Assembly: GCF_002156705.1 (NCBI RefSeq) | Contig: NZ_CP019893.1 | Span: 1,302,001-1,366,000 of the forward strand | DNA from: Natrarchaeobaculum aegyptiacum | Lineage (GTDB): Archaea > Halobacteriota > Halobacteria > Halobacteriales > Natrialbaceae | Direction of reading: 5' to 3' | DNA length: 64,000 bases | Shown here: positions 1 to 64,000 of the stretch, in pieces | Layout: each line of letters opens with the position of its first letter | How positions within the stretch are numbered: the first letter of the stretch is position 1 | The notes under the pieces: generated by a model | What the model was told of the DNA's origin: nothing | Database searches by the model: none | What the model saw: only the letters and a program-made list of their open reading frames with translations | Position numbers and translations under genes: made by a program

Positions 1-384
1 CTGGAATCGGTCGACGACCCACTCGGTGCCGCCGGGACGGCGCTCGTAGACGACCGACTGGTACTTTCGCAGACGGCGTTCGCCCAGAAAGTGGAGGATC
101 CAGTCGTACACCTCGCGCGGAACCGACGACTGGACCACGTCGGGGTTCGAGACGTCGATTGCCTCGAGTTGCTCGCGGTTCTCGGCGACGAACCGGCGTG
201 CAGCGGCGCGTTCGTCACCTGCGAGGTAGTAGATGGAGGTGAACTGGCCGCGGTACTCGGGCGGGACGTCGCTCGAGCGGTTCACGCGCAGGACGCGGAG
301 GGCGGCGCGTTCGTCGGGGGACAGCTGTGCGCGATCGATGTCGGTCCGGGGGCGATCACACAGCCGCTCGTATGGGGCGGTCAT
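1..384 (-). CDS. Unrecognised haloarchaeal protein, 3' end outside window
   Basis: This is the N-terminal 128 codons of a gene running off the left edge. The ATG at 384 is chosen because a TATA-like box lies about 30 nt upstream, as expected for a leaderless haloarchaeal transcript. The protein begins MTAPYERLCDRPRTDIDR and is rich in Arg, Asp and Glu. It has no signal peptide, no membrane segment and no motif I recognise. A pattern of alternating charged helices (residues 20-110) suggests a soluble cytoplasmic protein. No function is proposed. The antisense frame at 91-399 is judged a shadow because it lacks a promoter and a sensible composition. Confidence 0.6.
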   Translation of the reverse strand, partial: MTAPYERLCDRPRTDIDRAQLSPDERAALRVLRVNRSSDVPPEYRGQFTSIYYLAGDERAAARRFVAENREQLEAIDVSNPDVVQSSVPREVYDWILHFLGERRLRKYQSVVYERRPGGTEWVVDRFQ

Positions 385-411
385 CGGCACTGGTTGTAAC
401 CTCGATTGGTA

Positions 412-421
412 GTAACTATAA
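412..421 (-). promoter_or_regulatory. TATA-like promoter element of the partial gene
   Basis: On the minus strand the sequence reads GTTATAGTTA, centred about 32 nt upstream of the ATG at 384. This is the usual spacing for a leaderless archaeal promoter. A short inverted repeat GGTT-GT-AACC at 392-401 lies between the box and the start, near the expected transcription start, and could be an operator. Confidence 0.45.
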
Positions 422-586
422 CACTTCGACTTAACGCATTCTGTACTCGAAATTATATTATGCATTTCCCAGTGGTTTTATCCATAGGCTCGATGGTGGC
501 GAACGAAGCGTGAGGGGCGAGAATCGTAAAAGAGAGCCGATAACGAGTGAAACGGAAGACCGAACGGGAGAAATGACGGGACGACG

Positions 587-2725
587 CTACCTGACTTTCT
601 CGCCGACGTCGGCGTCACCGTGGGTCGTCAGCAGGTCGGCCTCCTCGCCTGCAGCCAGAATCATGCCGTTGGACTCGACGCCGAACAGTTCGGCGGGTTC
701 CATGTTCGCGAGCAGGACGCACTTTTCGCCCGGCAGTTCGCCGAGGTCGTGCAGTTGCTTGATTCCGGCGACGACCTGGCGGGTCTCGAAGCCGATGTCG
801 ACCTCGAGGCGAGCGAGGTCGTCTGCGCCGTCGATGCCCTCTGCGGTCTCGATTCGACCGACCCGGATGTCCAGGTCCTGAAAGTCCTCGAAGCTGATAC
901 GGTCCTCTGCGAGCGGCTCGAGGTCGGCTGCGTCTGTCATGTCGTCGGCTTCGTCCGCGGCGGTGTCGTCGCTTTCGGTTTCATCGTCGTCACCGTCCGC
1001 AGCCGCGGCGACGCGCTCTTGGAGTTTCGCGTTGAGTTCGTCGACACGGTCGTCTTCGATCTTCTCGAAGAGTTCACCGGGTTCGTCGAAGTTCCGTGGT
1101 GGCGCCTCGAGAGCGTCCTCGAGGTAGGCGTCGGCGATCTGGTCGTCCTCGCCGAGCTGTTCCCACAGGTTCTGGGCCTTGTCGGGCGTGATCGGCTCGA
1201 GGAGGACGGCGACGGCCTTGGCGATCTGGACGCAGTCGCGGATGACCTGCGCGGCGCGTTCGGGCTCGTCGTCGGTGAGCTTCCAGGGTTCGTTGCGCTG
1301 GATGTACTCGTTGCCAAACTGTGCGAGCTGGGTCGCCGCCTGACCGATCCCGCGGAGGTCGTAGTCGTTGACGGCCTCGCGAACCTCTTCGATCGCGCCG
1401 TTGATCCGGCTCTCGACTTCCGCGGAGACGGCTGCGTCGGGCGTTCCCTCGTAGTTCCGGTAGGCGAAGAGCAGCGAGCGGTACCAGAAGTTGCCGACGG
1501 TGCCGACGAGTTCGCCGTTGACCTTCTCCTGGAAGGCGTCCCAGGAGAAGTCCACGTCCTGCTGGAGACCGCCCGTGGTGGTCAGATAGTACCGCAGCAG
1601 GTCGGGATGGAAGCCCTCCTCGAGGTACTCTCTGGCCCAGATCGCCCGGTTTCGGCTGGTCGAGAGCCCCTTGCCATTGATCGTGATGAAGCCCGTCGCG
1701 GCGACGGCGCGCGGCGCGTTGTAGTCGGCGGCCTCGAGCATCGCGGGCCAGAAGATAGTGTGGTGCTGGATGATGTCGCGGCCGATGACGTGGACGATGT
1801 CGCCGTCCTCGCGCCAGACTCCCTGCCAGTCGTACTCCTCGATGCCGACGCGTTCGCTGTACTGCTTCGTCGAGGAGATGTACTCGATGGGTGCGTCGAC
1901 CCAGACGTAGAGCACGAGATCCTCCCCCACTCCGGCGGTTTCACCGCCTTCGTCTCGTTGCTCCTCCGGAGCAACGCTCTCCCCGGGATAATCGATCCCC
2001 CAGTCCATATCGCGGGTAATACACCAGTCCTGGAGGCCGTCCTCGATCCACTGGCGGGGCTGGTTGCGCGCGTTCGAGGTTCCCTCGAGGCCGTCGAGAA
2101 AGTCGGTGAGATACTCCTCGAACGCCGAGACCTCGAAGAACTTGTGGGCGCGCTCGCGGTACTCGGCGGGGTTGCCCGTGATCGTGCTCGTGGGATCTTC
2201 GACCTCACCCGGCTCGAGGTGGCGCTGACAGCCCTCGTCACACTCGTCGCCGCGGGCAGCCTCGCCGCAGTAGGGGCAGGTGCCGACGACGTAGCGGTCG
2301 GGGAGGTACTGGTCGGCGTCGGGGTCGTAGGCGACCTGGATCTCCTTCTCGTAGACGTAGCCCTCCTCGTCCAGCGTGCGGACGATCTCCTGGGTGATCG
2401 CGGTGTTCGTCTCGTCGTGGGTGTGGCCGTAGTTGTCGAAGTCGACGTTGAACTGCGGGAACGTCTCCTCGTACTGCTCGTGCCACTCGAGGGCGAACTC
2501 CTCCGGGTCGACGCCCTCCTCCTCGGCGTTGACGGCGACGGGCGTGCCGTGCATGTCGGAGCCGCTGACGTAGGCGACCTGCTGGCCGAGCGTGCGCAGT
2601 GCGCGCGTGAACGCGTCCGCGCCGATGTAGCCACGGAGGTGCCCGATGTGCAGGTCGCCGTTGGCGTAGGGCAACCCGCAGGTCACCACCGCGGGGCGGT
2701 CCGTCGGGAAGTCGTCTGTGCTCAT
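587..2725 (-). CDS. metG: Methionyl-tRNA synthetase (MetG)
   Basis: Charges tRNA-Met with methionine in the cytoplasm, for initiation and elongation. The 712-residue protein has the class I HIGH motif (GDLHIGHLRGY, near residue 25), a zinc knuckle (CPYCGEAARGDECDEGC), a KMSKS-type loop (GKGLSTS) and a C-terminal EMAPII/Trbp111-like tRNA-binding domain over the last ~100 residues, after an acidic linker. The ATG at 2725 is chosen because HIGH follows at the usual distance; 34 extra in-frame codons upstream are Arg-rich and implausible. A TTTTACG-like box lies about 27 nt upstream. An unusual acidic insertion at about residues 249-266 is encoded by two perfect DNA palindromes (separate entry). 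Confidence 0.97.
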   Translation of the reverse strand: MSTDDFPTDRPAVVTCGLPYANGDLHIGHLRGYIGADAFTRALRTLGQQVAYVSGSDMHGTPVAVNAEEEGVDPEEFALEWHEQYEETFPQFNVDFDNYGHTHDETNTAITQEIVRTLDEEGYVYEKEIQVAYDPDADQYLPDRYVVGTCPYCGEAARGDECDEGCQRHLEPGEVEDPTSTITGNPAEYRERAHKFFEVSAFEEYLTDFLDGLEGTSNARNQPRQWIEDGLQDWCITRDMDWGIDYPGESVAPEEQRDEGGETAGVGEDLVLYVWVDAPIEYISSTKQYSERVGIEEYDWQGVWREDGDIVHVIGRDIIQHHTIFWPAMLEAADYNAPRAVAATGFITINGKGLSTSRNRAIWAREYLEEGFHPDLLRYYLTTTGGLQQDVDFSWDAFQEKVNGELVGTVGNFWYRSLLFAYRNYEGTPDAAVSAEVESRINGAIEEVREAVNDYDLRGIGQAATQLAQFGNEYIQRNEPWKLTDDEPERAAQVIRDCVQIAKAVAVLLEPITPDKAQNLWEQLGEDDQIADAYLEDALEAPPRNFDEPGELFEKIEDDRVDELNAKLQERVAAAADGDDDETESDDTAADEADDMTDAADLEPLAEDRISFEDFQDLDIRVGRIETAEGIDGADDLARLEVDIGFETRQVVAGIKQLHDLGELPGEKCVLLANMEPAELFGVESNGMILAAGEEADLLTTHGDADVGEKVR
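1934..1976 (-). repeat. Two adjacent palindromes inserted in frame in metG
   Basis: Positions 1956-1976 form a perfect 9+3+9 inverted repeat (CGTTGCTCC-TCC-GGAGCAACG) and 1934-1948 a perfect 6+3+6 one (GGCGGT-TTC-ACCGCC). Both lie inside metG and encode residues of about 251-264 (VAPEEQ and GGETA). The flanking protein reads directly from DYPGE into EDLVLYVWVDAPIEY, which in most MetRS proteins I know is nearly continuous. The segment therefore looks like an extra loop of about 18 residues made of structured DNA. Confidence 0.7.
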
Positions 2726-2982
2726 ACTCCCACACTGTCGCTGCCGGGCGTAAAACCCGCCGGTTTTCGTTGCAGGCGGCGTCGACCCACCGCGACGGGC
2801 CGCTGGCTCGACACTCGACGATCGCACTCGACACTCGAGCCGTCGTCACCGCTCGCGGCCCACTGTGTCCTCTCGAGTCTCCGACGCTCCGCCGTCAAGT
2901 AAGCGAACGCTACTGGGCGCAAACGCAGATTGTCGCCGGAGACGGTCGTGTGACATTTTTCCACCTGGTCTCGAGGGGTCGG

Positions 2983-4353
2983 ATGATGGGCCTCGCTGAT
3001 TCGCCTCGTGAGACGTGGGCGACGCGCCTCGGATTCATCTTCGCGGCCGTCGGGAGCGCGGTCGGTCTCGGGAACATCTGGCGGTTCCCGTTCCAGGTCG
3101 GGCAGGAAGGCGGCGCGGCGTTCCTGTTGATCTACCTGCTGTTCATCGCCCTGATCGGCTTCCCCGCGATGCTCGTCGAGTTCGTCGTCGGCCGGTACAC
3201 CGAACGGAATCCCGTCGGCGCGCTGAAAGCGGTCGGCGGCGGTGCCTGGAAATACGTCGGCTGGGTCTTCATCGCCACCGGTTTCGTGATCCTCTCGTAC
3301 TACAGCGTCGTCGCCGGATGGACGATCCGCTACGCCATACTGGGGCTCCAGGACGGCTACCTCGCCGACGCCGGCGAGGCAGAAGCCCAGTTCGTCGACC
3401 TCGCGAGCGGGCTCGACGCCATCCTCTTGCACGCCGTTTTCATGGCCATCGTTATCGCCATCGTCGCCTACGGCATCCAGCGCGGAATCGAACTCGCGGT
3501 GAAGGTGATGGTCCCCGCGATCATCGTCATCACCGTCGGTCTGGCGGTCTACGCCTTCACGCTCGAGGGTGCGAGTGAGGCCTACACCTACTACCTCTCG
3601 CCCGAGTGGGGCGTCATCGCCACCGAGTGGACGAGCATCCTCCCCTCGGCGGCAGGGCAGGCCTTCTTCACGCTCTCGCTGGGGATGGGCGTGATGATCA
3701 CCTACGCCTCCTATCTCGGCGAAGATCGGAACCTCGCCGAAGACGGCGCGATCGTCATCGGCTTCGACACCCTGATCGCCTTCGTCACCGGCCTCATCGT
3801 CTTCCCCATCCTCTTCACCGCCGGCGTCGATCCCGCAGATCCCGGTGCCGGTGCCATCTTCGTCTCGCTGGCGGCCGCCTTCGGCGACCTCACGCTCGGC
3901 TGGCTCGTCGGCTTCGTCTTCTTCGCCACCGTCGCCATCGCCGCCCTCTCGAGTGCCATCTCCCTGATGGAGGTCGTCGTCTCCTACGCCATCGACGAAC
4001 GCGGCATCCAGCGCCGGAACGCCGCGTTCGTGATCGGTGGCGGAATGTTCATACTCGGGATTCCCTCGGCGACCGACCTCGTGTTGCTCGACCTCTTCGA
4101 TCTGTTCGCCGACCAGATACTGCTCGTCTTCGGCGGCCTCATGCTGATGATCCTCGTCGGCTGGGCCCGGTCGCAGATCGCCGTCGAGGAACTCTCACTC
4201 GGGATCGGCGACCTCGGCAGCCTCGGCACCGCCTGGATCTGGGCCGTCAGGATTCCCGTGATCCTCGTTCTGATCGTCGCGCTCGTACTCGGGATTCTGG
4301 AATACGTCGACTTCCTCACCGGACCGTTCGCGGAGTGGGTCGGGGATCTCTGA
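2983..4353 (+). CDS. Neurotransmitter:sodium symporter (SNF) family transporter
   Basis: A sodium-coupled secondary transporter of the NSS/LeuT family in the cytoplasmic membrane, likely importing an amino acid or similar organic solute. The protein is ~456 residues. The family signature GSAVGLGNIWRFPF lies near residue 25 in TM1, and about 11-12 hydrophobic segments follow, ending in FAEWVGDL. Starts at 2983 or 2986 (MMGLADSPRE) place the cytoplasmic N-terminal Trp/Arg gate at the usual position. A longer in-frame extension back to 2770 is rejected because it is Arg-rich and unlike the family. The substrate cannot be read from sequence. Repeat copy A begins 21 nt after the stop codon. Confidence 0.92.
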   Translation: MMGLADSPRETWATRLGFIFAAVGSAVGLGNIWRFPFQVGQEGGAAFLLIYLLFIALIGFPAMLVEFVVGRYTERNPVGALKAVGGGAWKYVGWVFIATGFVILSYYSVVAGWTIRYAILGLQDGYLADAGEAEAQFVDLASGLDAILLHAVFMAIVIAIVAYGIQRGIELAVKVMVPAIIVITVGLAVYAFTLEGASEAYTYYLSPEWGVIATEWTSILPSAAGQAFFTLSLGMGVMITYASYLGEDRNLAEDGAIVIGFDTLIAFVTGLIVFPILFTAGVDPADPGAGAIFVSLAAAFGDLTLGWLVGFVFFATVAIAALSSAISLMEVVVSYAIDERGIQRRNAAFVIGGGMFILGIPSATDLVLLDLFDLFADQILLVFGGLMLMILVGWARSQIAVEELSLGIGDLGSLGTAWIWAVRIPVILVLIVALVLGILEYVDFLTGPFAEWVGDL

Positions 4354-4374
4354 ACCACCTCGGCTATCGTAACA

Positions 4375-4438
4375 ACTGCAACGATTCACACACTGATCGC
4401 CGATCCGTCTGGCGATCAGGTGTGCACTGACGTGCAGT
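4375..4438. repeat. 64-nt structured intergenic repeat, copy A
   Basis: Outer stem ACTGCA (4375-4380) pairs with TGCAGT (4433-4438). Inside are two 8-nt unpaired flanks, then an inner stem CACACTGATCGCC (4389-4401) pairing with GGCGATCAGGTGTG (4411-4424) with one bulged G and a 9-nt loop. The same 64-nt layout recurs at 52419 and 61453. Just outside, CTATCGTA and TACTGTAG could extend the hairpin weakly. The copy lies directly after the symporter stop codon, so it may be a 3' UTR structure or a mobile palindrome. Confidence 0.8.
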
Positions 4439-4494
4439 GGCTACTGTAGTCGCCTCTCACCCCTATCGAGGTTCTGTCGGAATCGGGTATATTA

Positions 4495-4680
4495 TGTGAA
4501 CTACCCAACCCTACCGCGCTCGGGCTTACCCAGCCCTCGCTTGTCGAGGATGGGGCTTCCTGTTTCTGTGTCGGAACTTGCAGGAACAGATCCCACAGTG
4601 GTTCCAGACTCCGCAGGCGATTTCCCTTTACGGGCAGTTCGGAGTGTCCCACTCCTACCGATTCGACACCCGGCTACAAC
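4495..4680 (-). mobile_element. Relic of an IS200/IS605-family (tnpB/IS1341-type) 3' end
   Basis: Read on the minus strand, this stretch resembles the last ~50 codons of a haloarchaeal TnpB. It contains an ESGTTVGSVPASSDTETGSP-like tail, then a GC-rich stretch ending in a gtagttcac-type terminus at about 4495-4507, as I remember for the right ends of such elements. No RuvC core, zinc ribbon or tnpA is present, so only the 3' terminal part survives. The rest of 4354-4840 holds repeat copy A and AT-richer DNA (4690-4790) without a recognisable gene. The identification rests on remembered family resemblance. Confidence 0.5.
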
Positions 4681-4840
4681 CGCCGTTGCAGGCTTCTTGT
4701 CACGTTTGAACAACGCCGGAAGCATGGTGAGCGCCTTACTTTCTGGTAATTGTGGGGGAATTTTGGGAAGTATTCTCGAGCGATTCCTGGCCGAGGTGTA
4801 TCGAGACGGCGACGCAGAACCCATCCACCTCCCGAATCGA

Positions 4841-5152
4841 CTAGTCGACGCTCCAGACGTCCACCAGAATGCCGAATCGACCGCCGAGGAGGGCTATCAC
4901 GCCGAGGCCGCCGAAGACGACGACGGCGACAAGCGTCGCCATCCCACCGAGGTCGAGGATAACGGCGACGGCGGCGACCACCCAGGCGAGCCAGCCAAGC
5001 GCTTCCCACGGCCGCCCACCGTAGAGCCGCCAGACAGACAGCGACAGCAAGAACCCACCGAACGCTGCGGTCACGAGCAGCGGCTCGAGTGCCGTCGTCG
5101 AGAGGGCGAGCAGCGAGATGCCGACGATCGCAACCGTGTCGATCCGGTCCAT
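4841..5152 (-). CDS. Small haloarchaeal membrane protein, unknown function
   Basis: A 103-residue protein beginning MDRIDTVAIVGISLLAL with three to four hydrophobic segments (about residues 5-22, 28-45, 55-72 and 75-95). The few loops contain WRLYGGRPWEALGW. The ATG at 5152 is preferred over a longer in-frame extension to 5332 because that extension is Cys/Arg/Ser-rich and overlaps the neighbouring gene. No family is recognised with certainty. It lies 55 nt downstream of the DUF2892-like gene on the same strand, so the two could be cotranscribed. It is probably an integral membrane protein. Confidence 0.6.
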   Translation of the reverse strand: MDRIDTVAIVGISLLALSTTALEPLLVTAAFGGFLLSLSVWRLYGGRPWEALGWLAWVVAAVAVILDLGGMATLVAVVVFGGLGVIALLGGRFGILVDVWSVD

Positions 5153-5207
5153 CGACTGCAGGAACTCGGCGTGTGGGAAAACGTGTGTCGGTTCCGCGTC
5201 AGGGCGA

Positions 5208-5426
5208 CTACTGGCCGCCGCAGGTGTCGACTCCCAGCAGCGAGTACAGCGGACACAGTCGCATCGTTCCGGTTCCCAGTAATACGAGCCCGACGAGTAG
5301 CGCACCGACGGCAGCGGTCGTTCCGACGGCAATCACCTCGAGAAACGCTACGAGGCCAACGACGACGAGGACGACGCCGAGTGCGACTCGAACCAGGCGG
5401 TCGATCGAACAGACGTTCGGTTCCAT
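5208..5426 (-). CDS. DUF2892 (YgaP-like transmembrane) small protein
   Basis: A 72-residue protein starting MEPNVCSIDRLVRVALGVVL. It has two transmembrane helices (about residues 11-30 and 34-52) and ends in the conserved CPLYSLLGVDTCG tail. This is the usual layout of the DUF2892 / YgaP-like domain, which is often linked to rhodanese or sulfur metabolism, although no rhodanese gene is adjacent here. The N-terminal N-x-C/G-x-x-DR-x-x-R motif and the two tail cysteines are intact. The ATG at 5426 gives the normal family length. A second, frameshifted member lies at 48911-49113. Confidence 0.85.
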   Translation of the reverse strand: MEPNVCSIDRLVRVALGVVLVVVGLVAFLEVIAVGTTAAVGALLVGLVLLGTGTMRLCPLYSLLGVDTCGGQ

Positions 5427-5524
5427 GTGCGAGGACACCGCCGTTCGGGCAATAGGTCGACTGGTTCGGTTCTCGAACCAGCGAGGGAAGAAAACCACGA
5501 CGGGTCGCAGGGTCCGGTGATCGC

Positions 5525-6610
5525 TCAGTCGTCGGCGACGACCGGCACGCTGGCGCGCACCTCGAGTCGGTCCAGATCGGCGACGAAGGCAGCGAGCATC
5601 TTCCGGGTGACGTGGGGCATGCAGACGACCCGGAGTTCGCCGGTGGCGGTCCGGGAGATGCGCCAGCCACGCCCACGGAGCGCGTCGAACGTCGACCGGG
5701 GGACGTCCGCGGCGACGAGCGGCAGCGTGGGATCGACGACCTCGTAGCCGCGCTTCTCGAGGGCGTCTGCGAGCCACTCGGCGTTGTTCTGGGAGCGAAC
5801 GTACTGGGTTCGGTAGCCGCCCGGCCACAGCTCCTCCATCGCGGCGACGGCGCTGGCGACGCCCGCACCCGACCGGGTGCCGGTCAGGGTCGCCTGCGAG
5901 GTCGACTCGAGATAGGGCGTGTCCACGGCGAGTTCGTCCAGCAGGTCACTCGAGCGGACGAGCAACCCGCCGGCGGGGACGGCGGCCTGTCCCATCTTGT
6001 GGGGGTCGATCGCCATCGTGTCGATCGGCGCGTGGGCGAAGTTCCACTCGTAGTCCGTAAAGGGGAGGACGAACCCACCCCAGGCGGCGTCGACGTGGCA
6101 GGTCGCGCCCACCTCGTGGGCAATTTCGGCGAGTTCGGGGATGGGATCGACCCGGCCGTACTCGGTCGTGCCGGCGACGCCAACGACGGCGGCGGTGTCG
6201 TCGTCGACGCAGGCCCGGACGGCCTCGAGGTCGGCCCGGTGGTCCTCGTCAGTCGGCACGATCCGCAACTCGATCTCGAGGAGGTCGGCCGCTTTGCGGA
6301 AGCTGAAGTGGCCCGACTCGGGCATCACGACGTTCGGCCGGTCGGTATCGGCGCGTTCGCGGGCGATCCGCATCGCCTGGATGTTGGCTTCGGTCCCGCC
6401 GCTTGCGAGGTAGCCCGCAGGCTCTTCGAGACCGGCGATCTCGCCGAGGATAGCGATGGCGTCGTCCTCGAGTGCCGAAATAGTCGGGTAGGTTCCGGGG
6501 TCACCGGGATTGGTCGCGAGAAACCGTTCGGCCGCCTCGCGAGCGACCGGGTGTGGCTCCGTGCACATCGAGGAGAGCACCCGATCGAACGCCTGCGGCT
6601 CCGCTTGCAT
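5525..6610 (-). CDS. mfnA: PLP-dependent L-aspartate/L-tyrosine decarboxylase (MfnA)
   Basis: A group II PLP decarboxylase of ~361 residues, the usual MfnA length. In haloarchaea, which lack methanofuran, this family most likely makes beta-alanine from aspartate for coenzyme A. Visible features are the [11 protein letters not shown] segment, the [11 protein letters not shown] region, HVDAAWGG (Asp contacting the PLP ring) and the Schiff-base lysine in DPHKMGQ. The ATG at 6610 (MQAEPQAF) is chosen over an upstream extension to 6775 because it gives the standard N-terminus and AT-rich DNA follows immediately upstream. It is a soluble cytoplasmic enzyme. Confidence 0.92.
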
Positions 6611-6796
6611 ACCACGGGGAAAGATCATCAACGGCTTAGTACTTGCGTTTGTCCGTCGCATACTGGCACGGAACCAACCGACGCGGAGCCCAATTCGGCC
6701 TGTCAGAACCGATGTCCCATCACGGGAGCCCACAGCAACGCGATCACGGAAACTGCCTCGCAGGGAAGGGGCCACAGAAATCGAGACCCTGAAAGC

Positions 6797-9283
6797 TCAC
6801 TGCCGGGCGCTCGAGACGAACTCCCGGAGGCCACCGTCAGCCTGATCGTAGCGTGCCCAGAGGAACAGCGCTGGCGGGAGCGCGACGACGGCCCCGACGA
6901 ACGAGTAGAACACGCTGAGCGCGATCAGGAGCCCGAAGTCCCCGAGGACGGGCGTAATCGCGAACGCGAGCGCGCCGGTTCCGAGCGAGGTCGTCAGCAT
7001 GCTGCCCGCGAGCGCGCCGCCGGTCCCCGACAGCGTCGTGGTGAGCGCGGTGAAGACGTCTGCATCTTCGCCGTACTCGTCCAGGAATCGGGCCGTCGCG
7101 TGGACGGAATAGGCGATTCCGACCCCGATGGAGATCGAGAGGATCGTCGCCGTCATCGCGTTCAGCGGCATCCCCAGTGCGCGCATCGTCCCCAGCAGGA
7201 ACGCGACGGCGATGGCAATCGGGAAGACGTTCACCACGCCGAGCAGGGGCTTGCCGTCGAGGATGGCATACGAGATGACGAGGAACACCGCCGAGAGGAC
7301 GATCGCGAGGACGAGGCCCTGGATCGCCGACTCGAAGATGATGTCCGAAACTGCATCGAAGATCACGACCATCCCAGTCGCCGTCGCCGTGTAGCGGAAC
7401 TCCTCTGCGAACTCCGCGCCATCGGCTGCGACTTCCTCCTGCGTCGCGCTGGCGTCGATCGAGTACTCGACCTGCACGCTGCGGCGATCCTCCGAGAGGT
7501 ACTGTTCTGCCTGTGGCCCCGCTGGCGAGGCGAACAGTTCGTCGTAGATCCGATCGAGGTTCCGGTCGGGGATCCCGCTGCCGCTACGGTCGTTGCGATC
7601 GACGAGTTCGCCGAACTCCGGATCTTCGGCCGCATAGGACTGGATCACCGTCACGATACTCTGGGCGTCGGCCGTCCCGCCCGGCCCGACCGCGAGGCTA
7701 TCGGTGGGCTCCTCGTCTGGCGCCACGAGCGCCTCGAGCGCGTGATCCTCCTCGAACGGCCCTTCGACGTATATCGTGATCGACTCGTCTTGATTCGCCT
7801 CGAAATTGTCCTCGAGCGTGTTGATCGTCGAGGTGACGGTGTACTCGCCGGGGGCGAACGGCTCGGGGATGTGCTCGACGTACCAGGCTTCCTCTTCGGG
7901 TGGGAGGAAGTCCTCCTGATCGAAGCTGGTGTCGACGCCGGCGCCGTAGAGCCCCATCCCGCCGCCGACGAGGAGGAGGGCGACGACGAAGACGACCGGC
8001 GCGCGCTGGCCGACGATGGCCGAGATCGAGAGGGCGCGACCGAGCGAGGAATCCTCGGAGGCGATCGGCGTCGAGTTGAACTCGGGGACGCCGTAGCGTT
8101 CGCGAAACTCGTCGACCTCGAGTTTCGCCGCGGGGAGGAAGAAGCCGAAGATGAGGAAGGTAAAGACGATGCCGACGCTCGAGACGATCCCCATGTTCCG
8201 GATCGGCTCGAGGTCGGAGACAACGTTCGCGCCGAAGCCGAAGACGGTCGTCACGGTGACGATGACGAACGCGGTCATGAGCTGCGTGCTCGCCGTCTGC
8301 ATCGCCGCGATCGGATTGTACCCCTGAACCGTCTCCTCGCGGTAGCGATTGATGATGTGGATCCCGAAGTCGACGCCGACCGCCAGCAACAGGACTGGAA
8401 CGGCGATCAGTTGCTGGTCGAACGGAATCCCAGAGAAGCCGAGGAAGCCGAACGTCCAGATGATCGTCAACAAGAGCGCGAACAGCCCCAGCGCGAGGTC
8501 GATCGGATCGCGGTAGGCAGCGATCAGGAACGCGAGCAACAGCACCATCACGATCGGCATCACGATCGCCAGCGAGTCGCCGATGATGTTCTCGAACTCC
8601 TCGTTGACGATCCCGGCACCGAACGCCCGGATGTCACTCGACTCACCGTCGGCGATGGTAGCGACGCTCGTCTGCAGTTCGGTGAGGTCGTCGTCGTCGA
8701 ACTCAGGTGGCACCTGGTGGGAGACGACCGTCATCGACGCCGACGCCGTCGCCTCGTTCGGGTTGAAGTCGTCGGAGACGATCGCCTGGAACTGCGGATC
8801 GTCGCTGACGGCCTGGATGGCCTGTCGAACCTCCGTCTCCGTCGCACCCTCGACAGCCCGTCGCTGTTCTGCGGCCGTCTCGGCCTCCGGGTCGATCGCC
8901 TGCGCGACGATCGTCGCCGGTCCGTTCGCCGACTCCATCCTGAGCTGTGGATCGTCTTCGACCGCCTCGAGCGTCCGGAGGACGGCGAGCAACTCCTCTC
9001 GTGTGAGGACGTCGCTGCCGGTGTGCAGCAGCTGGGTGCTCTCCTGATCGACGGTGAACGGTCCCTCGAACTCCTCGTTGATGGCATCCAGAGCCTCCTG
9101 TTCGGGCATGCCTTCCGTGAAGGCGTCGGTCGCGTCGGCCTCGGACGTGATCATCGTCATGCCGCCAGCGAACACGACCGTCAACAGGAGGAACGCGACG
9201 ACGATCGCTCGCGGTCGCGAGACGATCAACTCGCCGAGCCGGGCGGTCTCCCGTTCGATCCGGTCACCGAGTGACTGTGACAT
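6797..9283 (-). CDS. RND superfamily (MMPL-type) exporter
   Basis: An 828-residue integral membrane protein of the predicted RND exporter class. The architecture is duplicated: TM1 near residues 25-45, a large external loop, a five- to six-TM cluster (RDPIDLALGLFALLL, PVLLLAVGVDFGIHIINRYRE), a second TM near 410, a second loop and a second cluster (ATILSISIGVGIAYSVHATARF). The GVDFGIHIINRY and GVGIAYSVHATARF stretches are the paired TM4/TM10 proton-relay regions. The start codon at 9283 directly abuts the stop codon of the upstream S-layer-like gene, implying translational coupling. The substrate is unknown; lipid or hydrophobic drug export are possibilities from the family. Confidence 0.93.
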   Translation of the reverse strand: MSQSLGDRIERETARLGELIVSRPRAIVVAFLLLTVVFAGGMTMITSEADATDAFTEGMPEQEALDAINEEFEGPFTVDQESTQLLHTGSDVLTREELLAVLRTLEAVEDDPQLRMESANGPATIVAQAIDPEAETAAEQRRAVEGATETEVRQAIQAVSDDPQFQAIVSDDFNPNEATASASMTVVSHQVPPEFDDDDLTELQTSVATIADGESSDIRAFGAGIVNEEFENIIGDSLAIVMPIVMVLLLAFLIAAYRDPIDLALGLFALLLTIIWTFGFLGFSGIPFDQQLIAVPVLLLAVGVDFGIHIINRYREETVQGYNPIAAMQTASTQLMTAFVIVTVTTVFGFGANVVSDLEPIRNMGIVSSVGIVFTFLIFGFFLPAAKLEVDEFRERYGVPEFNSTPIASEDSSLGRALSISAIVGQRAPVVFVVALLLVGGGMGLYGAGVDTSFDQEDFLPPEEEAWYVEHIPEPFAPGEYTVTSTINTLEDNFEANQDESITIYVEGPFEEDHALEALVAPDEEPTDSLAVGPGGTADAQSIVTVIQSYAAEDPEFGELVDRNDRSGSGIPDRNLDRIYDELFASPAGPQAEQYLSEDRRSVQVEYSIDASATQEEVAADGAEFAEEFRYTATATGMVVIFDAVSDIIFESAIQGLVLAIVLSAVFLVISYAILDGKPLLGVVNVFPIAIAVAFLLGTMRALGMPLNAMTATILSISIGVGIAYSVHATARFLDEYGEDADVFTALTTTLSGTGGALAGSMLTTSLGTGALAFAITPVLGDFGLLIALSVFYSFVGAVVALPPALFLWARYDQADGGLREFVSSARQ

Positions 9284-10987
9284 CTATCGCCTCTGGTAGA
9301 CGTACGCGCCGGCTCCGAGACCGGACACCGTGAGGATGGCGATCAACCCGAGCGGGAGCCCGCCGCCGCCGTCGGTGACGTCGACCGCGACGCGGGTCGT
9401 CCCCGAAAGGTGGCTGTTCCCGCGCTCGTCGTCGTACCGGAAGTCGAAGGAGATCGGGTAGGTCTTCGCCGTCGCGCTGCCGGCCGCCTCGAGGTCGAAC
9501 GTCAATGTCACCGTCTCGCCGGGATCGAGTCTCTCGACGAAGGCCTCGTCGTCGTCGCTGTCGAGTGGGTCGCTGGCGAACAGCTTCGCCTCGACGTCCG
9601 TGACCGTCTGATCGAGGTTGTTCGTCACTTCGACGTCGACGAGCGTGGAGTCACCGGCGGCGATCTCGGTCGGCGTCACGTCCACGAGGAACTCGTCGCG
9701 CTGTTCGGCGACGCTGACCATCGCCGCTGCGTCCTCGAACAGGCGAGCCTCGAGGTCCTCGTTGCGGTACTGGACCGCGAGATCGATCTCGCGGTCGATC
9801 GCCTCGGCCTCGCCGCTCACGTCCACTGGGAGGCTGAACGAAGCGGATTCGCCGGCCTCGAGCGAGCCGACGGCGATCGCAGTCTCGATCGGGATGACGT
9901 TCTGTGACTCCTCGGTGTACCGGACGACGACGTTCTCGGCGTCGCTCGGGCCTTCGTTGGTCACGTATCCCTCGAGGTGGCCGTCCTCGCCGACGTGGAG
10001 AGTCGAGTGAACGTCGGTGATCGAGAAACGCTGTTCGGCACCCGGCATCACCCCGGCGGCGAGGCGCTCGTCGACGCGGTCGAGTCCGTCCTCGGTCTTG
10101 AACTGAACGGTCGCCTCGAGCGGGTAGTTGCGGACCGAGGTCCCGTCGGCGAAGGCCGCGTCGTAGCTCACGGTGGCGGTGTCGCCGGGCTCGAGTTCGT
10201 CGACTCGGGCCGCGCTCTGGAGGCTCTCGCCGAAGACGAGTCCCTCGTCGAACGACTCGAGGACGACGTTCAGGTCGGTGGCCGTCTCCTCGCCGATGTT
10301 CTCGAGTTCGACGTCGATCGTTCCCATATCGCCGACCTGGGCGTCGGTGTTGACGTCGACGATCTTGAAGCGGGCCTCGTCGTCGACGACGACGTCGAAC
10401 GACGTCGACCAGGTTCGGGTTCGGTCGTAGGTCACACCGCTGCCCGATTGCTGGTACGTGTAGGCGTAGGAGATGTCGGCGTCGATCGTGTACTCGCCGG
10501 CGTCGACGTCGTCGGGGACGCTGATCGCGATCGGTGCCTGACCCGGCTGGGCGTCGGTGACGGTTCCGATGGCTTGCTCTCCCGATTCGACCGTCAGGGG
10601 CGTCCCGCTCGCGTCGGCCTCGACCGTGACGTCGCGGGCGGCGGTCACGACGTCTCGAGATTCGGCGGTGCCGATGCTGAGGTCGCCGCCGTTGGAGATC
10701 ACGAGGGTGACTTCCTGGGTTTCACCCGGGTGAACGGTCGGGTTGGGGACGTGGAGGTCGAGGTCGGGCGAGCCGCGCAAGAGCGGACGGTCCTGTTGTT
10801 GCTGCTCAGCGGCAGCCATCTGCCCCTCTAACCCGGCTAACTGTTCGCGAAGCTGGGTGTTCTCCTCACGTAGCTCCTCGAGTTCCTCTTCCGTCTCTCC
10901 GTTTTCGCCGGCGGCAACACCCACCGTCGCAAGGCTCGTGACGAGCAACAGTGCGACCACGAGCGCGCGGACCGAGCGCCCGGTCAT
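9284..10987 (-). CDS. COG1361-type S-layer-like surface protein, exporter partner
   Basis: A ~567-residue secreted, membrane-anchored protein. An N-terminal signal segment (MTGRSVRALVVALLLVTSLA) is followed by a coiled coil (EEELEELREENTQLREQL, about residues 35-60). Several CARDB/NEW3-like beta-sandwich repeats follow, each with PGE/PGDTATV-type turns, and one C-terminal helix ends in VYQRR. The ATG at 10987 is chosen because the signal peptide begins there; an in-frame ATG at 11056 would precede it by 23 residues. Proteins of this type are regularly encoded next to haloarchaeal RND exporters, and the abutting stop/start supports a functional pair outside the cell. An adaptor role is inferred. 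Confidence 0.85.
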   Translation of the reverse strand: MTGRSVRALVVALLLVTSLATVGVAAGENGETEEELEELREENTQLREQLAGLEGQMAAAEQQQQDRPLLRGSPDLDLHVPNPTVHPGETQEVTLVISNGGDLSIGTAESRDVVTAARDVTVEADASGTPLTVESGEQAIGTVTDAQPGQAPIAISVPDDVDAGEYTIDADISYAYTYQQSGSGVTYDRTRTWSTSFDVVVDDEARFKIVDVNTDAQVGDMGTIDVELENIGEETATDLNVVLESFDEGLVFGESLQSAARVDELEPGDTATVSYDAAFADGTSVRNYPLEATVQFKTEDGLDRVDERLAAGVMPGAEQRFSITDVHSTLHVGEDGHLEGYVTNEGPSDAENVVVRYTEESQNVIPIETAIAVGSLEAGESASFSLPVDVSGEAEAIDREIDLAVQYRNEDLEARLFEDAAAMVSVAEQRDEFLVDVTPTEIAAGDSTLVDVEVTNNLDQTVTDVEAKLFASDPLDSDDDEAFVERLDPGETVTLTFDLEAAGSATAKTYPISFDFRYDDERGNSHLSGTTRVAVDVTDGGGGLPLGLIAILTVSGLGAGAYVYQRR

Positions 10988-11138
10988 TCGACCGCCCCCG
11001 ACGAACTCACCGAGAACGTCGACGACACCGCCTCGAGCGAGGTCGCTGTTCGGCACCGACGGTCGCTGGAGGGCGCATTCGACATTTCACCGACAGGAAT
11101 AGTCCGTTCAGCTTCCATATCAACACTCCGTACCTGCG

Positions 11139-11157
11139 AATCAAAAACGTTTTGATT
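11139..11157. promoter_or_regulatory. Palindromic candidate operator of the TetR/RND locus
   Basis: AATCAAAA-ACG-TTTTGATT is a perfect 8+3+8 inverted repeat in the ~300-bp divergent region between the S-layer-like/RND operon (start 10987) and the TetR gene (start 11288). It is the most symmetric feature of that AT-rich stretch. It is a natural binding site for the adjacent dimeric TetR protein, acting on one or both promoters. Nothing else clear was seen in 10988-11287. Confidence 0.6.
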
Positions 11158-11287
11158 TCTGAGTTTGTGTATTCATCATGGATCAGCCAACCCGGTGGGG
11201 AGTGGTGGGACAACTGTCACGGCGCGTCCGGAATAGCCACGAACCAAACCGTACATACACACAGCTACCGTTCACGACGATAGCCAA

Positions 11288-11914
11288 ATGAGAGGGTTCA
11301 GCGACGACGAGCGCGAGCGGATCACCGAGGCCCTCGTCGAGGCCGGCCAGCGGCAGTTCGCGCAATTCGGACTCGAGCGCACGCGCATCAAGGATATCAC
11401 CGACGAGGTCGACATCGGGACGAGCACGTTCTACCAGTTTTTCGACTCGAAAGAGGAACTCTACGTGGAGGTACTCCTCCGGGAGCACAGAGCGTTTCAC
11501 ACGGCAGCCGAGGAGGCAGTCGAGGACGTCGACGAGCCGCGCGAACAGGCTCGAGCGGTGCTCCAGACGATGTTCGAGGAAGTCGAGAGCAACCCGCTCA
11601 TCTACCGGCTCATCGTCGAGGGCGAGTTACGATCGCTCCAGTCACGCCTTTCGGATGCAGAACGAGCGGAGATCGTCGATTCGATACGCGGCCGACGATT
11701 GAGCACGCTCGAGGAGTGGGTCGACGATCCGGCGTTCAGGATCGACGATCGGGAGATGGTCGACGCGCTATTGCGGAAACTCGTGTTTGTCAGCCGGGCG
11801 AAAAACATCCCCGTGGCCGCGAACACGGGGCCGGAGTACGAGGAGACCCGCGACGTCCTCATCGACGTCGTCGTCAACGGCCTGTTTTCGGAGCCTCGAG
11901 ACGGCGACCGGTGA
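11288..11914 (+). CDS. TetR/AcrR family transcriptional regulator
   Basis: A 208-residue DNA-binding repressor-type protein. The N-terminal helix-turn-helix (about residues 8-55) is canonical: ITEALVEAGQRQFAQFGLERT, then IKDITDEVDIGTSTFYQFFDSKEEL, matching the TetR recognition helix pattern. The C-terminal ligand/dimer domain (about 60-200) is all-helical and diverse. It is divergently transcribed from the S-layer-like/RND exporter pair, and a 19-bp palindrome lies between them, so it probably represses the exporter and perhaps itself until a hydrophobic ligand binds. The start ATG at 11288 gives the usual short pre-HTH arm. Confidence 0.93.
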   Translation: MRGFSDDERERITEALVEAGQRQFAQFGLERTRIKDITDEVDIGTSTFYQFFDSKEELYVEVLLREHRAFHTAAEEAVEDVDEPREQARAVLQTMFEEVESNPLIYRLIVEGELRSLQSRLSDAERAEIVDSIRGRRLSTLEEWVDDPAFRIDDREMVDALLRKLVFVSRAKNIPVAANTGPEYEETRDVLIDVVVNGLFSEPRDGDR

Positions 11915-12160
11915 CGAAGTTGTGGTCGTATTCGGACGGTGCTCCCAGAGCGAAACGAGATACCAGCCGAACCATCGAAACGGCCACCGATGGTATCACC
12001 CGGCTCGACTGCGACTAACCGTTCGACTTTTTGGCTCGGGTGTCCCGGTTACAACGAGTTTTGCGAAATCAGGCCTCACTGTTCCAGACGTCGACCCTGC
12101 CACATATCACCGGGCCAGTCGACGGTCGTCTACGTGAGGAACACATAAGTACGGGCGCAG

Positions 12161-12186
12161 AACATTAATAAATAAACATTTTTATT
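12161..12186 (+). promoter_or_regulatory. AT-rich promoter upstream of cupin gene
   Basis: The stretch aacattaataaataaac followed by atttttatt ends 24 nt before the ATG at 12210, a TATA position fitting a leaderless transcript. AATAAA-CATT-TTTATT (12171-12186) is a 6+4+6 inverted repeat overlapping the TATA region and could also be an operator. The rest of 11915-12160 has no recognisable feature. Confidence 0.5.
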
Positions 12187-12209
12187 GTGGACGGGCGGGA
12201 CGTTCCACT

Positions 12210-12602
12210 ATGCCGCGAGACTACGACCCATCCGAAATTCCATCCGTATACAACTTACAGGACATCGCACCGTACCGTGATGAACCGGGGTTCGAACAGG
12301 TGCTCTTTCGTGGGATCGACCAGATGGTCGGGTTTTCCAAGATCAGTCCCGAGAAGCCCGACAGTGAGCCACATACTCATCCATACGAGCAACTGAATAT
12401 GCTCGTCGAGGGTCGCCTCGACTTCCTCGTTAACGGCGAGCGAGTCGAGCTCGAGCCCTACGATACACTGGTGATTCCGCCGGAAGTACCCCACACCTCA
12501 CGAGCAGTTGAGGGAGAAACCGCGACGTTGGTAGCGTTCTGGCCGCTTCGAGAGGACCGACTCGAGGCGACGACCTATCAAGCGGAGTTCCCTGCGTTGT
12601 AG
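12210..12602 (+). CDS. Single-domain cupin protein
   Basis: A 130-residue small beta-barrel protein of the cupin_2 type. Metal-binding motif 1 appears as HTHPYEQLNMLVEG (two His and a Gln, about residues 56-70) and motif 2 as LVIPPEVPHTSRAV (about 90-105, with the second His). It probably binds a divalent metal and could be a sugar/acid isomerase, a dioxygenase-like enzyme or a small-molecule sensor; the sequence does not decide. It is monocistronic, with its own promoter at 12161-12186. A second, unrelated small cupin lies at 48501. Confidence 0.85.
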   Translation: MPRDYDPSEIPSVYNLQDIAPYRDEPGFEQVLFRGIDQMVGFSKISPEKPDSEPHTHPYEQLNMLVEGRLDFLVNGERVELEPYDTLVIPPEVPHTSRAVEGETATLVAFWPLREDRLEATTYQAEFPAL

Positions 12603-12807
12603 CGGCCCAGGCGGCCGACTCGAAGCGGTTGTGTTCGGCTGCATCAAGGACGAGCGGCGGCAGCCGTGAGCGAGTAGGGATGATGTCAGTATGAGGCTGT
12701 TCGACACTCGGCGCGAGCATGTTCTGTCCACGAGGTGCTTCGCACACCCAGTAACCACGCTGACACGGTGTACAATCTCACCTTCAATAGTGAAACTATA
12801 CTTTGGC

Positions 12808-12834
12808 AACTAGATTTGTACTAGCACAATCTAG
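12808..12834. promoter_or_regulatory. CTAG-rich inverted repeat upstream of the aceA region
   Basis: CTAGATT (12810-12816) and AATCTAG (12828-12834) are perfect inverted 7-mers around an 11-nt spacer that holds a third CTAG. CTAG is usually scarce in haloarchaeal DNA. The AT-rich flank (tttat at 12841-12845) looks like a promoter reading rightward. The left part, AACTAGATTTGTACTAGC (12808-12825), closely matches a motif in the thiC promoter at 25134-25150. Nothing else clear is seen in 12603-12807. Confidence 0.45.
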
Positions 12835-12940
12835 GATTAGTTTTATCAGTGACGAATTCTTCCCCAGGACCGTGGTGAACGATGATGAAAGAATGCAGTC
12901 CGTGTCGGCGGTTCGTCGTGAACTCACCACCAGCATACAC

Positions 12941-13228
12941 ATGACTCGCTCCAACAAGACGACAGAGGTCAACGGTTCACAACCGATCGAACAGGATTCA
13001 CCGGACGCCTCACTTTCGGCGCGCGGTGGAACAGACGGGGTCGAAGATGCAGGTGCACCACTCACCCCGATGAGCCTGTCCGGTGACACGGTCACTGGGC
13101 CCCGTATCACCGAAACCCCAGCGACAAACCAGTCCCGGGATCGGACGCTAGAAGCCGAGCAAGAGGCACCGCTCGTTCCTGATCTTCGACCGCTCGAACG
13201 AGATCGGCGGTCACAGCCGATGGACTAA
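12941..13228 (+). CDS. Possible small protein upstream of aceA
   Basis: A 95-codon open frame beginning MTRSNKTTEVNGSQPIEQ, rich in Thr, Asp, Glu and Pro, without hydrophobic segments or known motifs. Support is weak. It lies downstream of a promoter-like AT-rich stretch at 12790-12850 and ends 12 nt before aceA. Its codon third positions are less GC-biased than those of neighbours, which speaks against a well-established gene. A 20-codon frame at 12882-12944 (MMKECSPCRRFVVNSPPAYT) ends by overlapping its ATG. The stretch could equally be a long untranslated leader of aceA. Confidence 0.22.
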   Translation: MTRSNKTTEVNGSQPIEQDSPDASLSARGGTDGVEDAGAPLTPMSLSGDTVTGPRITETPATNQSRDRTLEAEQEAPLVPDLRPLERDRRSQPMD

Positions 13229-13240
13229 TTTCACAGCACA

Positions 13241-14278
13241 ATGTATCCGTCAAAACTCGACGACGACGTTTTCACTCGAAGTATCGACAATCCAGCTGGC
13301 AGACAGTTTCGCGAACTGCTCGAGGAGCAATCGTACACGTTCGCACCCGGAATCTATCACGCACTCGACGCCCGCCTTGCGGAAATGGCCGGTCTCGACG
13401 CCGCGTACATGAGCGGGTATTCGACCGTTCTCGGTCAGTTCGGATTCCCTGACCTCGAGATGGTGACGATGACCGAAATGGTCGAGAACGCCAAGCGGAT
13501 GGTCGAGGCGACGAACCTTCCCGTGATCGCCGACTGCGACACCGGTTACGGCGGAATTCACAACGTCCGCCGCGCCGTTCGCGAGTACGAGAAGGTCGGC
13601 GTCGCTGCCGTCCACATCGAAGACCAGACTTCGCCGAAGCGCTGCGGTCACATCGCCGGAAAACAGATCGTCAGCCGCGAAGAGGCCCGATCGCGTTTCG
13701 AAGCCGCAGTCGACGCGAAACAGTGTGAGGACACGGTCATCATTGCGCGAACCGACGCGTACGGGTCGGCTAACGGCGACTGGGAGGAACACCTCGAGCG
13801 AGGCCGCATCTACGCCGACGCCGGTGTCGACCTCGTCTGGCCGGAGATGCCCGATCCCTCCCGCGAGGACGCGATCAACTACGCAGAGACGATCCACGAG
13901 ACCCATCCCGACCTCGACCTCGCGTTCAACTACTCCTCGTCGTTCGCCTGGAGCGAGGAGGACGAACCGCTGACGTTCGAGGAACTGGGTGACCTCGGGT
14001 ATAGTTACATCTTCATCACCCTCTACGGGCTGCACTCCGGTGCCCACGCCGTCTACGAGGACCTCGTGAACATCGCCGAGAACGACGAACAGGCGCAATT
14101 CGACCTCGAGGACCGGTATCTCGGTCACGAGACCGAGAGTCACCACGAGCTGTCGTTCGTTCCCCGGTATCAGGAGATCGAAGCCGAGTTCGATCCCGAA
14201 GCCCGCGAGCGAATGTCTGAATCCGCAGGGTACACCGAAGAAGAGTCGGATCCCCTGACGTCGGAGACCGACGACTGA
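13241..14278 (+). CDS. aceA: Isocitrate lyase (haloarchaeal AceA)
   Basis: Cleaves isocitrate to glyoxylate and succinate, the first committed step of the glyoxylate bypass, letting cells grow on acetyl-CoA-yielding substrates. The 345-residue protein is of the short ICL/PEP-mutase superfamily form. Visible are the metal-binding region ADCDTGYGG (about residues 98-106), the catalytic-loop motif [11 protein letters not shown] (about 130-140; KRCGH replaces the bacterial KKCGH) and [10 protein letters not shown]. The C-terminus is acidic. aceB follows after 13 nt on the same strand, so the pair is an operon. The upstream CTAG-rich element and the AT-rich stretch at 12790-12850 are the likely control region. 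Confidence 0.93.
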
Positions 14279-14291
14279 CTCCAGCGAGACC

Positions 14292-15596
14292 ATGAGCTAC
14301 TCACAACACTACGAACGATCGTTCGTCCGGACGTTCTTTACGTCCCCGACGGCCGTGGAGGGGAAAGACGATTCCGCGGCGATGTTGCGGCGTGCGGCCC
14401 AGCTTCGTGGCATGGAGGCCCCCGACGTGTGGGTGCCGGACAACGAGGACGCGACTGCACCGTCGATGCGTGACGAGGGTGCCGAGAACATCATCGACGT
14501 CGTCTCCGAGCACGGAGCGGACGTCCCCGGCGAAATCCACCCTCGCGTCGTCTGGCACCGGGATAGCCCAGAAACGAGATTCCAGGGCTTTCAGCACATG
14601 CTCGAGATCGCCGATCCCGACCGGGGGGCCCTCGAGCACCTCGACGGGTTCGTTATCCCCGAAGTCGGTGATATCGACGACTGGAAAAAGGCCGACGAGT
14701 TCCTGACGATCGTCGAGCGCGAACACGGACTCGAGGAACGCCGACTTTCGATGTCGGTCATCGTCGAGAGCGGACAGGCCGAGCTGGCACTTGCCGACCT
14801 CCGCGATGAGATTGGCAAACCGACGAACAACCTCGAGCGGCTCTTCCTCCTCGTCGACGGGGAAGTCGACTACACGAAAGACATGCGCGCGATCACGTCG
14901 ACAGGCGGGTTACCGCCGTGGCCAGAGCTTCGCCACAACACCTCTCGAGCAGCGAGTGCCAACGGACTCATCGCAGTCGACGGTCCGTACGACGACATCC
15001 GGGACGTCGACGGCTATCACGAGCGTATGACCGACAACCGGATGAAAGGAATGCTCGGTATCTGGTCGCTAACACCCGGTCAGGTGATCGAAGCGAACGA
15101 GTCACCGCTTCCACCGGCGACCGGCCAGTGGCTGCTCGATGTCGGTGACCGCAACGTCGAACTCGTCGACACTGGCGGGCGGTATGCCTGCGAGGGCGAC
15201 GATCTGGAACTCACGACGATCGGCGAAGGGACGTACGAGGTCGATACCGGTGACGGCGTGCGAAAACTCGACGCCGACGAACTTCACGACACGCTCGTGG
15301 AACTGACCGAATACGTTCCGAGCCTGAGCGACATCGTCGATTCGATGGAACAGTTCGAAGCGGCCAAGGAAGCTGGCGAGGGTGCAATCGCGATGGAACG
15401 GTCGGCGACCCTCGAGATAGGAGACGTCACGGTTTCCATCACCAGCGACCGCATGTGGGACGAAGCGACCTATCAGGCCGCAAAGACACCCATTGACCTG
15501 TTTCAGGACGTTTACGAACACCGTCCCGACCAGCGAGAGACCCTTCAAGAAAGGTACGGCGAATCGGTCGTCGAGCGGGCAATGAACGTTGGATAG
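14292..15596 (+). CDS. aceB: Malate synthase (haloarchaeal type, AceB)
   Basis: Condenses glyoxylate with acetyl-CoA to malate, completing the glyoxylate bypass with AceA. The 434-residue protein is the haloarchaeal form, smaller than bacterial malate synthases A and G and built on a CitE/HpcH-like TIM barrel. Its N-terminus SQHYERSFVRTFFTSPTAVE, the VPDNEDATAPSMRDEG segment and GEIHPRVVWHR are, from memory, characteristic of the characterised Haloferax enzyme. The ATG at 14292 lies 13 nt after aceA. No other gene follows closely; 15597-15849 is intergenic between convergent genes and shows nothing clear. Confidence 0.92.
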   Translation: MSYSQHYERSFVRTFFTSPTAVEGKDDSAAMLRRAAQLRGMEAPDVWVPDNEDATAPSMRDEGAENIIDVVSEHGADVPGEIHPRVVWHRDSPETRFQGFQHMLEIADPDRGALEHLDGFVIPEVGDIDDWKKADEFLTIVEREHGLEERRLSMSVIVESGQAELALADLRDEIGKPTNNLERLFLLVDGEVDYTKDMRAITSTGGLPPWPELRHNTSRAASANGLIAVDGPYDDIRDVDGYHERMTDNRMKGMLGIWSLTPGQVIEANESPLPPATGQWLLDVGDRNVELVDTGGRYACEGDDLELTTIGEGTYEVDTGDGVRKLDADELHDTLVELTEYVPSLSDIVDSMEQFEAAKEAGEGAIAMERSATLEIGDVTVSITSDRMWDEATYQAAKTPIDLFQDVYEHRPDQRETLQERYGESVVERAMNVG

Positions 15597-15849
15597 CTGT
15601 GCCGAGGTGGCGGCGAGCTGACATCCCACACGCTCCCTACCGGCAACCGATAGCGTAACTCATCTCCGAACCGGTGACCGATCGGCCCAGAGTGGGTCCG
15701 AACCGGTTATCGTATTCTGGCTGCGTGATCGGGTCACCAGTATCCGGCAGAGTTCATCCTCGACGGGAAACGCCCGACAGGGCACGGTTCTCGACCAGCA
15801 GATCCGTCGAACAGACAGCTACAGGATCGGAACTGGCATCGACGAGTAG

Positions 15850-18174
15850 CTACCGCACCGACTCGAGCAGGAGGCGCTGTTCTTCGCGTTTGACCTCGTG
15901 CTGGACGTCGCGGACGGCGTCGATGTTCGCCGAAATCGAACTGATCCCCTCGTCGACGAGGAACTGGACCATTTCGGGCTTCGAGCCAGCCTGCCCACAG
16001 ATACTGGTGTCGACGTCGTGTTCGCGGCAGGTCTCGATGACGTCGCCGATCAGGGCCAGAACGGAGGGGTGGAGTTCGTCGAACCGATCGGCGACGTTCT
16101 CGTTGTTACGGTCGACCGCCAGCGTGTACTGGGTGAGGTCGTTCGTGCCGAAGGAGGCGAAGTCGATGCCCGCGGCGGCCATCCCCTCGACGGCCAGCGC
16201 GGAGGCGGGCGTCTCGATCATCACACCCCAGCGGCGCTTGTCGGGGTCGATCCCCGCTGCCTCGAGTTGCCGTTTCGCGGCGTAGACGTCCTCGGCGTCG
16301 TTGACCAGTGGGAACATGATCTCGACGTTGTCGTAGCCCATCTCGTAGAGGCGGCGGAACGCCTCGAGTTCGTACTGGAAGATCTCGGTGCGATCGAGCG
16401 AGCGCCGGATGCCACGGTAGCCGAGCATCGGGTTGTGCTCGTGGGGTTCGGCGTCGCCACCCTCGAGCTGACGGAATTCGTCCGTCGGGGCGTCGAGGGT
16501 GCGCACGCGAACCGGGCGCGGATAGAACTCGTCGGCCACGCTCCGGATGCCGTCGACGAGTTCCTTGGTATAGGCGTCGGGACCGTTCTCCTCGACGTAG
16601 CTCTCGGGGGTCTGGTTGAGCGAGAGGATCATGTGCTCGGTCCGGAGCAGCCCCACGCCGTCAGCACCAGTCGCGGCCGCGCGTTCTGCGGCTTCCGGGA
16701 TGGAGACGTTCACCTTGACCTTCGTCGCGGTCATCGGCTTGACCGGTGACTGCGGGCGAACCTCCTCGACGGGTTCGGTCTCCTCGTCCGGCTCGACTTC
16801 CTGACCCTCGAGCACGGAGCCCTTGTCGCCGTCGAGCGTGACGACCTGGTCGTCCTCGAGGACGGTCGTGGCGTTACCGGTGCCGACGATGGCGGGAACG
16901 CCGAGTTCCCGGGAGACGATGGCCGCGTGGCTGGTCATGCCGCCCTCGTCGGTGATGATCCCCGAGGCGCGTTTCATCGCCGGGACCATGTCGGGCATCG
17001 TCATCTCGGTGACGATGACGTCGCCTTCGGCGACTTTCGCCAGGTCGTCGAGCTTGGTGACGATCTTGGCCGGCCCGGAGACGACGCCGGGGCTCGAGCC
17101 GAGGCCGTCGACGAGGACGTTTCCGGAGGGCTGGCTGGTCGAGCCGGCGGTCGCGCCCACGGCACCACTGCCGTCGGTGACCCCGCTTGCAGCGTTGACA
17201 GTGTCGTCGACCGGGTCCGGCGCATCGGAGGACTCGTCGATCGTCGTGATCGGGCGGGACTGGAGCATGTAGACGTCGCCGTCGGCGATGGCCCACTCGA
17301 CGTCCTGTGGGGCGTCGTAGTGATCCTCGACGCGTTCGCCGAGCGCGACGAGCTGGTCGATCTCCTCGTCGCTGATGACCCGCGCGTCACGTTTGTCCTC
17401 GGGAACCGGCTTCTCGACGGTCTCGCCGGTCTCCTCGTCTTTGACGTGCATCACCTTCTTCTCGGCCACCGTCACGTCGAGGTCGCCGTCGTCACGCGGG
17501 ACGACGTAGTTGTCGGGCGAGACCGCCCCGGAGACGACGGCTTCACCGAGTCCCCACGCGGCCTCGATGATCATCGTCGCCTCGCCGGTCGAGGGGTGGC
17601 TGGTGAACATCACGCCGGATTTCTCGGCGTCGACCATCTGCTGGACGACGACGGCGATGTTGACCACGTCGTGTTCGAAGCCCTGCTCCTGGCGGTAGTA
17701 GATCGCTCGCTGGGTGAACAGCGAGGCCCAGCATTCTCGGACGCGGTCGAGCAGGTCTTCCTCGGTGACGTTGAGGAAGGTCTCCTGCTGGCCTGCGAAG
17801 GAGGCATCGGGCAGGTCCTCGGCGGTCGCCGAGGAGCGAACGGCGACGAACGCTTCGCCGTCGCCGACCTCGCGATAGGACTCGAGGATTTCCTCACGAA
17901 GGTCGTCGGGGAACGGCGTCTCGAGGATGAGTTCCTGTGCGCGGTCGGCGGCGTCGGCGAGCGCGGCCGAGTCGTCCGCGTCGACGTCGACGGCGTCGAA
18001 CAGGTCCTCGTCGATCTCGGCCGATTCGATGAACGACCGGTACGTGCCCGCGGTCACCACGAACCCCGGTGGGACTGGCAACCCCGCACCAGTAAGTTCG
18101 CCCAGGGAAGCACCTTTGCCGCCGACCGTCTCGAGGTCGTCGGCACCGATCTCGTCCAGCCAGAGTACAGCCAT
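15850..18174 (-). CDS. ppsA: Phosphoenolpyruvate synthase (PpsA)
   Basis: Converts pyruvate and ATP to phosphoenolpyruvate, AMP and phosphate for gluconeogenesis. The ~774-residue protein has the ATP-binding domain (LDEIGADDLETVGGKGASLGE, SSATAEDLPDASFAGQQ), the swivelling phosphohistidine domain (GGMTSHAAIVSRELG; catalytic His near residue 440) and the C-terminal pyruvate/PEP barrel (LLRTEHM, FGTNDLTQYTLAVDRNN, SICGQAGS). The ATG at 18174 starts at MAVLWLDEIG; upstream codons to 18303 are discarded. A TTTATTC box lies ~28 nt upstream. A flexible Gly/Ser/Ala linker before the His domain includes a small palindrome, ACGGCA-CCAC-TGCCGT (17159-17174). It complements the nearby glyoxylate genes. 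Confidence 0.96.
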   Translation of the reverse strand: MAVLWLDEIGADDLETVGGKGASLGELTGAGLPVPPGFVVTAGTYRSFIESAEIDEDLFDAVDVDADDSAALADAADRAQELILETPFPDDLREEILESYREVGDGEAFVAVRSSATAEDLPDASFAGQQETFLNVTEEDLLDRVRECWASLFTQRAIYYRQEQGFEHDVVNIAVVVQQMVDAEKSGVMFTSHPSTGEATMIIEAAWGLGEAVVSGAVSPDNYVVPRDDGDLDVTVAEKKVMHVKDEETGETVEKPVPEDKRDARVISDEEIDQLVALGERVEDHYDAPQDVEWAIADGDVYMLQSRPITTIDESSDAPDPVDDTVNAASGVTDGSGAVGATAGSTSQPSGNVLVDGLGSSPGVVSGPAKIVTKLDDLAKVAEGDVIVTEMTMPDMVPAMKRASGIITDEGGMTSHAAIVSRELGVPAIVGTGNATTVLEDDQVVTLDGDKGSVLEGQEVEPDEETEPVEEVRPQSPVKPMTATKVKVNVSIPEAAERAAATGADGVGLLRTEHMILSLNQTPESYVEENGPDAYTKELVDGIRSVADEFYPRPVRVRTLDAPTDEFRQLEGGDAEPHEHNPMLGYRGIRRSLDRTEIFQYELEAFRRLYEMGYDNVEIMFPLVNDAEDVYAAKRQLEAAGIDPDKRRWGVMIETPASALAVEGMAAAGIDFASFGTNDLTQYTLAVDRNNENVADRFDELHPSVLALIGDVIETCREHDVDTSICGQAGSKPEMVQFLVDEGISSISANIDAVRDVQHEVKREEQRLLLESVR

Positions 18175-18333
18175 CTCTATCTGCAGGGACAGGTGAGCGA
18201 ATAAAGAAGGTTGCGAACGACCGCCGTCAAACGGTACTCGAAGGTGAATGAGTCCTCGTACGGAATGCTGTGCCGGATAGCGCACAACCGCCCTGTGGAC
18301 CACGGGTACACTGGAGTGAGAAAGCAGAATAGG

Positions 18334-20235
18334 TCACTCCAGGTTCGGGTCGAACCAGACGACGGCGGCGAGCAGCGGGACGACGATCCACAGTGCGACG
18401 ATCGGGTAGACGGCGAACTGGTGGAGCGTCAGCGGGAGGTCGGCCGCGGCCGCCTGTGGTGGCGCGTCGCCGGTGACGACCTCCCCTAGCGCGACCCGGG
18501 AGATGCGTGGCACCGGCTCGAGCACGCTCGAGATGGTGACCATGTGCATCCCGTCTGCGATCACGTTGTAGAGGTTCAGCCGGGTGACGATCGTCGGGAG
18601 GCCGTCCCACGGAGCCGCGAGCGCGGCCTCGAGTATGGTCTCACGGTCGGCACTGGTGGTCCCGAGCGGGTTACCCGCGAGCGCGAACGGGACGAGCCAG
18701 ACGCCGACGCTCCCGACGACCGCCGACTTCCAGCCGCGGGCGACCGAGCCGACGAGGACGCCGAAGGCGACGAAGATGCCGACGCAGGCGACCGCAAAGA
18801 GGCTCGCGGCGACGTACGAGAGTCCGACCGGTGCCTGCTGGTGCCAGACCGCCAGTGCGATCGCGAGCGCCGGCAAGACGACGACGATCGAGGCCGCAGC
18901 CAGTCGACCGAGGAACGCCCCGAGAACGACGTCGTGGGGGCGATAGCCCGCCTCGAGCAGCCGATCGAACGAGCCGTCGCTGCGTCGTCTGAGAATCGAG
19001 GGGACCGTCACCGCGAGCCCGACGACGGGACCGAGCGCGAGGATGAGCGTCGAGAGAACGGTCACCGCGAGGACGTCACCGGACGCCTGCAGCGCCTCGA
19101 GCGTCGCGGAAACGTCTGTGAGCGTCGGATCCGTACCGAGGACGAGTTCGAGCGCCTCGAGTTCGTCGGCCGTGGCGACCTCGTCGAGGGACACCTCGGT
19201 CGCCTCGACGGCTTCGAGCCCCGTCTCGAGGGCGCTCGCGTAGAGACGCGAGGCGAGGAACGCGGCGATCCCCGTTATCCCGGCCGCGAAGACGGCGAGG
19301 ATCCAGAGTGAGGCACTCGAGAGCCCCGCCCGTGCCTGCCGAACCCCGAGTTGGAGCCAGGAGAGTCGGCCTGCCGGATCGGGCTCGGCGGTGCCGTCCT
19401 GATCGTGGCCGCGAACCAGTCCGCTGATACCGACCCCCAGTGTAGCCGGGAGTTCATCGTCGGTCGCGTACCGATAGAGGGCGGTCTTGACGACGCCCGA
19501 GGCGGTGAACGTGACGAAGATCGCGGTCGTGACGCTCCCGCCGAGGACGGCCAGTGCGAGCAGCGGGAGCACCGCCAGTCCCACCGAACCGACGAGGGCG
19601 TTGGCACCGGCGTACCACCAGAGGGCAACGAGGGCCGCGGCGGTGACGAACCCGCCCAGTACGAGCGTCGCGCCGAAGAACCGGAACCCGACCGCCGCGA
19701 TGGTCGCCGTCCCGAACTCGCGCTCTACGGCCTCGCGCAGCGATTCGAACGTCTCGCCGATGGAGTCGTCCTCGTCGGCGCAGGCGACCGCCGGATAGGC
19801 GAACATGCTCACGACCTCGATGCCGACGGCGACGACGCGCTCGAGTCCGGGAACGAATCGGACGAGCGCGCTCGCGTAGTAGACGAAGAAGCCGGCCGGG
19901 CCGAACGCCAGCGCGGCGATGGCGACGAGTCGGAGGCGCGCAGCGGCGACGCCAATCCCGGCGGCCAGCGGTGGCCGCCTGCCGTCGAACCGTTCGTTCA
20001 GTTCGTAACAGTACGCGACCATGAGGAAGGCAAAGAGAAACGGCATCCCGACGAGATAAGCGACGAGAACGATCGGCATGATCGGCGGGAAGAAGATGAT
20101 AAGCGCGAAGACGACGACCGGCGTCGTGAGTGCGAGCGCCGTTAATACCGTCGGGTAGAGCAACAGCTGTGGCGTCGAGGCGACGACGCGCAGGGTGTTC
20201 CACGCCAGCCTGAACTGGGTGCGGGCTCCCGTCAC
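18334..20235 (-). CDS. Fused DUF6159-like membrane domain and ABC-2-type permease
   Basis: A ~633-residue integral membrane protein with 11-13 hydrophobic segments. Residues 1 to ~290 resemble haloarchaeal DUF6159 proteins: FRLAWNTLR start, several TM helices and the terminal TALYRYAT motif. Residues ~310-633 resemble an ABC-2/ABC-permease subunit, with a long external acidic loop after the first TM, then RSDGSFDRLLEAGYRPHDVVLGAFLGRL before further TMs. No ATP-binding subunit is encoded nearby, so energisation is unknown. The GTG at 20235 is chosen because the hydrophobic family-like sequence begins right after it; the 110-codon upstream extension is polar and Arg-rich. The frame is open throughout, so the fusion is not a sequencing join visible here. 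Confidence 0.7.
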   Translation of the reverse strand: MTGARTQFRLAWNTLRVVASTPQLLLYPTVLTALALTTPVVVFALIIFFPPIMPIVLVAYLVGMPFLFAFLMVAYCYELNERFDGRRPPLAAGIGVAAARLRLVAIAALAFGPAGFFVYYASALVRFVPGLERVVAVGIEVVSMFAYPAVACADEDDSIGETFESLREAVEREFGTATIAAVGFRFFGATLVLGGFVTAAALVALWWYAGANALVGSVGLAVLPLLALAVLGGSVTTAIFVTFTASGVVKTALYRYATDDELPATLGVGISGLVRGHDQDGTAEPDPAGRLSWLQLGVRQARAGLSSASLWILAVFAAGITGIAAFLASRLYASALETGLEAVEATEVSLDEVATADELEALELVLGTDPTLTDVSATLEALQASGDVLAVTVLSTLILALGPVVGLAVTVPSILRRRSDGSFDRLLEAGYRPHDVVLGAFLGRLAAASIVVVLPALAIALAVWHQQAPVGLSYVAASLFAVACVGIFVAFGVLVGSVARGWKSAVVGSVGVWLVPFALAGNPLGTTSADRETILEAALAAPWDGLPTIVTRLNLYNVIADGMHMVTISSVLEPVPRISRVALGEVVTGDAPPQAAAADLPLTLHQFAVYPIVALWIVVPLLAAVVWFDPNLE

Positions 20236-20678
20236 GACTGGACCACCGGCCCGCGTCGGCCGCTCGTGCCGGGAGCAAGGATGTTTCGCCCGGTGGAAAC
20301 CGTCCCACTCGAGCCGACGCCCATCGGACTCGAAGATACCGGACTCGAGGGTTCCACGAGCAACGGGGTCACCCGCGATCGCCGACTCGAGGCATGGAGC
20401 GATACGGATCGGCTCGCTGGTCCGTTCCTGATTCGCTCGATTCGATACCGTCGTGTCGACAGTGACCAGTTCGGTTCGATCATGGATTCGCCGCCGTCGA
20501 GAGGCCCCTCCCTGCGCCGCGGAGATTCGTCTCGCGGTCGCCACACGCTGGCACCTGCGGGACACCCCCCGAACGGCAGTCGTGTCTGCTCGTTCACACG
20601 TCCACTATTTAATTATTTCTAAGGTGCTGGAGTTAGAACAACTCGTGGAGCCGACCAGATCAGTTGTGAGTGGCCGAC
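20236..20678. other. 443-bp region without a convincing gene
   Basis: This lies between the GTG of the fused permease gene and the stop of the PhzF-like gene. It contains an AT-rich stretch (ctatttaattatttctaag, 20606-20624) that could serve as the terminator of the PhzF-like gene or as a distant promoter for the permease gene. The minus-strand frame continuous with the permease is open back to 20565, but its composition (Arg/Ser-rich, no motif) argues against translation. No RNA gene was recognised. Confidence 0.5.
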
Positions 20679-21584
20679 TCAGACCTCGAGAATGTCGTCT
20701 TCGGCGGCCTCGGGGGCGAGCAGCGACCCGTCGAGAACGGTGACACCGCGGCCACCGACGCGAACGCGGGGGCCGACGCGCACGCGAACGACTCCCGGTC
20801 GATCGACGTAGTGGCCCTGCTCGAGGCGCAGTTCCTCGGGGAAATCGTCGTCGAACGCGCCGTAGTGGTCGAGGTAGGCACCGACCGCACCGCTCGCGGT
20901 TCCGGTCACGGGGTCCTCGTCGACCCCCGAACCGGGAGCAAAGGCCCGCCCGTGGAGCGTCGACTCGGCCTCGAGGGCGTCGAAGGAGAAGAGATAGACG
21001 CCGGCCGCGTCGAGGTCGTCGGTGAGCGACGCCACCGCCTGGAGGTCTGGCGCTGCGGAGCCGACGTCCGAGAGGTACGTGATCGGGACCATCAGCCACG
21101 GGAGGCCAGTCGAGGCGACCGCGGGCGGGAGGTCGGCGCTGACGCCCTCGAGCGCCGCGCGGTCGACGCCCAGCGCCTCGGCGAGGCGGTCGTAGCCGAC
21201 GTCGACTTCCCTGACCGTGGCGGCGTCCTGGGTCATCCAGACGGTGCCGTCGGTCTCGAGGTCGATCTCGAGGACGCCGACGTTCGTCTCGAGGGTCGTC
21301 GTTCCGGGTTCGAGACCCTCGTCGTGGAGGTGGGCGAACGTGCCGATGGTCGCGTGCCCGCAGAGGTCGACCTCCTGCGTGGGGGTGAAGTAGCGCACAC
21401 GGCGGTCGGCCTCGAGGCTCTCGGTGAGGAACGCGGTCTCGCTGACGGCCATCTCGGCGGCGATGGCCTGCATCTGGTCGTCGGTCAGGTCGTCGGCGTT
21501 CGGGACGACGCCCGCAGGGTTGCCCGAGAGAGGGTCGTCGGTGAACGCGTCGACCTGCAGGACCCGGATTGTGGAATCGGTCAT
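20679..21584 (-). CDS. PhzF family isomerase/epimerase
   Basis: A ~301-residue member of the PhzF/diaminopimelate-epimerase-fold family, usually cytoplasmic and homodimeric. The N-terminal FTDDPLSGNPAGVV motif (about residues 14-27), the catalytic Glu in AVSETAFL (about 46-50), the DLCGHATIGT motif (about 73-82) and the C-terminal GSGVDEDPVTGTASG motif are all present, so the active site looks intact. The natural substrate of non-phenazine members is generally unknown, and nothing nearby suggests phenazine synthesis. The ATG at 21584 gives the standard N-terminus (MTDSTIRVLQVDAF); ten upstream in-frame codons are ignored. Confidence 0.9.
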   Translation of the reverse strand: MTDSTIRVLQVDAFTDDPLSGNPAGVVPNADDLTDDQMQAIAAEMAVSETAFLTESLEADRRVRYFTPTQEVDLCGHATIGTFAHLHDEGLEPGTTTLETNVGVLEIDLETDGTVWMTQDAATVREVDVGYDRLAEALGVDRAALEGVSADLPPAVASTGLPWLMVPITYLSDVGSAAPDLQAVASLTDDLDAAGVYLFSFDALEAESTLHGRAFAPGSGVDEDPVTGTASGAVGAYLDHYGAFDDDFPEELRLEQGHYVDRPGVVRVRVGPRVRVGGRGVTVLDGSLLAPEAAEDDILEV

Positions 21585-21667
21585 ATCGAGTGGGTGAGCC
21601 AGCAGCGGTATCAATCCTCGGTCCTCGAGCCACGGTCACGGTCCGGGAGCAGCCGTCCCGCCCGCGA

Positions 21668-22252
21668 TCAGCCGTCGACCGCCGCCCGAATCTCCGCGGC
21701 TGGAGCGACTTTCTCGAGCGTCTCCGTCGAGCCGTCGGCCCGGCGAACGACGAGTGGCGACTCGGCGTGGACCGAGATGTCGTATCCGAACTCGTCGACG
21801 AGCGCGTCCACGAGCGCCTCGCTGGCCACGGCGAACCACCACTCGTAACCGTTCTCCGCGGCGTGGGCAGCGACGTCGGCTGGCTCGTCACCGTCCGTAA
21901 TCGCGAGCGAGACGATACTGGTGTCGGCCCCATCGTCCGCGAGGTCGTCCCAGACCGCCCCCAGTTCGTCCTCCTGACGCTGGCAGGTCGGACAGTAGCT
22001 GGCGAACGTGTGGACGACGACCGGCGGCTCGAGGTCGGCAATCGAAAACGACTCGCCGGTCGTGACGTCCTCGAGTGCGGTCTCGTCCCATGCGTCGACG
22101 GTTGCGTCCCCGCCATCCTCGGCGGAGGTCCCGTTCTCGGACACGCCACTGGACTCAGAATCCGACTCGAGGGTCCCCTCGAGACAGCCACCGAGTGCAG
22201 CCGTTCCGGCGACGGCCGCGAGAACCGATCGGCGTGCCTGACTGTCGAGCAT
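21668..22252 (-). CDS. TlpA-like thioredoxin-fold lipoprotein
   Basis: A 194-residue protein with a twin-arginine (R7 R8) signal and lipobox ending at Cys23 (AALGGC), so it is likely exported folded by Tat and lipid-anchored outside. An acidic, disordered spacer (about residues 30-58) precedes a TlpA/AhpC-type thioredoxin fold with the redox motif CPTC (C87/C90, in FASYCPTCQRQ). A cis-Pro-like segment (AESPLVV) follows near residue 168. It probably acts as a cell-surface disulfide reductase, possibly in cytochrome or copper-site maturation, by analogy to TlpA/ResA. No partner gene is adjacent. The divergent transducer gene starts 126 nt away. Confidence 0.86.
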   Translation of the reverse strand: MLDSQARRSVLAAVAGTAALGGCLEGTLESDSESSGVSENGTSAEDGGDATVDAWDETALEDVTTGESFSIADLEPPVVVHTFASYCPTCQRQEDELGAVWDDLADDGADTSIVSLAITDGDEPADVAAHAAENGYEWWFAVASEALVDALVDEFGYDISVHAESPLVVRRADGSTETLEKVAPAAEIRAAVDG

Positions 22253-22377
22253 GCCCTTCCAGACACCGGCCGGTCACCTAAAACGAGTGCCCGGCAACAC
22301 CCGGTATGGGCGTCGCGATCTGCCACTGGTCACGGGCGTCAGGCCGCGACCAGCCTCCGAAAACGGCAAGAACCATT

Positions 22378-23595
22378 ATGCCGGACGCCACGCCCGGATA
22401 CACTATGCAGCTCCAGGGGGACGAACAGGGGGAACTCGAGGAAGCGCTCGAGCACGTCGAGACGATCCGCCGACACATCGACGAGACCGACGAGTTGACG
22501 ACGGTCCAGCACGAGGCGATCGCCGACATCTACCGGGAAATCTCCGAACTGAGCGCCTCACTCGAGGAGGTCGCGGCCAGTTCCGAGGAAGTGGCGACTG
22601 CGGCGGAGAACGCCCGTGAGGCCGCCGAGCGAGGCAACGAGACCAGTCGTGCAGTCTGGCAAACGATGGCCGAAGTCGTCGACTCGGCCGGGCGACTGTC
22701 CGAGACTGCCGAGACCCTCGAAGCGCAGATGGACGAGATCGACGCGATCATCGAGATCATCGGGGACGTCGCCGACGAGACCAACCTGCTCGCACTGAAC
22801 GCCGCGATACAGGCTGCAAAGACGGGCAGTGACGGACAGGGGTTCGGCGTCATCGCGGACGAAGTCAAGTCGCTGGCGACCGAGACCAACGAGCACGCAG
22901 ACGCAATCTCCGACGAACTGACGGATCTCCAGCAGCAGGCAGACCAGACGAGCCGGGAAGCCCAGCAACTCGACCAGACCGTCCGCGAAGCGAGTGACGA
23001 ACTCGAGTCCGTCATCGATCGGTTCGACCAGATCACCGAGACCGTCGACGAGGCCGCGGTCGGGATCGGAGAGGTCGCGTCGGTCACGGACGATCAGGCC
23101 GAGACCGTCGAGGGTATCACCGACGGGATCGAGTCGATCGACCAGCGGTCGGAGCGAGTGACCGAGGAGATGACCCACGCAGGCGAGTTGATCGACCGAC
23201 AGACGACGATCGTCGACCACCTCATCTCCTACATACACAACCTCCCGGGAATGGCCTACCGGGTCGAAAACGAGGACGGCTGGCCCGTGATGTTCGCCTC
23301 CGACGGCACCGAACGACTCACCGGCTACACGCGGGAGGCGTTACTCTCCGGGGAAGTCTCTCTCGGTGACGATATCATTCACGACGACGACGCCGACGCC
23401 GTCTGGGAGGCCGTCCAGGAGGCACTGGACGACCGGGACACGTTCGACATCGCCTACCGGATCACGACCCGACGCGGGACGGTCGTGGCCGTCCGGGAGC
23501 GTGGACAGGGCGTCTACGACGACCAGGGGAACGTGATCGCCATCGAGGGCTTCATGTCCGAAGACAGCACTGACCGCGTCACGAAACTCTACTGA
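22378..23595 (+). CDS. Soluble methyl-accepting transducer with C-terminal PAS domain
   Basis: A ~405-residue cytoplasmic chemotaxis-type transducer with no membrane segment. The signalling core occupies about residues 40-290, with the conserved hairpin tip DVADETNLLALNAAIQAA and the GFGVIADEVKSLATET segment that contacts CheA/CheW. Heptad-rich coiled coils with candidate methylation Glu/Gln pairs flank it. A PAS domain (about 295-395; HNLPGMAYRVENEDG, GYTREALLSG, RITTRRGTVVAVRERG) sits after the core rather than before it. Starts at 22378 (MPDATPGY) or 22405 (MQLQGDEQ) are both possible. It could sense an internal ligand or redox state. No che genes are nearby. Confidence 0.87.
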   Translation: MPDATPGYTMQLQGDEQGELEEALEHVETIRRHIDETDELTTVQHEAIADIYREISELSASLEEVAASSEEVATAAENAREAAERGNETSRAVWQTMAEVVDSAGRLSETAETLEAQMDEIDAIIEIIGDVADETNLLALNAAIQAAKTGSDGQGFGVIADEVKSLATETNEHADAISDELTDLQQQADQTSREAQQLDQTVREASDELESVIDRFDQITETVDEAAVGIGEVASVTDDQAETVEGITDGIESIDQRSERVTEEMTHAGELIDRQTTIVDHLISYIHNLPGMAYRVENEDGWPVMFASDGTERLTGYTREALLSGEVSLGDDIIHDDDADAVWEAVQEALDDRDTFDIAYRITTRRGTVVAVRERGQGVYDDQGNVIAIEGFMSEDSTDRVTKLY

Positions 23596-23686
23596 GCGCG
23601 GCTGCATCCGGTCTGCTGTCCGTCAGTTCCGGCGCAACCGCGACCCGTCCTGCGGGTGCTCCGGCACATCGGTTCAGCAACCCGTA

Positions 23687-25129
23687 TCAGTCGTCACTCG
23701 AGGCCTCAGCGGCGTCCGTCGACGATTCGGAGTCCTCGAGGGACGGCAGCGACCCCGACTCGTGAGTGCCGACCGGCGGGAGGTTCACCTCTGCGGCGGG
23801 CGAGGACTCGAGGTCCGTGGTCGACTCGAGGTGTTCCATCTCACCGGCATCTCTGGCGTCCTGATCGATTCGCATGGAGCAGAACTCGACGCCGCACATC
23901 GAGCAGAAGCGGGCCTCCTTGTAGTTGTCCCCGGGAAGGGTCTGGTCGTGGTAGTCGCGGGCGCGCTCGGGGTCGAGCGCGAGGCGGAACTGCTCGCGCC
24001 AGTCGAAGTCGTAGCGGGCTTCCGAGAGGGCATCGTCCCAGTCGCGCGCGCCGGGCAGTTCGTTCGCGACGTCTCCCGCGTGGGCGGCAATTCGATACGC
24101 TGCGAGGCCGTCGCGGACGTCCTCGGCCTCGGGTAACCCGAGGTGTTCTTTGGGCGTGACGTAACAGAGCATCGCCGCCCCTGCCTGCGCGGCCATCGCC
24201 GCACCGATCGCACTCGTAATGTGGTCGTACCCCGGCGCGATATCGGTCACGAGCGGGCCCAGCACGTAGAACGGCGCGCCATCGCAGACCGCCTGCTGGC
24301 GCTCGACGTTCTCGGCGACTTTGTGCATCGGGACGTGGCCCGGTCCCTCGACCATCACCTGCACGTCGTACTCCCAGGCGCGACGGGTCAGTTCGCCCAG
24401 CGTGTCGAGTTCGGCGTACTGGGCCTCGTCGCAGGCGTCGGCGAGACTTCCCGGCCGGAGGCTGTCGCCGAGGCTGAACGTCACGTCGTGTTTGGCGAAG
24501 ATCTCACAGATGTCGTCGTACACCTGGAACAGCGGGTTCTGCTCGCCGTGGGCCTCCATCCACGAGGCCATGATCGACCCGCCACGGGAGACGATGCCCG
24601 TCGTCCGGCCGTCGGTCAGCGGCAGGTGCTCGGCGAGGATGCCCGCGTGGATCGTCATGTAGTCCACGCCCTGCTCGGCCTGCTTCTCGATTACCTCGAG
24701 CAGCAGGCCCGGGGTCAGGTCCTCGGGACTGCCTGCCCGCTTGACGGCCTCGTACAGCGGCACTGTGCCGATGGGAACCGGCGAGTGATCGAGGTGGGCC
24801 TCCCGGATCTCGTCGAGCTGGCCGCCAGTGCCGAGGTCCATCACGGTGTCGGCACCGTAGTGGACCGCGGTGTGCAGCTTTCGAAGTTCGGTCTCGAGGT
24901 CGCTCGTCGTCTCGCTGTTGCCGATGTTGGCGTTGACTTTCGTCGCGAACTCGCGGCCGATGATCGTCGGGTCGAGGGCGTCGTGGTGGCGGTTGGCCGG
25001 GATCACGGCCTGTCCCGTCGCGACCTGCTCACGGACGAACTCGGGGTCACGGTTCTCTCGCTCTGCGACGCGTTCTATCGCCTCGGTGATCGTTCCCTCG
25101 CGGGCGGCGGCTAACTGGGTTCGAGCCAT
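23687..25129 (-). CDS. thiC: Phosphomethylpyrimidine synthase (ThiC)
   Basis: Radical-SAM enzyme converting aminoimidazole ribotide to HMP phosphate for the pyrimidine half of thiamine. The 480-residue protein has NANIGNS, the [11 protein letters not shown] substrate region, [30 protein letters not shown] and the C-terminal Fe-S motif CSMCGVEFC (CxxCxxxxC) typical of ThiC, followed by a ~45-residue acidic, Ser-rich tail. The ATG at 25129 gives the usual N-terminus. The promoter at 25134-25162 has a good TATA box and a CTAG-containing motif next to the start, suggesting a DNA-binding regulator. Confidence 0.97.
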
Positions 25130-25133
25130 CGAT

Positions 25134-25162
25134 AACTAGGTTGTACTAGCCAGTTATAAATA
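25134..25162 (-). promoter_or_regulatory. thiC promoter with CTAG-containing motif
   Basis: On the minus strand TATTTATAA (25154-25162) lies ~27 nt before the thiC ATG. Between it and the ATG is GCTAGTACAACCTAGTT (25134-25150 on the plus strand AACTAGGTTGTACTAGC), with two CTAGs, within an imperfect palindrome AACTaGG...CCAGTT. A protein bound here would block initiation. The same motif, with one extra base, occurs upstream of aceA. Confidence 0.5.
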
Positions 25163-25304
25163 CGTATCCCACGGGAATTTCGTGGTTTCTGCCAGCGGAC
25201 TCGCTGGATATGGAGTCCGACCCGCAACCGTGCGTGACGGTGACGACGGCGTTTCCGCCCACTTATGGGGGTGCCACACCCTCACTCGAGTAGGTGGCCA
25301 CCAG

Positions 25305-26003
25305 ATGTCCGATCTACCGGACGACTTCGACTGCACGATCACGAACTGGGAGTACATCTACGGGCTGTGCCGGGACGTCGCCGACGAGGTTCGCGACGAC
25401 GAGTTCGAGCCGGACGTCATCGTCGCGCTCGCCCGTGGGGGCTGGTTCGCCGGCCGGTGTCTCTGTGACTTCCTCGGGCTCGACGACCTGACGAGCCTGA
25501 AGATGGAACACTACGTCGGGACCGGCGAGAAGGCCGACGAGCCGACCGTCCGCTACCCGATGCCCGAGGGCAGCGTCGCGGGCAAGGACGTCCTCGTCAT
25601 CGACGACATCGCCGACACCGGCGGCTCGATCAGCCGCGCCTACGAGTACGTCGACGACCGCGACGCCGGCGAGGTCCGGACCGCGACGCTCCAGCTCCTC
25701 CAGACCAGCGAGTTCGAACCCGACTACGTCGGCGAGCGCCTCGAGGAGTGGACCTGGGTCGTCTACCCGTGGAACTTCATCGAGGACATGATCGACCTGA
25801 TCTCGGGGGCGATGGAACAGGCCGATCAGGAGACGTTCACGGTCGACGAGATTCGCCACGTGCTCGCCGAGTTCCACGGCATCGACCGCATCGAGATGGA
25901 GATCGCCCAGCCTGACCGCCTGCTCGAGGTGATGGCGGAGATGGAACGGCGGGAAGTCCTCGAGTCGGCGGGGACCGACGAGTGGCGGCTGGCCGACGAC
26001 TGA
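25305..26003 (+). CDS. Phosphoribosyltransferase with C-terminal winged-helix-like tail
   Basis: A 232-residue type I PRTase (COG2236-like). The PRPP-binding loop is VLVIDDIADTGGS (about residues 95-107). The family hydrophobic core VIVALARGGWFAGRCLCDFLG near residues 35-56 is the usual first strand and PP-loop. The likely role is purine base salvage (hypoxanthine/xanthine or guanine), but the hood region cannot assign the base. About 60 C-terminal residues (FTVDEIRHVLAEFHGIDRIEM, then VMAEMERREVLES) resemble a small helical or winged-helix module. The ATG at 25305 is selected from the family N-terminus MSDLPDDFDCTITNWEYIYG. It is monocistronic and divergent from thiC. Confidence 0.85.
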   Translation: MSDLPDDFDCTITNWEYIYGLCRDVADEVRDDEFEPDVIVALARGGWFAGRCLCDFLGLDDLTSLKMEHYVGTGEKADEPTVRYPMPEGSVAGKDVLVIDDIADTGGSISRAYEYVDDRDAGEVRTATLQLLQTSEFEPDYVGERLEEWTWVVYPWNFIEDMIDLISGAMEQADQETFTVDEIRHVLAEFHGIDRIEMEIAQPDRLLEVMAEMERREVLESAGTDEWRLADD

Positions 26004-26029
26004 TTTCTCCCCTGCCGGCTTCGGCGGCG

Positions 26030-28666
26030 TCACTCGAGCAGCGGCCGGGACGCACTCGCGGCGACCAGCCCGGCGGTCAGGGCGGCCGCGCCGGTCGCGA
26101 ACAGCGGCGTCATCACGCCCGCGAGCGCGATCGGGATCACGACGACGTTGTAGGTGAACGCCAGCGCGGCGGTCCGACGGAGCCGGCTCCGGGCTGCGCT
26201 CGCGAGACGAAACGCCCGCGAGACGCCGGCGAGGTCGTCCTCGAGGATGGCGAGATCGGCGGCCTCCGAGGCCAGTGCGGTGCCGCTGCCGAGTGCGATC
26301 CCGAGGTCGGCCGCGGCGAGAGCCGGCCCGTCGTTGGTGCCGTCGCCGACCATGGCGACCGTGGCCGGTTCCGGGGCCTGTTCTGGGTTCTGTTTTCCAC
26401 CCACGCCAGGCTCCTGTAGTCGCCGAACCGCCGCCGTCTTCCCCGCCGGTGAGACGCCCGCGAAGACGTACGTGACGGCAGGATGAGCCTCGAACGTCGC
26501 GGCCGCGGTCGCGTCGTCGCCGGTGAGGACGACGACGTCGACGCCGGTCTCGGCCAGCCCCTCGAGCGCGTCGTCCCACGCCGCACGCGGCTCGTCGCCG
26601 ACGACGACCAGTCCCTCGGCGGTTCCGTCGCGTCCCACGACGACCGGAAGTCGGCCCGACTCGCGGACGCGCTCGAGTCGCTCCGCAAGGGTACTCGAGA
26701 GCTCCCATCCCCGGTCACGAAACTCGTCCGGGTGACCGACGAGCACCTGCTGGCCGTCGACGACGCCGGCGACGCCGCGGGCGTTGCTCTCGAAGTCCTC
26801 GACGGTGACGGTCGCCCGCGTCTCGTCGTCGACGGCGGCCGCGACGGCCCGTGCTGCGGGATGAGCCGCCCGATCCTCGAGCGCTGCGGCGGCCGCGAAC
26901 AGGTCGTCGGGGGCGTCGGTCTCGTGGACGACCATCTCGCCGGTCGTGAGGGTGCCGGTCTTGTCGAAGACGACGACGTCGACCTCGCGCAGACGCTCGA
27001 AGATCGACTCGTCGAAGACGACGATACCCGACTCCAGCGCCTCGCGGACGTGCTGGGCGACCGTAATCGGCGGGGCAAACGCAAGCGCCCACGGGCTGAC
27101 GACGACGATCGCGAGCAGGCCGGCCAGCGCAGCGTTGGTCACATCGGCTCCGAGTGCGTAGCTGCCAGCGGCGACGAGCGCACCGGCGGCGAGGACGATC
27201 GGCGCGAGGATCGCCGCGACTGCGTCGACCTGCCGACCGACGCCGTGGGTGGCGCTCTGGACGTCCCAGACGGACTCGGTGAGGCGATCGATCCGGCTCG
27301 AAGGAGCGTCGCCGACCGCGATAATGGCGGCGTCGCTCCGGACGACGGAGCCGCCGACGAGGTCGTCGCCCGGCTCCTTGGGGACCGGCAGGGACTCGCC
27401 CGTGACGACGGTCTCGGCGACCGTACACGAGCCCTCGAGCAGCCACCCGTCGACCGGGATGCGCTCGCCAGCCCGGACGAGCAGGTGGTCGCCGGGCGCT
27501 ACGTCGTCGACCGGGACCGTCTCGGTGGTTCCGTCGTCGGCGTACCGCCGGGCGTGGGCGACACGTGAGCTAGTGAGGTCCGTCAGTCGGTCGCTGGCGT
27601 GACGTTTGACCGCCGATTCGTAGTAGATCGCGGCGACGACGACGGCGGCGACGACGATGGTCACGTCGTAGTAGACGTCCAGTCGCCCGGCGGCGAACGC
27701 GAGCGTCCCGTAGGCGAAGGCGGCGACGATTGTCAGTGCGGCCAGGAGGTGGGCGTTGGGTCGGCGAAGCCGGAGGCTGACGTAGGCTCCCCGGAGCAGC
27801 GGCATCCCGGCGAGATAGAGGACGGCCCCCGTGACGACGAGGAGGACCGGAACGACGGCCACGCCGCCGAAGTCCTCGAATGTGCTGTAGTGGGCGAGCA
27901 CCCCCCAGTCGGAAAACGAGGCGAGGTAGACCGGGTAGAAGACCGCCGCGTAGGGGACGAGCAGGAAGCCGCCAAAGACGACTCCGAGGACGTAGCGCAA
28001 CTCGAGGACGTCCGCGCTGCGGCGTTCCCGGAGGTCCCGGCTGACCTGTTCTCTGGGCGGGGTGGCACTGTCGGGGACGGTCCGGGTGTCGGCCCCGGTT
28101 TCGGCTCCGGTCTCACTGTCGGGCTCGTTGACGGCCCTGGTTTCGGCCCCGGCCTGGCTGTCGACACAGGCCCCCGTGGTGGGACTCGAGGCGTCGCCGT
28201 CACGACTCGAGTCCCCCTCGGTCGGACCACCGGTCGCCTCGTCCCGGATGTAGGCCGTATAGCCGAGGCGGGTCAGAGCAACCTCGAGGTCCGCCGGCGA
28301 GACCAGGTCCGGGTCGTGGTCGACGCGGACCGTCTCGGTGACGTAACTCGCCGAAGCGTCGACGACCCCCTCGAGTGACTCGGCGGCCGACTCGAGGTAG
28401 GCCTCGCACGTCGCGGCGTACGTGCCGTCGACCCGGAGATAGGTTCGGACGAGGCCCTCGTGAGCGGGACCGACAGTCTCGTCGCCCGGTTCGCTCTGCA
28501 GAACGGTCGCGTCGGCACGCCGGTCAGGAGCGTCCCCGAGTGCGGTCGCGACGTCACGACAGCCACTCGAGCAGTACCCGGACGGGGCCGCCGAATCGTC
28601 GGCTGGGCTATCCAGTGGCTCCCCACAACAGGCACACCGCACGGGCGTCGACTCGCTCTCGGTCAC
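26030..28666 (-). CDS. P1B-type (heavy-metal-like) ATPase with degenerate metal site
   Basis: An 878-residue P-type ATPase. In order: an N-terminal Cys cluster (CACCGEPL, then YCSSGC, about residues 12-36), an HMA-like domain whose CxxC is reduced to one Cys (TYAATCEAYLE), an acidic repetitive linker (about 150-205), TM helices, the actuator TGES loop, then the helix before the phosphorylation site. The phosphorylation motif DKTGTLTTG (about 567) and MVGDGTNDGPAL hinge are intact. The TM6 CPC motif of metal pumps is SPW here (VVVSPWALAFAPP, about 525). The YN of TM7 remains; an MxxSS motif is not visible in TM8. Metal transport is therefore uncertain. The start is GTG. Confidence 0.85.
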   Translation of the reverse strand: MTESESTPVRCACCGEPLDSPADDSAAPSGYCSSGCRDVATALGDAPDRRADATVLQSEPGDETVGPAHEGLVRTYLRVDGTYAATCEAYLESAAESLEGVVDASASYVTETVRVDHDPDLVSPADLEVALTRLGYTAYIRDEATGGPTEGDSSRDGDASSPTTGACVDSQAGAETRAVNEPDSETGAETGADTRTVPDSATPPREQVSRDLRERRSADVLELRYVLGVVFGGFLLVPYAAVFYPVYLASFSDWGVLAHYSTFEDFGGVAVVPVLLVVTGAVLYLAGMPLLRGAYVSLRLRRPNAHLLAALTIVAAFAYGTLAFAAGRLDVYYDVTIVVAAVVVAAIYYESAVKRHASDRLTDLTSSRVAHARRYADDGTTETVPVDDVAPGDHLLVRAGERIPVDGWLLEGSCTVAETVVTGESLPVPKEPGDDLVGGSVVRSDAAIIAVGDAPSSRIDRLTESVWDVQSATHGVGRQVDAVAAILAPIVLAAGALVAAGSYALGADVTNAALAGLLAIVVVSPWALAFAPPITVAQHVREALESGIVVFDESIFERLREVDVVVFDKTGTLTTGEMVVHETDAPDDLFAAAAALEDRAAHPAARAVAAAVDDETRATVTVEDFESNARGVAGVVDGQQVLVGHPDEFRDRGWELSSTLAERLERVRESGRLPVVVGRDGTAEGLVVVGDEPRAAWDDALEGLAETGVDVVVLTGDDATAAATFEAHPAVTYVFAGVSPAGKTAAVRRLQEPGVGGKQNPEQAPEPATVAMVGDGTNDGPALAAADLGIALGSGTALASEAADLAILEDDLAGVSRAFRLASAARSRLRRTAALAFTYNVVVIPIALAGVMTPLFATGAAALTAGLVAASASRPLLE

Positions 28667-28751
28667 TGGTCGAGGAGACGACTCGAGGGCACGATACTAT
28701 TTGGGTCGAGTGGCGGTGAAAGCCGGAGTCAGCGACGACGGACGGATCGAT

Positions 28752-30188
28752 TCACTCGGCGGCGAGTTCACGCTCTCGGCCGTCGTCTGCCCCCTCGTCG
28801 TCGACGATCGCTTCTTTCCAGGTGCCACGGGTGAACCACGCGACGGCGGCGATAGCACCCACGATGTCCCCGAGGACGACGCCAGCCCAGACGCCGGTCG
28901 GTCCGAGGTCGAGGACGAAAACGAGGGCCAGCGTCACCGGGACCCGCACGAGCCAGAGGCCGAACACCGAGAAGGCCAGTGCCGTCTTGGTGTTCCCCGC
29001 GCCGCGGAACGCCCCGAGGACGACCTGCATCACGCCCATGAAGACGAACCCCACGGCCGCAAACTGCAGGAAGGTTATCCCGTGAGCGATCGTGGCCGCG
29101 CGGCCGGCTTCTTCGGCCGTGAGGAACACCGCGACGAACGGCTCCGGGAACGCGAACGCGATCGCGCCGACGACGGCCATGATCGACCCGACGACGCTCG
29201 CACCGATCCAGGTCGCCTTTTCCGCCCGGTCCGGCCGCTCGGCACCGAGGTTCTGGCCGACGATAGCGTCCATCGACTGCCCCACGCCCATCGCCGGCAG
29301 GAACGCGAGCGAGATCAGCCGACTTCCCAGCCCGTAGGCGGCGACGACCGCCGGCGGGAACGTCACGACGATGGCGATCATCGCGACCATCGCCAGCGCC
29401 GTCATCGACTGCTCGAGGGCCGTCGGCGTCCCGATGCGCAAAATCTCTCGCACCCACTCGAGACGCGGCCGCAGGTGTGGAAACTGAACGTCGGGGCCGA
29501 CGTCCGTGAAGTACAGCAAACCGACGCCGACGACGGTCGCCAGCCCACGCGAGATGACGGTCGCGACGGCCGCGCCGGTGACCTCGAGCCGTGGGAAGGG
29601 GCCGACCCCGAAGATGAACAGCGGGTCGATGACGATGTTGAGGACGACACTGCCGAACATCACCCACATCGGAACGCGAGTGGTGCCGTAGCCGCGCATG
29701 AGTGCGACGAAGACGTAGAAGCCGAAGACGAACGGCAGGCCGAGAAACAGCACCCGCAGGTAGTCAGCAGCGAGCGGGATGATCACGTCCGCGGTTTCGG
29801 GATCGGTCGGGAGGGCCGCGAGCATCGGGTCGGTCGCGAAATAGCCGACGATCCCGAGGACGACGGCGATCAGACCGACGAACGAGAGCGTCTGGCCGGC
29901 GACGAGTCCCGTCTTGCCGGTGTCCGCGCCGATATGCTGGGCGACCAGAATTGCACCCGCCGTCGTGAAGCCGCCGCCGACGGCGATCAACAGGAACAAC
30001 AGCGGAAACGCGAGGCTCACCGCACCGACGGCCTCCGGTGAGAGCGCGCCCAGCCAGAAGGTGTCGCCGACGTTGTAGGCGACCTGCAGCAGCTGGATGG
30101 CCACGAGCGGCCAGGCCAGCACGAACATCGGCCGCAGGAGCGACCCCTGGGTCAGGTCACTCGAGGTCGACGCGTCGCCGGAGGGCAT
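28752..30188 (-). CDS. MATE family efflux transporter
   Basis: A 478-residue multidrug and toxin extrusion (NorM-like) protein with 12 predicted TM helices in two six-helix bundles. The first repeat begins FVLAWPLVAIQLLQVAYNVGDTFWLG and has the P-x-x-x-x-x-L and D-x-x-WLG features near residues 25-50. The second begins IGTPTALEQSMTALAMVAMI near 240. It probably exports cationic organic compounds driven by Na+ or H+; the substrate is unknown. The ATG at 30188 (MPSGDASTSSDLTQGSLLRP) gives the usual short polar N-terminus. The C-terminal tail is acidic (EGADDGRERELAAE). Confidence 0.94.
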   Translation of the reverse strand: MPSGDASTSSDLTQGSLLRPMFVLAWPLVAIQLLQVAYNVGDTFWLGALSPEAVGAVSLAFPLLFLLIAVGGGFTTAGAILVAQHIGADTGKTGLVAGQTLSFVGLIAVVLGIVGYFATDPMLAALPTDPETADVIIPLAADYLRVLFLGLPFVFGFYVFVALMRGYGTTRVPMWVMFGSVVLNIVIDPLFIFGVGPFPRLEVTGAAVATVISRGLATVVGVGLLYFTDVGPDVQFPHLRPRLEWVREILRIGTPTALEQSMTALAMVAMIAIVVTFPPAVVAAYGLGSRLISLAFLPAMGVGQSMDAIVGQNLGAERPDRAEKATWIGASVVGSIMAVVGAIAFAFPEPFVAVFLTAEEAGRAATIAHGITFLQFAAVGFVFMGVMQVVLGAFRGAGNTKTALAFSVFGLWLVRVPVTLALVFVLDLGPTGVWAGVVLGDIVGAIAAVAWFTRGTWKEAIVDDEGADDGRERELAAE

Positions 30189-30328
30189 ATCCCCACAGAG
30201 TGGCTCGTCACACTTTACCGCTCGTGAGACCTGATGACACGCACGGTGACAGTCGACGGCGGGCGCGACGGGAACTCGAGTCCGGCACAGAAGAGATACG
30301 ACTCACCGGTGAGAAGTCGACGGTGAAC

Positions 30329-30820
30329 GTGTCGACTGAACATCCAAATCAGGTGAGAAGACGAGTCGAGATCACGTCGATACTCGCCGCCGCCGGGATG
30401 GTGCTCACGGCAGGGTGGCTCCTCGTCCCCGGCGTGATCGCCGCGTGGCCGCCGACTGCCGTCATCGGCTGGTACGCCGCCACCATGATCGTTCCCGGCG
30501 CACTCTCGGTCTGGGCGCTCCGTCGCGCGATCACGGACGGCCTCGAGATTCTCCTGCCGATCGATGACGACACGGACTGGAACGACCTCGTCGCCGACGG
30601 AGAGTTGGAGGGCCTCGAGGACACCGAGAAAGCGCTTCGAGAGTGGTTCCCAACACTCGTCCTCGGCGTTTTCGGCGCACCGAGCCTCTGGCTGGCCGTG
30701 ACCGGACTCGCCGCCATCGTCCCGCCCCCAGCATCGAATTCGGTTCCTTACCCATTCGCGATAGCCCTCGCCGGTGGCTGTCTCTGTGCGCTCGTGCTCT
30801 TCGAGCGTCGACTCCGGTGA
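30329..30820 (+). CDS. Small haloarchaeal membrane protein, unknown function
   Basis: A ~163-residue protein with about four hydrophobic helices (approximately residues 14-34, 40-58, 105-128 and 135-152). A hydrophilic cytoplasmic-like stretch (LLPIDDDTDWNDLVADGELE) lies in between. No family is recognised. The start is uncertain: the protein-like sequence begins at a GTG (30323 or 30329) giving (VN)VSTEHPNQVRRRVEI; no ATG in frame is nearer. Its stop is 37 nt from the convergent zinc-ribbon membrane gene. It could be a small regulatory or assembly membrane protein, but nothing supports a specific role. Confidence 0.6.
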   Translation: MSTEHPNQVRRRVEITSILAAAGMVLTAGWLLVPGVIAAWPPTAVIGWYAATMIVPGALSVWALRRAITDGLEILLPIDDDTDWNDLVADGELEGLEDTEKALREWFPTLVLGVFGAPSLWLAVTGLAAIVPPPASNSVPYPFAIALAGGCLCALVLFERRLR

Positions 30821-30857
30821 CGACCGCTCAGAGTCGGGCCGGGGCTGGCAGGATTGG

Positions 30858-31364
30858 TCAGGATCGCTCCGACTCGAGGGACTCGAGAGGAGAGCCGCGT
30901 TCGACGTCGACGTCTTGCTCGCGCCCTCCTCCGTCGTCGGCGACCCGGGCGTACGAGTCCTGTGGATCGACGGCACACTCCTCACAGTAGACGTTCAACC
31001 CGGATTCGGAAACGGCGATCGTGCTTCCGAACACTACCCGGCGCTCCTCGTATCGGCGGTATTCACCACCGGCTGCCGGTCGGCCGCACTCGCCACACGA
31101 AGCGCGTGGGTCGTCGACTCGGCCCTTCCGGACCTCGCGTTTCGTGCCGATCGTGTAGACCGGATCGCTCGAGGCCCCGGCGGCCAGCCAGCAAACGATC
31201 AGGCCGAGGACGAACAGCGCGACGCCGAGCCACCAGAAGCCGAGCCACGTCGGCAGGATCAGCACGGAGACGAGAATCCAGCACCAGAGCAACGCGAACC
31301 CCGCGTGGTCTGCGACCCGGCGGAGGCCGGCGGAAACGCTCGAGTGACGGTCCGGTCCCGACAT
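30858..31364 (-). CDS. Membrane protein with C-terminal zinc-ribbon-like cysteines
   Basis: A ~168-residue protein. Two adjacent hydrophobic helices (about residues 20-60, LLWCWILVSVLILPTWLGFW and then LFVLGLIVCWLAAG) are followed by a soluble region with CGECGR and YCEEC, a CxxC...CxxC pair separated by ~33 residues that could bind zinc. A polar Gly/Asp/Glu tail (GGGREQDVDVERG) ends the chain. The ATG at 31364 (MSGPDRHSS) is preferred because the 38 upstream codons are mainly Arg. No functional clue comes from the neighbours, MATE upstream and scpA downstream. The family is not recognised. Confidence 0.65.
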   Translation of the reverse strand: MSGPDRHSSVSAGLRRVADHAGFALLWCWILVSVLILPTWLGFWWLGVALFVLGLIVCWLAAGASSDPVYTIGTKREVRKGRVDDPRASCGECGRPAAGGEYRRYEERRVVFGSTIAVSESGLNVYCEECAVDPQDSYARVADDGGGREQDVDVERGSPLESLESERS

Positions 31365-31489
31365 TCGTGCGGAATGTCGAGTGGTCGACGAATAGCTCTT
31401 GGCCTTCTCCGCTCGCCGTCTTCGCCGCCGACCGACGCCCGGGCGACGCTCACCAGTCGTCGGGGGACGCATGGACACGGACAGGACAG

Positions 31490-32569
31490 TCAGTCCGCGA
31501 TCGCTTCCTCCGGCTCGGCCTCGAGGGTCACCGGGCTGATCCAGAGGTCGCCGAACAGGTCGTCCTGCGCTAGGGTGAGTCGGCCGCGGTGGGCCAGAAA
31601 GAGGAGCGCGAGATAGGTCATCACGCGCGTGCCACCGACCTCGTCGATTTCGGCGTAGAGCACTTCGTCGCGCCCGTTCGCGTAGTGGGTCTCGAGTTCG
31701 GCCTCGACGTCGTCGATCACCGCCTCGATGTCCTCCTCGTGAGTGGTGTGGGTGACGTCGTCGCTGGTCGGCTCGTCGTCGACGCGGAACTGGTCTTCGG
31801 CGTGGTAGGACAGTTCCTGAACGCCCCGGTCGTACCCGCGCGGCGAGTCACTCGTGTCGTACGTTCGGGACTCCTTCCACCAGCTGTCACGCTCGGCACT
31901 CCGGAGTTCACGGACCAGTTCGTCGAGCGTCTCCGGCTTCCCGCGGGCGTGCTTGCGCTCGAGTCGCCGCTCCATCTCGGCCTCGAGGCCCTCGACGGGG
32001 TCGAACCCCGGCGGGTGGTCGGGGTCGCCACCCTCGACCGGCCCGTCGTCGGCGAAGGGGGCCTCCCACGGCGGGAGTTCCTCCTCCTCGGGCTCGTCGG
32101 GGGCGAACAGCTCGTCGCTTTTCATCCGCAGGAGGACGCTCGCGTAGAACAGTGCCCGCCCCGAGGTCCGGAGGTCCCGGTCGTCGAGCACCTCGAGGAA
32201 CTTGTCGGTGACCCGGACGACGTCGATGTCCCACGGGTCGATTTCGCCCTCTTTCGCGAGCTGAACGAGCAGTTCGACGGGTTCGACGTCCTCGTCTTCG
32301 TCCGCAGTGCCGTCGTCACCATCGTCCCCCGCGTCGATCACGTCCTCGGCCTCGGCGATCGGATCGACGGGTTCGTCGGCGTCGACGTCTGCCTCGGAAA
32401 ACTCGAGAACCGTTCCGTCGTCCCCGCTCGAGGACCCGGAGCCACCGTCAGGTGACTCCCGCTCTCGTGGGTCGCCTTGCTCACCGCTCGAAGAATTAGA
32501 GCCGCCTGACGGCGGCTCCCGCTCTTCGTGCCCGGCGATGTCCAGCGGAATGTCGTCGCCATCGGTCAT
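31490..32569 (-). CDS. scpA: Segregation and condensation protein A (kleisin, ScpA)
   Basis: The kleisin that bridges the two SMC heads in the bacterial/archaeal condensin. The ~359-residue protein has the conserved N-terminal SMC-neck-binding part VEPVELLVQLAKEGEIDPWDIDVVRVTDKFLEVL (about residues 95-128), then helices RDLRTSGRALFYASVLLRMKSDELF. Its C-terminal winged-helix region ends GTRVMTYLALLFLAHRGRLTLAQDDLFGDLWI. The first ~90 residues are acidic and disordered and contain a 20-residue tandem repeat encoded by 60-bp DNA repeats (separate entry). It lies 24 nt downstream of smc on the same strand, so the two are likely cotranscribed. No ScpB gene is in the window. Confidence 0.93.
   Translation of the reverse strand: MTDGDDIPLDIAGHEEREPPSGGSNSSSGEQGDPRERESPDGGSGSSSGDDGTVLEFSEADVDADEPVDPIAEAEDVIDAGDDGDDGTADEDEDVEPVELLVQLAKEGEIDPWDIDVVRVTDKFLEVLDDRDLRTSGRALFYASVLLRMKSDELFAPDEPEEEELPPWEAPFADDGPVEGGDPDHPPGFDPVEGLEAEMERRLERKHARGKPETLDELVRELRSAERDSWWKESRTYDTSDSPRGYDRGVQELSYHAEDQFRVDDEPTSDDVTHTTHEEDIEAVIDDVEAELETHYANGRDEVLYAEIDEVGGTRVMTYLALLFLAHRGRLTLAQDDLFGDLWISPVTLEAEPEEAIAD
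32424..32529 (-). repeat. 60-bp tandem palindromic repeat inside scpA
   Basis: Two tandem copies start at ccgctcg (32424 and 32484), 60 bp apart, giving repeated protein motifs REPPSGGSNSSSGEQGDP and RESPDGGSGSSSGDDGT (about residues 17-52). The 32484 copy contains a perfect palindrome GAGCCGCC-TGAC-GGCGGCTC (32499-32518). The other copy keeps GAGCCACC-GTCA-GGTGACTC with one mismatch. The first residues and the later sequence look like other ScpA proteins, so the repeat appears inserted in the disordered acidic arm without disrupting the frame. Confidence 0.75.
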
Positions 32570-32593
32570 TCAGCGCTACCTCCGGGCCCCTCC

Positions 32594-35500
32594 CTAATCA
32601 TCAGCCGGCACCTCCCCGCCACTCAGGTCGATGCCGGTCACCGCACTCACGTTGTTCTGTTGCATCGTGACGCCGATGGCCCGCTGGGAGCGCTCGAGCA
32701 TCGCCGACCGGTGGGAGACGACGACGAACTGCGCCCGGTCGGCCAGTTCCTCGACCATCTCACCGATCCGTTCGGCGTTGACGGCGTCGAGGAAGGCGTC
32801 GACCTCGTCTAACGCGTAGAACGGTGCCGGGTTGTGGCGCTGGATCGCGAAGATGAACGCGAGTGCGGTCAGGGACTTCTCGCCGCCGGACATCGCGTCT
32901 AACCGTTGAATGGGCTTGTCGCCCGGCTGGGCCTTCATCGTCAACCCACCGTCGAACGGATCGTCCTCGTCTTCGAGGTGGAGCGTACCGGTCCCCTCCG
33001 AGAGTTTCTCGAAGATCTCGGTGAAGTGTGCGGCGATCGCGTCGTAAGCCTCCATGAACGTCTCTTTCTTCTGGGTCTCGTACTGTTCGATCCGATCGCG
33101 GATCCCCTCGGCTTCCTCGACCAGCGTGGCCTTCCCCTCCTCGAGTTCCTCGAGATCCTCGCGGACCTCGTCGTACTCGTCGATCGCGAGCATGTTGACC
33201 GGCTCCATCGCCTCCATGTCCGCGGTCAACAGCTCGATCATCTCGAGGACGGTCTCGTGGTCGGGGACGTCCTCGGGGTCGTACTCGCCGACGTCGGCCT
33301 CGAGCGACTCGATCTCCCACTCGAGGGCGTCGACGCGCTCGCGTTTGCCCTCGAGTTTGCTCTCGACGTCGTTGACCCGGTCCTGTTGCTGGTCGCGTTT
33401 CGTCCGGGCCTCCGAAAGCTCGTCTTTCAGCTCCGAGCGCTCGTCTTTGAGTTCGGTCAGCTCTTCCTCGAGATCGGCGACGGCCTCGCGTTTGTCCTCG
33501 AGTTCGGACTCCTTCTCTTCGATGGCCTCCTCGCAGTCGGCGATCCGCTCTTCGTGTTCGGCCTTCCGGTTCTGGGCCGCCTCGATGTCGTCGTGGAGGT
33601 CCTCGATCGCGTCCTCTGCGTACTCCTTCTCGAGTCCCAGTTCGTTGAGTTTGCTGTCGAGGTCGTCCATCCGGTCTTCGCGCTCGTCGATCTCGGCCTC
33701 GAGGTCGTCGATCTGGGCGGTGAGTTCGGGGATCTTCGAGTCGGCGAGTTCGCGCTCTAAGTCGGCGATATCGGCTTCGATCTCCTCGATCGTCGCCGTC
33801 TTGGCCTCGATCTCTTCGCTGATCTCGTTCATCCGCTCGTCGACGGATTCCCGTTCTTCGCGAAGCTCCTCGAGGTCGTCCTCGAGCCCCTCGATCTCGG
33901 ACTCGATCGCCGCCCGACGGTCGTCGAGTTTCTCGAGTTCCCCCTCGATCGAACGGACCTCGTCTGCCGCGTCGGTCTTGCGGTCTCGGGCGTCGTCGAG
34001 TCGCTCCTCGACGCTGCGCAGGTCGTCGCGCAGGTCGTTGCGTTCGTCCTGTAACTCGGTGATCTGTGTGGCGACGCGCTCGAGTTGGCCCTCGCCACCG
34101 CCGGTGAAGGAGTATCGCGAGCCCTTGCGGGAACCGCCGGTCATCGCGCCGCTTTTCTCGACCAGGTCGCCGTCGAGGGTGACCATCCGGTAGTCGCCCA
34201 TGTAGTTGCGGGCGGTCTCGATGTCCTCGACGACGAGGGTATCCCCGAGCACGTACGAGAAGACGCCGGCGTACTGCTGGTCGAAGTCGACGAGGTCGTA
34301 GGCGAAGCCGACGACGCCCGGATCGGTCGGTGCGTTCGGCAGTCGCCGCTGGTGCATCTCCGTCAGCGGCAGGAACGTCGCCCGGCCGGCGTTGCGGGAC
34401 TTGAGGTGCTCGATACACTGCTGGCCGACGACGTCGTCGTCGACGACCACGTTCGCCAGCCGGCCACCCGCCGCCGTCTCACAGGCGACGGCGTACTCGC
34501 CGGCGACGCTCCCGAGCTGGGCGACCGCGCCGTGGACGCCCTCCATCCCCGCGTTCAGGATCGTCGTCACCGCACGACCGAACGAGGAGTCGCCGCTCTC
34601 GCCGGCGTTGGCCTCGAGTTCGGCGTACTCCTGTTGTTTGGCCTGGAGCTCGTCGTCGAGGTCGTCGATCCGATCCTGGACCTCGCGTTTCTCTGCTTTC
34701 AGGTCCTCGACGACGCTGGCGATGTTCTCGCGGTTCTTCTCGGCCTTCTCGAGTTCCCGCTCCAGATCCGAACGGTCGCGCTCGAGTTCGGGGATCTCCT
34801 CGCGGCGCTGCTCGATCGTGGCCTCCTTCTCGCTGATCGCGTTCGACCGGCGGCGGGCCTCGTCTAACAGGCGGTCTTGCTCGCGCTGGAGGTCGTTCTT
34901 CTCGGTCTTTTCTTCCTCCAGGGCGTCCTTCCGGTCTGCGAGGTCGGCTTTCAGTTCGTCGAACTCGGTGTCGACGGCCTCGATTTCGGCCTCGAGTCGC
35001 TCGCGTTCTGTCTCCCGTTCGGCGATTTCGCTCTTGAGCGAGGCCTTCTCGAGTTTGTGCTCGCGCATCTCGCTTTCGAGTTCCTCGATTCGCTCTTGCT
35101 TGCGATCGATGCCGACGAAGGCCTCACGGCGGTCCGCCTCGGCGGACTCGATCTGTTCCTCGCTGGCTTCGATCCTGTCTTCGAGCCGGGAGACGTCGCC
35201 TTTGAGTTCCTCGATCTCGCTTTTGATCCGGAGCTGTTCGTCCTCGCCTTTGCGCTCGATCTCGGCGTTTAGATCCTCGAGGTCCTCTTGCAGGCGGACG
35301 ACCGTCCCCTGGCGCTGGTCGAGTTCGCGCTGGCGTTCCTCGAGGTCGGCCTCGAGTTTCTCGACGGCGTCTGCGGCCGTCTCGAGGGCGTCGCGTTTCT
35401 CCTCGAGTTCGCTGGCTTTCTTGTAGCCTTCGTACTCTTCTTTTTCCTCGCGGAGCCGGCGATATCGCAGCGCCGTGCGACGCTCGTCTTCGAGTTGCTC

Positions 35501-36166
35501 GAGGCGGTCGCGCTTCTCCTCGATTCGCAGCGAGGCCTCGTCGATGCGTTCTTCGACGACCTCGAGTTCCCCGAAGGCGTCTTCTTTTTTCGCGTCGAAC
35601 TCGGCGACGCCTGCGATTTCGTCGATGATCTCCCGCCGGGCGTGGGGAGTCATGTTGATGATCTCGGTGACGTCGCCCTGCATGACGACGTTGTAGCCCT
35701 CGGGGGTGACCCCGGCCTGGGCCAGCAGGTCCTGAATGTCAGAGAGGTTGACCGCCCGGTCGTTGAGGTAGTAGTACGAGTAGTAGTTGTCGTCGGTCTC
35801 TTTGACCCGGCGGCGGATCCGAATTTCCTCGACGTCGCCGACGTCATCGGTGCCGGCGGCGTTGACGACCTGCGTGCGAGAGAGGGTGTCGTCGCTGTTG
35901 TCGAGGATGACTTCGACGATGGCTTCGCGCGGCCCGCCGGTGGCAGATCCGTCTTCGTGACCGGGATTGTAGATGAGATCGGTCAATTTCTCGGCGCGGA
36001 TGCCCCGGGTCCGGGCGAGGCCGAGCGCGAAGAGCACGGCGTCGATGATGTTCGATTTCCCGGAGCCGTTCGGCCCGGTAACGACCGTAAAGTCCTCGTA
36101 GAACGGAATCCTGGTCTTTCGACCGAAGCTCTTGAAGTTGTCCAGAACGACTGCCTTGATGTACAT
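32594..36166 (-). CDS. smc: Chromosome segregation protein SMC
   Basis: The full-length SMC ATPase, 1190 residues, forming the condensin ring with ScpA to compact and segregate the chromosome. The N-terminal Walker A GPNGSGKSNIIDAVLFALG lies at about residues 33-51 and the C-terminal signature LSGGE-type (AMSGGEKSLTALAFIF) and Walker B (FYALDEVDAFLD) near 1100-1145. Between them are two long coiled coils (about 170-500 and 670-1015) around a hinge (about 510-655, GVHGAVAQLG, AGRATFLPLTEM). All motifs are intact. The start ATG at 36166 (MYIKAVVLDNFKSFG) is the standard SMC start. scpA follows after 24 nt; a small coiled-coil gene precedes it. Confidence 0.97.
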   Translation of the reverse strand: MYIKAVVLDNFKSFGRKTRIPFYEDFTVVTGPNGSGKSNIIDAVLFALGLARTRGIRAEKLTDLIYNPGHEDGSATGGPREAIVEVILDNSDDTLSRTQVVNAAGTDDVGDVEEIRIRRRVKETDDNYYSYYYLNDRAVNLSDIQDLLAQAGVTPEGYNVVMQGDVTEIINMTPHARREIIDEIAGVAEFDAKKEDAFGELEVVEERIDEASLRIEEKRDRLEQLEDERRTALRYRRLREEKEEYEGYKKASELEEKRDALETAADAVEKLEADLEERQRELDQRQGTVVRLQEDLEDLNAEIERKGEDEQLRIKSEIEELKGDVSRLEDRIEASEEQIESAEADRREAFVGIDRKQERIEELESEMREHKLEKASLKSEIAERETERERLEAEIEAVDTEFDELKADLADRKDALEEEKTEKNDLQREQDRLLDEARRRSNAISEKEATIEQRREEIPELERDRSDLERELEKAEKNRENIASVVEDLKAEKREVQDRIDDLDDELQAKQQEYAELEANAGESGDSSFGRAVTTILNAGMEGVHGAVAQLGSVAGEYAVACETAAGGRLANVVVDDDVVGQQCIEHLKSRNAGRATFLPLTEMHQRRLPNAPTDPGVVGFAYDLVDFDQQYAGVFSYVLGDTLVVEDIETARNYMGDYRMVTLDGDLVEKSGAMTGGSRKGSRYSFTGGGEGQLERVATQITELQDERNDLRDDLRSVEERLDDARDRKTDAADEVRSIEGELEKLDDRRAAIESEIEGLEDDLEELREERESVDERMNEISEEIEAKTATIEEIEADIADLERELADSKIPELTAQIDDLEAEIDEREDRMDDLDSKLNELGLEKEYAEDAIEDLHDDIEAAQNRKAEHEERIADCEEAIEEKESELEDKREAVADLEEELTELKDERSELKDELSEARTKRDQQQDRVNDVESKLEGKRERVDALEWEIESLEADVGEYDPEDVPDHETVLEMIELLTADMEAMEPVNMLAIDEYDEVREDLEELEEGKATLVEEAEGIRDRIEQYETQKKETFMEAYDAIAAHFTEIFEKLSEGTGTLHLEDEDDPFDGGLTMKAQPGDKPIQRLDAMSGGEKSLTALAFIFAIQRHNPAPFYALDEVDAFLDAVNAERIGEMVEELADRAQFVVVSHRSAMLERSQRAIGVTMQQNNVSAVTGIDLSGGEVPADD

Positions 36167-36266
36167 TCTCTCGCCTCGAGTCGCAGGTCAGCGGGGTTTC
36201 GACCGTCGGAATTCAGGGGTCGCCCCGAACCGGGCCACCCGACCGACGGTCGACCGTGGTCGCGTC

Positions 36267-36554
36267 TTACGCAACGATGATGTCGTCGCTCCGTGAGTCT
36301 TCCGTTTTCTCCCCGTCCGTCCCGGTGTCGGCATCGGCGTCGGCTGCGGCTTCCGCAACCTCGTCGGGCTCGGCTTCCGTCGTCTCGCCCTCGCTCCGAC
36401 GCTCGGGGACGCGCGTCGGGGTTTCGGTGTCGAGTTCGGCCTCGAGGACGCGAATGCGCTCTTTCGCCTCGATCAGTTCGTCTGTGAGTCCCTCGACGGT
36501 CGACTCGAGTTCCGCGACCGTCGACTCGAGCTGCTCGACGCGGTTGTTCGACAT
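36267..36554 (-). CDS. Small haloarchaeal coiled-coil protein next to smc
   Basis: A ~95-residue protein. Residues 1-45 form a leucine-zipper-like coiled coil (NNRVEQLESTVAELESTVEG, then LTDELIEAKERIRVLEAELD), followed by an acidic, Ala/Asp-rich disordered tail and a short hydrophobic end DDIIVA. It resembles the short haloarchaeal coiled-coil proteins grouped as DUF7518; that assignment is from memory. It lies 100 nt upstream of smc on the same strand, so a shared transcript with smc-scpA is plausible. The ATG at 36554 begins MSNNRVEQLE; an alternative start ten codons upstream is less convincing. Confidence 0.75.
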   Translation of the reverse strand: MSNNRVEQLESTVAELESTVEGLTDELIEAKERIRVLEAELDTETPTRVPERRSEGETTEAEPDEVAEAAADADADTGTDGEKTEDSRSDDIIVA

Positions 36555-36736
36555 ACGTTCTAGCCCTTGTCCCGAACACATAAACGTACGTCAGACACGA
36601 GTCTGGAAACTGATACGAGTTCGAGGACCGTCCGATCGGTCGCCGGAAAGGGCTGCTCGACGAGAGCGACGGGTGGTCCGACACGGCTGCTGCTCGAGGC
36701 GGTCGACCCAGATCAGGGTACGAGCAGTGTTCGCTG

Positions 36737-36788
36737 TTAACATATTCACGTCGCCCTATTTGGATTGGTACTTTGTATCATATACATG
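36737..36788 (+). promoter_or_regulatory. Likely promoter region of the liv operon
   Basis: An AT-rich stretch, with TATA-like tcatatacat near 36778-36787, lies about 35-40 nt upstream of the livJ ATG. This is consistent with a short-leader or leaderless transcript. A TGTTAAC palindromic heptamer (36734-36740) recurs before the bdh gene (42780-42786). No other conserved element was identified in 36600-36820. Confidence 0.45.
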
Positions 36789-36820
36789 GCGAGCCAGCCA
36801 CTGGACGGTGTCTTTGAACG

Positions 36821-38155
36821 ATGACGACTGAACGAACCGACGATTCGATGGCAGGGGGTATGGACAGACGAACGATTCTGAAAGCGGTCGGTGGGTCCGC
36901 AATCGCGGTCGCACTCGCCGGCTGTACGGAACTGCTCGAGGACGAAGACGACGCGATCGAAGACGCGGAAGTACCGGACGAACCGATCGAAGCCGGACTC
37001 CAGACGTTCCTCGAGGGGGCGCCGGCGGTACTCGGCGTCCAGGCACAGTACGGCGCGGAGACGGCCGTTCGCCGGATCAACGACAACGACGGCATCGCCG
37101 GTCGCCAGATCGACCTCGACGTAATCGAGGAGGGCGAAGAGGCTCTCGAGAACTACCAGCAGTTCGTCAACGACGGGAAGGAAGTCACGTTCGGGCCGAT
37201 CTCGAGCGGGAACCACGAGGCGATGGTCCCCGAGATCAACGCTCAGGGCGTGATCAACGTCGCGACTGACGGGACGGTGACGACGCTGTACGAGGAAGAC
37301 CATCCGCCCGACGAGAACACCTACTCGTTCCGGTTCCAGAACCACGACGTGATGGAGGCGCTCGCGGCGGCCGTCGAGGCCGTCGAAGTGCTCGGTGCCG
37401 ACGAGATCGATACCTACGCAGGGATCAACCCCGGCTACGCGTTCGGGTTCGACGAACACGACGTCTTCTCTGCAGGTATCGAGCAACTCACTGGAGCCGA
37501 GGAGGTGTACGACGGGTTCCCCGACCTCGGCACCGACGACATGTCGACGCACATCGAGGCGGTCAACAGCGAGGAACCGGACGTACTCTTCTCGAGTTGC
37601 TGGGGTGGCGACGCGACGCTGTTGCTCGAACAGGGCCACGGTGCCGGCATGTTCGACAACATCGAGTTGATGGTCGGGCCGGTACTGTACGGCTCCGCGA
37701 ACGACCTGAGTGAGGGGCTCGTCGACGGTCCGATCCGCTCGGGGTCGCGGAACTTCTACTGGGACGAACCTGACACCGACCGCTGGTCGCCCGCGGCTGC
37801 CCTCTTCGAGGAGGTCCAGGACGAGTACGGCGTCGTGCCGACGGCACACTTCATGAGCGGCTACGGGGCAGTCACCGCGTGGGCGACCGCTGCGGAGAAA
37901 GCCGTCAGGCCCCTGGGTCGGTGGCCCGAACAGGACGAACTCGCCGAGGTGCTCACCGGCCACGGCTTCCACACACCCGCCGGCTACCACACCATGGCGA
38001 ACGATCACCAGTGTTACTCGAACGCTCACTTCGGCGAGCTGGGCTGGTCCGACGACCTCGACGCAGCGGTCATCGAAAACGTGAACGTCTACGCCCCCGA
38101 GGAGGTCTCGCCACCCCAGGGAGAGGTCTCACTCGAGTGGATCGGGGGCTGGTGA
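36821..38155 (+). CDS. livJ: Liv-type ABC substrate-binding lipoprotein
   Basis: The solute-binding component of a branched-chain-type (Liv) importer; it captures substrate outside the cell and delivers it to LivHM. The 444-residue protein carries a twin-arginine signal (R16 R17) and a lipobox with Cys35 (VALAGC), so it is a Tat-exported, lipid-anchored protein. The mature part has the periplasmic-binding type I fold (AQYGAETAVRRINDNDGIAG; VTFGPISSGNHEAMVPEIN). The first gene of the liv operon, it is followed by permeases and ATPases on the same strand. Liv-family binding proteins take amino acids, amides, urea or organic acids; neighbouring catabolic genes suggest a hydroxy/keto acid. Confidence 0.9.
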   Translation: MTTERTDDSMAGGMDRRTILKAVGGSAIAVALAGCTELLEDEDDAIEDAEVPDEPIEAGLQTFLEGAPAVLGVQAQYGAETAVRRINDNDGIAGRQIDLDVIEEGEEALENYQQFVNDGKEVTFGPISSGNHEAMVPEINAQGVINVATDGTVTTLYEEDHPPDENTYSFRFQNHDVMEALAAAVEAVEVLGADEIDTYAGINPGYAFGFDEHDVFSAGIEQLTGAEEVYDGFPDLGTDDMSTHIEAVNSEEPDVLFSSCWGGDATLLLEQGHGAGMFDNIELMVGPVLYGSANDLSEGLVDGPIRSGSRNFYWDEPDTDRWSPAAALFEEVQDEYGVVPTAHFMSGYGAVTAWATAAEKAVRPLGRWPEQDELAEVLTGHGFHTPAGYHTMANDHQCYSNAHFGELGWSDDLDAAVIENVNVYAPEEVSPPQGEVSLEWIGGW

Positions 38156-38235
38156 GCAGCCGGGGCACACGCGCTATTCAACCGCACACATGATTCAGTT
38201 ACACGCAGAAGAAAGCTGCCAGAGCGCGTTACAGC

Positions 38236-38242
38236 GGAGGTG
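38236..38242 (+). promoter_or_regulatory. Shine-Dalgarno site of livH
   Basis: GGAGGTG lies 6 nt before the GTG start of livH and matches the 16S rRNA anti-SD complement. It fixes this GTG as the start and indicates internal translation initiation within the polycistronic liv mRNA. Most first genes here appear leaderless instead. Confidence 0.75.
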
Positions 38243-38248
38243 TGAACC

Positions 38249-39181
38249 GTGATCGAGTCGTTCGCAGTTCACACGCTCAACGGGCTCTGGTACGGCGTAA
38301 TCCTGTTTATGATCGCATCGGGGCTGACGATCATCTTCGGGGTGCTGGGTATCCTGAACCTGGCCCACGGCGAACTGTACGCACTCGGCGCGTTCGTCGT
38401 GTTCAGCGTCGTCGGATACGCGACGGGGTTCGTCGCCAGTCCAGACGATCCGGTTTCGGCGGTGATCTTCGGCGTCGTCGTTCTCGTCGCGGCGCTCATC
38501 GCCGCTACCATCTTGCTCCCGGTCGGTGCGTTCATCGAGGCCGTCTTCGTCAGGCCGATCTACGACCGGGACGAGGTCTACCAGCTCCTGTTGACCTACG
38601 CGTTGTTGTTGATCTTCATCGACGTGATGAAGTTCGGCTGGGGGACCTCGCCGCTCGACGCCGGCACCTACCGCGGGCTCAACCAGATCCCCACGACCGA
38701 GATAGTCGGCTTCGGGTACCCGAGCTACAACATCATCGCGATGGTCGTCGGCGTGGCGGTGTTCGCCTGGCTCGTCTGGTTCTTCGATCGGTCGAAGACC
38801 GGACGGATCATCCGGGCGACCGCCATCAACCGCGATATGGCGACGGCGATCGGCGTCAGCACGGACCGCACCTTCACGCTCGTCTTCGCGATGGGGGCGT
38901 TCTTCGCCGGCTTCGGCGGTGCGATGGTCAGCATCGGGCCCCAGACGGCCTTCCTCGAGATGGGGCTCGACCCGCTGGTGCTCTCGTTCGTCGTCATCGT
39001 CGTCGGCGGGCTCGGGAGCCTGAAAGGGGCGTTCGTGGGCGCGTTACTCGTCGGGGTTATCAGTCGGTGGGCGATCTGGCTGTGGCCGGCCGTCGAACTG
39101 GCCGCGCCCTTCGCCGTGATGTTGCTCATCCTGCTCCTGAAACCCGAAGGACTGTTCGGCACGTGGGGTGAGATCGAATGA
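38249..39181 (+). CDS. livH: Liv-type ABC transporter permease (LivH)
   Basis: One of two membrane permeases of the Liv importer, 310 residues with about 8 TM helices. The sequence begins MIESFAVHTLNGLWYGVIL and includes the conserved LNLAHGELYALGAF stretch (about residues 37-52), the GLTIIFGVLGILNLAHGE motif and GGLGSLKGAFVGALLVG near 250, which contacts the ATPase. The start is a GTG with a strong SD. livM begins 4 nt before its stop (ATGA overlap), so translation is coupled. It lies in the cytoplasmic membrane. Confidence 0.93.
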   Translation: MIESFAVHTLNGLWYGVILFMIASGLTIIFGVLGILNLAHGELYALGAFVVFSVVGYATGFVASPDDPVSAVIFGVVVLVAALIAATILLPVGAFIEAVFVRPIYDRDEVYQLLLTYALLLIFIDVMKFGWGTSPLDAGTYRGLNQIPTTEIVGFGYPSYNIIAMVVGVAVFAWLVWFFDRSKTGRIIRATAINRDMATAIGVSTDRTFTLVFAMGAFFAGFGGAMVSIGPQTAFLEMGLDPLVLSFVVIVVGGLGSLKGAFVGALLVGVISRWAIWLWPAVELAAPFAVMLLILLLKPEGLFGTWGEIE

Positions 39182-40329
39182 GTCGATTCTCACCGCTCGA
39201 GGAGCGCGACGGCAAGACCGTCGTTCGCGTCCCGTTCACGAGAGGACTCACGCTGACGAGCGGTCAGACTGCCCTCGCGCTCGTCGGCCTCGTCGTCCTG
39301 TTCGGGCTGCCGTTTCTCGCCGGACTCGTCGGTCTCTCGTGGGGCCGGCTGTTCAGGGGACTCCTGTTCGGGATGGCCGCCGTCGGCCTGAACCTGCTAC
39401 TGCGCCATACCGAACTCGTCTCGTTCGGTCACGCCGCGTTCTTCGGCGGCGGCGCGTACGCGGTGGCCGTGATGGCGGCCCATCTCGAGGTCTCCGAGGG
39501 GATCCTGTTGCTCCTGTCGGCCGTGATCGTCGGCACGCTGCTGGCGGCGGTTATCGGCTACTTCGTCGCGGGCTACGTCGACATCTACTTCGCCCTGCTG
39601 ACGCTCGCGTTCAACGCGGTCATCTTCGCGACCGTCTTCCGGAGCGCGTTCTTCAACTACAACGATGGGCTCGCGGTTCGGGTCGGCGGCGACAACCCGA
39701 CGCTGTTCGGACTCGCCTGGACCGACCTCGGCTACGACCTCGTGTTGTACTACACGACGATCGTTCTCATGATCGTCATGCTGGTGTTGATGTGGCGGCT
39801 CATCAACTCGCCGTTCGGCCGGGCGCTCGACGCGATCGGACAGGACAGAACCCGTGCCCGGTTCATCGGCATCCCGGTCGAGCGCTACGTCTGGTACTCG
39901 TTTACCATCTCCGGGCTATACGGCGCGTTCGCCGGCGGTGTCTACGCACTCCAGCGACTCCACGTCCAGCCCGAACCGACCCTCTACGTCTTCGTCTCCG
40001 GTGAGATCCTGTTCATGGCGATCCTCGGTGGGTTCACCACCCTCGTCGGACCACTCATCGGTGGCGTCCTGCTGGTCTACCTGCTCGAGGCCACCCGGTT
40101 TTCGTTCTACTACTACCACGCGCCCATCGGCATCATCCTGCTGGCGATCGTCCTGTTCATGCCGAAAGGAATCATGGGCTCGTTGCCGGACTTCTTTGCA
40201 GGGCTCAGGCGACGGGTGGCTGATCCCGGACGTCTCGGCGACGACGTCCGTTCGATCCGGTCGATGGTTCGTCAGAGCCTGACTCGCGCGACGACCACCG
40301 TTCGAATTCTGGTATTCGGGGTGAAATGA
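39178..40329 (+). CDS. livM: Liv-type ABC transporter permease (LivM)
   Basis: The second permease, 383 residues. A ~45-residue N-terminal region precedes about 9 TM helices. Conserved features include MAAVGLNLLLRHTELVSFGHAAFFGGGAYA (about residues 62-90) and FTISGLYGAFAGGVYALQR (about 240-260). GGFTTLVGPLIGGVLLVYLLE follows near 290. It pairs with LivH to form the translocation pore. It overlaps livH by 4 nt; livG starts 2 nt after its stop. The C-terminal tail beyond the last TM (about 50 residues) is basic and amphipathic. Confidence 0.92.
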   Translation: MSRFSPLEERDGKTVVRVPFTRGLTLTSGQTALALVGLVVLFGLPFLAGLVGLSWGRLFRGLLFGMAAVGLNLLLRHTELVSFGHAAFFGGGAYAVAVMAAHLEVSEGILLLLSAVIVGTLLAAVIGYFVAGYVDIYFALLTLAFNAVIFATVFRSAFFNYNDGLAVRVGGDNPTLFGLAWTDLGYDLVLYYTTIVLMIVMLVLMWRLINSPFGRALDAIGQDRTRARFIGIPVERYVWYSFTISGLYGAFAGGVYALQRLHVQPEPTLYVFVSGEILFMAILGGFTTLVGPLIGGVLLVYLLEATRFSFYYYHAPIGIILLAIVLFMPKGIMGSLPDFFAGLRRRVADPGRLGDDVRSIRSMVRQSLTRATTTVRILVFGVK

Positions 40330-40330
40330 G

Positions 40331-41107
40331 ATGCTCGAAGCACGAAACCTGCGAAAGGAGTTCGGAGAACTGCGCGCGACCGACGACGTCTCCCTCCAGT
40401 TCGGGACGACGCCGGGCGAGATGGTGTTCATCGTCGGCCCGAACGGGGCTGGCAAGACCACGCTCGTCAACCTCCTCACGGGGTTGCTCGAGCCCGATCA
40501 GGGATCGGTCGTCGTTCACGAAGCGAACGGTGACGGAACGACCGTCGAACGGGATATCACCAACGTCGACCCCGAACGGCGGGTCAACGAGGGGCTCGTC
40601 AGGAGCTTCCAGATCGTCCACGTCTTCGAGGAGATGACGGTTCGAGAGAACGTCCGCGTCGCCGTCCTCTCACGGTACGACAGGTTGCTGAACGTTCGCT
40701 CTCGCGACGATCAACACGAGGACGTCGAAGCCACGGTCGACGACTTGCTCGCGCAATTCCGACTCGAAGAGACCCAGCACGAGGTGGCCGAGACGCTGCC
40801 ACACGGCGACCGGAAGCTGCTGGACGTGGCGATGTCGTTCGGCCTCGATCCGGAGTACCTGTTGCTCGACGAGCCGACCTCGGGGGTGGCGACCCGCGAG
40901 AAAGAGTACGTCATCGAGACGATCGTCGAGGCCAGCGAGGCACGGGACGTGACGACCGTGACGATCGAACACGACATGGACCTCGTGAAAGCGTACGCCG
41001 ATCGGCTGGTGGTGCTCGTCGAGGGGCGCGTCTTCCGCGAGGGTGAACCGACCCTGCTCGAGACCGACGACGAACTTCGCCGCGTCCTGCTGGGGGTGAC
41101 CGAATGA
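40331..41107 (+). CDS. livG: Liv-type ABC transporter ATP-binding protein (LivG)
   Basis: The first ATPase subunit, 258 residues. Walker A is GPNGAGKTT (about residues 37-45), Walker B LLLDEPTSG (about 175-183) and the switch His lies in TIEHDMDLV. The ABC signature is divergent, LPHGDRKLLD instead of LSGGQQ, as is common in LivG. A ~70-residue insert between the Walker A and signature, ending in the ETQHEVAETLP region, is typical of the family. It starts 2 nt after livM and overlaps livF by 4 nt (ATGA), so the cassette is translated as a tight polycistron. Confidence 0.93.
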   Translation: MLEARNLRKEFGELRATDDVSLQFGTTPGEMVFIVGPNGAGKTTLVNLLTGLLEPDQGSVVVHEANGDGTTVERDITNVDPERRVNEGLVRSFQIVHVFEEMTVRENVRVAVLSRYDRLLNVRSRDDQHEDVEATVDDLLAQFRLEETQHEVAETLPHGDRKLLDVAMSFGLDPEYLLLDEPTSGVATREKEYVIETIVEASEARDVTTVTIEHDMDLVKAYADRLVVLVEGRVFREGEPTLLETDDELRRVLLGVTE

Positions 41108-41835
41108 GCGCTCCGCTGCTCGAGGTGACGGACCTGTACGCCGAGGTCGAGGGCTTCGAGGTCACGCACGGAGTCGATCTCGAGGTCCACGAGGGCGAGG
41201 CCGTCGCCCTCGTCGGTCGTAACGGCGCGGGCAAGACGTCGACGTTCCGTTCGATCATGGGATTGACGCCCGTCTCGAACGGCTCGATCCGGTTCGACGG
41301 CGAGGAGTTGCTCGACCTTCGGCCGGAGGTGATCCCCAAACGCGGCATCGGCTACCAGCCCGAGGGCCGGGACCTCTTTACGGGTATGACCGTCGAGGAG
41401 AACTTCCGGCTGCCCATCTGGACCTCCGGCGACGCTCGCAGCATCGACGACGAGGACGCCGTCGTCGAGGACATCTTCGACCTCTTCGGGGAACTCGATC
41501 ACCGCCGCGATGCCGAAGTACAGAACTTGAGCGGCGGACAGGGGAAGATGACCGCCATCGGCCGCGCGCTCGCGCTCCGGCCCGACCTCCTCATCCTCGA
41601 CGAACCGCTCGAGGGACTCGCCCCGGTCGTCGTCGAGAACGTGAAATCGTACATCCACGAGATCATCGACCGTGACATCTCGGTGCTGATCGCCGAGTCG
41701 AACGCGAGTCACGTTCCCGAGATCGTCGACCGGATGTACGTGATCGAACGCGGCGAGATCGTCGACAGCGGCGATCCCGAGGTGCTCGCCGAGGACGAAG
41801 AGATCCAGCTGCTCATGCAGGGCGGCGGCGAGTAG
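41104..41835 (+). CDS. livF: Liv-type ABC transporter ATP-binding protein (LivF)
   Basis: The second ATPase, 243 residues. Walker A GRNGAGKTS (about residues 39-47), signature LSGGQGKM (about 141-148) and Walker B LLILDEPLEGL (about 161-171) are present. The H-loop region ISVLIAESNASHV lacks the usual switch His at the expected position, as in many LivF proteins, where it is Glu-Gln/Asn-type. It completes livJHMGF. After its stop, 74 nt separate it from the convergent Bat-type regulator gene. Confidence 0.93.
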   Translation: MSAPLLEVTDLYAEVEGFEVTHGVDLEVHEGEAVALVGRNGAGKTSTFRSIMGLTPVSNGSIRFDGEELLDLRPEVIPKRGIGYQPEGRDLFTGMTVEENFRLPIWTSGDARSIDDEDAVVEDIFDLFGELDHRRDAEVQNLSGGQGKMTAIGRALALRPDLLILDEPLEGLAPVVVENVKSYIHEIIDRDISVLIAESNASHVPEIVDRMYVIERGEIVDSGDPEVLAEDEEIQLLMQGGGE

Positions 41836-41909
41836 TCGACTACCGCTCGCTGGCACGTTCTCGGCGATCCGCCCGTCGAAAACCAGGTGTCGACGACGCG
41901 ATTGGTTGC

Positions 41910-42623
41910 TTACGTTAACTCGTCGTCCAGTTCGTTCAGTGCCGACAGCGCACCCTTGAGGATCTTGCGCTCGCTCCGTCGAAGGTTCATCGAGACGGCC
42001 GTCTTCGAGACGTCGAAGTGGTCGGCGAGGTCGTCGAGGGTCGTCGCCCGGGGCGTCTCGTAGTACCCACGGCGGGACGCAACCTCGAAGGTCTCCCGTT
42101 CGGTCTCGGTCAGGGACCGACAGCCTTCGAGCAACTGCATCGCGCTGTCTGCGTTCTCGAGGAGGTCGAACAGTGTCGTCGCACCGAAGTGATCGCGGTT
42201 CTCGACCTGGTAGTCGTTGTGGCGCTCGAGTTCCGCGAGCGCGCGGTCTTCGGCCTCGTCGTCGTCGAAACCGACGTGCCACTGCTCGCGGCCGTCTTCG
42301 ATCTGGAAGGGGCCGGTGATATAGCCGTCGTTTTGCTGAATCGTCTCCATCGCGTTCGTCTGTTCGATCGTGGTCCCGATCTGGGCGACGTTCTCGCGCT
42401 TCGAGAGGATGTAGCAGTCGTTCATGTTCGGGTGGTTCCGAAGCACGCGCAACCCCTCCTCGAGTGCCCCCCTGTCGACCCCTTTCGCGATGAGTCGCGT
42501 CTCGAGTTGCTCGTCGCTCGTGTCCAGTTGCCACTGGACCGCCGAAAACGCGACGTCGACGTCGTCCGTCGTGTCGATGAACGGACAGTCGTACTGTCGC
42601 ATGTCGATGTCGAGGTCGATCAT
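41910..42623 (-). CDS. Bat-type HTH (HTH_10) transcriptional regulator
   Basis: A 237-residue haloarchaeal transcription factor. The N-terminal ~150 residues form a sensor-like alpha/beta domain of unknown ligand. The C-terminal bacterio-opsin-activator-type HTH (about 165-225: LTETERETFEVASRRGYYETPRATTLDDLADHFDVSKTAVSMNLRRSERKILKG) has the characteristic Glu-Thr-Phe, Tyr-Tyr-x-x-Pro-Arg and helix-turn-helix signature. It lies between the liv operon and the bdh/synthetase genes, transcribed toward liv and divergently from bdh, and is the obvious candidate regulator of the cassette, as activator or repressor. ATGs at 42623 and 42602 are both possible starts. Confidence 0.88.
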   Translation of the reverse strand: MIDLDIDMRQYDCPFIDTTDDVDVAFSAVQWQLDTSDEQLETRLIAKGVDRGALEEGLRVLRNHPNMNDCYILSKRENVAQIGTTIEQTNAMETIQQNDGYITGPFQIEDGREQWHVGFDDDEAEDRALAELERHNDYQVENRDHFGATTLFDLLENADSAMQLLEGCRSLTETERETFEVASRRGYYETPRATTLDDLADHFDVSKTAVSMNLRRSERKILKGALSALNELDDELT

Positions 42624-42650
42624 CAGTGGTAAGAAATGACATGCAATGAC

Positions 42651-42670
42651 TTAATATTAATCCAATTAAT
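42651..42670. promoter_or_regulatory. AT-rich divergent control region (regulator/bdh)
   Basis: TTAATATTAATCCAATTAAT contains ATTAAT-CCA-ATTAAT (42656-42670), a 6+3+6 inverted repeat 33 nt upstream of the Bat-type gene start (42623). It is positioned to act as its TATA/operator. The bdh side has TGTTAAC at 42780-42786 and a GTTTTAG TATA-like box near 42792-42798, about 40 nt before the bdh ATG. Confidence 0.4.
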
Positions 42671-42833
42671 CATGTTGGTCCGGGCGGCATCGAACCATCC
42701 GGGGCCGACGGCCGCGCTCGAGCCGACGACGTGGGGCCCCAACGCGTGGCCAGACTACCCGGTGAGGCGTGGTTGTACATGTTAACGGCCGAGTTTTAGC
42801 GCGTCACGCGTGAACGTATTTCGTGTGTCGACG

Positions 42834-43691
42834 ATGTCTCAGGACCAGGTCACGCCGCCGACAGTCTCACGTGAATCGATCCACCAGTTCGACGACGACG
42901 CGTTCACGCCGGAACACGTCTGCCTCGTGACCGGCGCAGGATCGGGAATCGGCCGCGCAACAGCACTCGCCGCAGCCGGGAACGGCCTCACGGTCGCCGC
43001 GACGGATATCGACGAGGACGGTCTCGAGGGCACGGTCGAGCGGGGCGACGACCTCGACCTCGAGGGCGAGATTCACTCGCTTCCCGGCGACCTGACGGAC
43101 GATTCGGACCTCGAGGCGGTCGTCGAGCAGGCGGCCGGCCTGGGTACGATCCGATACCTCGCGAACGTCGCCGGGATGCAACACATCGCTCCGATCGAGG
43201 AGTTCCCGATGGACACCTACGACCGGATGCACCGGGTGATGCTCCGGGCTCCACTGTACCTCTCGAAGCTGTGCATTCCCCACTTCCGGGAGACCGACGA
43301 CGGGCAGGGCTGCGTCGGCAACATGGCCTCGGTCCACGGCCACTACGTTACGAGCGACAAGGTCGCCTACAACGTCTCGAAATTCGGTCTGCGGGGGCTG
43401 ACCCAGTCGATCGCCGCCGAGGGCGACGGGCTGATCCGCGCGTTCTCGATCAGCACCGGCTACGTGAAGACACCGCTCGTGCTGGACCAGCTCGAGGACA
43501 CCGCCGAACAACGCGGCATCTCCGTCCAGGAAGTGATCGAGGACGTCATGCTCGGCCAGTCACGGGTGACCGAGATGATGGAACCGATCGACGTGGCGAA
43601 CCTCTTCCTGCTCGGCTTTTCCGACCTGGGTCGGCACCTCGACGGTGGCGACCTGCTGTTTGATGGCGGTATGACCCAAACGTACGAGTGA
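42834..43691 (+). CDS. D-3-hydroxybutyrate dehydrogenase (SDR family)
   Basis: Oxidises D-3-hydroxybutyrate to acetoacetate with NAD+. The 285-residue SDR has the nucleotide motif TGAGSGIG (33-40), NVAG (111-114) and the Ser-Tyr-Lys site S166, Y179, K183. The known substrate-binding set of 3-hydroxybutyrate dehydrogenases (Pseudomonas fragi numbering Gln94, His144, Lys152, Gln196) is matched by Q116 (AGMQHIAPIEEFP), H168, K176 and Q219 (YVKTPLVLDQL) with consistent spacing, so the assignment is strong. The ATG at 42834 follows a short leader; the acyl-CoA synthetase starts 10 nt after its stop. The chain differs from bacterial relatives by an extended N-terminus. Confidence 0.9.
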   Translation: MSQDQVTPPTVSRESIHQFDDDAFTPEHVCLVTGAGSGIGRATALAAAGNGLTVAATDIDEDGLEGTVERGDDLDLEGEIHSLPGDLTDDSDLEAVVEQAAGLGTIRYLANVAGMQHIAPIEEFPMDTYDRMHRVMLRAPLYLSKLCIPHFRETDDGQGCVGNMASVHGHYVTSDKVAYNVSKFGLRGLTQSIAAEGDGLIRAFSISTGYVKTPLVLDQLEDTAEQRGISVQEVIEDVMLGQSRVTEMMEPIDVANLFLLGFSDLGRHLDGGDLLFDGGMTQTYE

Positions 43692-43701
43692 GAGTGAAAC
43701 C

Positions 43702-45720
43702 ATGACTGAGAATCCCACGCTCGAGGGCGTCGACGAGATCGTCCACGAACCGAGCGAGGCGTTCGTCGACTCGACGAACGTCGCCGACTTCATGGCGACC
43801 CACGACATCGACGACTACGACGCGTTGATCGAGCGCACCACGACCGACGTGGAGGGCGTCGAAGCGTCAGGTGTCGACTGGTTCTGGGACGAAGTGGTCG
43901 ACTACCTCGGCCTCGAGTTTTACGAAGAGTACGACGACGTGCGAGACGACAGTGAGGGACCCCAGTTTACGGACTGGTACCCCGGCGGCAAGCTCAACCT
44001 CGCGCACAACCTCGTCGACCGTCACGCCGCCCTCGAGTCCGAACGCCGGAACACAGTCGCCACCATCTGGGAGGGCGAAGACGGCGAGGTGCGCGAACTT
44101 ACCTACCACGAACTGCATCGGCAGGCCAATCAGGTAGCTAACGCGCTCGAGCAGCGAGGCATCGAGACCGGCGACACCGTCGGGCTCTACATGCCGATGG
44201 TCCCCGAGGTCGTCTCGATTCTCTACGGCTGTTTCAAGGTCGGTGCGATCGCCGTCCCGATCTTCTCGGGGTTCGGCGTCGACGCTGCCGCAACCCGCAT
44301 TGCCGACGCCGAGTGTTCGGTGCTCTTTACCGGCGACGGCTTCCTGCGACGGGGTGATCCGGTCTTCCTCAAATCCGCCGGCGACGACGCCATCGAGGAG
44401 GCAGGGCACGTCGAGCACACGATCGTTTTCGACCGGTTAGGATCGAGCAACCGGAAAAGCGAACACGAGATTCCCTGGATCGACGACCGCGACGAGTGGT
44501 GGGCCGACGCCGTCGAGAGCGCTGACGATGACTACGAGACCAAATCGCTCGACTCGAGCCAGGAGTCGATGCTCCTCTATTCCTCCGGAACGACCGGCAA
44601 ACCGAAAGGGATCGTCCACACCCACGCCGGCGTCCAGGTCCAGTGTGCCAAGGAACTGTACTTCGGATTCGACCTCAAACCCTCGGATCGGTTCTGCTGG
44701 GTTTCCGATATCGGCTGGATGATGGGCCCCTGGACCCTGATCGGGACCCACACCTTCGGCGGCACGGTCTTCATGTACGAAGGCGCACCCGATCACCCAC
44801 AGCCCGATCGGTTCTGGGAGATGATCGATCGTCACAGGCTGACGCAGTTCGGCATCTCGCCCACGGCAATTCGAGCCCTTCGTGAGCACGGCGACCAGTG
44901 GCTCGAGGGCCACGATCTCTCCTCGCTGCGAATCCTCGGTTCGACGGGCGAACCCTGGGACCCCGAATCCTGGCAGTGGTTCTACGAGCACGTCGGCGGC
45001 GGCGAGTGTCCGATCATCAACATCTCCGGCGGCACCGAGATCTGTGGCTGCTTCCTCATGCCGATGCCGATCCAGTCGCTCAAGCCCTGTACCCTCGGCG
45101 GACCCGGGCTCGGGATGAACATCGACATCGTCGATCACGACGGAAATTCCGTCAAAGACGACCACGAGCGCGGCTTCCTGGTCGCGCGCGACTCCTGTCC
45201 CTCGATGACCAAATCGCTCTGGAGCGGCGACGAGCGCTACCTCGAGGAGTACTGGTCGACCTTCGAGGACATGTGGGACCATGGCGACTGGGCCCAGCAA
45301 GACGAGGACGGCTTCTGGTTCCTCCACGGTCGGGCCGACGACGCCCTGAACGTCGCCGGCCGCAAGGTCGGTCCCGCCGAGGTCGAGGGTGCGCTCATCG
45401 ACCACCCCGCAGTGACGCAGGCCGCCGCCGTCGGTGCGCCCGACGACACCACCGGCACGGCCGTCGTCGCCTACGTCGTCCTCGAGCCTGGCCACGACGA
45501 AACCGACGACCTCCGCGCGGAACTGCGAGAGCAGGTCGGCGACGAGCTAGGAAAGCCGTTCCGCCCCCGCGAAATCCTGTTCGTCGACGAGTTCCCCAAG
45601 ACCCAGTCGGGCAAGATCATCCGCCGGGCCATCGAGGCGACGTATACCGGCGAAGACCTCGGGGACATGAGCAGCATCGAGAATCCCGGCGCGCTCGAGG
45701 AACTCGAGGCCGCACGCTGA
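43702..45720 (+). CDS. AMP-forming acyl-CoA synthetase, acetoacetyl-CoA synthetase-like
   Basis: An ANL-superfamily ligase of 672 residues that would activate a carboxylic acid to its CoA thioester using ATP. Motif A3 is [16 protein letters not shown] (about residue 292), the A5 region is [13 protein letters not shown] (about 440-450), the DxxxWxxxGD-type motif is present in [29 protein letters not shown] follows, and the catalytic Lys is in TQSGKIIRR (about 638). The acetyl-CoA-synthetase WWQTE pocket motif is replaced by SGGTE, as in acetoacetyl-CoA synthetases (SGGTD), implying a larger acyl pocket. It is 10 nt downstream of bdh, whose product would be its substrate. Propionate or another short acid cannot be excluded. 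Confidence 0.85.
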
Positions 45721-45830
45721 GTCGGAGACGGCGTCGACTCGAGCCGATCGCCGCCCCGGGACTCCGGCTCGAACTGACCCTCGACGACGGGACCGATACG
45801 GTAAACTGTCCGGCGAGTCGCTACTCGAGT

Positions 45831-46508
45831 ATGCCGATCGAAGACCGGGACGATGCGTACCTCGTCACTCACGCACTGGCCAGAGACACTCTCTCGCGGT
45901 TGCGAGACGTCGAGACCGAGCAGGTCAGCTTCCGGAAAGGCCTCGTGAAACTCGGGCGGATCTGTGGCTACGAGATCATCGACGGCCGCATGGAGACCGA
46001 GTACGTCGAGATCGAGACGCCACTCGAGCCCACGATGGGCGAGCGCGTCCGCGGACTCGACGACGTCGTCATCATCAACGTCTTGCGCGCGGCGACCCCG
46101 TTCGTCGAGGGGCTGTTGAAGGCGTTCCCACGCGCCCGTCAGGGCGTCATCAGCGCCAGCCGCGACGAGGAGGCCGGCCGTGACGAGAACGGCTCGTTCC
46201 CCATCACGATCGACTACGTGAAACTGCCCGAAATCCACGAGGAAGACACGGTGATCGTCGCCGACCCGATGCTCGCGACTGGCTCGACGATGTGTACCGT
46301 CTTAGAGCACGTCACCGAGAACGCCCCCGAACCGGAGAACCTGATCGTCCTCTCGGCCGTCTCCGCACCCGAGGGACTGCTCCGGGTCGACGAGGCGTTC
46401 GACGAGGCCGACCTGCTCACGGTCTCGATCGACGACCGACTCGACGACGACGGGTTCATCGTCCCCGGCCTCGGCGACGCCGGCGACCGCGCCTTCCGCA
46501 CGACCTGA
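45831..46508 (+). CDS. upp: Uracil phosphoribosyltransferase (Upp)
   Basis: Salvages uracil to UMP using PRPP in the cytoplasm. The 225-residue protein has the UPRTase sequence [21 protein letters not shown] (about residues 73-93), the PRPP loop [14 protein letters not shown] (about 137-150) and the C-terminal uracil-binding [17 protein letters not shown], all diagnostic for Upp. The ATG at 45831 gives the standard N-terminus [19 protein letters not shown]. It lies 110 nt downstream of the synthetase and is probably a separate transcription unit. Confidence 0.96.
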
Positions 46509-46522
46509 TCCGACGGTGGAAA

Positions 46523-48355
46523 TTACTCGGCGACGAACCGCTCGAGCGGGTCCTGCCCCTGCCACCGCGCGTAGGCGTAGGAAGCGACCAGCAAGATCGC
46601 TCCGAGAGCGAGAAACGCGAGCGTTCGTGCCATCAGATCGAGATCCTGCGTATCGAAGAGAAACACCTTCGCGGTCGCGAGCGCGAAGACAGCGACGCCC
46701 TGCATTCTGAGCCCGCGAACGTCGGCCGTGAGCCCCGTCGTGACGAGCACGAGCCCGAACGCCGCCCAGGCGACCGAGATTCCTGCGCCGGAGAGTTCGA
46801 GCCCGAGGAAGACGACGACCAGTCCGGTGGCGAGCCACGCGTAGGGCACCGCCAGCGGGGTGCGACTGGAACCGCTGAAGATTTCCACCTCGGTTCGACT
46901 GAACCACCACGCGAGCCCGTAGCTGGCCGCGATGACGATCAGAAACGCGCCAGCCCGGCCGGTGGCGATCGTCTGGGGGTCCGCCTCGAGCGCCGGCAAC
47001 TGAGTCGCGTCGACGGCGACGAGTTTGAACGCGAGAGCGGCGGCGACGACGTGGGCACCGTGTCGAACCGCGACGGCGTCGAACCGGGAGGCGACGGCGA
47101 CTGCACCGCAGACGACCGCGACCAGTCCCACGGTCGAGGCGAAGACACCGCCCGCGAGGACGGCACTCGCGCCGAACAGGACGACCGCCAGTCCACCGGC
47201 CATCTGGTCTCGCCGACTCGAGCCGGCGTCGGTCCACACGTACAGGCCAGCGAGCGCGATCGCGACGACGGCCGTCGGGGCCCCCTCGAGCGGCGCGTCG
47301 GGTGCCCACTCCCAGCGCGCAAACTCGAGCAGGGCCGCGGCCGGGAGCGCAGAGAGAAGCGTCAGCGCCCGGTTTTCGACGGTGGCCAGTCGGGATTCCG
47401 GTGGGTCGCGGTGGAGGACGGACGCTCCCGCGAGGGAGAGTGCGAAGGCGACGAGCGTGACGGCCGCGAGGGCGAGTGCCCCCGGCTCGAGGTCGACGAA
47501 CCAGACCCAGACGAGGCCGTAGGTGAGCGGGACGCTGGCCACGAGGTGTCGACGCCACGGGCGAACGGTGCTGACGGCGACGAGTCCCGCCGCGAGAGCG
47601 AGGACGTACGCGGGCGTGAGGACGAACGAGCCGGCGTCGATGCTGAGCCAGGCCGTCACGTACCCGAAGAGGAACGCCTCGCCCCCGACGACGGGTGCGC
47701 TGGCCCGAATGGACAGCCCCACGGCGCCGACGACCAGTGCCGTCAGCGCGAGGAGAACGAGCCACAGGGGCGTCCCGAGCGCCACCCGGTAAGCGTCGAA
47801 GCCGTAGGCGGCGTAGATGCTGAAGTAGGCGATCGCGAGCCCGACGCCGGTCGCGATGTGGCCCCACCGAACGTATCCCTGACGGGTCGTGACGAACCGA
47901 CCGACGCCAGCGAGCAGGAGACCGCCCGCCGTTCCTAGCAGGACGCGTCCGAGCGGTCCGAGCCAGCCGGCTTCGATCGCCAGCTGGACGAAGAAGATGA
48001 CGCCGACGACCAGCGCGAGACCCCCGACCAGTCCGAGCCACCTGATTCCGACGTCGCGCTCGATATCCCGCCCTCGTTCCGTGGCCTGGCCGTCGGTCGC
48101 CGTCGGTTCGGAGGACTCGCCGTCGAGAACCGTTTCTCCGACCACCGACTCGGCCGTCGAGTCGATCGCTGGCTCACTCGCCGACTCGGCTGTCGAGTCG
48201 ACAGCCCCCGACTCGTCGGCAACCGACTCCCGGAGGGTGTCCTCAGCCGGCCGCTCCTCGTCGTCGAGGGCCGCCTCGAGTGTCTCGACGCGACGATGTA
48301 GCGACTCGAGATCCGACCGGAGGCGACGGACTTCCGACGCGAGGTCGTCGTCCAT
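46523..48355 (-). CDS. DUF2339 family multi-spanning membrane protein
   Basis: A ~610-residue membrane protein with about 20 or more hydrophobic helices. An N-terminal cytoplasmic coiled coil (EVRRLRSDLESLHRRVETLE, residues ~7-30) and an acidic, Ser/Glu/Thr-rich disordered linker (about 32-95) precede an IRWLGLVGGLALVVGVIFF start to the membrane part. The dense TM array and the C-terminal KVFLFDTQDLDLMARTLAFLALG motif match DUF2339, whose function is unknown. It is convergent with upp, with 14 nt between stops. The ATG at 48355 is chosen because the coiled coil begins there. Confidence 0.85.
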   Translation of the reverse strand: MDDDLASEVRRLRSDLESLHRRVETLEAALDDEERPAEDTLRESVADESGAVDSTAESASEPAIDSTAESVVGETVLDGESSEPTATDGQATERGRDIERDVGIRWLGLVGGLALVVGVIFFVQLAIEAGWLGPLGRVLLGTAGGLLLAGVGRFVTTRQGYVRWGHIATGVGLAIAYFSIYAAYGFDAYRVALGTPLWLVLLALTALVVGAVGLSIRASAPVVGGEAFLFGYVTAWLSIDAGSFVLTPAYVLALAAGLVAVSTVRPWRRHLVASVPLTYGLVWVWFVDLEPGALALAAVTLVAFALSLAGASVLHRDPPESRLATVENRALTLLSALPAAALLEFARWEWAPDAPLEGAPTAVVAIALAGLYVWTDAGSSRRDQMAGGLAVVLFGASAVLAGGVFASTVGLVAVVCGAVAVASRFDAVAVRHGAHVVAAALAFKLVAVDATQLPALEADPQTIATGRAGAFLIVIAASYGLAWWFSRTEVEIFSGSSRTPLAVPYAWLATGLVVVFLGLELSGAGISVAWAAFGLVLVTTGLTADVRGLRMQGVAVFALATAKVFLFDTQDLDLMARTLAFLALGAILLVASYAYARWQGQDPLERFVAE

Positions 48356-48500
48356 GATACCGGGACCCACTCTCGTGGGGGGCAAAAAAGATATCGAGTT
48401 GATACGATTTCGATTCAGAGAACTGGATCGGCAGTCAGCAGTCAATCTGGACCGTGTCGATGTCGGAGCGTTTTTCGTTCGCCGTCTGGTACCACTCCCC

Positions 48501-48884
48501 ATGACCGACAACTACGCCGTCGTCGACCCGGACGACCTCGAGCCCGAGGACGACCGCCCCTGCGATATGCGCCGGCTGAGCGAGCCGGCCGGACTCGAGC
48601 ACGTCGCTGTCAACCGGTTCCGCGCCGAACCCGGCCAGCAGGTGCCACTGGCGTATCACTACCACGAAACTCAGGAGGAGGCGTTCGTCGTCACCGCGGG
48701 GACGCTCCACGTCGAGACGCCCGAGGGCGAGCGCACCGTCCACGAGGGGTCGATCTTCGCGGCACAGCCGACTGCGCCCCACCGGGCGTACAACCCCGAC
48801 GACGCGGACGAGACCGTCGAGGTGATCGCCATCGGTGCCCCGCCGGCCGAGGGCGACGCCGCCGTCTACGAGCCCGACGAGTGA
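48501..48884 (+). CDS. Single-domain cupin protein
   Basis: A 127-residue cupin. Motif 1 is YHYHETQEEAFVVTAG (about residues 54-70; two His and a Glu) and motif 2 is AAQPTAPHRAYNP (about 93-105). Metal ligands H-x-H-x4-E and H are intact, so it probably binds a divalent metal. The small-molecule role is unknown. The ATG at 48501 (MTDNYAVVDPDDLE) is chosen from the acidic N-terminus. It is divergent from DUF2339 and convergent with the DUF2892 remnant. It is only distantly like the cupin at 12210. Confidence 0.85.
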   Translation: MTDNYAVVDPDDLEPEDDRPCDMRRLSEPAGLEHVAVNRFRAEPGQQVPLAYHYHETQEEAFVVTAGTLHVETPEGERTVHEGSIFAAQPTAPHRAYNPDDADETVEVIAIGAPPAEGDAAVYEPDE

Positions 48885-48910
48885 GGCGACCGGATTGGCA
48901 CACCGCCGAT

Positions 48911-49113
48911 CTACCCGCAACCGGGGCAGGTGTCGATACCGAGCACGGCATTTACCGGACACCGCTGGATGACGGCGGTCGCCAGAAGATCACTCCCGGC
49001 GACGAACGCGAGCGTCCCGGCCGTTCGCTCACGGTTCGGTAGCCGAACACGAGCAGTGCGAGCGCGAGCACCACGCGCCCCAGCCGATCCAGACCGCCGA
49101 CGTTCCGATCCAT
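48911..49113 (-). pseudogene. Frameshifted DUF2892 (YgaP-like) gene
   Basis: The frame from the ATG at 49113 gives MDRNVGGLDRLGRVVLALAL, the DUF2892 N-terminus with the first helix. After about residue 31 it reads a basic, non-family tail. Moving one base (near 49020) restores AGTLAFVAGSDLLATAVIQR, followed by CPVNAVLGIDTCPGCG and a stop at 48911, the expected second helix and Cys tail. The interval is 203 nt, one base short of 68 codons, so a single-base deletion (or a sequencing error) explains it. The intact paralogue lies at 5208-5426. Confidence 0.8.
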
Positions 49114-49214
49114 ACCGAAGCGAGTGCCTCGAGCGCCGTGACGGCTGTCCCTGAGCGTGCTCGCCCCCCGCTGCCGGTCACCGATCGCAGCGGCAGCGAC
49201 CGGTCCCGCGTGGC

Positions 49215-50240
49215 TCACGCGGCGTCGTCGCCCTCGAGTCCGCTCCCATCGGTCGACCACTCCCGGGCGTCCGCCCGGACCATCCCCAGTAGTTTCCGCC
49301 GACGGTCGGCACTCTCGGCGATGGATTCCTCGAACGACTCGTCCTCGACCGTCGAGACGTCGGCCTCCCGGAGCGTCTCGAGCGCTGGGGCGGGAGGCGG
49401 CGGCACCTCCTCCGCGGGGTCGACGAACGCCGTCTCGAGGGTCTCGAGGTAGCTGTCGACGCTCGCGCGGGCGTCGGTGACCAGCGTCTCGTTGGGCGGG
49501 TCCGCGACGACGCCGTGGCGGTAGACCGACAGCGACTCGTCGAGGATCGCGACGCCGACGGCCGAGGCGCGGTCGCGGTCCTCGCTGTGGTAGTAGTGGA
49601 GGATCGGGTACGACTCGTGCTGGTCTGCCAGCAGCGAGAGCTGGTCGGCCATCGACTCGAGGGGTAACTCGAGGCCGCGAAAACCCTCCTCGCTCAGGCT
49701 CGAACGGACGAACGCCTCGGGAGACTCACCGAGGCCGGTGACGTCGCTGGCGAACGACCGCTTCTCGGAGACGGCCCCGAGGACCGAGAGGACGTACGAG
49801 ACCGCGAGGGTGACGAAGGCCATGCCCGAGGCGGTGGTCAGCGCACTGGCGATCTCCCAGCTGCCGGTGGTGGGCGTGTAGTCGCCGTTGCCGTTGGTGA
49901 ACATCGTGTAGGCGACGTAGTAGAGTCGGCCCGTCCAGTCGGCTGGCTCGCCGGTATGGGTGCTGACGAGGGCGGGCTGACCGCCCGCAAACAGGAGCGT
50001 CCAGCCGAGCCAGAGCAGGCCGATCCAGACGACGAGCGTCGCCGCGAGGATGAGCGGGCCGGCCAGCGACAGCGCCCGCGATCGGTCGCCCGAGGCGATT
50101 CGCAGGCCCTGCCAGATGCCAGTGGTCAGTCGACTCGAGAGCGGGCCGGAGCCGCCGTCGACCCACAGCGTCGTCCAGAGGACGTCGAGGACGACGAGTG
50201 CGAGAACGAGGGCCCCGGCGACGAGGTACAGCGGGTCCAT
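49215..50240 (-). CDS. Ion-channel-like membrane protein with variant pore
   Basis: A 341-residue protein. TM1 lies at about residues 4-26, TM2 at about 60-85, the pore region at about 106-122 and the last TM at about 126-150, followed by a long soluble C-terminal domain with acidic and Pro-rich stretches (VPPPPAPALE). The pore reads TNGNGDYTP (T115-D120) in place of the potassium-channel TVGYGD. The scaffold is an Ion_trans_2-type two-TM-plus-pore channel with an extra helix, but selectivity cannot be predicted. The ATG at 50240 is the natural start. It is transcribed away from tbp's 3' side with no obvious partner. Confidence 0.75.
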   Translation of the reverse strand: MDPLYLVAGALVLALVVLDVLWTTLWVDGGSGPLSSRLTTGIWQGLRIASGDRSRALSLAGPLILAATLVVWIGLLWLGWTLLFAGGQPALVSTHTGEPADWTGRLYYVAYTMFTNGNGDYTPTTGSWEIASALTTASGMAFVTLAVSYVLSVLGAVSEKRSFASDVTGLGESPEAFVRSSLSEEGFRGLELPLESMADQLSLLADQHESYPILHYYHSEDRDRASAVGVAILDESLSVYRHGVVADPPNETLVTDARASVDSYLETLETAFVDPAEEVPPPPAPALETLREADVSTVEDESFEESIAESADRRRKLLGMVRADAREWSTDGSGLEGDDAA

Positions 50241-50362
50241 AGCCCCCGCCTTCGGGACGCAGGCCCGTCAACGGCTGGCCGGCAGGCTCGAACGGAGACT
50301 CGAGAGACGGACGTGAAACGAGAAAACGAAGATCGCCAGCGGTAGAACTCGGGTGGGTCGAC

Positions 50363-50923
50363 CTACTCGAGCAGGCCGAGGTCCTCGAGACGGGAGACGA
50401 TCTTGTCGACGGCGTGTTCGGCGTCTTCGGGCTTCTTGCCGCCCGTGATAACGAGCTTACCGGAGCCAAACAGGAGGGCGACGACCTCGGGTTCGTCGAG
50501 GCGGTAGACCAGTCCGGGGAACTGCTCGGGTTCGTACTCGATGTTCTCCAGGCCAAGCCCGATCGCGATCGCGTTCAGGTTGAGGTTGCGCCCGAGGTCC
50601 GCGCTCGTGACGATGTTCTGGACGACGATCTCCGGGTCTTCGTTGACCTGAATCTGGAGTTCACGAAGCTTGTCGAAGACGATCCGCAGGCTCTCGTGGA
50701 CGTCGTCGGTGCTCTTCGCCCCGGTGCAGACGATCTTTCCCGAGCGGAAGATCAGGGCTGCAGACTTGGGGTTCTGTGTTCGGTAGACGAGACCGGGGAA
50801 CTGTTCGGGGTCGTAGTCGGCCCCCTCGAGGTCCATCGCGACGCTCTGGAGGTCGAGTTCCTGTCCGATGCCGGTCGACGCCACCACGTTTTCGATATTG
50901 ATGGTGTCCTTCGGATCCGTCAT
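50363..50923 (-). CDS. tbp: TATA-box-binding protein (TBP)
   Basis: The general transcription factor that binds the TATA box and recruits TFB and RNA polymerase. The 186-residue protein has the two direct TBP repeats (about residues 6-92 and 97-184), each with a YxPEQFPGLVYR motif, an A-x-x-x-F/L-x-SGK segment and an acidic surface typical of haloarchaea. Each half contributes an SGKIVCTGAKS or SGKLVITGGKK strand. The ATG at 50923 follows a very strong TATA region, 50941-50957. Haloarchaea often have several TBPs; this one's full symmetry and strong promoter are consistent with the major copy, which is inference. Confidence 0.97.
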   Translation of the reverse strand: MTDPKDTINIENVVASTGIGQELDLQSVAMDLEGADYDPEQFPGLVYRTQNPKSAALIFRSGKIVCTGAKSTDDVHESLRIVFDKLRELQIQVNEDPEIVVQNIVTSADLGRNLNLNAIAIGLGLENIEYEPEQFPGLVYRLDEPEVVALLFGSGKLVITGGKKPEDAEHAVDKIVSRLEDLGLLE

Positions 50924-50930
50924 AACCGCT

Positions 50931-50957
50931 TAAAAAGACGTATTTAAGGTTTATAAA
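50931..50957 (-). promoter_or_regulatory. tbp: tbp promoter
   Basis: On the minus strand TTTATAAA (50950-50957) lies ~27-34 nt before the ATG at 50923. It is followed by the AT-rich CTTAAATACGTC, so this is a textbook archaeal TATA element for a leaderless mRNA. Confidence 0.75.
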
Positions 50958-51057
50958 GGTTGGTACCGCCACCCGAGATGTCCGGTACTCGTGAAGGTTT
51001 CGGCCGGCAAAATGTCGGGGACTGGAACCGGTTCGTAGGCGGTTCAGCGGACAATAG

Positions 51058-51480
51058 TCAGCCGCGAACGACGGTTACGCTCACCGGCGAGCGCCTGACG
51101 ACGGACTCGGCGACGCTCCCGAGTAGCACGCGGCTGACGCCGGTGCGGCCGTGGTTACCGATCACGACGTGATCGACGTCGGTTTCGGCTGCGCACTCGA
51201 CGATCGCTCGCGCTGGATCACCCGCGAACAGTTCCGTCGAGAGTTCACGATCGTACCCCGCGGCGATCGCCCGCGCCTCCTCGAACACTGCCGCGGACTG
51301 ACTCGAGTCGCGACGCTCCTCGCTCGAGGACCTGTCGGGTACTCGAGTGAACAGCGACGCGTCGACCGGGTCGCTCACGTGAACGACCGTGAGATCGGCG
51401 TGCGGGTAGTGCTCGCAGGCGTGGCGAAGTGCCGCCCGGGCGGGATCGGAGTCGTCCATCGCCACGAGGACGTGGGTCAT
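51058..51480 (-). CDS. Universal stress protein (UspA family)
   Basis: A 140-residue Usp-domain protein of the alpha/beta ATP-binding type. The N-terminal strand THVLVAMDDSDPARAALRHA and the C-terminal GNHGRTGVSRVLLGSVAESVV carry the G-x2-G-x9-G(S/T) nucleotide-binding signature. ATP binding is therefore likely. Roles of Usp proteins in haloarchaea are mostly undefined, often linked to stress or carrier regulation. The ATG at 51480 gives the standard start; the 21 upstream codons are not family-like. It lies directly after the PAP2 gene (37 nt) on the same strand, so the two may share a transcript. Confidence 0.9.
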   Translation of the reverse strand: MTHVLVAMDDSDPARAALRHACEHYPHADLTVVHVSDPVDASLFTRVPDRSSSEERRDSSQSAAVFEEARAIAAGYDRELSTELFAGDPARAIVECAAETDVDHVVIGNHGRTGVSRVLLGSVAESVVRRSPVSVTVVRG

Positions 51481-51517
51481 CGGCCTGACGTTCGGCGACG
51501 GGCGGTATAAATCCGCC

Positions 51518-52360
51518 TCACGACTCCCAGAGCGCGCCACCACGGCCCGCGAGCACGGTCACCCCGGCCCCGCCGATCCCCGCGACGATCGCACTGGAGA
51601 GGAGCACCGAGTCCGTCACCACGACCACGCCACCGCCGACGACCGCGACCGGGACGAGGACCAGCCAGCGGAGATGGTGGTCTGCAACCGGATTCGATCC
51701 CGCACGCACGGTCAGGAGTGCGCCGATCCCCGCGGCGGCCGGAACGATCGTGTCCTGGTCGAGACAGAGCGGGCCGAGGCAGGCCGTCCGCGGCGTCGGT
51801 CCGAAGACGATCCCGACGAAGACGCCGCCCAGTCCGAGCGCCGTCGCGAGCCAGAGCGTCCGCTCCGGACCCGACCGGCGAATCCGATCCACGGCGGCGA
51901 GGTAGGCGACGCCGACCCCCAGCCCCACGACGACGTCGACGAGGTAGTGAACCCCGAGGACGATCCGGGAGAGGGCAATCGCCACGACCAGCGGCGCGAC
52001 GACCGCGACCGCCAGTCGTCGGCCACGCTCGAGTGCGAGCGCAAGCCCGCCGTAGACGACCGCCGCGCCGAGGGCGTGCCCGCTCGGAAATCCGGTCGTC
52101 GCAGTCTCGATCAGGTGAACCTCGCCCGGGGGTCGCCCAAGTGCCAGCGCGGCTTTCAGCCCACCGAGGATGGCGAACCCGCCGATCACGATACCGAAGA
52201 ACGCGAGCGCGCGGTCACGCTCGAGCACGACGGTGACGACGACCGTCACAGCGACGAGGACCGAGACGTCGCCGAGTCTGGTGATCGCCTCGACGGCCGG
52301 GTAGAGGACGTCCGGCACGAGGCGCTGTGCGAACTCGATTTCACCTACGCTGCGGTCCAT
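51518..52360 (-). CDS. PAP2 superfamily membrane phosphatase
   Basis: A ~280-residue integral membrane phosphatase of the PAP2/PgpB type, probably acting on lipid phosphates or pyrophosphates such as polyprenyl diphosphate. The three active-site motifs are intact: K-x6-RP (KAALALGRP), PSGH (TGFPSGHALG) and SR-x5-H-x3-D (SRIVLGVHYLVD). About six TM helices surround them, and four further C-terminal hydrophobic segments extend beyond the usual PAP2 core. The ATG at 52360 (MDRSVGEIEFAQ) is used; an upstream extension to 52450 is judged implausible. The upstream region toward trmG10 contains repeat copy B. Confidence 0.87.
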   Translation of the reverse strand: MDRSVGEIEFAQRLVPDVLYPAVEAITRLGDVSVLVAVTVVVTVVLERDRALAFFGIVIGGFAILGGLKAALALGRPPGEVHLIETATTGFPSGHALGAAVVYGGLALALERGRRLAVAVVAPLVVAIALSRIVLGVHYLVDVVVGLGVGVAYLAAVDRIRRSGPERTLWLATALGLGGVFVGIVFGPTPRTACLGPLCLDQDTIVPAAAGIGALLTVRAGSNPVADHHLRWLVLVPVAVVGGGVVVVTDSVLLSSAIVAGIGGAGVTVLAGRGGALWES

Positions 52361-52418
52361 CCAGCCGACGTACCACACGAAGCTGTTTGTGGATTTCGCC
52401 GGGTCGACTCTGCCAACA

Positions 52419-52482
52419 ACTGCAACGAGGGACACACTGATCGTCGCCACGTCTGCCGATCAGGTGTGCACCGACGTGCAGT
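52419..52482. repeat. 64-nt structured intergenic repeat, copy B (diverged)
   Basis: Outer stem ACTGCA (52419-52424) / TGCAGT (52477-52482). The same 8-nt spacers flank an inner stem CACACTGATCG (52433-52443) / CGATCAGGTGTG (52457-52468) with the bulged G kept, while the loop and the innermost pairs have changed. Total length is again exactly 64 nt. It lies between the divergently transcribed PAP2 and trmG10 genes (no gene in 52361-52568), so it may overlap their promoters. Confidence 0.75.
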
Positions 52483-52568
52483 GGCACCTGTACCTGCTCG
52501 AGACGCAGTCGGAAGCCACTGGGTGAAAAAGCGGTAGGCTGATACTCGAGCCCCGGCGACCAACGAAC

Positions 52569-53663
52569 GTGTACCTGCTCGAGTTCGGCGGCGAGGACGA
52601 CGCGTTCGCAGCCTGCGAGGCCGCGAGCGCCGCCAGCGGCGTGAGCCGGATCGCACCCGGACTCGCTCTCGCCGACGCTGTCGTTCCCCGGCGCGTTCGG
52701 GGACTGGCCTACACCCACCGCGCGAGCGACCTCGTGGGCCACACCGACGCCGACCTCGAGAGCGCCCGCACCCTGCTCGAGACGGCCCCGCTCGAGCGCG
52801 AGGGATCGATCGCCGTCCGCGCGGTCGACGTCCACGGGTCCACGGGTGTGAGCACCACCGAGACAGAGCGCGCGCTCGGTCAGGTGCTCGTCGACCGCGG
52901 TTTCTCGGTCGACCTCGACGACCCCGACCACGTCCTGCGAGCGGCCTTTTCGAGGGGCCGTCTCGAGCCCGGTGGGACGGTCGAAGCCGACGCGGCCACG
53001 GGCGACCTCGTGAGGCCGCTCGAGGGAGGAGACCAGCGGGGCGAGCACACCTCGGTCTGTGCACTCGGCTGGCTCGAGGCCGCGAGCGTCCGGGACTTCG
53101 GCGAGCGCGCCCCGACCGACAAGCCGTTCTTTCAGCCCGGCAGCATGGACCCGCTGCTCGCCCGCGCGGTCGCGAACGTTGCCGGCGCTCACCCCGGGCG
53201 AACGGTTCTGGACCCGATGTGTGGCACCGGCGGCGTCCTCGTCGAGGCCGGCCTCGTCGGTGCCGACGTGATCGGCACGGACGCTCAGGAGAAGATGGCC
53301 CGCGGCGCACGGGAGAACCTCGCGCACTTCCTCGAGCCGACTGAGCCCTCGCCCACGGGCGTCTCCCGGGGATCGTGGCACGTCGGCCGCGGCGACGCCA
53401 CTCGCCTCCCGCTGGCCGCCGATTCGGTCGACGCCGTCGTCTTCGACGCCCCCTACGGTCGCCAGTCGAAAATCGATACCCACCGGCTTGCAGACCTCGT
53501 CTCGGGCGCGCTCGCGGAGACCCGGCGGGTCGCCTCGCGAGCCGTCGTCGTCGCCGACCGCTCGTGGGCGACGGAGGCCCGGGACGTGGGTTGGGACCTC
53601 GAGGCCGCGTTCGAACGGCGGGTCCACCGCTCGCTGACGCGGTACGTGCTCGTGTGCGAGTGA
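52569..53663 (+). CDS. trmG10: tRNA (guanine(10)-N2)-dimethyltransferase (Trm-G10)
   Basis: Methylates N2 of G10 in tRNAs using SAM. The 364-residue protein has an N-terminal THUMP-type RNA-binding region (about residues 50-130) and a C-terminal Rossmann MTase. That MTase has DPMCGTGGVLVEAG (motif I, about 216-229), GTDAQEKM and the catalytic DAPYGRQSK, a variant of the NPPYG-type motif. The FQPGSMDPLLAR segment typical of the family precedes motif I. The start is GTG at 52569 (protein begins MYLLEFGG). It is convergent with nothing close; the small gene at 53755 follows. Confidence 0.9.
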   Translation: MYLLEFGGEDDAFAACEAASAASGVSRIAPGLALADAVVPRRVRGLAYTHRASDLVGHTDADLESARTLLETAPLEREGSIAVRAVDVHGSTGVSTTETERALGQVLVDRGFSVDLDDPDHVLRAAFSRGRLEPGGTVEADAATGDLVRPLEGGDQRGEHTSVCALGWLEAASVRDFGERAPTDKPFFQPGSMDPLLARAVANVAGAHPGRTVLDPMCGTGGVLVEAGLVGADVIGTDAQEKMARGARENLAHFLEPTEPSPTGVSRGSWHVGRGDATRLPLAADSVDAVVFDAPYGRQSKIDTHRLADLVSGALAETRRVASRAVVVADRSWATEARDVGWDLEAAFERRVHRSLTRYVLVCE

Positions 53664-53721
53664 GGGAAACCGCCGTCGGTTGGACCGGACACTCCCCAGC
53701 CGCTGGCAACAGAGACCCGGA

Positions 53722-53727
53722 TTTATA
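53722..53727 (+). promoter_or_regulatory. TATA box of the 73-residue gene
   Basis: TTTATA in GATTTATACCC lies 28-33 nt before the ATG at 53755, a clear leaderless promoter. It marks the small downstream ORF as a genuine separate gene. Confidence 0.65.
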
Positions 53728-53754
53728 CCCATCGCCACCCTATCAGTGACCGTC

Positions 53755-53976
53755 ATGGACCCGGAACGACTGCGCGAGAAACTCGAGGAGAGCGGCGAAC
53801 TCATGATTAACGTGGGCGAGATCGACGAGCCGATCGAACTCCACCTGCACGACACCGAAATCGGCGACGAGCTCATCACCCTCGAGCTGGCCGACGGCAC
53901 GCTCGAGTTCGAGGTCGACGAGGTCGTCGCGGCCTGGAAGCACTACCACACGCTCGACGACTACGGACTCGACTGA
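53755..53976 (+). CDS. Small acidic haloarchaeal protein, unknown function
   Basis: A 73-residue protein beginning MDPERLREKLEESGELMINV, strongly acidic (many Asp/Glu, few Lys/Arg). The alternating IELHLHDTEIGDELITLELA and LEFEVDEVVAAWKHY segments suggest a small beta-rich fold. It has no cysteine motifs or membrane helices. Such short conserved proteins are common in haloarchaea; no function is inferred. The ATG at 53755 is chosen because a TATA box lies ~30 nt upstream, and a longer frame back to 53680 has no family-like sequence. Confidence 0.75.
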   Translation: MDPERLREKLEESGELMINVGEIDEPIELHLHDTEIGDELITLELADGTLEFEVDEVVAAWKHYHTLDDYGLD

Positions 53977-54024
53977 TCGGTGCGACGGCGGACGGCAGCG
54001 ACACTCGATCCCGTTTTCGAGAAC

Positions 54025-55029
54025 TCAGGCGTCCCGCCCCAGCTCTGCCAGGAGGTGTGAGACGTGGATCCGGTCGCTCGAGCCCTCCTGCATCTCGAAC
54101 TCGACGTCGGCGGCGAGCCGGTGAAGGCGGGCGAGTTTCTCGCCCTGATAGCGCTTGCGGGCGATCGCCAGAATCTGCTGGATCACCTCTTGCCCATCGA
54201 GTCCCTCGTCGACGAGCAGGTCGTCGAGAGTCTTGCGGGCGTCGGTGAACTCGCCTGCCTCGGCGGCCTCGAGCATCGACTCGATCTCGTCGTCGAGGCC
54301 GACCTCACCGATGGTCTCGTAGGCTGCGCTCATGGTGAGTTCGTCTGCGTCCTCGACGGTCGTCTGGGCGGCCAGGATCGCCGTGCGTAGGTTGCCGCCG
54401 GCGTAGCCAGCGACGAACTCGAGGCCGTCGTCGTCGTAGGTGACGCCCTCGGCCTCGACGATTCGCTCGAGGACGGCGACGGTCTCTGCGGTCGTCGGCG
54501 ATCGGAACGAAACGGGGAAACACCGCGAGCGGATCGGTGGGATGAGCTTCGTGGGCTGGCGGGTGGCGAGGATAAACTGCGTCGTCCGGTGGTGCTGTTC
54601 CATGATCCGGCGGAGCGCCTGCTGGAAGTCCTCACGGACGTCTTCGGCGTTGTCGAGCAGGATCGTCTTGTACTCACCCGAAACCGCGGCGTAGCTCGCC
54701 GATTCCTTGAGCACGCGGTTTATCATGTCGCGTTTCGACATCGAGGAACGCCCGACGAGAAACTGGGCGAACCGCGGGTCGTTCTTGATTTCGGTCTTCG
54801 TCCGTCCGAAGAAGTCCGCGACGTTGATCTCGATCAGGTCGTTCTCGGGGTCGGAGTGGGCCTCCCGGGCCAGCGCACGCGCCGCCGCCGTCTTGCCACT
54901 TCCCGGCGGCCCCTGCAGGAGGAGGTTGATCGGCTCCTCGACGGCCCGCTGCAGGTACTCGCGGGCGTCGTCCTGTGGCAACTCGGCCAGCTCCGGGGCG
55001 TGGGTGTCGGTCCACAGCGGCGCGTCCAT
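54025..55029 (-). CDS. Replication factor C small-subunit-like AAA+ ATPase
   Basis: A ~334-residue clamp-loader-type AAA+ protein. Walker A is GPPGSGKTAAARALA (about residues 39-53), Walker B is ILLDNAED (replacing LLDEAD/EADN types), sensor 1 is FILATRQPTKLIPPIRSRC (about 153-171) and the SRC arginine finger is in place. The C-terminal helical collar (about 240-334) is normal. It is thus an RFC small-subunit paralogue that likely helps load PCNA, although one altered Walker B Glu/Asn arrangement (D-N-A-E) resembles the noncanonical haloarchaeal small subunit. The ATG at 55029 begins MDAPLWTDTHAPELAELP. Confidence 0.87.
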   Translation of the reverse strand: MDAPLWTDTHAPELAELPQDDAREYLQRAVEEPINLLLQGPPGSGKTAAARALAREAHSDPENDLIEINVADFFGRTKTEIKNDPRFAQFLVGRSSMSKRDMINRVLKESASYAAVSGEYKTILLDNAEDVREDFQQALRRIMEQHHRTTQFILATRQPTKLIPPIRSRCFPVSFRSPTTAETVAVLERIVEAEGVTYDDDGLEFVAGYAGGNLRTAILAAQTTVEDADELTMSAAYETIGEVGLDDEIESMLEAAEAGEFTDARKTLDDLLVDEGLDGQEVIQQILAIARKRYQGEKLARLHRLAADVEFEMQEGSSDRIHVSHLLAELGRDA

Positions 55030-55157
55030 CGCTCTGGGCTACGAACGCGCCGGGTAAGAATCGGTCGATTGCCCACTGGGGCTCGCCGACCTGACCTCGA
55101 GTCCGTCGGACGTCACTCGACACGTCCTACCGACGACGAGGCCGGCCCAATCCCCGA

Positions 55158-56324
55158 CTACTCGTCCGGATCGACGGCGTCGTCTGCGTCCTGCACGTCG
55201 TCGAGGTCGGGGTCGTCGGTATCGTCATCGTCGGGATCGTCGTCGGCGAACGCCTCGATCGTGAACGTCGTCTCGACGACGTCGTCGTCGTGTTCGATCG
55301 GCATCGCCTCGTCGGGGTCGTCCGGATCGCCCTCGTAGAGGACGGCCCGCAACTCGTCGTCGTCGGCCGGGTCGGCGTCGGCCAGCCCGATCGAAACGTT
55401 TTCGTGTTCGCCAGCCTCGAGCTCGTCGCTGACCCCGAGCGTGGCGTTCGTCTCGGCGTCTTCGATGGCGACGAAGCCGGTCGCCGGGATGGCTGCGTCG
55501 ACGGTGACGCGACCTGCGTCGGCGTCGACCACGCTGACGTCCGGATCGGTGTGGAACTCGAGGTCGACCGTCTCGAGCAACCCGTCGCCCTCGGTGTAGA
55601 CGCCGAGCGTCCGCTCGCCGGGTTCGAGCGAACTCGCGTCGACCTCGGCGGTGACCTCCTGTGACTCGCCGGGTTCGAGGTCGAGGGTCTGCTGTTCGAT
55701 CAGCCGTCCGTCGACCCGGATCTCGACGGGGCCCTGGAGATCGAGGTCGGTCGGGTTCGAGATTTCGGCGACGACGCTGATCGAATCGTCGGTCGTGGCC
55801 GTCGCGGGGACGCTGAGCGAGTCGACCGCGAACGAGTCGGTGAACGGTCCCTCCTCGTCGTCGGTTTCGGGAGCCACGGCAGCGCTGTCGCTGACCGGGA
55901 ATCCGTCCTCGAGGTAGGGGTGGTCCTCCTCGCCGTCGGTCTCCTCGTAAGCGTACGTCTCGTCGTCGGTCGTGTCCTGGTGGACCGTCGCGGTCAGGCT
56001 GCCAAGCAGTTCGGGGCCGTCCTCGTCGCGTTCGACGGCTACGTGCTCGTGGGTACCGGCCTCGAGATACTCGGAGACGGTGAGCGTCTCATCGTCGTCC
56101 GCGATGACGACGAAGCCGCCGTCGGAGAGCGTAACCTCCTCGACGACGACGCGCTCGCCGTCACCCTGCTGATCCTCGAACGTGATGGTGGCCTCCGGCG
56201 CTTCCTCGACGCCGAAGATCGCGGGGGCCTGACCCACGATCACGCCTGCCGCGAGCACGATCGCGATCGCGAGCACGATCGCGACGATCCGTTTGATCGT
56301 TGCCAGTGTCGATCTCGTACTCAT
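55158..56324 (-). CDS. Secreted/anchored protein with two DUF7282-like domains
   Basis: A ~388-residue exported protein. An N-terminal hydrophobic helix (about residues 10-32, RIVAIVLAIAIVLAAGVIVG) anchors it. Two DUF7282-like beta domains (about 45-130, VVVEEVTLSDGGFVVIADDD; about 280-365, VTVDAAIPATGFVAIEDAETN) flank a CARDB-like adhesion domain (about 170-265, VDSLSVPATATTDDSISVVAE, PGESQEVTAEVD). The tail is an extremely acidic Asp-rich stretch. It likely acts at the cell surface; the function is unknown. The ATG at 56324 is chosen since the anchor starts close to it. Family naming is from memory. Confidence 0.78.
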   Translation of the reverse strand: MSTRSTLATIKRIVAIVLAIAIVLAAGVIVGQAPAIFGVEEAPEATITFEDQQGDGERVVVEEVTLSDGGFVVIADDDETLTVSEYLEAGTHEHVAVERDEDGPELLGSLTATVHQDTTDDETYAYEETDGEEDHPYLEDGFPVSDSAAVAPETDDEEGPFTDSFAVDSLSVPATATTDDSISVVAEISNPTDLDLQGPVEIRVDGRLIEQQTLDLEPGESQEVTAEVDASSLEPGERTLGVYTEGDGLLETVDLEFHTDPDVSVVDADAGRVTVDAAIPATGFVAIEDAETNATLGVSDELEAGEHENVSIGLADADPADDDELRAVLYEGDPDDPDEAMPIEHDDDVVETTFTIEAFADDDPDDDDTDDPDLDDVQDADDAVDPDE

Positions 56325-56512
56325 CTGGGGGTCGCTTGCGATACGATTACTACGAACGCGGGAGGCCTTAAACACGCGTACCGTTTCGCCGATCCGATCG
56401 GGTTCGAACCGTTCACGATCGTTCACCCCGGTCGCCGACTGCGGGATCACCGGTCGCTCGAGAACGACCCGATCGAAGCGGGTTTAGCCACGCGGCGTCG
56501 AACACGAATCCG

Positions 56513-57439
56513 ATGCCACTGCGCGTGACGTTTCTGGGGACGGCCGGGGCGGTGCCGACGACCGAACGGAACCCGAGTAGCCTCTTCGTCGCTCGCGAGG
56601 GCGACCAGTTGCTGTTCGACGCCGGCGAGGGAACCCAGCGCCAGATGATGCGCTTTGGGACCGGGTTCTCGATCTCCCACCTGTTCGTCACGCACCTCCA
56701 CGGCGACCACGTCTTCGGAATTCCCGGCCTCCTCCAGACGATGGACTTCAACGACCGCGAAGAGCCGCTGTCGATCCACACGCCACGCGGCACGCGCCGG
56801 GACATTCGCGACCTCGTCACCGCGCTCGACAACAGCCCCTCGTTCCCGGTCCACGTCACCGAAGTCGGCGACGGTGACGTCCCCCACCGGGCCGACGAGT
56901 ACGAGGTCCGGGCCTTCGAGACCGACCACGACACCCGCTCGGTCGGCTACGCCCTCGTCGAAGACGACCGCAAGGGCCGCTTCGACCGCGAACGCGCCGA
57001 AGAACTGGGCGTTCCCGTTGGCCCCAAGTTCTCGACACTCCACGAGGGCCAGTCCGTCGAACTCGAGGACGGCACCGTCGTCGACCCCGAGCAGGTCGTC
57101 GGCGAGCCCCGTCCCGGACGGACCGTCGTCTACACGGGCGACACACGACCGACCGTCTCGACCATCGAGGTCGCAGCCGAGCCGGACCTGCTGATCCACG
57201 ACGCGACGTTCGCCGACGACCGTGCCGAACGCGCGACGGAGACGGCCCACTCGACCGCCCGCGGGGCCGCCGAAATCGCCCAGCGCGCCGGGGCGAAACG
57301 CCTCGCGCTGATGCACGTCTCCTCGCGGTACGCCGGCTACACCGACGACCACGTAGAGCAGGCACGGGAAGTCTTCGACGGCGAGGTGCTGATCCCCGAC
57401 GACGGGACGGAACTCGAGATTTCGTATCCTGACTCCTGA
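56513..57439 (+). CDS. rnz: Ribonuclease Z (tRNA 3' endonuclease)
   Basis: Removes 3' trailers from tRNA precursors. The 308-residue metallo-beta-lactamase-fold protein has the metal motif HLHGDH (about residues 62-67), the GTAGAVPTTERNPSS start typical of RNase Z, VYTGDTRPT (Asp ligand, about 205-213), and the late histidine in LMHVSSRY (about 265). PxKxRN and the flexible arm region (GPKFSTLHEGQSVELEDG) are present as in short RNase Z. It is transcribed toward the histidine kinase gene, convergent, with 40 nt between stops. Confidence 0.95.
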   Translation: MPLRVTFLGTAGAVPTTERNPSSLFVAREGDQLLFDAGEGTQRQMMRFGTGFSISHLFVTHLHGDHVFGIPGLLQTMDFNDREEPLSIHTPRGTRRDIRDLVTALDNSPSFPVHVTEVGDGDVPHRADEYEVRAFETDHDTRSVGYALVEDDRKGRFDRERAEELGVPVGPKFSTLHEGQSVELEDGTVVDPEQVVGEPRPGRTVVYTGDTRPTVSTIEVAAEPDLLIHDATFADDRAERATETAHSTARGAAEIAQRAGAKRLALMHVSSRYAGYTDDHVEQAREVFDGEVLIPDDGTELEISYPDS

Positions 57440-57479
57440 CAGCGCGCCCACCGGACTATGCGACGTCGCGTAAGTGTGG

Positions 57480-59291
57480 TTACTCCGGCACGTCCGTCGC
57501 GACCGGGAGCGTAACGGTCGCGACCGTCCCGTCGTCGGTCACCTCGAAAGAGAGGTCGCCGCCTGACTTCTCGATCACCCAGTCGGTGAGCCACAGGCCC
57601 GCACCGCTGCCGTGCTCGAGCGGGGCTTCCCGGCGACTGCGGAGCGCCTCGAGTTCGTCGAGCGGAATGCCGGGGCCGTCGTCGGCGACCGTCAGCTCGA
57701 TCGCTTCGCGGGTGGCCCCCGCGTCGTCGCCGTCGGCGTCCGCCCCGTCGCGGTCGGCGCTCGTCCCGTCACGTCCCGCGAGCACACCGTCACGACCGAC
57801 GGCTGCGTCATGGTCGCTCCCTGCGGTCGCAACGGAGACGTCGACGCGAGGAGCGGCTACCTCTGCGTGGACGGCCGCGTTCTCGAGGAGGTTCTCGACC
57901 GCACTCCCCAGTTCGGGATGGGCGCGAACCCAGATCGACTCGACGTTCGCGAGCCGAACGTCGACGCCGGGATACGACGACTCGAGGTCGTCGACACAGC
58001 GCTCGAGCAGCGATTCGAGGTCGAAGACGGTGTGTTCGTCCTCGGTGCCGATCACGCCCTCGATCCGTCTGGCCTTCTGGCTCGTGCGCTCGAGTTCGTC
58101 GGCTCGCTCGACGATCGTCTCCGCGTGCGAAACGACGTCCTCGCGATCGGCCTCGTCGGCGATTTCCTCTGCGTAGCCTCGGATGTACTGCAGGTCGGTC
58201 CGGAGATTGTGCCGGAGCACTCGCGAAAAGAGTCGTTGCAAGAGCGCCAGTTCCTGCTGGCGGCTCTTGAGCGAGGTGACGTCCCGGAGGATCACGATCG
58301 TTCCCACGCCGGGGCCACCGTAGTCGACCGGCGTCACCGTCACCGAGAAGTGTCTGACCACCCCGTCGTCGACGACGCTGATTTCCGCGTCGAACTCCCG
58401 CTCGCGGCTGAAGCGCTCGAGCAGGGACGGGTACTGCCCGAAGAACACCCGGGCTTCGGATCCGATATCGGCCTTCGTCGCGTCGAAGAGGTCCATGGCA
58501 GCGCCGTTTAAGTCGACGACGACGCCGTTGACGTCGATGGCGATCATGGCGTCGGGGATCGTCTCGACGGCGGTCCGTCTCGCGACCGGCACGAGGTTGA
58601 ACAGCTGGTGGCGAAACACCGCGTAGGTCCAGATCGAGCCGGTCAACAGAAAGCCGAAGGGGGCTGGATCGACGTACGACGGGAGCGGGAGCGGAACGAG
58701 GAAACCGACGGACGCCCCGATGGCGATTACCATCCCGGCGAGGAGGACGAACGTCTGGCGGCGGTGGATACCTGCAGAGCGGACGAGGTCGCCGACCAGC
58801 AAGATGGCCGTCCCGGCGACGAGCACACCGTAGTTGTAGATCGCGTGGACGTAGAACCAGCCGCCGTGGTCGATCTCGAGGACTCCCGCAGCGGTGACCG
58901 AACTGGTCGGCTGGACGACGAGGTGATGCCAGGTGTTGGTCGCGTACAGCAACTGCGTACAGATCGGAATCGCGAACAGTAGCCCCCAGCCCCGGTAACC
59001 GATCTCGAGGCGGCGGCGACGGGTGTACTCGAGGACCATCACTGCCCAGCCGATCGCCGCGAGATTGGCGGCGAACAGATGGACGCCCCACAGCGCGCTG
59101 AACGTGGTCGTCGTGGGTCGCAAAATGAGTAGCCCGGAGACGACGTTCCAGCAGAGAAATCCCGCCAGCGTGATCCGCAGTCCGCGCGACCCGGGCGTGT
59201 GGCTGTGACGATAGGTGAGCCAGCACATTGCCGCGAGCGGAAGGGTCGTCCCGAGGACGACCCACCCCACGACGAACTGTCCAGGTTCCAT
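57480..59291 (-). CDS. Histidine kinase with 7TM sensor and PAS domain
   Basis: A ~603-residue sensor kinase. Seven TM helices (HisKA_7TM type, about residues 5-225, including TNTWHHLVVQPTSS and GLLFAIPICTQLLYA) are followed by a PAS domain (about 235-350). The H-box is LLQRLFSRVLRHNLRTDLQ (phosphorylated His about 373), and the HATPase domain has N-box NLLENAAVH, G1 VADDGPGIP and G2 GSGAGLWL. A low-complexity insert of ~39 residues (about 489-527, GRDG/ADRDG repeats) sits between N- and G1-boxes. The ATG at 59291 is used. No response regulator gene is adjacent. Confidence 0.88.
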   Translation of the reverse strand: MEPGQFVVGWVVLGTTLPLAAMCWLTYRHSHTPGSRGLRITLAGFLCWNVVSGLLILRPTTTTFSALWGVHLFAANLAAIGWAVMVLEYTRRRRLEIGYRGWGLLFAIPICTQLLYATNTWHHLVVQPTSSVTAAGVLEIDHGGWFYVHAIYNYGVLVAGTAILLVGDLVRSAGIHRRQTFVLLAGMVIAIGASVGFLVPLPLPSYVDPAPFGFLLTGSIWTYAVFRHQLFNLVPVARRTAVETIPDAMIAIDVNGVVVDLNGAAMDLFDATKADIGSEARVFFGQYPSLLERFSREREFDAEISVVDDGVVRHFSVTVTPVDYGGPGVGTIVILRDVTSLKSRQQELALLQRLFSRVLRHNLRTDLQYIRGYAEEIADEADREDVVSHAETIVERADELERTSQKARRIEGVIGTEDEHTVFDLESLLERCVDDLESSYPGVDVRLANVESIWVRAHPELGSAVENLLENAAVHAEVAAPRVDVSVATAGSDHDAAVGRDGVLAGRDGTSADRDGADADGDDAGATREAIELTVADDGPGIPLDELEALRSRREAPLEHGSGAGLWLTDWVIEKSGGDLSFEVTDDGTVATVTLPVATDVPE

Positions 59292-59422
59292 GATCGCGTC
59301 AGCTGGCACCGGCCGGCTGGACGGCACCGCATCTAGTATCTCTGGAACGTCAGAACAGCTTAAACGATGTGGCCAAGCATGGTGATTCCCGGTCGCCACA
59401 CGGAGTCGAAATCCGCGCCGGA

Positions 59423-59428
59423 TTTATA
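59423..59428 (+). promoter_or_regulatory. TATA box of the DUF460 gene
   Basis: TTTATA in GGATTTATACCG lies 25-30 nt before the GTG at 59453. The spacing fits a leaderless transcript and decides the GTG start over the longer in-frame extension to 59369. Confidence 0.7.
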
Positions 59429-59452
59429 CCGAACTCGGCCCTAGGGCCGGAC

Positions 59453-61429
59453 GTGAGCACGCGAACGAGTGCGCTCGACGCAGTCGTCTACGGCGTCGAC
59501 GTCCAGAGCGGTGACGTTCGCGGTGACGCCCCCTCCTACGCGCTGGTCAGGTACGACGGCGAAGGCGTCACCCGCGACGTCGTCTCCCATCGGAAACTCA
59601 GACGCCTGATCGACGACGAGGAGCCGGCGATCGTCGCGACTGACAACATGTACGAGCTGGCCGCCGACAAAGACCAGCTCGTTCACTTCCTCGGCACCTT
59701 ACCGAGCGGGACGAAACTCGTCCAGGTGACCGGTGCCGAACAACCCGAACCCCTCTCCCGGGTCGCGAAACGCCACGGCATCCCCTACGGCAAGGAACCG
59801 ATGAAGGAAGCCGAGGCCGCGGCCCGACTGGCCGCCCACAACGTGGGCCACGAGGTTTCGGCCTTCACAGACACCACGACCGTCAAGGTCTCGAGAGGTC
59901 GCTCGACGGGCAGCGGCGGCTGGAGCGAGGATCGCTTCACCCGCCGCATCCACGGCTCGGTCAAGAAACGCGCCCGCGAGGTCGAGTCCGAACTCGAGAC
60001 GGCGAACCTCGAGTACGACGTCGATATCCGGGAGGCCTACGGCGGCTACGCCAACGCCGTCTTCACCGTCGAGGCCCGGCCGGAGGACATCCCCGTCTCG
60101 CGGAATCGATCGGGCGACGTTCGCGTCGAGATCGAACGCGAACGACGCGACGGCATCGAGTTCCGCCCGCTGGCGAAACGCCACGACCACGTCGTCGTCG
60201 GCATCGACCCCGGGACGACGACCGCCGTCGCCATCGTCAGCCTCGAGGGTGAGGTGTTAGACGTCTGGAGTTCGCGGCTGAGCGACACCGCCGACGTGAT
60301 CGAGTGGATCGTCGAGCGCGGGCGACCGATCGTCGTCGCGGCAGACGTGACGCCGATGCCCGAAACGGTCGAGAAATTCCGCCGGAGCTTCGACGCTGCC
60401 GGCTGGACGCCCGCCCGAGACCTGCCGATCGACGAAAAGCAACATCGCACGCGCGACCATCCCTACGACGACGACCACCAGCGCGATGCGATGGCCGCCG
60501 CGCTGTACGCCGTCGACGCCCACGAAGACCAGTTCGACCGGATCGCCGCCAAGCTCCCCCCGGGGGTCGACCGTGGCGAGGTCACCGCCCGCGTCGTCGC
60601 CGGCGGGGAGAGCGTCGAAGCCGTCCTCACCGACCTCGAGGACGACGACGGCACCGACGAGGAGGAGACCGAACACGAGCCCCGGGAACTCACGGCCGAG
60701 GAACGCCGCATCAAGGACCTCGAGCGGCAGGTCGAGCGGCTCCAGTCACACGTCGAGACGCTGAACGAGCGCCTCGAAGAGCGGGACGGCCGGATCGCCG
60801 ACCTCGAGTCGGAACTCGAATCGGCCCGCCGGCAAGAGCGCAAAGAGGTGCGCCGGGACCGGGAAGTGACCCGGTATCGGCGCAAGGCCGAACGCCTCGA
60901 GTACGAACGCGACGAGGCTCGCAAGGAGGTCGAGGCCCTCGAGAAAAAGGTCGAGCGCATGAAGGCCCTCTGGAAGCTCGATCACTCGAACTTCAGCGAC
61001 GTGTCGGCGAAGAAAGAGGGGCTCGTCCCGGTGAAGGTAATCGAGAAGTTCACCAAGGGGGCGATCCGCGAGGCCGACGAGCAGTACGGCATCGCCGCCG
61101 GCGACGTGGTCTATCTGCGGGACGCGAGCGGGGCCGGCCGGTCGACGGCCGAACTGCTGGCGGGCTTCGAACCCCGAGTCGTCCTCAAGGACGGCGGCCT
61201 CTCGGAGATCGCCGACGAGATCCTCTTCGACGAGGAGATTCCCGTCGGGCCGGCCGACGACGTCGCGATGCAGGAAGTCGACGAACTCGCAGTCGCCCGC
61301 GAGGACGACGTCGAGGCCGTCATCGACGACTGGCACGAGCGCGCCCAGAAACGGAAACTCGACCGCAAGGCCGCGATGGTCGACCAGCTCATCAGCGAAC
61401 ACCGAGCGGGGAACAACGAAGTAACCTGA
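59453..61429 (+). CDS. DUF460 (COG2433) RNase-H-fold protein
   Basis: A ~658-residue conserved archaeal protein. An N-terminal DUF460 region (about 1-145) is followed by an RNase H/RuvC-like domain (VVVGIDPGTTTAVAIV, about 245-260; VVAADVTPMP; a late HPYDDDHQRDAMAAAL acidic segment), which retains a nuclease-like acidic pattern. A long acidic linker (about 400-435) and a coiled coil (about 430-540, RIKDLERQVERLQSHVETLN) precede a C-terminal alpha/beta domain. Function is undescribed to my knowledge; nucleic-acid metabolism is inferred from the fold. The GTG at 59453 is chosen from the TATA position. Repeat copy C begins 12 nt after the stop. Confidence 0.88.
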   Translation: MSTRTSALDAVVYGVDVQSGDVRGDAPSYALVRYDGEGVTRDVVSHRKLRRLIDDEEPAIVATDNMYELAADKDQLVHFLGTLPSGTKLVQVTGAEQPEPLSRVAKRHGIPYGKEPMKEAEAAARLAAHNVGHEVSAFTDTTTVKVSRGRSTGSGGWSEDRFTRRIHGSVKKRAREVESELETANLEYDVDIREAYGGYANAVFTVEARPEDIPVSRNRSGDVRVEIERERRDGIEFRPLAKRHDHVVVGIDPGTTTAVAIVSLEGEVLDVWSSRLSDTADVIEWIVERGRPIVVAADVTPMPETVEKFRRSFDAAGWTPARDLPIDEKQHRTRDHPYDDDHQRDAMAAALYAVDAHEDQFDRIAAKLPPGVDRGEVTARVVAGGESVEAVLTDLEDDDGTDEEETEHEPRELTAEERRIKDLERQVERLQSHVETLNERLEERDGRIADLESELESARRQERKEVRRDREVTRYRRKAERLEYERDEARKEVEALEKKVERMKALWKLDHSNFSDVSAKKEGLVPVKVIEKFTKGAIREADEQYGIAAGDVVYLRDASGAGRSTAELLAGFEPRVVLKDGGLSEIADEILFDEEIPVGPADDVAMQEVDELAVAREDDVEAVIDDWHERAQKRKLDRKAAMVDQLISEHRAGNNEVT

Positions 61430-61441
61430 CGCCCCTCTGCT

Positions 61442-61527
61442 CTACAGTAACACCTGCAACTATTTACACACTGATCGCCGATCCGTCTGGCGATCAGGTG
61501 TGCACTGACGTGCAGTGGCTACTATAG
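61442..61527. repeat. Structured intergenic repeat, copy C
   Basis: The 64-nt core (61453-61516) has outer stem CCTGCA/TGCAGT (five pairs and one mismatch), 8-nt spacers and inner stem CACACTGATCGCC (61467-61479) / GGCGATCAGGTGTG (61489-61502), identical to copy A. Beyond it CTACAGTA (61442-61449) and TACTATAG (61520-61527) pair at 7 of 8 positions, extending the hairpin. It sits between the DUF460 stop and the next minus-strand genes. Confidence 0.8.
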
Positions 61528-61679
61528 CTACTCGGGCGACTCGAGCGGTGAGAGTACCTGCGGGACCGCCTCGACCGACACCTCCTCGGAGAGTTCCGCC
61601 GGCTCACCGACCGGGCCGTCGACGAACAGGGCGTGGAGGATGAACGCGATCGCGACGAGCCCGACGCTCGAGTCGGCCG

Positions 61680-61859
61680 TCAGAACATCCCGAACTGTCG
61701 GAGCATGCCGGTGACCAGCGACTTCACGACGAGGCCGAGTCCGGCGAGAACGAGGGCGATTCCGCCGGCGATGAGGAGGTTCTGAGAGGCGATCAGGACG
61801 ATTCCCGCGAGGAGAACGACGATACCGGCGATCCCGAGGGGACCGAGTTGTTTTAGCAT
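61680..61859 (-). CDS. Small two-TM haloarchaeal membrane protein
   Basis: A 59-residue protein beginning MLKQLGPLGIAGIVVLLAGI. Two hydrophobic helices (about residues 7-25 and 28-47) are separated by a short turn and followed by KSLVTGMLRQFGMF. The length and glycine/leucine-rich pattern resemble the small haloarchaeal DUF7470-type proteins; that link is from memory. No function is known. Its promoter faces aIF-1A's, 121 nt away. A minus-strand open frame downstream (61528-61690) overlaps its stop but has no good start codon. Confidence 0.75.
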   Translation of the reverse strand: MLKQLGPLGIAGIVVLLAGIVLIASQNLLIAGGIALVLAGLGLVVKSLVTGMLRQFGMF

Positions 61860-61980
61860 ATCCGGGATGACGTGGCGAGTGAAATAAACGTCGTGATTCG
61901 CCCTCGCGGGGAGACGGTGGCTGTGGTCGGAGTCGACCGATCGATAAAGGGTTAAACCCCTCGCTGGCCAATCCTCGCGT

Positions 61981-62271
61981 ATGAGCGACGACGGTAACGG
62001 CGGTCGCAAGAACCTCCGGATGCCGGACGAAGACGAGGTCTTCGCGACCGTCACGGACATGCTCGGGGCGAATCGGGTGAAAGTACGCTGTGCCGACGGG
62101 AAAGAACGCACCGCGCGCATTCCCGGCAAGATGCAAAAGCGCATCTGGATCCGCGAAGACGACGTCGTGCTCGTCTCCCCGTGGGACTGGCAAGACGAGA
62201 AGGCCGACATCACCTGGCGCTACGAGAAGAGCGACGCCGACCAGCTCCGGGACGAAGGCCACATCCGCTGA
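61981..62271 (+). CDS. Translation initiation factor aIF-1A
   Basis: An archaeal eIF1A homologue, 96 residues, that stabilises initiator tRNA and scanning/start-codon selection on the 30S subunit. An OB-fold core (about residues 17-80) includes [22 protein letters not shown] and [20 protein letters not shown], and W-rich [18 protein letters not shown] follows. The acidic N- and C-termini ([21 protein letters not shown]) are normal for haloarchaeal members. It is a well-isolated leaderless-type gene with an ATG at 61981. Confidence 0.96.
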
Positions 62272-62296
62272 TACGGACCCCTGGACCGATTCTGTA

Positions 62297-62851
62297 CTAC
62301 AGATCGAACTCACGAGCGAGTGAGCCGAGCAACCGACTCCCGGGAGACTGGAGGAAAAACTCGGCGTCACGTTTCGACTCGAGAACGTGTTTCCGGATAG
62401 CCCCGTCTTCGTCCGCGGCGAGTGACTCGAGTTCGGTTGCGAACGCGGCGATCGATTCGTCGTCCTCGAGGGAATCGTAACACCGATAGACGTCTTTCAG
62501 CCCCCGGGTTGCCGACTGTCGAACGCGACCATCCGCGTCCAGAATCGCCTCGAGAAAGAAGCCACCGGCCGTATCGGCACGCCGTTCGACCGCCTCGCGC
62601 TCGAGTCGACCGTCGTCGATCAGGAAGGCCGCCGAGAGACCGGGACACAGCTGGTCGGCCGCCCGAACGACCGACTGGCGCACGTAGCCGTCGTCGCTAT
62701 GGTCGTAGATCGCAGCGAGGTCCGACACCGTTTCGTCGAGCAGTGCTCCCCGCTCGGCCGGCTCGAGGTTGCCGACCCGGTCGATGGCGTCGTTCACCCG
62801 GTCGGCGTCGCTCGAGCGAACGGCCTCGAGGAGGTCGTCTGTGCCGTCCAT
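62297..62851 (-). CDS. HEAT-like repeat protein, unknown function
   Basis: A 184-residue, wholly helical, acidic protein. Repeated helix pairs can be seen, e.g. VRSSDADRVNDAIDRVGNLE, DETVSDLAAIYDHSDDGYVRQ, SVVRAADQLCPGLSAAFLID, LEAILDADGRVRQSATRGLK and DESIAAFATELESLAADEDGA. These resemble HEAT/ARM-type protein-binding repeats (DGYVRQSV and DGRVRQSA recur). No catalytic motif or TM is present. It is convergent with aIF-1A; stops are 25 nt apart. The ATG at 62851 (MDGTDDLLEAVRSS) is used. A scaffold or regulator role is only a guess. Confidence 0.7.
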   Translation of the reverse strand: MDGTDDLLEAVRSSDADRVNDAIDRVGNLEPAERGALLDETVSDLAAIYDHSDDGYVRQSVVRAADQLCPGLSAAFLIDDGRLEREAVERRADTAGGFFLEAILDADGRVRQSATRGLKDVYRCYDSLEDDESIAAFATELESLAADEDGAIRKHVLESKRDAEFFLQSPGSRLLGSLAREFDL

Positions 62852-63062
62852 ACTCGTCGTTCGACATCGACCTACTCAAACGTGTGGTGAGTGCCCAACT
62901 GTCGACAGATCGTCGAACGCAATCGTCCGGACAGGAAGCGTCGTACCCGCAGTAACTGTCTGCTGATGGGGCGTCGAGAACGATGCGTTACCAGTCGGAT
63001 TTCGCTATTCGATCCGGACCTCCCGGCGGAAGTGATTTTTGTGCGATCCTCCGACAGGTACC

Positions 63063-63791
63063 ATGGTCGTTCCACTCGAGATGGGCTGGCGTCACCTCCT
63101 GTTCGAGAACTGGCCGGTCGACCCGGCCGTGATGAATGCGCACCTGCCCGAGGGCCTCGAGCCCGACGTCTACGACGGCTCGGCGTGGCTCTCGGTGGTC
63201 CCCTTTACCAACGTCGCCGTCAGGCCCCGCGGGCTTCCCGCGTCACTCGGCGTGGAGTTGCCCGAACTGAACCTCAGGACCTACGTCTCCCGCGACGGCG
63301 TCCCCAGCGTCTACTTCTTCAGCCTCGACGCACAGGGTCTCGCGAGCGTGCTCGGCGCGCGCGTCTTCCACCACCTCCCGTACTACTACGCCCGGATCAC
63401 CCTCGAGGTAGCCGACGGCCGAATCCAGTTCAGCAGTCGCCGACGACACCCCGGCGCGCGACCGGTACACTTCGAGGGGACCTACTGGCCGACGGGCGAG
63501 CCGTTCGCGGCACCCGAGGACCCGTTCGCCGCGTTCCTCGTCGAGCGGTACCGATTCTATACCGAAGCCCAGGACGGGTCGATCCGGTACACGGACGTCG
63601 CCCACCACCCCTGGACGCTCTACCCGGCCACCGCCGACGTCGAAACGAACACGCTGTTCGCCGCCCACGGGTTCCCCGAGCCGGACGCCGATCCGGTGTA
63701 CTACTATAGCCCGGGTCTCGACGTGGTCGCCTCGCGAAGCAGTCGGTCGGAGCCGTCCGGCGCGTCCGCTCCAGCGGACGAATCGACGTGA
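63063..63791 (+). CDS. DUF2071 (YqjF-like) family protein
   Basis: A ~242-residue soluble protein. It begins MVVPLEMGWRHLLFENWPVD and has the DUF2071 pattern WxxLLFxxWPV, LPEGLEPDVYDGSAWLSVVPF, LPELNLRTYV and HHPWTLYPA. The family is related to acetoacetate-decarboxylase-like folds, but the function is undefined. The ATG at 63063 begins this pattern, with upstream codons being irrelevant. The C-terminal ~20 residues are Ser/Ala-rich and disordered. It is convergent with the last, partial gene, with 43 nt between their stops. Confidence 0.85.
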   Translation: MVVPLEMGWRHLLFENWPVDPAVMNAHLPEGLEPDVYDGSAWLSVVPFTNVAVRPRGLPASLGVELPELNLRTYVSRDGVPSVYFFSLDAQGLASVLGARVFHHLPYYYARITLEVADGRIQFSSRRRHPGARPVHFEGTYWPTGEPFAAPEDPFAAFLVERYRFYTEAQDGSIRYTDVAHHPWTLYPATADVETNTLFAAHGFPEPDADPVYYYSPGLDVVASRSSRSEPSGASAPADEST

Positions 63792-63834
63792 CGGTGAACT
63801 CGAGGGATCGAATCCGGCGTCGAAAAAGCGGAAT

Positions 63835-64000
63835 TCAGGCGCGGCGCGGTTCGCCCGCCGGCGCGCCAGCCTCGAGCTTGCGGCCGGTGTAGGCGACGGT
63901 GACCATCGAGACGCCGGTCACGAGGATACCGACGCCCACGAGGAGGCCGAGCGCCCAGGTCGCGTTGGTCGGGAAGCCAGCCCAGATGAGGCCGGCGAGG
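63835..64000 (-). CDS. HdeD/DUF308-like membrane protein, 5' end outside window
   Basis: The C-terminal ~54 codons of a gene entering from the right edge, stop TGA at 63835-63837. The visible protein reads LAGLIWAGFPTNATWALGLL, then LVGVGILVTGVSMVTVAYTG and a polar tail ending GAPAGEPRRA. The W-A-x-F/W-P-x-x-A-x-W-x-LGL-x-x-G pattern is typical of the HdeD/DUF308 family of small six-TM proteins, often acid- or stress-related in bacteria. Only the final one to two helices are present, so the assignment is tentative. Confidence 0.6.
   Translation of the reverse strand, partial: LAGLIWAGFPTNATWALGLLVGVGILVTGVSMVTVAYTGRKLEAGAPAGEPRRA

Follow-up and report, generated by a model that had tools for sequence, protein, structure and literature searches.

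The window analysed here is a 64,000-nucleotide stretch of the Natrarchaeobaculum aegyptiacum genome (contig NZ_CP019893.1), and all positions refer to it. Between 36821 and 45720 it contains eight intact, contiguous ORFs: the five livJHMGF genes, a divergently oriented regulator gene of the HTH_10 type, and genes for an SDR dehydrogenase and an AMP-forming acyl-CoA synthetase. A LivJ-like solute-binding protein (36821..38155, + strand; Peripla_BP_6, PF13458, E 7.7e-33) is followed on the same strand by LivH- and LivM-like permeases (38249..39181 and 39178..40329; PF02653, E 8.6e-33 and 1.2e-33, respectively) and by LivG- and LivF-like ABC ATPases (40331..41107 and 41104..41835; PF00005, E 5.4e-25 and 3.2e-29), with 4-nt overlaps between livH and livM and between livG and livF. 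With a Peripla_BP_6 binding protein, two BPD_transp_2 permeases, and two ABC ATPases in one operon, the system has the complete composition of a HAAT/Liv-type ABC importer. The regulator lies on the opposite strand (41910..42623, - strand). It shares HTH_10 (PF04967, E 5.3e-16) with the Bat family, to which an initial sequence-only reading of the window assigned it, but the Pfam scan gave no PAS or GAF domain and only HVO_2525_N (PF24279) as the other domain, making "Bat-family" a loose label. The predicted D-3-hydroxybutyrate dehydrogenase, Bdh (42834..43691, + strand; PF00106/PF13561), has a second possible start, a GTG at 42810, and is separated by 10 nt (43692-43701) from the synthetase (43702..45720, + strand; PF00501, PF13193, and PF16177). 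Both the contiguous gene set and the 10-nt spacing had been noted in that reading and are confirmed here. A scan with a sigma-70-type promoter model, which is unsuited to archaea, found no promoter.

The assignment of Bdh is the firmest part of our interpretation, and we consider it very probable that the enzyme is a D-3-hydroxybutyrate dehydrogenase. Its best solved relatives are 3-hydroxybutyrate dehydrogenases, and its best NCBIfam family is TIGR01963 (3-hydroxybutyrate dehydrogenase), with a score of 188.6 bits that is below the cut-off of 307.05 bits. In addition to the catalytic Ser-Tyr-Lys of SDR enzymes (S166, Y179, and K183), Bdh has Q116, H168, K176, and Q219, equivalent to the substrate ligands Gln94, His144, Lys152, and Gln196; the ligand numbers, already given correctly in the sequence-only reading, are those of the 285-aa form starting at 42834. 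Ligands and catalytic residues alike are invariant in 127 of 127 rows of an alignment of Bdh homologues, to which some genomes contribute more than one locus. Among the 27 SDR-like loci of the same genome, only Bdh carries the Q/H/K/Q set, and the other readable ones have at most one of the four residues; at least L202, L206, and L215 were misread (wrong frame) and L219 is truncated, and these do not count. The presence of the full set in Bdh alone is therefore not due to chance.

Bdh is also 59% identical (280 aa) to a protein encoded on plasmid pHME505 of Haloferax mediterranei, which has the same four ligands and whose gene is located directly upstream of that for a patatin-like protein. 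In this organism, BdhA is reported to turn the 3-hydroxybutyrate released by the depolymerase PhaZh1 into acetoacetate, and the bdhA-phaZh1 arrangement has been described (PMC7137286). From the gene order, the protein family, and the lipase box, we infer that the pHME505 gene pair is bdhA and phaZh1. The two settings differ in that the Haloferax dehydrogenase has a granule depolymerase as its neighbour and functions in the mobilisation of internal PHA, whereas Bdh of N. aegyptiacum sits beside an importer and a CoA ligase.

For the synthetase, overall similarity and pocket residues point in different directions. Overall, the protein scores higher with AcsA models (about 610 bits) than with models of acetoacetate ligases (430 and 359 bits), and it falls below the cut-offs of both AcsA (TIGR02188; 609.6 bits, cut-off 724.95) and acetoacetate ligase (TIGR01217; 358.6 bits, cut-off 520.9). 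However, where Salmonella Acs has VDTWWQTETGG, the synthetase has NISGGTE, so that the acetate-limiting tryptophan (Trp414 motif) is replaced. Two other ligases of the genome exceed the AcsA cut-off (837 and 794 bits), and both have WWQTE. Given the replaced tryptophan in the one and the intact motif in the others, acetate is unlikely to be the main substrate of the synthetase. A 42-residue query across the pocket motif has the acetoacetate-CoA ligase 4wd1 (SVSGGTDVCSCF) as its top match, with an E of 0.014 for this short query, and the GWMM of the synthetase likewise aligns with 4wd1. The pocket signature of acetoacetyl-CoA synthetases (Gly for the acetate-limiting Trp, SGGT[ED], and GWMM) is thus present, in agreement with the pocket resemblance suggested earlier, and the motif shows no variation across 47 rows. 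Acetoacetate is our best guess for the substrate; because the TIGR01217 cut-off is missed, we describe the enzyme as one predicted to work like an acetoacetyl-CoA synthetase and do not file it as a member of that family. Synthetase orthologues occur in 173 of the 194 Halobacteria genomes sampled, many of which lack Bdh. Since Bdh is far less common (102 of 194), the synthetase has roles beyond the cluster and is not dedicated to this pathway.

The LivJ N-terminus has an RR motif and an AGC lipobox, and R16, R17, and C35 do not vary across 24 aligned sequences, suggesting that LivJ is likely a Tat-exported lipoprotein. The 3.93-Mb halobacterial genome has 11 Peripla_BP_6 loci; LivJ of the cluster has the lowest score to that model and is therefore divergent. 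For the AlphaFold model of LivJ (pLDDT 78.8), the closest solved fold is 3i45 (Z 39.8), whose ligand we take to be nicotinate, followed by binders of 4-hydroxybenzoate and vanillate; aromatic-acid binders score Z 38-39, compared with a slightly lower Z 36-37 for amino-acid binders, a difference too small to tell the two groups apart decisively. The model and its fold neighbours are compatible with a carboxylate ligand that has no amino group. HMMER alignments of LivJ end ahead of the site at which leucine-binding proteins hold the amino group by an acidic residue, and the other binding proteins of the genome are too divergent for this comparison. The sequence-only reading named amino acids, amides, and urea as the known substrates of Liv importers; this list is incomplete, since Liv-type binding proteins have been solved with 4-hydroxybenzoate, vanillate, 3-phenylpyruvate, and 3-methyl-2-oxopentanoate. 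Non-amino carboxylates are thus already known for this family, and the cluster would combine an ordinary importer architecture with a new substrate: the five-gene organisation and the folds are common to LivJHMGF, UrtABCDE, and the Rhodopseudomonas aromatic-acid importers, some of which bind non-amino carboxylates, whereas LivJ belongs to a divergent haloarchaeal subfamily for which we predict a short hydroxy acid. Haloarchaea are known to produce PHA, but a literature search for haloarchaeal or Liv-type 3-hydroxybutyrate importers and for archaeal 3-hydroxybutyrate uptake found no report, although such reports may exist.

We then followed the linkage of liv, bdh, and synthetase across Halobacteria, which had been put forward as a check on the functional assignment, and the linkage proved to be conserved. 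LivJ orthologues, defined by at least 55% identity, are found in 26 of the 194 genomes. Every one of these also has Bdh, which in 21 of them is close to livJ. Nine of the 21 linked genomes are from the cluster's own family, eleven from one genus of a second family, and one from a third, and the eleven from a single genus limit the independence of this count. Several gene orders occur. In N. aegyptiacum, Natrinema, Natronococcus, and Halopiger, liv is followed by the regulator, Bdh, and the synthetase; in Haloarcula, the Bdh-synthetase pair is divergent from livJ; in L063 and in Halorubellus (L149), the synthetase is upstream of livJ and Bdh downstream; and further orders are present elsewhere. 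Among the named genomes, Bdh is present in 21 and the regulator in 23 of 29 LivJ loci, some of which are cut by contig ends. In L145, LivJ lies beside a Bdh of a branch that otherwise has no adjoining Liv importer, and in five loci (L069, L073, L074, L148, and L151) its neighbour is another type of acyl-CoA ligase. LivJ is also present in Haloferax elongans and Halomicrococcus, which gave no Bdh match at 1e-30. These exceptions leave room for a wider set of short-chain acids as substrates. Within the cluster's family, the Bdh-synthetase pair occupies a fixed place near smc, so that some of the linkage seen in this family reflects inheritance of a single arrangement; several genomes have the pair in this place without liv, showing that liv has been gained or lost.

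In other genomes, the importer beside Bdh is a different one. Six loci have a second Liv system, divergent from that of the cluster (28-43% identity) and accompanied by a regulator homologue. Three of these (L092, L094, and L121) combine it with Bdh, the regulator, and a thiolase, while the others (L098, L117, and L119) gave no thiolase match; an AMP ligase is present in five of the six, the exception being L117. In another version, Bdh is accompanied by a sodium symporter and CoA-transferase subunits (L070, which is on Natronomonas pharaonis plasmid PL131, L112, and L114). L112 and L114, the latter from N. aegyptiacum's own genus, have a thiolase as well, and two further loci (L091 and L120) have Bdh, symporter, and regulator. 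The PL131 cluster resembles that of N. aegyptiacum in combining homologous Bdh and regulator proteins with an importer and CoA activation, but both the transporter and the activating enzyme are unrelated. Regulator homologues are linked to all three versions of the cluster, i.e., those with the first Liv system (Liv1), the second (Liv2), and the symporter. Acid importers, CoA activation, and thiolase thus recur around Bdh, as would be expected for catabolism of 3-hydroxybutyrate or acetoacetate. In N. aegyptiacum, the one step missing from the cluster, as pointed out in the sequence-only reading, is the thiolase; four strong thiolases, over the cut-off, are encoded elsewhere in the genome, and some other lineages have a thiolase gene in the cluster with Bdh.

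3-hydroxybutyrate is the building block of a bacterial bioplastic and also a ketone body. Taken together, we think that the cluster probably serves to import and catabolise 3-hydroxybutyrate or a close short-chain 3-hydroxy or 3-keto acid. LivJ, probably lipid-anchored and Tat-exported, would capture the acid outside the cell, and LivHM and LivGF would import it at the expense of ATP. Bdh would then use NAD(P) to oxidise D-3-hydroxybutyrate, yielding acetoacetate, the synthetase would convert acetoacetate with ATP to acetoacetyl-CoA, and one of the four thiolases would split this into two acetyl-CoA. The HTH_10 regulator may control the genes of the cluster. The enzyme assignments of the sequence-only reading, from 3-hydroxybutyrate via acetoacetate to acetoacetyl-CoA, are supported by homology to a characterised enzyme, pocket residues, and genomic context. 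By our judgement, the specificity of LivJ for 3-hydroxybutyrate is less certain than the function of Bdh. More tentatively, and with somewhat less than even confidence, we suggest that the importer is a dedicated, ATP-driven Liv-type importer of D-3-hydroxybutyrate, that Halobacteria have recruited two distant Liv lineages to one dehydrogenase and one regulator family, and that these modules scavenge PHA monomers from other cells. If so, the range of Liv-type importers would extend to short hydroxy acids, and the exchange of importers (Liv1, Liv2, and sodium symporter) and CoA activators (ligase or CoA-transferase) around a constant dehydrogenase and regulator family would suggest functions for several transporters that are annotated by family alone.

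A less likely explanation is that Liv is a broader importer of short-chain carboxylates (such as butyrate, branched acids, and acetoacetate), for which 3-hydroxybutyrate is one substrate and the common theme is an acid activated to its CoA thioester. Where Bdh is absent from a LivJ locus, another AMP-forming ligase (Lig28 or Lig68-like) is often present, and proteins that bind various carboxylates are among the closest solved folds, both of which fit a wide range; a general importer, however, would not need Bdh, which is present in every LivJ genome of the sample. It is improbable that the system imports leucine or other amino acids, with Bdh and the synthetase handling acetoacetate from amino-acid breakdown. 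Acetoacetate is an end product of leucine catabolism, the family annotation is that of a branched-chain amino-acid transporter, and leucine-binding proteins are a few Z units off the top structural matches. Yet the solved Leu/Ile/Val-binding proteins are distant from LivJ (with a profile E of 1e-10 at best), the neighbours examined, most of them without a family scan, included no recognisable leucine-pathway gene, and Bdh is kept in the symporter and CoA-transferase versions. Least probable of all is a chance neighbourhood in which Bdh and the synthetase act on internally stored PHA: genes for a PHA synthase and for a patatin with 47% identity to that of Hfx. mediterranei (PhaZh1) are present in the genome, and in the cluster's family the Bdh-synthetase pair is stable while liv beside it is gained or lost, but the LivJ-Bdh linkage survives rearrangement in several families, LivJ has independently been paired with a second Bdh branch, and unrelated importers replace Liv1 in other clusters.

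Regarding the source of 3-hydroxybutyrate for the import pathway that we favour, the PHB-esterase model PF10503 had no match in the genome, and an extracellular depolymerase as the source is therefore not supported by this model; external 3-hydroxybutyrate would presumably come from other cells. As further support for the assignment of Bdh, patatins of the PhaZh1 family adjoin a Bdh homologue in 14 sampled haloarchaeal loci, directly downstream and on the same strand in 13 of them, and no importer was found near any of the 14. A tree built from 81 Bdh rows, in which support for the deep forks is weak, places most of the Liv-linked and synthetase-linked rows outside the branch containing those linked to patatins. 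The one patatin from these loci that was compared shares 75% identity with the protein of Hfx. mediterranei.

At L070:4115-9251, and likewise at the haloarchaeal loci L112 and L114, the predicted D-3-hydroxybutyrate dehydrogenase Bdh adjoins a sodium:solute symporter, a small hypothetical protein and two CoA-transferase subunits, and this arrangement is a symporter-based version of the Bdh cluster. Plasmid PL131 of Natronomonas pharaonis is among the loci of this type. The Bdh of N. pharaonis is plasmid-borne and is not found at the locus of its LivJ orthologue (L069:9032-10911), which adjoins a carbon-nitrogen hydrolase and a nitroreductase-like protein.

Elsewhere (L092, L094, L098, L117, L119 and L121), Bdh is linked with a second, divergent Liv-type importer and with a regulator of the same family as that of the window cluster; some of these loci add a thiolase, an OB-fold/zinc-ribbon protein, an AMP ligase and a MaoC protein. 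In one genome, a second SDR with 30% identity to Bdh immediately follows livF (L060:9791-10612), with Bdh itself present beyond it. A different AMP-forming ligase, Lig28, adjoins LivF at L073:2190-3851, L074, L148 and L151, loci that do not contain Bdh.

Within the N. aegyptiacum genome, no second Bdh was found at 1e-30. A patatin (C1:2394196-2395149) is 47% identical to the one encoded next to BdhA, the Bdh homologue of Hfx. mediterranei, and an AMP-ligase-like open frame (C1:2892077-2893627), broken by one in-frame TGA, is possibly a pseudogene or a frame artefact.
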